A DNA stretch of 64,000 nucleotides from Apostichopus japonicus (Eukaryota; Echinodermata; Holothuroidea; Aspidochirotida; Stichopodidae): NCBI RefSeq assembly GCF_037975245.1, contig NC_092573.1:9708001-9772000 (forward strand), in the 5' to 3' direction. Below are positions 1 through 64,000 of this stretch, piece by piece. Below the pieces are notes generated by a model. That model saw nothing but the letters and a program-made list of their open reading frames with translations, did not search any database and had not been told where the DNA came from. Within the stretch, counting starts at the first letter, position 1. Every line of letters starts with the position of its first letter. The position numbers and the translations under genes are program-made.

Positions 1-950
1 CAAGGGCACATGCTTCGTCTGTGAAAACTATATTCCACTCAAACACCATGCAAAGTTAGTCTGATTACGATTTCGTAACCACGTGGGTTTTTTTTCTTTT
101 TTTTTCTTGTTTTTTTTTTTTTCTATTTTTGTCATAACAGACACTAATTATTGATTACTCTTCACGGACGATAGTCCACCCTAAATGTCAATTTAAATGT
201 CCATCAAGCTGATCAATACTTTTAAAATTTTTGGATTAATCGAGCAAGCTTATAATTGTCTTCGTTAGTTTTTAACCATACATTAGATCTGCTTTGATTA
301 CAAAACAGTCGTGTCCCTAGTAACAAACCTTGGTTCCGTAATAGCGTATAAAGTACAGTTTATTTACTCAGAGATTAATGAAGCGAACACCTTTCAAAAG
401 GAAACGAAGCGAACATTTTCTAGCTGGGAGTCAAACAATACAGTGTGAATCTACGAGAGATGATAGGTCTCTTCCAATAGGCTAAATTTCTGGAGTAGTT
501 TTTTTTCCCCTTCTTCTTCTGACTCTTTAGATAGCAGACAGTTGGACATGGTACATCATTACGTGAGGAACTGAGTAACTGAATCAACGTTTACATGTAT
601 CGGAGCAATTTAAGGTATGTATAAAGAACATCTTGACAATTTCAGTAGATTCTGTTAAAGAAAAAAGAGACAAAATAGTATGTTTTTTTTGTTGTTTTTT
701 TTTACTTCTTGTGTGTACTTCTTCTTAATACAAGCTGTTATATAATACTTTTATTGCTAAATCATACGTCTCTCTACGACATTTTAATGTTCGACATTTG
801 AACATGATTCAGGTTTATTATCATTTTTTTTCTTGTAGCACACGGAATCTCAAATAGGACATTTGTGGTCTTGGTCTCAGTAAAGGTGTACATAGTATCC
901 CAACTCCCTGATTATTTAATTTCTTTGCCGGAATTGTTTCCTTCTCACAT
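1..950. other. No gene recognised; AT-rich flank
   Basis: I see no open frame or motif that can be supported. The stretch is AT-rich with several poly-T tracts (about 87-121, 500-508, 684-702 and 824-832). Confidence 0.5.
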
Positions 951-977
951 CGGTTTGAGACTGTATCAGTCAACAAG

Positions 978-1043
978 ACTTGTCTGATAATGTTGTATGA
1001 TAATGTTGTATGATGATGTTGTCTGATGATGTTGTCTGATGAT
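978..1043. repeat. Short degenerate tandem repeat (TGATGATGTTGTC-like)
   Basis: About four to five imperfect 13-15 bp units of the form tgataatgttgta / tgatgatgttgtc lie side by side. They give low-complexity reading frames that should not be read as protein. Confidence 0.7.
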
Positions 1044-1091
1044 CGATCAACACGTAAAACTCTGAGTAACAACTAATATAGTGTTCCATTA

Positions 1092-1093
<2 letters not shown>

Positions 1094-1158
<65 letters not shown>
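1094..1158. repeat. (TA)n microsatellite
   Basis: Pure TA run of about 65 bp. It directly abuts a SINE-A fragment, as do the TA runs near 8075, 18475 and 19070, so TA tracts appear to be part of, or preferred neighbours of, this SINE family. Confidence 0.95.
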
Positions 1159-1161
<3 letters not shown>

Positions 1162-1365
1162 GAAACTCGTAATGAGTTGGAAAATCAAGAACAGTGAAAA
1201 ACAGGCGTTTGTCACCTGTATCGAACAATACTAGTTCTGTTTTCGTGACATATTTGCCTTACTCTAGAGATCAAACATAATTCTAAACAACTCGAAATCA
1301 TTTGTGATTCCTAAAGCCGGATCTCGAAAGAGATACTTTGAACAGACTTTTGTTAATGAAATGGA
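1159..1365 (-). mobile_element. tRNA-derived SINE-A body, distal part (split by a LINE)
   Basis: Read on the minus strand, this stretch matches 18660-18880 closely (for example TCTAGAGATCAAACAT and CCGGATCTCGAAAGAGATAC). It is the body of the tRNA-headed repeat family called SINE-A here. Its last 15 bp (1351-1365) are duplicated at 2890-2904, on the other side of the LINE insertion, so this and 2905-3103 were once continuous. Confidence 0.75.
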
Positions 1366-2889
1366 TTATACTCCTAAATTATCCCGCCTTAAGAGTAAGT
1401 TAAATATGTGGTCCACTCGTGATTTGACCCCTATTGGTAGGATAACAATTGTTAAAACCTTAGGTCTTTCTCAGCTTGTTTTTCTTTTTCAAGTTCTTCC
1501 GGACCCCCCATTGAACTTTCTGAAGAATCTTGAGACTGTCCTCTTTCGTTTTATTTGGGCTGGAAGACCAGATAAGATTAAGCGTAATACTTTAATTGGT
1601 TCAATCGAACATGGCGGCTTAAAAGCAATTCACATTGGTTCCTTTATCCAGGATCTCAAATGTACTTGGGTTAAAAGGTACATTAATGATATAACGGCTT
1701 ATTGGAAGTTATTTTTTGATTTGCATTTAAAGAAGTATGGGAAAGAATTGTTATTTAAATGTAATTATCAAACTAGTGATGTTTTAATTGATAACAAATT
1801 TATAAGAGATGTCTGTCGAGCTTGGTCATGCTATTTCTTTAAAAAAACCGTGGCCAATTTTCGAAATGAAATTATTTGGAATAATTCAGCTTTGAAAATT
1901 GATAGAAAGATTTTCTTCTATAAATTCATGTATGAAAAGGGCGTCATTAAGGTGGGAGATTTGTTGGACGGCAACGGTTATTTATTATCTTTAGCTAGTT
2001 TTAAACAGAAATTTTCCTTAGATTTTTTTCCATTTACTCTTTTTTATGGTATTGTTTCTGCAATACCTAGTCATTGGAAAGAGAATATGGGCGCATTTAA
2101 CAATGACGAAATTGAGAATAATGGGTTAGACATTCTTAATCAAATACCGCCTATCTCTCGTCAAATTTATAGGTCATTGATCAAGTCTATAATTGTTCCC
2201 CCAATAGCTATTAACAAATGGGGAAATAATTTTGAGTTTATTGATTTGCAGTGGCAGACTATTTTCCGTATTCCTTTCATTTCTTGTAGAGAAAGCAAGA
2301 TTTGTTATTTTCAATACCGTTTTCTCCACCGTATACTGGGAACTAATCATTTACTCTATCGCATGAATATCAAGGAAAATGCAAGCTGTACGTTCTGTGG
2401 GAGACATGATGAAACGATAGAGCACCTTTTTTGGGATTGTCAAATTACTTCAAACTTTATATTAGATATTGAGCGACATGTGCTAGGTATGCAATTTATT
2501 TTCATTAAGAGTGACATTTTCTTTGGCTACAAGCTACTTCTGAGTCATCCGTATAATTTTCTCATCTTTCATTTGAAGTACTATATCTTTAGTCAAAAGA
2601 TGAATAATGAAGTGCCAATATTAAATGAATTTATCAATAAATTTAAGTTCATCCTTCAAGTAGAAAAAAGTTTGGATAGATCTCATATACGGAGCAAAAT
2701 AACTTATGATAGCCTTTGTACTGCGTTCAGAAATTGTCATTTTATTCATGAACTCAGTTAAACGTTTAAATTACTATGTATAAGCGATAGTTATGATACT
2801 ATTAGATACGTGAAAAAAAATGCATTCAATATTCATATGTACACATGCATGTATTTACAGAATAAAGGAGATGGAAAAAAAAAAAAAAA
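1366..2889 (+). mobile_element. 5'-truncated non-LTR retrotransposon (LINE) with poly(A) tail
   Basis: Insertion of about 1.5 kb ending in a pure poly(A) tail (2876-2889). It is flanked by the perfect 15-bp duplication TGTTAATGAAATGGA at 1351-1365 and 2890-2904, the signature of target-primed reverse transcription. Only the region downstream of the reverse-transcriptase catalytic core is present, so the copy was truncated at its 5' end on insertion. It lies in an older SINE-A copy. Confidence 0.9.
1367..2761 (+). pseudogene. LINE ORF2 C-terminal fragment, uninterrupted
   Basis: About 464 codons remain open to a TAA stop. The start resembles the thumb/connection segment that follows the RT domain in L1/Tx1-like LINE proteins: W-x-x-R-x-L-x-x-x-G-R-I-x-I-x-K, then F-I-W-x-G-R near residue 60 and K-I-K-R-N-T-L-I with a G-G-L-K. 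Near the middle of the last third is a zinc-ribbon-like C-x2-C-x7-E-H-L-F-W-D-C. The YADD catalytic motif and the endonuclease are missing, so this fragment cannot be autonomous. The open frame continues upstream to an ATG at 1304, but the first 20 residues come from the host SINE, not the LINE. The lack of stops suggests a recent insertion. Clade assignment (L1/Tx1-like) is from recalled similarity only. Confidence 0.8.
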
Positions 2890-2904
2890 TGTTAATGAAA
2901 TGGA

Positions 2905-3103
2905 GGTAAGCGGCAAAGGCAAATGAATATATATAACTGAAAACGTTATGGGAAGGAAAATCCAGAACAGTGAAAAAACTTCCAGTCTCCACCGGGACTC
3001 GAACCCGGGCCCCCGCTTTATATGCGGACACCCTAACCACTAGGCTATGGACGCTGATTGTATGTCCAGAGGTTCGAAACCGGTAAGGAAGGTCGTAATT
3101 CCA
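2905..3103 (-). mobile_element. tRNA-derived SINE-A, tRNA head and proximal body
   Basis: On the minus strand a tRNA-like head carries a perfect pol III A box (TAGCCTAGTGG, about 3037-3047) and B box (GGTTCGAGTCC, 2995-3005). It is followed by the family body (GGAAGTTTTTTCACTGTTCTGG). It continues across the LINE insertion into 1159-1365. Sequence upstream of the head (3048-3103) matches 18890-18945, consistent with tandem copies of this element. Confidence 0.8.
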
Positions 3104-3895
<792 letters not shown>

Positions 3896-3896
3896 T

Positions 3897-4060
3897 AGAG
3901 TGATCTCTAGAGTAAGGCGACATATGTCTCCAAAACAGAACTAGCATTATTTGATACAGGTCCATGGCAAGAAGCCTATACAGTGGACTTACGACCTTCT
4001 TTACTGGTTTAGAACCTCATAGACATACAATCAGCGTCCATAGCCTACTGGTCAACTTTC
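3897..4060 (+). mobile_element. Degenerate SINE-A fragment
   Basis: Direct-orientation match to 18816-18970 (TGATCTCTAGAGTAAGGC, CAGAACTAGCATT, CAATCAGCGTCCATAGCCTA). It ends where the tRNA-like head starts to decay. It is more diverged than the other copies. Confidence 0.7.
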
Positions 4061-5030
4061 GGAAGAAAAATCAACGGCACGTTTTCTCGAGCCTCAGACA
4101 TAGAATTATTATTTAGATGTTAAAATGTCATCGTTGGTCCTTCAGTTGTCGCGGAAACGTTTTGTGTCCACGCATACAGATTATTCATTGCACGTTGTTC
4201 ATGTTTGGAACTTTCTTCTCAGATCTTTCAATTACCAACACCAACACAAATAGGCGAACCGTTTACTCTCTTTTTTTGTGATGACCTTCTGTACTATAAC
4301 TTTTACAAAAGTCGTTTCTCCTTCTTTAAACAGTTCCTATGGTTAGGTGAAAAGACAGTGCAAAGTCACGCTAAGTACCTTAGTTAATTGACATAGCCAC
4401 ACAATGAAAGGAACCCATTCTCTTCTCATTTACTTTTCTTCTCAAAGCATCCCAGAAATAAGACTCGAGGAACTTTGGCAAATAACGTACAGATAGCAAT
4501 GGAGAAAGTTTCTGTTGGTTCACAGTGTACAGAAATAAATATGCTCGTTACGTTATCACAGTAGTAGAGTAAGATCAAGTGTAGCATATGCAGGGACGTA
4601 GCTCCAGGTGTGTGTGAGGGTGCCACAGCCCCCCCCCCCTCCCCCTCCAATAATTGGCTTGACTCTTCAATAGTTGGGAAATCGGTGGTCAAAAACATGA
4701 CAGTTGGTCAATTGTATGTATGCGACATCTCTTAGAATAATTTAAGCTGACCTGCTTAATTGAAAGGGTATTTACAAACGAAAACGCATTTCTTTGGAAT
4801 GTATTCTCAATAAACAAGAACATCCTACAGTATCATACGGGAATGGGGATGTATAGACAACAAATACGTTGCAACACAATATTGTATAAGTTAACCTGCA
4901 ATACTTTATTCAACAAGATGGTTTTCTTCAACAGTATTTACTTCATTATTTTTCGTATGAAAATAAAAAGATGATATTTCTTTTTATAGTAATTGCTATG
5001 TATGTATTATTATTATTTAATACTATTTAA
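4061..5030. other. No gene recognised; possible hAT-type terminus near 4592
   Basis: I see no supportable gene. At 4592 the sequence CAGGGACGTAGCTCCAGG followed by a poly-C tract resembles the termini of the hAT-like elements elsewhere in the window, but no matching second end was found. Short open frames here have no recognisable motif. Confidence 0.4.
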
Positions 5031-5036
5031 TTGCTA

Positions 5037-5092
<56 letters not shown>
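5037..5092. repeat. (TA)n microsatellite
   Basis: About 56 bp of TA repeat just upstream of a SINE-U copy. Confidence 0.95.
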
Positions 5093-5095
<3 letters not shown>

Positions 5096-5112
5096 TTTCG
5101 AAGGGATTCGTG

Positions 5113-5240
5113 GATGTAACACAGTCATGATCATACCTTGCAGTCTCGATTTATGTGGACTGGGACTGAGGGTCAGGATAAATTTGTTTTTAGTTTTTCG
5201 AGCACAGGCTCTGTTTGGGGTGACTTGTTTTTTTCTAATT
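5113..5240 (+). mobile_element. SINE-U body copy without U2 head
   Basis: It shares the module CAGTCTCGAT...GGACTGGGACTGAG and the 3' module ...CAGGCTCTGTTTGGGGTGACTTG with the copies at 43520-43712, 52305-52440, 53664-53905 and 60950-61075. It is diverged and has no U2-like head. It lies just upstream of the DEG/ENaC coding start, so it is in the promoter, 5' UTR or a 5' intron of that gene. Confidence 0.6.
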
Positions 5241-5294
5241 TCTTCGTCGTAATAATATTCCTGTTTTCCAACTGTTCCACAGCAGGATATAGAG

Positions 5295-14852
<9,558 letters not shown>

Positions 14853-15239
14853 TGGTACCCATCTAAAAGGGGTACCTTCTTTAATTGAGTACAAAGTACA
14901 GCACTATAGAGGCATAGCTTTGATGTTACCATGAAGTTTGCTTTGTTCAGTTTATTGTATTATGAAAATTTAATGTAAACAGACAATTCAAGACGAATAG
15001 TCAATGAAACACTACCAAATATATTACATATGTGTCAAAATTTGGATGCTGAAATTATATTGTTTGAATCCTGTTCTTCTATCTTTATGTAATATCTTCC
15101 AGTTCTTCTGGTTATGCTTCCCTCAAATTCTCTTTCAATTGTCGTCATCAACATATCAATCAAAATGGATTTCCAAATGCAAGTAATTTTCAAACGTAGG
15201 CCTACCTTTGTTTTAGTTTCTTCATGAATGTCTGACACA
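14853..15239. other. 3' flank of DEG/ENaC gene
   Basis: Presumed 3' UTR and flank. I see no clear AATAAA signal nearby and no further gene. Confidence 0.4.
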
Positions 15240-15735
15240 ACATATTAACATATTTTAAGCGATTGAATTTAGAGTGGAATCAATCATGATCACCGCTAGG
15301 TTAGACTGACTGTCCAAGGATGATTGATTCAGTTGTGATTTTAAGCGATTGGACTTGGATTGAAATTAGAATGGAACTTGAATTGATCACCGCTAAGCAG
15401 ACTATAAGATCCGAGGTTGGTTGATTCAGTGTGTTATTAACCGATTGGAATTGAAGATTGAAAGTCCAGGGATGATTGATTCACTTGTGATTATACCAGA
15501 TTGGATATTGGATTGGAATTAGAACTAATCAAACTAAATCTCCAAGGCTGATTGATTCACTTGCTGATTGAAGTTCACTTGTGTTTATTAACCGATTGAA
15601 ATTAGATTGGAATTAGTACTAATCATCGCTAGAAAGATTCGACTGTCATACTCAATTGTTGTTAGATTGGAATCAAGCTGATCGAAGATTGTTTCACTTT
15701 TGATTTAACCGATTGGAATTAGATGACTAAAACTT
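15240..15735. repeat. Degenerate tandem repeat (GATTGGAATTAGA / TGATTGATTCACTTGTGATT units)
   Basis: Two short motifs alternate at least five times: GATTGGAATTAGA-like and GGATGATTGATTCACTTGTG-like, often with ATCACCGCTA between them. Spacing is irregular (roughly 50-100 bp), so this is an old, decayed minisatellite. Confidence 0.75.
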
Positions 15736-16129
15736 ACAACAACGCCAAAAACAAAATACAATTAGCAGTTCATATTTCATTCGAAGTTTCATTATCAGAC
15801 AACCAGTCTGCTAAAGTAAAATATTCATTCCAGGTTTGGAGTGTGTTTGATTTATATCTTAACGAAATATCTTTGTTTGAATACTACCAGTGTGTATAAA
15901 CGCATATATTACAGATTCAGGGTACAACATACACTACACATTATGACGTCACATACATCAATAGCAAAGGTTGAGAGTTTACAAGTTGACCATTTAGAAA
16001 TGAGAAGATTTTATAAATTTTATCTTTTATATTTTTAACAGTTTCTAATCTCAGTTTCTTGCCGTTCTTTTCTCTTCTTTTAACTTCATCTCTTCCTGTT
16101 TTATATTTCTTTCTATCTGTCTGTGGTAT

Positions 16130-16375
16130 GTCTGTTCATCATTAATGAGGACCCCTGGGTGGGAGAGGGAAGGCCAGTAGCCAGACCAGACCGTTCCCCC
16201 CCCCCGGCCCATTGTAGACTACTGTGCCCCCCCCCCCCCCCAATCTGTGCCATCATTATGTGTACACAAATCTTCACGCGTAACAGCACAAGAGTGATGC
16301 GCCCCTCTTAAAATTGCTGGTGCCCCTCCAACTCAAAATTCCTGGCTACGGGGGAAGGGTGAAGGAGGTGTAGGT
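16130..16375. other. Possible decayed hAT-like remnant with poly-C tracts
   Basis: C-rich runs at 16195-16207 and 16226-16243, and TTCCTGGCTACGGGG near 16342, resemble inverted hAT-like ends seen elsewhere. No terminal inverted pair or target duplication could be established. Confidence 0.25.
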
Positions 16376-16744
16376 TAGGTCCGATTAATCGATTAACCGA
16401 AATAAACAAATGAATCTTATAAATTTTATTACAAAATAAATTCATTTTTGATCCGCCATGAACGATGAAGAAGTCGCTGTAAACTTTCTGTAAATGGTAG
16501 TTCTTGCTCTGACTAATTCAACGACCAATACAAAATGGATGCAATCAGATACCCACGAGAACAGATAAAATGGAGAGTATTCTTCCTATGTTTTAGTCTG
16601 TTTTTTGTTCTTGTCCTTCTATTCTCTCTTCGTTGTCTCATTCATTCTCTTTACTTACCTCCATACAGTGTGCTACAATCTATTTTCATATATTTGTATA
16701 ATATAAGCTATAAGGTAAATGATATAAATAACTACATTGACGTC

Positions 16745-18470
16745 GATTGCTGCTCAAAGTGTGTGTATATATATATAAATATAAATATATATATATATAT
16801 GAATTGTAGAATATGAGACTTCAACAAGCACAGTAAGAAATTATACAAAGCTGTATGTTCCAATATTTCGCCGGTTAAGGCTTTATCAAGGAATGAGATG
16901 CAAACTACCGACTCCGTGTATATAAGTAAAAACTTTACAATCAATTCCCCTGAGCTGAAACGCACCAGCGAACAAACTGTATTCGGAGCGCACAGACGGA
17001 CTGACAAGAGGCGAAAAGCTTAAATATCCAATTGACGTCCAGCACAGCCATTCATTAAGTTATTACTGGCTTTAATGGTAAGGGCTTCGATTATTTTTCT
17101 TTTACTGGTATTGGGTAAGTTGCGATGTAGGATTTGCCAATTGATGTTTTCTCCAGATTTCGGATTTATATTGTGAGTTTGTAAATGAGTGTATATGGTC
17201 TGTTTAGTCATACGTAGATGTTCTTTTATTCTCGTTCCAATGGTGCATCCCGTTTTGCCGATGTACATAGACGAGCAAAGATTGCATTTAATCTTGTAGA
17301 CACAGTTTTTTGCGAAACAGTTATTCTTCTTTACAGCCATTTTGCAAGTGTCACAGTTGGGTGGGAAACCCTGTTTGTCACGTGGCGCGGAAAACAAACT
17401 CGCTGATGGGTTTCCTGTCATGAAGTGTGTTCTCAGATTTGTAATGCCCGATCTGCTGATTGTTGCCAGGGTCTGCCGTTTGATGTTCTCGTTCACAAAT
17501 GGTACTTTGAGGTAAATTCTTTGATCTTCCGATGGTCTAGTAGGGATGTTTATTGTGTGTTTCATGGTTGACTTCACGAATTTTTTAGGATATCCGTTTC
17601 TTATGAAGTTTGTTTTTACTTGTTTAAGAGATAGTTTTGTTGAGGGTTTGTCTGTGGACCTGGATATGGCTCTTCTTGTTTCTCCCGTCAAGATAGCCCG
17701 TTTGGCAGAGGTGGGACCATGGCTGTCCCAGTACAAAATGCAACCACTGTGTATAGGTTTGGTATATAGTTGTGTTGTGAATGAGTTGTTTGTACGATTT
17801 AGCGTTACAACTGTGTCCAGGAAGGGCAATCGGTCATCCACAGGCATTTCTAGGGTACATCTAAGAGCCGTGTTCAAGCTAGTGACGGATAGAATGTTAT
17901 CGCTGTTAATATCCGCCGATGTCCAAACAAGGAAAATGTCGTCGATGTAGCGTTTTAGCATGACGTTATTTCCAAATTGGTGACGGAGCTGGATGTCTGA
18001 CTGATTCATGTAGATGATGGCTAAACTAGGTGCTAAGTTGTTTCCCATGGCTAAACCATTATTTTGTGCATAGTCTAACGAGCGTTTGGCGTTGAGTATA
18101 GCAGTACCAGATTTTTCACATTAATTGATTATACGTGTGATGCCACATTTAAGCTCGTTGATCGCATGTTCCGGGACATTTTCTTTCTTCAATTGATCGA
18201 CTGCTGATTGTAAGCTAGCTCTAGCTGTTACACAGGCTCGCGGTAGAAACTTGGGATCAGCGTTGACATATGATGGTCCCTTGTTGAGTAGATTGACCAG
18301 GTTTGAGTCGAGTGGGTACGATGACAGGTTCTCAAATCCTTTGGGCGGTGGAAGCGTAGTTGTTTCGTTTATGTTGGCATTTAGTAATAGTTGTAGTTTC
18401 TTCTGTTTAATGTCCCGTAGTGAGTCTTTGAAAGTTGTTATTATTTTATCTTCACATAAAACATCCGCTC
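16745..18470 (-). mobile_element. Penelope-like retroelement, internally deleted and decayed
   Basis: The minus strand encodes an RT-plus-GIY-YIG protein typical of Penelope-like elements (see 17020-18400). The 3' flank (about 16745-17019) has CTTGATAAAGCC and CGAAATATTGG, like PLE tails, and runs into a TA tract. The 5' edge is at the TA tract starting at 18474. The element is not full length. Confidence 0.8.
17020..18400 (-). pseudogene. Penelope-like RT / GIY-YIG endonuclease ORF with internal stop and likely deletion
   Basis: The long open part (18048 to 17020) starts M-G-N-N-L-A-P, the RT motif of 'G-N-x-L-A-P' type, then has the catalytic Y-I-D-D-I-F near residue 35. Near the C-terminus is V-Y-K-I-K-C-N-L-C...Y-I-G-K-T-G...R-I-K-E-H-L, a GIY-YIG nuclease domain of the PLE kind with the preceding zinc-finger-like cysteines. 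The frame stays open upstream of 18048 to an in-frame TAA at about 18122-18124. Beyond it the same frame gives N-L-S-S-Y-P-L-D and L-N-K-G-P-S-Y-V, the N-terminal block of PLE proteins. Only about 60-90 residues separate that block from the G-N-x-L-A-P motif, far fewer than expected, so RT fingers/palm motifs 1-4 seem to be deleted. Not expected to be active. Confidence 0.8.
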
Positions 18471-18473
<3 letters not shown>

Positions 18474-18559
<86 letters not shown>

Positions 18560-18576
18560 AATATATATATATATAT
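18474..18576. repeat. (TA)n microsatellite with TTTA interruptions
   Basis: About 100 bp of TA repeat between the Penelope-like element and a SINE-A tandem pair. Confidence 0.95.
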
Positions 18577-18949
18577 AGCCTAGTCGTTATGGTGTCCGCA
18601 TATAAAGCGGGAGGGCCCGGGTTCAAGCCCCGGTGGAGGCTGGAAGTTTTTTCACTGTTCTTGATTTTCCAACTCATTACGTTTTCAATTATATATATGT
18701 TCATTTGCTTTTGTCATTTACCTCCATTTCATTAACATAAAGTCTGTTCAAAGTATCTCTTTCGAGATCCGGCTTTAGGATTCACAAATGATTTTCGAGT
18801 TGGTTAGCATCATGTTTGATCTCTAGAGTAAGGCAAAATATGTCACCAAAAACAGAACTAGCATTGTTCGATACAGGTGACAAACGCCTACAGTGGAATT
18901 ACGACCTTCCTTACCGGTTTCGAACCTCTGGACATACAATCAGCATCCA
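18576..18949 (+). mobile_element. SINE-A, complete unit 1 of a tandem pair
   Basis: The tRNA-like head (A-box region 18576-18590, B box GGTTCAAGCCC at about 18619-18629) is followed by the family body up to the next head. The head-to-head distance is 374 bp, which defines the unit length. The anticodon-loop equivalent reads ATATAAA. The body contains the segment that a LINE has split near 1365. Confidence 0.85.
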
Positions 18950-19063
18950 TAGCCTAGTTGGTTAGGGTGTCCGCGTACAAAGCGGGAGGCCCGGGTTCGA
19001 ATCCCGGTGGAGGCTGGAAGTTTTTTCACTATTCTTGATCATTTCCAACTCATTACGATTTTC

Positions 19064-19065
<2 letters not shown>
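18950..19065 (+). mobile_element. SINE-A, unit 2 (tRNA head and proximal body)
   Basis: Best-preserved head in the window: A box TAGCCTAGTTGG (18950-18961) and B box GGTTCGAATCC (18994-19004), followed by GGAAGTTTTTTCACTATTC and a TA tract. Intact pol III promoter boxes suggest it could be transcribed. Repeated copies and poor acceptor-stem pairing argue against a functional tRNA. Confidence 0.85.
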
Positions 19066-19125
<60 letters not shown>

Positions 19126-19205
19126 ATTTATATATATATTTATATAAATCTATATAAATCTATATATATATATATTTTTATATATTTATATGTATTTATA
19201 TATAT
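19066..19205. repeat. TA-rich microsatellite
   Basis: TA repeat with TTTATA interruptions, directly after SINE-A unit 2. Confidence 0.9.
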
Positions 19206-20090
19206 TTAAGTGTATACCCTTGCAATGTGTATTTGCTTTGATATAGTTGCAAATACAATTTCTCATATATGAATAAATGTCATTAAATTGTATTGCAATG
19301 CATATCTGAGTGTCTTTTCTCAGCCTGGAAAATAACTATGTAAAACGGTATGTAGGTCTGTATGCGTGTTTGTTTGTACGTATACTTGTTAATTGTTCAG
19401 ACAATGTTTCACTTATCTTAAAGAGAAAACTGTCCGATACTGTTATTTGGAATCCCTACCTCACTATTTTTGACATTTAAGCTCCAGACAAGGCTGATTG
19501 AATGAAACCTATTCACAGATGCATTCACAACATACCCGCAAATCATCATCATAAAATGCAGTTTTGACACAAAAAGATAAAAAGTTTTCAGATATTATAT
19601 ATATGAAACACTCAACTTCAGCTACCAATATCTCTTTAAGGCAGGAATCAGGGTTTGAATCAAGTTCAAATATGCTAAACCATGACAAGACACATGATGT
19701 GTGATGTGTTTTTCTATTTATATCAATCTCTTTGCCATTTTCTGTTGATTATTATCAATTCGATGCAAAGATTCAACCCTTTTTTACTCAATATTCCATA
19801 AAATAAAAAAAAATTAGTAGTCTTCTTTTTCAATAATCCCAGCTAAATTGGAAGCAAAAGAATAAAAATACAGATTATGATGTTGAAAAAGTAGAAAATA
19901 TTATTTTCACACATGTACAGAGAGGTTGCTTCAAAGTTTAAGGTCGCAACTGAAAAACATCGCATTTTAGTTAACAAAGTAGTAATAAGTATTGAAAGAA
20001 CCGAAGGCAATCCCACTTCAATTAAAATCAAACTTGAAGTTAGCTCATTATATATCTTTACATTGTAAATGCACAATCAGACTTCTTTTA
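19206..20090. other. No gene recognised
   Basis: AT-rich sequence between the SINE-A pair and the C-rich tract. I see no motif-bearing open frame. Confidence 0.4.
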
Positions 20091-20100
20091 GTTTGCTAAC

Positions 20101-20178
20101 TCACCCCAACCCCCACCACCACCCCCACCCCAACCCCCATCACCACCACACCCCAACCAACTCCCACCCTCCCCCCTT
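20101..20178. repeat. C-rich tract (G-quadruplex potential on minus strand)
   Basis: Runs of four to six C separated by A or CA (CCCCAACCCCCACC...) extend for about 75 bp. On the minus strand these are successive G runs. It lies about 1 kb beyond the ZDHHC4 stop codon, so it may fall in that gene's 3' flank. Confidence 0.7.
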
Positions 20179-21209
20179 TTCTCATGTTTTATCTTTTCAT
20201 GCCTTTCTTTTGAATTCAAACTAAGATTTGAAGGTCATGGAGAATTTTGAAATCACATTATTGTTAAAGTTATCTATTCCATTATATCAAAGTTAAGTGT
20301 TCGCTGGTTTCTACAGTCCACAAAGAGTTACTACTTTCAACAAGAATTTATTGACCAACTAAAATATATAAAAGGGATTCATACCTGAGTTTTCCAATGA
20401 ATCTGATGCTAAGTGTAAACATTACTTTTACTTTTCCACTAGCCTCTCTGTGTTTGCAATGGCAAGTACGGTAACCCCTCCCCCCCCACCCCCCAATAAA
20501 AATATCGGGAACTTGGACAACAAAAACAATTCTCGGCAACAAGAAGATCAAAATGTTGACCCTTCCAGTCTATATGATGACATATTATTAATAAAATATC
20601 CAAACATTTCTGTAAAACATAATGATTTCATTAAATATTACATCTACATATTGACTTTGAAGGAGACAAACAAACCACTCCAGCATATTTTTTTTTTTTA
20701 GGCATGATGAACCAAAGATCAAAAGTACCAAAGATCTGTGAACATTTATACTGCAAGAAAACAACCCTCTCATAGAGTGGATATTAACTAACATAAAATG
20801 GCAGTCCCTTGGCACAATTACATCGCACATGCAAGCGTTTGTTGTATGTCGAAGCTAATATTTGTTTTGACGAGGAGCATGCTCTCTCAAGCTTTTAAAC
20901 TTTTGGTTTAATTAGAAATGCACATGTAACGAACTAATGTTATGTATTATGCTGTCAAAACATCTGATAAATTGGAACACAGTTAAGATGCAAATACAAA
21001 CAAGTACCTTCATTAGATATTCTAATTAGTCATCACAAGGTGTTTCACTTAGAATTGTGATCATTTGACGTATCTAGAACACACACAGACGCACAGATTA
21101 CAATCTACACACAGACACATACACAAACATATTTATGATCACATACGATACAAGGCAATGGTTTAATTTTAACCTTTTTGTCACACAGCATTCTAACGAT
21201 TATTTCTTG

Positions 21210-21485
21210 TTACCTCACAAGAAAAACTTCCTTCAAGTTCCTCCATAGTCCAGCATTATAGAACCTAACAATCTCTCTTGTTTTCAGTTTATCATCTTTT
21301 TTGCCAAGTTTCATATTTAGCTTACGGTTTTCTTTCTTCATCTCCGCTAGTTTGTATCTTTCGTTTGTTGTCTGATTGGTACAGGCCAAGAAGATGTGGT
21401 AGGAAGTGAATGCGCCTGTCAATATTACCAGTAACCATAGCGACGCTGTGATGAATATTATAAATGGTCTCTGCATAAATAAATG
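21210..21485 (-). CDS. ZDHHC4: ZDHHC4 exon 5: last TM, TTxE motif, C-terminus
   Basis: Acceptor TGATTTCAG in phase 0. Encodes a TM helix, A-C-T-N-Q-T-T-N-E, a Lys-rich linker and the terminal E-V-F-L-V-R before TAA. Confidence 0.9.
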   Translation of the reverse strand, partial: HLFMQRPFIIFITASLWLLVILTGAFTSYHIFLACTNQTTNERYKLAEMKKENRKLNMKLGKKDDKLKTREIVRFYNAGLWRNLKEVFLVR

Positions 21486-24400
21486 CTGAAATCATGAAAG
21501 AAAAATTTGCAAAATTTAAATCAGCATAAATTTCAGCTCTTTTCACGTTTTGAGGTAACAACATTGAAATTCTTATCAGCCATCACCAGGGGCTAGCCGG
21601 CCCACCCCTCACCCCTTTTCTGAAAATAATATGTGGTTTTTAAATTGTACGAAAATGAATTGGCATGGCTTGTACGTAGGTGTTTAAAAGAATAAATACG
21701 CTTCCCTGAAACGAGATCATTTTTATTCTAAAGTGAAGCTGTTCAGGCTGAGACATTCCTGTGTATATTTAATTAGCACCCACCTTCATTACTAATAGGG
21801 TGAATACTACAAGTATTATAAAGTATATGAACCATTTGATTGACTGAAACTTGTTTTGCTAATACAGCATTGAGTACATCTATAGTTTGAAACCAGGGGT
21901 TGTGGGGGGGGGGGTCGGGGAGGGCATGCCCCTACCCACCCAACTTTCCAAATAACGAGGAAGCTCTTCCCCCCGCCGTCCTATTCCTGAACCAATCCGC
22001 AAACTTGCAATGATATATTGCAATGATATGGATCATTTCACATTCAATCCAGATAGAACATGTATAGCTTGGAGCTCATAGCTTCCAACAGTGGCCCTAT
22101 CACTTGCTGTACATACTATACTGTCCCTTAAAAGAAATCACACGTTACCAACGGCAACAAACTGTCCTGTGCTCCTGACATCAAGTTGCCGTAGATGTCA
22201 ACGTAATGATCGTTATGATCGATATGATCGTTATGAAGGTTTTGAAAATTTGACTAATTTTTCGAACATATGAGAATATGCTTATTCAAAAGGTGTGGAA
22301 GAATAAAATGATAGTCTCCTGAGCCTTGCTGTCTTGTTGTGAAGTTGCTTTTGCTCACTTTGGAACAACAACAAAATGCCTTGATCAATGCCCTTTCAAA
22401 TTTTGGAAGTTAACTTGTTTTGAAATTGAAAAAAATGCTTAGTTGCCCTGCTATATCAATAAAACTCCAAGATGATTCCATCCTACAAAATATTGCATTG
22501 CTCCTATCAACCCTTAATTCAAACCCTGTTACAAGAACATAATTCAACACAGGCCAAGTTTCAACCCATTATATTAAAATCAAATCTGTAGTACAAATAT
22601 TGTTGGTTATCAATGGGGCTATAACACAATGCTTTTGAAGTGGGATTTAGTGTAAAAAAGAAAAGGCCTCTGAGAAGTTATCTTCATTGAATCATTGAGA
22701 TGGGGGGGGGGGGGGGGACACCGGCGAGACTAAATTACAAGTACCTGAACGATGATGAAGATGGTCACTGGCCTCTTGACCTGGTTTGCATCGAGATACT
22801 GAGCATCGAGGAGACCTGTGACATCAGCCAGCTTCCACATGGCCATCGTAGAGAGGGCAGCAACGAGAGCACACTGCAGAGTAATGCTCAACAGGAACAG
22901 GAGGAAGTGACGAACGTTTCTCGCTCCGACGCAATTATTAATCCAGGTACAATGGTGATCAAATCGATGGACGCAATGGTCGCATATTGCTGGAGGATGT
23001 CAAAAGTATTAAATCATTTTATGAAAATAGAAAACCATTAAGAGGTATACTTCAACTCTCAACTTAAAACGTGAACTTTGGAAAAGGGGTATGGGGTGGG
23101 GAATGGTCGAAAGGAGAGAGGGTTAGATCAGAAAATAAATCTTCTTTGTATAAATGTGCTATAAAAATTACATCTACATATATTATTGCATAATCCAAGA
23201 TGTGAAAATTTCAATTTTTTCATTCAACATCAAGGACTTGGGGTTTGCCTTTAAAAACTTAAGGGTTCTTGTAGCGAATTTAGAATTTTAGTAGGTTTGA
23301 CAGTTTTGGCTTTTTTCTTCCTTTACATCTGCAGTGCTTCCATAGTTATACTGGTCAGGAAATGATCAAAATAATCTAAACAAACCTGGCAATTATTTTC
23401 CAAATTTATTGCAACTTAACTAAAAACCTCTTATAAACGTTTGCTCACCACAATGTTTCGATCGAGCTGGTTTCAATACTTCACAAGACTTGCATCTGGA
23501 GTCTTTTTTAAACATCTGGTTATCATAGTCATATTCTACGATTAACTTTCTATAGCCTGACTTTGTTATTATTCCAGGGTTAGTCCATGAACAGCACAGA
23601 AAGAGCACAAGATTGCCAAAGAAACCAGCATATGCCACGGTGCTGAGATTTGAGGCAATTCTATACTTCCTTAGCAACCAGTCAGTCTCCAAAGAAAATT
23701 GCACAAATACCGTCAACCATAGAACGACATAAATAACTTGAAAGGCTGGATTCCTGCGATGGGGCAAGAAGAGAGGCGATGAAGGCAATTAGCTTGAACT
23801 GTGAAGTTTCAATATTAGTAAACGTCCAAAATTTTGGAATTTTTCAGTAACAAACACAACTTATAAACAAAAATCCCCTGGTCAAAGAGCTTACCAGCAG
23901 TCTAGTCTATATATTCACTGAATCATCAAATATCGAAAAAAATTGAAATTAGGCTATGATGGAATGGGATATACTGTACTTATACTATTATAATATTGTA
24001 CTGAGAAAAGCCTGCAGTGTAGTTGTCCAGCTAACGAATAATGATAATAACTAAAAACTTAACAGAAACCCCCAGTAACATGTCTCATGGTTAAAGAGAT
24101 TATCACCTTCCAACAGTCTAGTTAACATCTGTACAGAATCAGTATTAGTAAATGTCAACAATTTTGTAATTTAATCCGATGAGACATAGTACATGCATAT
24201 TGCACGCATATACATATACACACATACATACTCTTGCGGTTCATACATGCATGCATGCACACACACACATATACACACACACACACATACTGTTGCAGTC
24301 TAGCTAACAAATGGTAATCACTGCAACTTCACAGAAAAATAAAATTCCAAGGAGAAAATGAAAAATTTGTGGTTCTTGAGTTCTTATTCTTCTTGGAACA

Positions 24401-25721
24401 TTGTCATATATATATGAGCTGTATGATTCATCGGATCATACTACAAAAGGTTATTCACGCAATAAGTATGTACAGTACCTCCGATACAGTAGGCGATCTG
24501 TAACACTGTCCAGCCACTGCCGAACAAATCTTGGAATAAGTGAGCTCCATAGAAAGGATGAAGCCTGGAATGTAAAAAGAAACCAATGAAATGTCTCAAT
24601 ACTGGTATATTACTACTATACTGTACATCTGGCGTTCTCAATTAATTTTCTACACGAGCTAGACAGAAACATTGACTGGAGCATGTGAAGAGACAGAGAG
24701 AGTTACCAAAATCTTATTATACTTTTAGATTGAGCATTGTGCAGGGTAAGCTGGTATTAAGGGCCCATATACAGTACCCTATTAGAGAAAGATTGTGTGT
24801 CCATCTATTTTCTGGGACAGATATGGATTTGAGGGCCCAGTAGGCTGCCTACTGAGAGGTTCTAGTATACGAGATATGGGATTATTCTTCATTACTAAAT
24901 GTAAAATTCAGAAACCAGCGAGGCCAATTAGTGGTCACTCACATTCAAGCTTACACAAGCATAGCACTGTCACCTTCACAAAGCAGTGTATAGGACATGA
25001 CCAATCGAAACACTTCTCAATGTCTGAGAATATTTTGGATGGTCAAAACTTTCTCAAGAGTATGGTTAACAGATATGTATGTATGCATGTATTTTAGATC
25101 CTCCTGTAATCAGGAACTTGCGAAGAAGCCTCATTGGCTTATCAAAGATGCAAGCTGACCAAAGTCAGTCTCTTAGATTCAAATTTAACATCCATGATTA
25201 TGAATTGTCAATTGTTAACAACTCTGTAACTGGACGACATACTGTACATTAATCTTGGGGTGACTCGAACTAACTGGGGATCTTGAAGTCTTTCCTCATA
25301 CATCAGGTTACTTACATGCACTTGTCACTTCCTTGTCACTTCCCTGTACTATTGTATGTGTGGTCTACAGCATAGTGCAAGGTTTTAATTCCAGCCATAT
25401 ATTTTGCTATATTATTGCAATAAACTGTGCATTGAAACGATATCCTGGTAGCTTCCTAGCTGTTACATAGATGTAATATTACATATACTTACAGCAGTTT
25501 AATATGTTTGTTTGAAACAGGCAAGGGCCACAGTTGAAAAAATTATCTTGAAAGTTTAAAAGAGTCCTGATAAATACAGTATGTAAGAACCTCACCTTCT
25601 CTCCATAAATAAACATCCATCGAATTATTCTTATATCGGAATCCTTGGATCCAACCAAGCAAATTATTGTACTGAGAAAGAAGCAGATGGAATAGATGAT
25701 CATCAGAGACAGGAAATCCAT
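21210..25721 (-). CDS. ZDHHC4: ZDHHC4-like palmitoyltransferase (5 exons, 345 aa)
   Basis: Integral-membrane protein S-acyltransferase: transfers palmitate from acyl-CoA through an acyl-cysteine intermediate onto cytosolic cysteines of target proteins; the human relative is mainly in the ER. Exons (minus, in order): 25721-25596, 24564-24479, 23753-23449, 22989-22745, 21485-21210; all have GT-AG borders and compatible phases. The total is 1,038 bp, 345 aa, nearly the human length as I recall it. The N-terminus MDFL starts a TM helix as in ZDHHC4. TNPG follows TM2/3 (the DPG-like motif). The cysteine-rich domain runs C-K-S-C...K-P-A-R-S-K-H-C...C-D-H-C-V-H-R-F then D-H-H-C (catalytic Cys about residue 186) and W-I-N-N-C-V-G. 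A TTxE motif (TTNE) follows the last TM. The C-terminus lacks the dilysine signal of the mammalian protein. Assignment to ZDHHC4 rather than a paralogue rests on length, N-terminus and the TNQTTNE tail. Confidence 0.92.
22745..22989 (-). CDS. ZDHHC4: ZDHHC4 exon 4: DHHC catalytic exon
   Basis: Encodes [12 protein letters not shown] with the catalytic cysteine, then [14 protein letters not shown] and the start of the next TM helix. The plus-strand open frame over the same bases is an antisense shadow. Confidence 0.95.
23449..23753 (-). CDS. ZDHHC4: ZDHHC4 exon 3
   Basis: Encodes two TM segments, the TNPG motif and the first half of the cysteine-rich domain up to KPARSKHC. Acceptor CATCGCAG, donor TGTG|GTGAGC (phase 1). 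Confidence 0.93.
23800..24345. repeat. Old ~330-bp partial duplication in ZDHHC4 intron 2
   Basis: Two segments recur in the same order: AATATTAGTAAACGTCCAAAATTTTG (about 23810, shortened here) and ATTAGTAAATGTCAACAATTTTG (about 24143), then a GTCCAGCTAACGAATAATGATAA-like block (about 24027) and a GTCTAGCTAACAAATGGTAAT-like block (about 24297). A CA-rich microsatellite (24180-24292) lies between. Confidence 0.5.
24479..24564 (-). CDS. ZDHHC4: ZDHHC4 exon 2
   Basis: 28 codons plus 2 nt, reading [15 protein letters not shown]. This frame, not the longer open frame seen over the same bases, keeps phase with exons 1 and 3 and resembles the human protein. Donor CGGAG|GTACTG. Confidence 0.8.
25079..25300 (-). 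mobile_element. SINE-B (tRNA-derived family), partial
   Basis: Minus-strand copy of the family typified at 31512-31803: a tail of TATGCATGTATTTTAGATCCTCCTG, then GCAGGAAC...GCGAAGAAGCCTCATTGGC, then the body with AACTGGACGACATAC. The tRNA head is decayed. It lies in ZDHHC4 intron 1. Confidence 0.8.
25596..25721 (-). CDS. ZDHHC4: ZDHHC4 exon 1
   Basis: 42 codons from ATG: first TM helix ([10 protein letters not shown]...) and start of the next segment. Donor GAGAAG|GTGAGG, phase 0. Confidence 0.9.
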
Positions 25722-27419
25722 TGCTCCTCTTCCCTATTCTGCTATTTCTTGGAAGATTTAAAGAGAAAAAAGAAGAGAGGCTCTTTTGCTATTGTCAGTC
25801 CCTCACAGCAGCTGGATAAGAATCATATTGTCTTATTTGTCTTACAAAAAGTTCGAAAAGAAATAAATTATTCTTACCAGATTTAAGCTGAAGATTATCC
25901 CATCAGGAATACAGCACTAGGCCTAGTCCATATTTATATCACCAACTGGAAAATTAGGCAAACACCTTTTCCTGTTGTTACTCCTCTACTTTTGTGTTTT
26001 ACGACAAATGTGAAAGTTACAATATTGTATAGGCTTGGCCTACTGAACATCAGCCAAGTTGTCCTCACTAAGGAGAGTGCAAGAATGGGCCAGCCAACGT
26101 CAACAACATGTTACAACATTCACTATTCAATCCCTAGGCGAGACAAGTTGTAATTTAGACAACTATCCGGCGAAGAAAGCCCATACTACGCCTACTGAAC
26201 ACTCAGCCTAGGCTAGTCTTAAAAAGTGTTACCTTCCTAAGACTTATAAGAGGAACGTAAACAAAGGAATATTGTCGGTATTTGCCACTATTGAGGTCCA
26301 GTAATTATTCAATAACAGGTTTCTAGGTTTAACCCGCATTTCGCTAAAAGGGTTCCAATTATATTATAACCTACATCTCGCAGAAAGGCTACCGTATAAA
26401 TATTATGTGTGGGAAATTACCTTGCAACATGTGTAAACATAAATTTCGGCTGGTGACTGCTGTTAATCTCTACATCTTCATCTTGCCGTATAATATCTCC
26501 TGGTAGGATCAGCAAATCTATAGCTTAATTATAATCGGCGAACGTGTGACTAGAATATCCATGTCTTGACTCTTGTTGGCTCCAAATGCTGCATAAGGTT
26601 CACGTGCCTAACATCGTAAGTGAACATATAAAGTTATGTGCGACCTCGTTGCCATACTCGCGTTTAAATTGGTAAGTTAGAACTACGCTCCCGCAGAAGT
26701 AAACTACATTTAAAAAAAAGGAGAAAAGGTCCGTATCGTTTTCCTTTCATCCGATAAAAGCCACTAAGAACCTATTATACCCTTAAGTCTTTCACGTAAG
26801 ATCTGTATTCTATAATGTCGTAACTTCTTACATTTGAAAAGAAAATTTTGACTACCCTACAACGAGCCTAACACTGACAGGTAATCTACAGTATACTAGC
26901 CTAAGCAAGGCTAAGCCTATAGTGTACACTAGGCTAGTAACATGGCCTAAGTTAGTGTTAATGTTTTCAATATCATTTTCACGGATTCCACTACAACTAG
27001 TTCTACGAAGTAGTGAGTCCCTTTTTGGTCAACATCCCAGCGAATCTGAAAGAAATGTATTTACAATAGAGACAACACAGGATTTAGAACCTGGTGCCCC
27101 CTAATCTTCAGAAGAAGACCTTGCAGTTGCACTTTGAACATTTTTGTTTGAAAGAATATTAGCATAGCCCTAGGCTATAATAGTATGTTATGAATCATGC
27201 ATGGTTAATCAGGCCCAAACTTCCTTGTCTTAAGCCCACTTTCTGGCAATTAAGTCATCTTGCACATGGTTATATGTTACTAACTTGTCATCTCATCAGA
27301 GGAAACCTGCTCTGTGTCGGAGTTTATTTACTATTAGGTCTGCTCATGATTTCATCTACCATCTTTTTTCTTCTGTGAAATCCAGTCCATTTCAATAAAA
27401 GACTACTACAGAAACCACC
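25722..27419. promoter_or_regulatory. Shared 1.7-kb divergent intergenic region ZDHHC4 / LSM6
   Basis: The two genes start in opposite directions from this region. No TATA box or CpG-island-like stretch is obvious, and I recognise no repeats in it, in contrast with its surroundings. A shared promoter is inference. Confidence 0.4.
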
Positions 27420-27510
27420 ATGAGCAGAAAACAGACGCCTAGTGACTTTCTTAAACAAATCATTGGTCGCCCAGTTGTGGTCAAACTGAACTCGGGTGTT
27501 GATTATAGAG
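27420..27510 (+). CDS. LSM6: LSM6 exon 1
   Basis: ATG in good context (CCACCATGA). 30 codons plus one base, ending AGAG|GTGAGT. Confidence 0.96.
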
Positions 27511-30500
27511 GTGAGTATACACGTCTGAAGACTACACATAAGCAGGCCTCAAAGTTAGGGTTATTTACTGGCTAAATGCAAGTGGATATAACCGTTCACA
27601 AGTAGAATAAAAGACACAGGTCTACATTTTACTGTCAGAAGAGATTAAGAACGTTAACACATGATCAGTTGGTTGACAATCATCAGTCAAAGAATTATTA
27701 TGATTTCCAATTCTACAGTAACCTGAGGGAATGATGAAGCCCATATTAATGTTTATTATCAGCAAATAGTATCGGGCATAGGTTTGTACAGTAACATGAT
27801 GTGTGTTGTTATTCAGGAAAAATGCAAGTGAGAACTTTTGAGCCAGTATATTTTTTAAGTGCTTGCTCTTTTTTGGCAAGTGGCTAAAATATGACATTTT
27901 AGGCTTTAATAGTATACATGTCTTCCAGTTACAGAGTGGTTGACTGTTGACAATTCATAATCATGGATGTAAGAGACTGATTTATGAATGTAAGAGACTG
28001 ACTTCGGTCGGCTTGCGACCTTGATAAGCCAATGAGGCTTCATGCAAGTTCCTGGTTGCAGGAGAATCTAAAATACATACATAAAATATATACAGTACAT
28101 ATAGTGTGGAAAACTATGGATAGTACCTGGATGTCATAGTTGACTTGCATGGAATAAACAAAACCGTAACTCTGAGCAGCAGGAAAGTGCAGTGGTCAAT
28201 GGATAGTGTAAGAATATTCAAGTTTGGGTTTCCCATCAATAACTCGCACATTCTTTGCTAAACTTTATGGAGGAACTAGATGCATTGTGATAGTTAAAGC
28301 AAATTGCCACTAAGCACTGGGAGAGGTTACAATGTACAGCAAGTAGAATATGGTACAGTAGGTGTGTGTGCTAACTTGGGTTATTCTACTAACCAGAGTT
28401 TGAACCTTCAATACCAAATGTCAGGCCTCTTGTGTGGAGGTCTTCCCCCAGTCAGTAACCTCAATGCTGCTTCATTTTTCTTTCCTTTTTTATCACCTCA
28501 CCTGATTAAGTTGAGATTGTCGGTCAGTATGTTACCTAATGTGCTTTTACCCCTAGATATCTATGAATTTGCAGTAGCTGCATGCCATCAGAACATGATT
28601 TTGTTTCACTTAAGCATAAAAAAAAGATTTTGACTTGTAAGAACAGAAGACTTGTAAGAAGACTTGTAAGAAGACTTGTAAGAACAGAATTGTAATCAGT
28701 AACTTATGCTATACCAACTGATACTATGTAACTTTTGTCGGAAGACAAACTACCCTTTAAATTTACCGTATAACCAATGATACTGTAGCTTGCCAGCTCC
28801 AGTCGATGCAATCCAGAAAACGGCAGGGCAAGGTATATCCAAAGATCGTCATTATCATACAAGTAAACGAACAATTGAGAACTGATCCAGTTGTTTGAGT
28901 GATCAGTGTGATTGTATATACTGTATTGCTTATTCTTCCTTCAGTAATGTCATTAACCAGCCTGTTCCTGTTTTTCATTAGGTGTTCTTGCTTGTCTAGA
29001 TGGCTACATGAATATTGCTCTGGAACAGACAGAAGAGTATGTGAACGGACAGCTGAAGAATAAGTATGGCGATGCATTCATCAGAGGCAATAATGGTGAG
29101 TATTGTGTAATATTAACAGTATGGTGATGCATTCATCAGAGGCAATAATGGTGAGTATTGTGTAATATTAACAGTATGGTGATGCATTCATCAGAGGCAA
29201 TAATGGTGAGTATTGTGTAATATTAACAGTATGGTGATGCATTCATCAGAGGCAATAATGGTGAGTATTGTGTAATATTAACAGTATGGTGATGCATTCA
29301 TCAGAGGCAATAATGGTGAGTATTGTGTAATATTAACAGTATGGTGATGCATTCATCAGAGGCAATACTGGTGAGTATTGTGTAATATTAACAGTATTGT
29401 GATGCATTCATCAGAGGCAATACTGGTGAGTATTGTGTAATATTAACAGTATGGTGATGCATTCATCAGAGGCAATACTGGTGAGTATTGTGTAATATTA
29501 ACAGTATGGCGATACATTCATCAGAGGCAATAATGGTGAGTTTGTGTAACATTAACAGTATGGTGATGCGTTCATCAGAGGCAATAATGGTGAGTATTGT
29601 GTAATATTAACAGTGTGGTGATGCATTCATCAGAGGCAATAACAGTGAGTATTGTGTAACATTAACAGTATGGTGATGCATTCATCAGAGGCAATAATGG
29701 TGAGTATTGTGTAATATTAACAGTATGGTGATGCATTCATCAGAGGCAATAATGGTGAGTATTGTGTAATATTAACAGTATGGTGATGCATTCATCAGAG
29801 GCAATACTGGCAAGTATTGTGTAATATAACTTATAACCATACTGTTAATTTAATATTAACAGTATGGTTAATTAAGTTCATCAAAAGGTCAGTAATGGTG
29901 AGTATTAATTATGTAATTATATTAACATTATTAACAATGCATAGTTGTAAGTTCATCACAGTGAGAATAATGGCAGAGTATAATGGTTTATGGTATGAAT
30001 CTGGTTTTAGTATCTTGTAGCTATGAAACTGTCTTGTTATGGTATCAAACTCCCGATTGTTGTCTCATGGTTGATCAGAAATTATCTCTGAAATACTGTG
30101 CAGATTTGCAATGACCAAAGTATCGTAGAAAACTTGCTTCCATTCTATCACACAGGTAAAAGGTTTATACTGCTTTTATTAAAGTACGCACAAGCCTAAC
30201 CAAGGGCGGCGGAAGCACTTTTAATCTGGGGGGGCACCAACGTCGAAGGGCACTTTGCAGAAATTCGATTGGACTGATGCAGCCTGATATTTAGTACCCT
30301 TCATAACTCTTATTGTATTATCTTATTTGCGTATACACATCACTCCATCAACGCCACCCCCCCCCCCTTCAAGGAAACAATGCATACTAGCACTGCAGTA
30401 TCTAATGTGCAAATTGGGAAACAAGGAAAAAGACAAAATGAGGTGAAATCATTATAAAGTCCAAGTCCCTGCACACGCGATCGATACATGCATGAAAGCA

Positions 30501-31918
30501 AATGAAATATGTCCAAATACTGAAAGAAAAGTAATTTTCTATGTGTTTTTCAATGGTTAAACTGATATTATTATGATCATTATTATTGTAACGACTTTCC
30601 CAATAATTATAACCAATTTGGAAAGGTTGTAACACGGCAAATGATTGTATGTTATTGGCATGCGATGTAATAACCAACGCATGCCTATATGATATGCACA
30701 TTAAGATGTTGAATGCGCGCGTAGCGCGCGAAAAATTTTGGTAATATTTTTCGGGCAAGTCGTTACAGCCCCCCCCCCCCCAAATCAAATTGGGCTCCTA
30801 CGCCTGTGGTATTAAACATTTAAAACTTCCCGAAATATTTGATTCGACGTGGGTTTCGCTTTGTAAACTCTTTTTTTATTTAGAAATTTTTATGTAGAAA
30901 AAGGGCACATTTTTAATCTGAGGAAAAGTGGGGGGGCACGTGCCCCCTGTGCCCCCCCGGTTCCGCCGCCCTTGAGCCTAACCAATTTCACTTAGTAACG
31001 TCAAAGATACAGTCATTATGAACAACTTCTGTAAAGAGATAAATAGGATAGTGGCTCCCATTTAGTAGATGTCATGTTTTTTTAGTGTTCCTTCATATAT
31101 CCTAGAAAAGAAAGTCAAATAAATGACATCTTATAACCACTAGTGCCTGAGTTTGTAATGTCTCTCATTACCAATTACGTTGTTTACTAAGTACTCTTAA
31201 TTGTTTTTGCTAAAATAATTAGGTTTTTAACATTACCTAATATATGGTGCAGTAACAAGTTTGCTAACTGTCACCATGTAAATATTAAAGAAAGCACAAA
31301 GGGGAACTAAGAAATTTTTTAATTTCACCAAGGTGTTAAACGTGAACCTTGGTTACCGTATGACGCTTTAGGGGAAAAAAACGAACAGTGAAGTTTTATA
31401 TGTGAAGAAATATTCAATATTGTCTGTAATGTTCACCTCCAGTTGCTTATCTACTAACTCAGTATTAGTTGCCATTACAAACTGCCAGTTTTGCTATTGT
31501 AACTAATATCTTTGTATGTATGTATGGGTGTATGTATGCGTGTATGTGTGTATGTATGTATGTATGTATGTATTTAAGATCCTCCTGCAAGCAGGAACTC
31601 GCGAAGAAGCCATCATTGGCTTATCAAAGCCGCAAACTGATTGAAATCAGTCTCTTAGATTCATATTTAACGTCCATGATTATGAATTGTCAATTGTCAA
31701 CTACTCTGTGACTGGACGACATACATTAAACTTGGAGAGACTCAAACTCGGTACCTTATGATTGAAAGGCACCGGCGTTAACCACTGAGCTAACACTCCT
31801 CAACTATGTCTCCTACCAATATACTATTCAGTATTTTTCAAGTATTAAGCCCCTCTTTCTCTTTCTCTCTATGTCTCCTCCAGTTTTATACATCAGTACA
31901 CAGAAGCGAAGTTATTAA
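27420..31918 (+). CDS. LSM6: LSM6: U6 snRNA / mRNA-decay Sm-like protein (3 exons, 79 aa)
   Basis: Subunit of the heptameric LSM2-8 ring (nucleus; binds the U-rich 3' end of U6 snRNA) and the LSM1-7 ring (cytoplasm; promotes decapping and 5'-3' mRNA decay). Exons: 27420-27510, 28982-29095, 31884-31918; GT-AG borders with phases 1 and 1. The protein begins M-S-R-K-Q-T-P-S-D-F-L-K-Q-I-I-G-R-P-V. Sm1 is V-V-K-L-N-S-G-V-D-Y-R-G...D-G-Y-M-N. Sm2 is A-F-I-R-G-N-N-V-L-Y-I. The key RNA-contact positions D-x-x-M-N and R-G-N-N are intact. It is almost identical to human LSM6 as I recall it, one residue shorter at the N-terminus and ending K-R-S-Y. Oddity: the 3' end of exon 2 and its donor site are amplified into a minisatellite in intron 2. 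Confidence 0.97.
27940..28088 (+). mobile_element. SINE-B, 5'-truncated
   Basis: Plus-strand copy lacking the tRNA head: AATTCATAATCATGGATGTAAGAGACTG with that element partly repeated, then GACTTCGGTCGGCTTGCGACC, AGCCAATGAGGCTTC and the tail AGAATCTAAAATACATACATA. It lies in LSM6 intron 1. Confidence 0.8.
28632..28692. repeat. GACTTGTAAGAA tandem repeat
   Basis: Four copies of about 14 bp (GACTTGTAAGAA with or without CAGAA). Short local array in LSM6 intron 1. Confidence 0.85.
28982..29095 (+). CDS. LSM6: LSM6 exon 2
   Basis: Acceptor TTTTTCATTAG. Encodes V-L-A-C-L-D-G-Y-M-N...N-K-Y-G-D-A-F-I-R-G-N-N and ends AATG|GTGAGT, phase 1. Its last 30 nt are the coding half of the first unit of the downstream 55-bp repeat. 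Confidence 0.97.
29066..29834 (+). repeat. 55-bp minisatellite derived from LSM6 exon 2 end plus its 5' splice site
   Basis: Fourteen tandem units start at 29066, 29121, 29176, 29231, 29286, 29341, 29396, 29451, 29506, about 29560 (one base shorter before it), 29615, 29670, 29725 and 29780. Unit 1 is real LSM6 sequence: 30 nt of exon (ATGGCGATGCATTCATCAGA...) and 25 nt of intron starting GTGAGTATTGTG. Later units are 95% or more alike and nearly all keep the GGTGAGT donor; the last has GGCAAGT. A diverged further unit lies at about 29868-29912. Reading from exon 2 into the first repeat gives an in-frame TGA after about a dozen codons. Confidence 0.97.
30201..30974. mobile_element. hAT-like non-autonomous transposon, family 1, copy 1
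   Basis: Terminal inverted repeats CAAGGGCGGCGGAA...TTCCGCCGCCCTTG, flanked by the perfect 8-bp duplication AGCCTAAC (30193-30200 and 30975-30982). 774 bp, with G- or C-rich subterminal tracts and no transposase frame. The 8-bp duplication and the CA-GGG-like terminus fit the hAT superfamily. It lies in LSM6 intron 2. Confidence 0.92.
31512..31803 (-). mobile_element. SINE-B, full-length copy with tRNA-like head
   Basis: On the minus strand a tRNA-like head reads GTTAGCTCAGTGGTTAACGC (A box) and has a B-box-like GAGTTTGAGTC. It is followed by the body, a 3' segment GAGGATCTTAAATACATAC and a (CATA)n tail (31512-31575). It lies in LSM6 intron 2 between a hAT-like copy and exon 3. Confidence 0.85.
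31884..31918 (+). CDS. LSM6: LSM6 exon 3
   Basis: 35-bp terminal exon after TCTCCTCCAG. Encodes V-L-Y-I-S-T-Q-K-R-S-Y and TAA. Confidence 0.95.
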
Positions 31919-33702
31919 GCAACCGATGAAATTAAGTCGAGCAGAAAACGGTGAACAGAGAAGCTACGGATGATGTTAGAAGACCGAAAGGAGAAGGACC
32001 AGGCTTCTTATAGAACTGAGACAGTTTCTTACTTCAAAAATCTTGGTACATAGAGATAAAATCATTTAAACCAGAGAATGTTTCTAGTCTACAGCTTGAC
32101 AGTACTGGAGATGGGGCAAAACTTAACCATTTGTAAATTTATGTAAATTTATGAGGGTTTTAATAGCATTTCTCACGAACAATTAATTTGGATACGTTGC
32201 ACTACTACAAACTCTGTTCCTCGTTTCAAATTTTATTTTGAGACCATCTTAGGCTTATCGATTAAAGTGGCTGGACTACTTAGTCTAACATGGAAAACCA
32301 TTAGGTCAGTTCCTTAGACATAAACGGAAAACATACAACTTTCATGGCCCAAACAATATAACATGCTTACAATGCAATCCTAATTGGTAAAGGACAAATG
32401 GTGTGGAGTATCTTCCAAGGCTGCTCTTTTGTTTACACAATGTTAAATGAACATATTTGGATCAAGTTATTTAGAATTTATTTAAAATAAAAATGGTTTA
32501 GAGTTAAAATGTAGGTCTGCACAAAGCAGCCGACATTGTGGTCATTTGAGCATTGAAGGAGCTTTCCAAAGATTGGGGATCATTTTTAAAGCTGAATATC
32601 TTGAAAACTGGAACAGCTATAGAGACAATACTAGCAGTGAAATCTTGACATATGAAGACTTAATTTCTGACTAGAGTCGTCCTTTAAGGTGGCCCCGTGT
32701 CAGTCTTCCATTGTGTATTTGGAAAAAAACGCTGTTCGCTCATGCTCAAAAGTCAACAAGCATTTGACCACCACTCTTAAAGCATGGAATTATTACCCTA
32801 ATTAATTTTCTGAGTTACCCCCATGCCCTCACCTCCCCCTCCTCCTTCTCCCTCTCTACGTCTTAGAGTAATCAGGCAGTTCAAACACCCAGGAATCTTG
32901 ATATGCCAATGCTGCCTGACTTTTTATAGTTCCTTTTCATTTTCTTTCTTCATTGTTTTTTTTTACTTTTAGACATGAGTGGGTGGTAAGTGTGGGGGGA
33001 AGGGTTGCCTTTTCTGTATATAGTGTATAATATTGTAGTTAATCTTTGTTTGTTGCATTACATTCATTTGAACCCTAGCTGTACCAATCAAAACTGTCAA
33101 GGCATTTAAGAAAACAAACAAAAATGCAAGGAACATTGCAAATTTGTCTGATCATCATTTGGTGTGTGTGTGTGTCATGAATATAGTAGTAGTACGCTTG
33201 ATGAAAACTGAAAAAAAAAGTGTTAATGATCAATTACTACATGCATGAAGTCAGAAAGATTTGCAGCAGTAATAAACCTTCATATTAATTACAAATGTGT
33301 ATTGTGTTCAAACAATAAGTGGCGACATCCCACGTGTTGTCTGAAAGAATTTGTTTCCTTGTACTTTGAGAAAGTGAAAAATATATGCCTTCAGAGCTGC
33401 ATACATAGCTCTGGTACAAAGATTGAGTATTTATCATGGTATGTGTGTTAGCAAAGTCAGTGGTATTTCAAAAATATGCTAATTATGTTACAGCAATACC
33501 CCCTCCCCCAGTTATTTAACAGACTACATCAACTATAGAAAGTCTTCTAATAGTTTAATCTTTCTATTATCTGGAAAACTCTTGATTAAGAAACAAGAAA
33601 GGAAAAATACATTTGAGAAGTAAATGAGCTATTATTAAGATTTTTCTATTAGTATCTTTTCCAGGCTAATAGGACGTAGGGCACAGGAATATATTCCCGA
33701 GG
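31919..33702. other. LSM6 3' flank; no gene recognised
   Basis: Presumed 3' UTR then intergenic. An AATAAA-type sequence (AAAATAAAAATGG, about 32481) is a possible polyadenylation signal. No motif-bearing frame is seen. Confidence 0.4.
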
Positions 33703-33710
33703 GTACCTAG

Positions 33711-34543
33711 CAGTGGCGGAGCTAGGGGTATTGGTCAAGGGGGGCGAGAATGGTCTGTAGGGTCGCTTTCGACACTATCTAAGCGGAGCGCCACCACAGG
33801 TAAGCGCGAAGCGTACAGAAATGTTTTGAGTAAAGATACTTCCTAGATCGCCGGAAATGACCCTTTCCTGGCCTCGCTTATTTGCCGATAAACGAAGAAT
33901 AAATAGGGGTCATCGACAACAAAATGTGACAAATGTCAATAGGTAGATAAGAGCGCAATAGAAAAGTAAATAATCGCGAATAAGTAAAAAGTGGTAAAAA
34001 GCTGGAAAGAGCGTCAGCAGTCCATTTGAGTCCGTCAGGCAAGGGCGGCGGAAGCACTTTGAATCTGGGGGGGGGGGGGGGGCACCAACGTCGAAGGGCA
34101 CTTTGCAGAAATTCGATTGGACTGATATTTAGTACCCTTTTAACTCTTATTGTATTATCTTATTTGCGTATACACATCACTCCATCAACGCAGCCCCCCC
34201 CCCCCCCAAGGAAACAATGCATACTAGCACTGCAGTATCTAATGTGCAAATTGGGAAACAAGGAAAAAATTTTGGTAATATTTTTCGGGCAAGTCGTTAC
34301 AGCCCCCCAAATCAAATTGGGCTCCTACGATTGTGGTAGTAAACAAAACTTCCCGAAATATTTCATTCGACGTGGCTTTCGCTTTGGGTTTCGCTTTTTT
34401 ATTTAGAAATTTTATGTAGAAAAAGGGCACATTTTAATCTGAGGAAAAGTGGGGGGGCACGTGCCCCCCCGGTTCCGCCGCCCTTGCCGTCAGGGGGGGC
34501 ATTCGCCCCCCCCCCCCCTGACTGTATGGACGCTCCGCCACAG
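33711..34543. mobile_element. hAT-like non-autonomous transposon, family 2 (host of a nested insertion)
   Basis: Ends CAGTGGCGGAGC...GCTCCGCCACAG (one mismatch), flanked by the 8-bp duplication GTACCTAG / GTAACTAG (33703-33710, 34544-34551; one mismatch). A family-1 element (34040-34486) is inserted inside. No transposase frame is seen. Confidence 0.85.
34040..34486. mobile_element. hAT-like non-autonomous transposon, family 1, copy 2 (nested)
   Basis: 447 bp, CAAGGGCGGCGGAA...TTCCGCCGCCCTTG, with the perfect 8-bp duplication CCGTCAGG at 34032-34039 and 34487-34494. It is inserted in the family-2 element and is therefore younger than it. Its interior is shorter than in copies 1 and 3. Confidence 0.93.
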
Positions 34544-34551
34544 GTAACTAG

Positions 34552-37500
34552 GACGAGGTCAATTAGGAGGCCTATGATAATATAGTATTAAGAATGGTGT
34601 CTCATACGCCCATGAATGCAGCATGAATTTATGAAGACCTCGAAAAGAGTCGCCTGGTAGCATTATTGTCCTGGCGCCCTACTTGACTCTCGCCGCCTCC
34701 GCCCTTAACTACAAACACTTTCTCAGACCGTCTCTATATAGGAAAATTACAAAAATGCAATGGCGCCACCCTTCTGCCAAGGGTCAGTCGGTTCGGAGAT
34801 GGTCGGAAGATAAAAAAAAAATCAGAGAAGGCCCACCCTCCCCCCCCCCCCTCCATTTCAATCAACTTTATTTTAAGCAAATGAGGGCATTACATTCAGT
34901 TTGACAACTCTGAAGGTCCTGGTGGTAAAGGTCGGTTCTATTCTCTGCTTGGTTCTACATTCGACCTTGTTCTATTCAAAAGCTGGCCAGCTCACGGGAG
35001 GTTAGCTGTATTCTTGTAAATGAATAAGTCTAGTGGCTCAAAAAGTAAAAATCGATACATCTCAGAAATTCTCCGTAGGCCTTTAGCAGACATCTTAAGC
35101 TAATACTTTTGAGCTCCTGTTATAGCCTGTTTGTATCGATCGCCTTCAATCCTACATAACAATCTTTCTCTGTCTCTCTTGTGTAAATGAGCTGATGTAG
35201 CGATGGAACGGTTCACCGTTACAACCAAAGTAAGGGACCAATCTTTGTATCGACGTGATAAATAGCTTCGAACCCTCGTGATCCCGAATTTCATCATACA
35301 ACGGTGACGTTTGTACATATGACTCTTGGAAGGGGTGGCGGGACGCCTAATTCTTATTCCCAGGACGGATAAGGGTTTCAGGTTTTTCAGGAATTTACAA
35401 ATTCGTTGAAATCAGAGTTAGGGTTTAGAAAGTGGGTTAGGGATCCAGTTCCTAAAAAATGAAGGATTGTCGTTCATAATGTGGGGTCAAAACTAGGAAA
35501 AAGGATTCAGAACATGTGTTTTTGAAAAAGTGTCACATGTTTGGAATCCAGGGATTTGATTGGCCGATGCCAACGTTCGTCCTGGAAAAATATACGCTGG
35601 CGGGACGGGTTAGGACGGTGAATGACAAAGGTGTAGTCGGTCCCGCTAATGAAATCGTTTGTCGCAGAAGTCTACTAGCATTTTGCATCCGAGTTCAAGA
35701 TTGTAATAGAGTCACAAGAATGGATCGACCATCATGAATCACAGTGTTTAAACAGCCTTCATATCATTCATATCTCCATTATAGAAATACAATATAGGAA
35801 ATACTTGAGTCGTGGGGGAGAGTGTGGGAGACACTCGACGAAAGTTCGGTTCAATTCTTCTTCTTTTTTTACCATATTTTTTATAGTAAGTTTTACGACT
35901 TTCCCTCGTGTCGTATCTTTCTGGTTTGCTACTTTGGATTTCTCTGCCAAGTTTTCTTGTTATAATGCTAGTTAAGTCGTGCACTCGAGGCCGATCCATG
36001 ATTTTAAAATAAAATAAAACTTGTATTTCTTGGCAAATATGTGAAATAGTCAAGCCTCCTGTCTTACACTTATCTGAGCAACTCGTCAAAGATGTGATCA
36101 TCTGTTGAATTGCCAAGTCACACTTACGTAAAAATTTTGACAAAATTGGTCAGAATGTTCAGTTGCTAATTTATCCTTTAATTTGAAAGTAATTCAAAGT
36201 TACGTATTAATTAGATTGTTGACTTGTCAAGTGACCCTCGGATCATCTGGGAAAGATATTGTCAAACTGTCTAAATGCTGAGTTAAATGCTTGCAACGAC
36301 GTCTACAAAACATGATTTGCACTCACCATGACAAAACTGATTATGTAACAAAACATACCAATTTTATACTGTGGCTATGCAGTTGCATATCAAAAGAATT
36401 TTTTTTTTCATTATAATATTCCTACTTCTGAAAACTTAAGCGGAAGTTAAAGGATTTGCTCCAAATCGAATGAAACAAAATCTCCTAAACATCTTCTCCA
36501 CACACATTCTCCGATCTATTTATTACACTTTTTGACCGAAACATCGAATTAGATATGCTATTACACTCTATATAAAGTAAAACATGCGATAAAAATGTTG
36601 TAAGAAACTTAAAAAGCCAACGACATTTGGGATGAACTGTTTTCTAACTTCGTTCCTAACTTCGTGCATGCCTTCTGAATTAAACCGTCAAATAAATTCT
36701 AACTATAAGTTATAGTCTACCGGGAATATAATGCTTTAGTTTACATGTTTCCCTTCACATGTAGGTTTATATCCATCTATACACATAGTGTCTGACTGAA
36801 GCTGAACATTCTTTCCTGAAGTGATTCTGCTGGGCTAATCTCTTATTTAAATTTACCAGCCTAATTGTACACCCATTGTAAAGTAACAAGTTTCGCGCCC
36901 AAAGGACAACCCTGTTGTTATTGATCATTGTTTGATGTTCTGGTGATACAACTGTTTATCATTCACAACATCTCGTTACGTACCATCTTCGCCATCACTC
37001 GGGATCTGAAGGATCTGAGAGGATGGGAAAGAGGGGGTTAGAAGCAGATGAGAGCAACAGTGGGAATATCGGTAGAGCAAAGGTACAAGTGATGTAGGGG
37101 GATATAGGCAGATTACATCATATATGTATCTTCATAGCGTGCAATAATACACTGCGTTGTGTACTTTATTTCCTTCAATCGTCCTGTTGCGAATCTTGTA
37201 TAATATAAGCACAGAGTGCGGGGCTACGCAGGCAACATGAATAAACATGACCAGTGCCATTCGAACAGCCAAATGAGACAGTTTCCAAGTGGTAATACCA
37301 CTCTGTACTGTCTTCCCATATCACGCTTCAAAGCATTCGTACTGACAGTACAAACAGTTCCTAACATTTATATGATAGAAACATATACTCATACTACTTA
37401 TCCTGATAATACAAGTGTTTTGAAAGCGGCGGGACAAAGTACAGTATTGAAAAACATGTCCCTACTTTGTACATTCGAATGTTTAAAATTTCACAAAGAA

Positions 37501-37990
37501 AACAACATGCCGTGAAAGGGGCTATGAAGGGGGGGAGGGAGGGGGGCTGGCAGCTGGGAGAGTTACACCACCAAATAAAAAGAAAGCTTATATATACGGC
37601 GCTTTAATATGTTTGTTCTGTTTCTGATCAATTATTGTCAACCATGTGAATGCTACTTTAAAGAAATAAGTCATTAATAACTTTGTCATATAGCATATAT
37701 GATAACACCACATGATACACGCCTATTATCGTGACTCCTATCACTGCATGAGAAGAGAATAGAAACTTGGTATACGGTAATTTTATGTTTATGCGAACTG
37801 AAGACACAGCCCTTTTAAGGATTCACTGAGAACAAATTTAACCATAATGTATACATAGATTGAAGCAAAGTTACAGAACACGGGTGTTGTGCTCCTCTTC
37901 AACTTGTTGGTGCCCCATGGGCTTGGTCTTCAGTATGGTCCTCACTGAATATAATAGAACGACGTATAAGTCTCTTACAAACTTGTAATA
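34552..37990. other. Intergenic, no gene recognised
   Basis: A few open frames of 60-131 codons exist (for example minus-strand 35748-36143 and plus-strand 37216-37515), but none shows a known motif, splice context or strong composition bias. I do not call them genes. Confidence 0.4.
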
Positions 37991-37995
37991 GTTCT

Positions 37996-38365
37996 TAAAG
38001 GCATTGAAGACTCACCCCAAACCGCGTGTGGCCATCTGAAAAAGTTAACTTTCTGTTGCTTGCAAGTGACGTTTTGTTCGTGTCGCTACAAAATGCAGAC
38101 CGTAATGAAACGTGATACCTTAAATGTTATCTTTAGCTGGACCCGAGATGTCCGTCGCTGTATCGTTTGTATACTGTGCTGTGGGTATTGACCGCAGCTG
38201 TATGTACTGACAGTACACTGTTGTCTAATTGCCGACGGTAGCAAGCTGTGTGTGTATTTTCTTGGATCGATGGTGGTGTTTAAAACTTCTGTTACACCTC
38301 ATTCGAAACTAGGTCAAATTACCGGCATTAGACGTTTCTTTTTCAGCAAGTCTTCACACCCTTTT
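37996..38365 (+). mobile_element. MITE-E, copy 1
   Basis: About 370 bp, similar along its whole length to 62773-63139. The ends are imperfect inverted repeats: AAAGGCATTGAAGACTCAC at the left, and the right end, reversed, AAAGGGTGTGAAGACTTGC. TTA sits just outside each end, consistent with a short TA-rich target duplication. No coding capacity. Confidence 0.75.
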
Positions 38366-38435
38366 ATTCATAGACTATATTCAAAATAGGGCTAGGCTAC
38401 TTCCCCTCTCTTTTCACTACATTGTTATTCACACT

Positions 38436-39800
38436 TGTGGAGTGTTAACTCAGTGGTTAACGCCGGTGCCTTCCAATCATGAGGTCCCCGGTTCGAGTCA
38501 CTCTAAGATTAATGTATGTCGTCCAGTTACACAGTTGTTCACAATTCATTATCATGGACGTTAAATATGAATGTAAGAGACTCAGGGCCGGATTTACCAA
38601 TGGGCAACGTGGGCAGCTGCCCACGGGCCTCCACAACAAGGGGCCTCCACATACTTCATGAAAAAATATATATATCAGGGGAAATTTGAAGAAAAAAAAT
38701 TAAATGTAGGCTGACAAATATCATCAATCAAAATCATATTGCGCGCGGCTTACGCCACGCATACGCTTGAAGTCATATTCAATTTTAATTGTATCTCTTT
38801 GTGAATGGTAGAAACAGCTAAGTGGTTGTTTTCCCGTTATTGCAAATCACACGTCGGCAGACAAACATGATTGGCCTAATATCCAAAGTCATCAGTCTCA
38901 ACGTCTATTTTCTTTAGAACTAGGTTAATGGTTTTGGTTGAAACATTTCAGTACACCCTGACAGTGCGCCTGTCATCACCTCCCGCTAGGTTTCAGACAG
39001 GTATTGCTAATTGATTCTTTTCATGTGCAATGATGAAACAACTGTCTTCTCACCCCCTCTACACACACATACACAGGCCCGTGCGCGTCTGGGCAGTTGG
39101 CAATTGGCACATGTTCGTCATGAATCATGTTAGTCCAGTCAAGCTAAAAGCAAGTTTAGGCCCGGGTGTGAGTTTTTTCGGTTTTCCGGGATAATTAGCA
39201 TATGCAGGCCGATCAAATTCTTGGAAATGGGACAACACCCCCTTTCTCCAGAACCCAATTTCTAGATAACTTTAGTCATTTTTGACGTCGGATTATGAAA
39301 GAAAATGCTCCACATCCCCTTATAATCCAAGATTTTGCAAGGGTCAAGTCTCGAAAACTGCCTGGTCTGTAAATATACGTACTGTAAGTATTATATCCAT
39401 GTTTATATGATTGATCATGATTGCTCGTTCGTACTGAGAGTGAGAGAGGTTGTAGCAACCTTTTTACTTGTACTGAGAATTTTGCAGGCAAACAGGCCTA
39501 TTATGAAAATTCTTCAGAAATCACAAAATTTACTTCAGAAATCACAAAATACTGCACCATTTCGCATCCAAGAACCCTTAATTATTGGAAAAAATCCAAT
39601 ACCCCTCCCCTTACACACCTCCCCCAGGACGGCGATCACTGGAGGGGGGCCTCCACCACTGAAGGTTGCCCACGGGCCTCCACATGTCTAAATCCGGCTC
39701 TGAAGAGACTGACTTCCGGCTTCGGTCAGCTTGCGGTTTTGATAGCCAATGAGGCTTCTCCGCGATTTCCTGCTTGTAGGAGGATCTAAAATACATACAT
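38436..39800 (+). mobile_element. SINE-B, full-length copy split by a hAT-like element
   Basis: The tRNA-like head (TTAACTCAGTGGTTAACGCC; B box GGTTCGAGTCA at about 38502) and first half of the body are at 38436-38582. The second half (GACTTCCGGCTTCGGTCAGC...GAGGATCTAAAATACATAC) resumes at 39711. The break is exactly at the 8-bp duplication of the inserted element. Confidence 0.88.
38583..39702. mobile_element. hAT-like non-autonomous transposon, family 3
   Basis: 1,120 bp, ends CAGGGCCGGATTTA...TAAATCCGGCTCTG (one mismatch), with the perfect 8-bp duplication AAGAGACT at 38575-38582 and 39703-39710. The subterminal GGGCCTCCAC block also appears at both ends (one copy reads CACGGGCCTCCACA). 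No transposase frame. It is inserted in a SINE-B copy. Confidence 0.92.
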
Positions 39801-40635
39801 ATATATAAAACTCAAATTATACCTTAATAATATTTCTAGTCTTACTTTTCCAACCACCTCGTTTTTCGAGGTAAATACCTCACACCAACCACTTGAGATT
39901 CCCCGTGATGCATCTTTGCCCAAACCCTCAAAATCAAAATGAACAAAGGCGGTCGTCTTAGCGACAATGAACACTGTAGGCCCAAACCGACCCCCTCCGT
40001 TGACTAATCCATGTTTGCTCAACAATAGACTTGGGCTTCTGTTAGGTCCATGCTAGTCAATTCAACACACCTATTGCTTGAAGTGTTACGCTTGCGCCTC
40101 CTTTCGTCATCAAGGAAATTACCAGGATTATTCTTTAATTTTAACCATATTACCATCAATATTTCGATCGGAAATAGGTGTAATTGTGTTAACTGTTTAT
40201 CCAATAATCAGGTTATAAGTTTTTATCTTCGTTTGAAACGTTTTGCTGTAATTTATGGATGATTTTTAAACTTCACGAACGGTGTACCAGAATTTAGCCT
40301 TGTTTATCAGATCGATAAACAAAATGGATTCTAGTGCCGCTATTTGGTTATGTCGTGAGAAGGACATTGTATGATTTGTCCGAACTGATACTCAATTTTC
40401 TTGTCTTGTCTTAAAATTATAGGTTTCTAGACTTTTAAATACTTCTGTTTGACTAAGTACCAGTTTTGGTTAACACACATGTATATATATGATAGGTATA
40501 TGTTTACGGAAACACTCAACCGTTAATTTATCATGTGGACCATCTGCTAAGCATCATGCTTGTTTCAGTTGTTGCAAACATTCTTGAGAAGGATTATTTC
40601 CATCGGAAAAAAGTTGCAAGTGGGAAAATTACTGC
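39801..40635. promoter_or_regulatory. Upstream region of the sodium channel gene
   Basis: No repeat or gene recognised. A TTGTTTCAG acceptor-like site at about 40560-40568 suggests that the first coding exon may also be a second transcribed exon, preceded by an unseen 5' UTR exon. Confidence 0.35.
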
Positions 40636-63416
<22,781 letters not shown>

Positions 63417-64000
63417 GTGAGTATACCCACCCCCCCCCCCCACCCGTCTGAATAAACACATGTGTACTTTACCCGACTTTGCAGACATTATAAAAGAAAA
63501 TGTGACTATACAACTTGAACGTGTGTTTCTTTTCGGGGGTTCGACCTGGAGTCACGCAACCCCAGTACCTGAATCTTATAACTAGGTACTTAAACATTAA
63601 CTACGTCATTACTTTATGAGTGACTCAGTTAGGTTTAAAATAGTTACGAATCAATATAGTATTGCTAACAAATACGTTTTTTTTTTCATCGAGAAGATCA
63701 TTTCTTTTGAAATCCCGTCCATCTTCAGGTCGGACGAGAGGGTGGGATGGGACTTTAGCCTCGGGGCCCATGAAAAGTGGAGTTTGCACGGGAAAATATG
63801 GGATAGATATTAGTGTTTACTCAGTTAAATTATGGACTTAAAGAAACATGCATGTGCAAAAAGGGACCCGGTGACATTACTTTCCACGGGGCCCGGCCTG
63901 TCGCTCTGCGCCTCTGTATATGCCGCAATCAAGAATCCAACCATTGCAATTATGAGTAGACGCCCTTTCTCATGGTTTTGCAACGTATACACTGTGAACT
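63417..64000. other. NaV intron 22 (continues past the window)
   Basis: No exon recognised. It starts with a C-rich run (63430-63442). The gene's remaining exons lie to the right. Confidence 0.6.

What the first reader, a model, noticed from the sequence alone, without database searches (positions are those of the whole stretch)
29066..29912. LSM6 exon 2 end and its 5' splice site amplified about 14 times into a minisatellite
Seen directly: a 55-bp unit made of the last 30 nt of LSM6 exon 2 and the first 25 nt of intron 2 is repeated in tandem. Almost every unit has the same GGTGAGT donor. The splicing machinery therefore meets a ladder of near-identical donors and must use the first to make LSM6. 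Use of any later donor adds 55n nt and quickly meets a TGA. Each unit also ends TTAACAG, so units could act as 31-nt pseudo-exons. This could be a natural test of 5' splice-site competition, or a regulatory switch, in a gene for a core U6-associated protein.
Basis: partly seen in the sequence, partly recalled or inferred. Interest (0 to 1): 0.78.

Follow-up and report, generated by a model that had tools for sequence, protein, structure and literature searches.

The report
LSM6 splice-donor minisatellite
In what is probably a sea cucumber's LSM6 gene, the end of one exon and the start of the next intron have multiplied into about fourteen near-identical copies, nearly all with a strong splice signal; comparable repeats are known in two human genes, so this is a neat further case of a known kind.

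Summary
A 55-nt unit (31 nt of LSM6 exon 2 plus 24 nt of intron 2) is repeated 14 times at 29065-29833, followed by a diverged copy and a weak trace of another. GTGAGT is intact in 13 of 14 units; the 14th reads GCAAGT. LSM6 is otherwise complete in three coding exons. Of 15 donors read, only the first gives LSM6; the other 14 give one 78-residue product with a changed C-terminus.

I see no sign that selection keeps the donors: 5 of 12 distinct variants fall in 9 of 55 positions. The pseudo-exon idea is weak, because unit acceptors are 50% pyrimidine against 81-88% for the true ones.

Best explanation: a nearly neutral minisatellite born across an exon-intron boundary, with the first donor used mostly and some leakage to the second. 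This leans on the human ABCA7 VNTR, whose unit carries an exon's donor: single-unit retention was 2 +/- 1% and independent of array length, though NMD hides part of it. IFI6 is a second human precedent.

No RNA, population or related-species data were reached; the own-genome search did not complete ten times. New member of a known kind; moderate interest.

The parts
27420..27510 (+). LSM6 exon 1, coding part (ATG at 27420; donor GTGAGT at 27511)
   Evidence: tblastn and reading of the sequence
28982..29095 (+). LSM6 exon 2, 114 nt; its last 31 nt are the exonic part of unit 1
29096..29101 (+). First 5' splice site (ATG|GTGAGT), the only one of 15 read that yields LSM6
29065..29833 (+). Minisatellite: 14 units of 55 nt (unit 9: 54 nt); units 2-5, 12 and 13 identical
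29834..29870 (+). Perfect 16-bp inverted repeat with a 5-nt loop at the 3' edge of the array; its arms carry the unit-junction sequence ATTAACAGTATGGT
29863..29937 (+). Diverged 15th copy, still with ATG|GTGAGT at 29898
29952..29981 (+). Weak trace of a 16th copy
   Evidence: 15 of 500 randomised sequences score as high
31884..31918 (+). LSM6 exon 3, coding part, after a pyrimidine-rich acceptor at 31883

Best explanation
A stretch crossing the end of LSM6 exon 2 and the start of intron 2 was duplicated in tandem and then amplified and homogenised, by unequal exchange or slippage, into a minisatellite (inferred from anatomy). The extra copies are intronic passengers. Splicing mostly uses the first donor because it closes a normal 114-nt exon next to purine-rich exon sequence (inferred). 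Some leakage to the second donor, and little to later ones, is expected. Leak products have a changed C-terminus without the last Sm strand (strand assignment recalled); those from donor 3 on should be targets of nonsense-mediated decay. The net effect on LSM6 is small (inferred; no RNA data).
For: LSM6 is complete and identical to the PDB LSm6 chain over 75 aligned residues, so the gene looks functional in spite of the array. Unit 1's variant C recurs only in unit 9, while the other 12 of 14 units carry T, as expected if exon sequence seeded the array and a variant then spread. Units 2-5, 12 and 13 are identical and the 3' edge is decayed: a homogenised core with a rotting edge. Distinct variants are not rarer in the donor: 5 of 12 in 9 of 55 positions (p = 0.03, towards excess), or 3 of 10 if the two adjacent double changes count once (p = 0.22); the last 7 positions of unit 14 were left out of that count. 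GA-rich enhancer-type motifs (a recalled list of nine) occur in the unique part of exon 2 and in neither half of the unit. In human ABCA7, whose VNTR starts at the exon 18 donor (12 to about 427 units), retention of one unit was 2 +/- 1% and unaffected by VNTR length.
Against: No transcript was seen. The ABCA7 figure is a steady-state one: cycloheximide substantially raised its premature-stop transcripts, so true use of the second donor is higher than 2%. Longer ABCA7 arrays also went with more skipping of the next exon and lower expression, so 'small effect' may be wrong; for LSM6 the next coding exon is the last one. SRSF1 favours intron-proximal donors, which here are the later ones, although hnRNP A1 favours the distal one (introduction of PMC5585400). 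In a local fold the first donor is less accessible (0.10 unpaired) than 10 of the other 14 sites (range 0.00 to 0.66).
Confidence: 0.62

Rival explanations
1. Substantial leakage: the ladder of equal donors really divides U1, so that a large share of LSM6 pre-mRNA is spliced at later donors and lost to NMD or made into a truncated protein. The array is then a costly or dose-setting element.
For: 12 of 14 units score 10.14-10.30 with a recalled donor weight matrix, equal to the first donor. SRSF1 can favour intron-proximal donors. Premature-stop transcripts of ABCA7 rose under cycloheximide. If donors were chosen blindly among 13 GTGAGT sites, only about 1 in 13 transcripts would be productive (arithmetic).
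Against: ABCA7 unit retention is 2 +/- 1% and does not grow with array length. Exons ending at later donors would be 169 to 916 nt long, which disfavours the longer ones under exon definition (recalled). LSM6 is generally essential (recalled).
Confidence: 0.24
2. A regulated switch: the choice between the first donor and the others is tuned by splicing capacity, so that LSM6 levels feed back on themselves.
For: LSM6 belongs to the U6-associated LSm proteins (names). All 14 later donors read give one and the same premature stop, as a poison cassette would.
Against: No conservation of donor positions above the rest of the unit. The read-through tail was absent from the 120 best of 2065 hits and the 120 best of 3967 hits, which is weak evidence. 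No RNA evidence.
Confidence: 0.05
3. Assembly artefact: the real locus has one or few copies.
For: Raw reads were not available, and the own-genome search did not complete.
Against: Some units carry private variants and a 1-nt deletion, and the array grades into a diverged copy and an inverted repeat; an artefact of joined identical ends would not look like this. The copy number may still be off.
Confidence: 0.06
4. Units act as 31-nt pseudo-exons joined to one another.
For: 13 of 14 units end TTAACAG and 13 of 14 hold GTGAGT.
Against: The 13 unit acceptors are 50% pyrimidine in positions -20 to -5, longest run 2-3; the two true acceptors are 81% and 88%. Pyrimidine content alone is not proof: 7 other AGs between 28901 and 31890 also reach 75%. 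Neighbouring pseudo-exons are 23-24 nt apart, too short for an animal intron (recalled).
Confidence: 0.03

Closest known systems
Human ABCA7 intron 18 VNTR (PMC5954066, 2018; start of abstract, passages and the whole of section 21 seen)
   Same: A tandem repeat that starts at an exon's donor, so that units can carry copies of that donor; the donor of the next unit is used at low level, with a frameshift and premature stop.
   Different: 25-bp unit in a C-rich intron region, starting at the GT; here 55 bp with 31 nt of coding exon in each unit. ABCA7 varies between people (12 to about 427 units); variation here is unknown.
Human IFI6 (6-16/G1P3) minisatellite (Turri et al. 1995; title seen in reference lists and one citing sentence; the paper itself was not held)
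   Same: [quoted passage not shown] a citing paper says two downstream repeat units are used as donors.
   Different: There the units give transcript variants said to encode isoforms; here the 14 later donors give one changed product. The shorter IFI6 unit is recalled.
Intron gain by tandem duplication (PMC4974935; abstract and introduction read)
   Same: Tandem duplication that multiplies splice signals, in the potato case across an exon-intron boundary; arrays of a 24-bp duplicate are reported in fission yeast genes.
   Different: The unit has no AGGT, no good acceptor, and there is no sign that a new intron was made.

Membership tests
Minisatellite | Head-to-tail units of about 10-100 bp in an array | tested here: met
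   55 bp, 13.9 copies, 96% matches
Minisatellite | Variable copy number between individuals (VNTR) | not testable with these tools
   No reads or second assembly could be reached
Donor-bearing tandem repeat (ABCA7/IFI6 kind) | Repeat includes the true donor of an exon, and units carry copies of it | tested here: met
   13 of 14 units have GTGAGT; unit 1 holds the LSM6 exon 2 donor
Donor-bearing tandem repeat (ABCA7/IFI6 kind) | Downstream units are used as donors in RNA | not testable with these tools
   No RNA data; the read-through tail was in 0 of the 120 best of 2065 protein hits, which is weak evidence
Intron gain by AGGT tandem duplication | Duplicated segment holds AGGT and gives a working GT and AG | tested here: not met
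   No AGGT in the unit or across the unit junction; unit acceptors poor
LSM6 | Sm-like protein with LSm6 as best match | tested here: met
   PDB LSm6 E = 1.7e-47, Pfam LSM E = 2.6e-21

The most novel reading that the evidence does not exclude
The array is a copy-number-tuned, self-limiting poison ladder in a gene for the splicing machinery: when U6 snRNP or U1 supply changes, donor choice shifts along the ladder and alters the yield of LSM6, so that array length sets LSM6 dose in natural populations.
Probability: 0.04. Interest if true: 0.78.

Novelty: new member of a known kind. Interest (0 to 1): 0.36.

Why it matters
With 13 GTGAGT donors in 14 units, plus one in the diverged copy, at about 55-nt steps from one exon in one natural transcript, the locus would allow donor choice to be measured as a function of position with sequence held nearly constant. 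Each leak product would have its own length, so one cDNA experiment could read the whole curve. It also shows how an exon-intron boundary can become a minisatellite in a conserved gene without breaking the reading frame of that gene. The kind of effect has precedents in human genes.

Tried and rejected
Pseudo-exons: judged unlikely on acceptor quality and spacing. Intron gain by AGGT duplication: rejected, no AGGT in the unit. A dispersed repeat: no exact 14-mer of the unit, on either strand, recurs elsewhere in the 64 kb; the rest of the genome was not searched. RNA structure as the discriminator: the donor can pair with ATTCATCA of its own unit (8 bp, -5.7 kcal/mol for one consensus hairpin), and 11 of 14 units keep both pairing stretches, so it does not single out the first donor. 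An open frame through the array: none; within 29065-29833 the longest stop-free run in six frames is 46 codons. A trace of the array in other data: a protein search with the exon 2 read-through listed 120 of 2065 hits. None holds EYCV, CVILT or a second FIRGN; 2 of 120 hold NNGEY and then differ. That is weak, because short-read contigs tend to break at repeats. Of these 120, 112 read RGNNG and 8 RGNNV, which hints that the intron position is shared with other organisms, but the query itself ends NNGEY and so favours such hits. One search was a failed script, replaced. Literature: ten searches used, of which searches found nothing. None of them named LSM6 and only named sea cucumbers, so I make no claim that the array is unreported. 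Only openly licensed papers are held.

Changed on checking: I lowered the best explanation from 0.66 to 0.62 and raised substantial leakage from 0.20 to 0.24, because the ABCA7 retention figure was measured without an NMD block.

Full report
What is there. LSM6 lies on the + strand in three coding exons: 27420-27510, 28982-29095 and 31884-31918. The spliced product has 79 residues and is identical to the LSm6 chain of PDB entry 3jcr over residues 3-77. From 29065, thirty-one nucleotides before the exon 2 donor, a 55-nt unit repeats 14 times to 29833. Thirty-one nt of each unit are exon 2 sequence, coding the region YGDAFIRGNN (the Sm2 motif, name recalled), and 24 nt are intron 2 sequence. The boundary is ambiguous by the two bases AG shared by the exon flank and the unit junction. 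At lag 55 the array matches itself at 90%, against at most 35% in 200 shuffles over lags 20-199.

Units. All 14 units were examined. Units 2-5, 12 and 13 are identical to the consensus. Units 6, 7, 8 and 14 share one change just before the donor. Units 7, 9, 10 and 11 have private changes, with a 1-nt deletion in unit 9, and units 9 and 11 share one change. Unit 14 has GCAAGT in place of GTGAGT and a degenerate end. Unit 1, the real exon, differs from the consensus by one synonymous base that only unit 9 shares. This fits an array seeded from the exon in which a T variant later spread. Beyond the array come a perfect 16-bp inverted repeat made of unit-junction sequence, a diverged 15th copy with an intact GTGAGT, and a faint 16th.

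Donors. The first donor is therefore not stronger than the rest. In a local fold it is not more accessible either: 0.10 unpaired, lower than 10 of the other 14 sites (range 0.00 to 0.66). What distinguishes it is context: it closes a 114-nt exon, and of the nine GA-rich motifs tried, those that occur lie in the unique part of exon 2 and in neither half of the unit. That this context decides the choice is inference.

Products. I read the product of each of 15 possible donors (14 units plus the diverged copy) joined to exon 3. The first gives LSM6. The other 14 all stop at the same TGA at the start of unit 2 and give the same 78-residue chain, in which the last eleven residues, VLYISTQKRSY, are replaced by GEYCVILTVW. 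With the second donor the stop lies 23 nt before the exon 2-exon 3 junction; with the third, 78 nt; with later ones, 133 nt or more. By the usual 50-55-nt rule (recalled), and if no intron lies in the 3' UTR (not checked), the second-donor product would escape NMD and the others would not.

Is it kept by selection? Of 12 distinct variants among the units (the last 7 positions of unit 14 left out), 5 fall in the nine donor positions, more than the 2 expected (p = 0.03). Counting the two adjacent double changes once each gives 3 of 10 (p = 0.22). The numbers are small and the units share history, but there is no sign that donors are protected. This speaks against a switch that depends on them.

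Pseudo-exons. TTAACAG ends 13 of 14 units, but the 16 positions from -20 to -5 are 50% pyrimidine with runs of at most 2-3, against 81% and 88% at the two true LSM6 acceptors; 7 other AGs between 28901 and 31890 also reach 75%, so this measure alone is not proof. Adjacent pseudo-exons would be separated by 23-24 nt. I consider this unlikely.

Organism. Of 7 matches to an amiloride-sensitive sodium channel exon in the window (Pfam), the only named one is Holothuria leucospilota at 54%; a 99% match (P0121) comes from an unnamed contig with source tag lgn, which I take to be an assembly of public reads. The animal is probably a sea cucumber; the species is not settled. The own-genome search was unanswered on ten tries, so neither other copies in the genome nor relatives could be checked.

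Precedents. In human ABCA7 a 25-bp VNTR begins at the exon 18 donor and has 12 to about 427 units. Use of the next unit's donor, which retains one unit, was 2 +/- 1% and did not depend on array length. Skipping of the following exon rose with length, and in some brain samples the alternative forms together exceeded the canonical one. Cycloheximide substantially raised the premature-stop transcripts, so the 2% is a lower bound. Longer arrays also went with lower ABCA7 expression. In IFI6 a minisatellite supplies multiple donors (through a citing paper). These make the LSM6 array a new member of a known kind. What is particular here is that coding exon sequence is part of each unit and that the host gene belongs to the splicing machinery. 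The expectation for LSM6 (mostly first donor, some use of the second) is an inference from ABCA7. Opposing and supporting trends both exist in print: SRSF1 favours intron-proximal donors and hnRNP A1 distal ones. Only RNA will decide.

Noticed in passing
window 30201-30974: A mobile-element-like insertion in LSM6 intron 2 with 14-bp terminal inverted repeats (CAAGGGCGGCGGAA); related pieces at 34040-34486 and at 51541-51807 and 52102-52191.
   Followed up: partly
window 31551-31830: A dispersed repeat with further copies at 25074-25271, 27918-28094, 38435-38582 and 39726-39805, 81-89% identical.
   Followed up: partly
window 43637-43713 (-): A U2 snRNA 5' end (about 45 nt nearly intact) after which most of the model is missing, probably a truncated U2 pseudogene.
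   Followed up: partly
window 3105-3894: A TATT microsatellite of about 198 copies at 99% match.
   Followed up: no
window 1304-2761 (+) and 17020-18048 (-): Retroelement remains: a zf-RVT match, and a frame with weak RVT_1 and GIY-YIG matches, both below Pfam's cut-offs, as in Penelope-like elements (family name recalled).
   Followed up: no
window 50612-63455 (+): Exons of an ion channel: Ion_trans in three frames tested, one of them below the cut-off.
   Followed up: no
proteins P0128-P0247: 112 of 120 listed exon 2 read-through proteins read RGNNG and 8 read RGNNV, hinting that this LSM6 intron position is shared with other organisms; the query favours such hits.
   Followed up: partly
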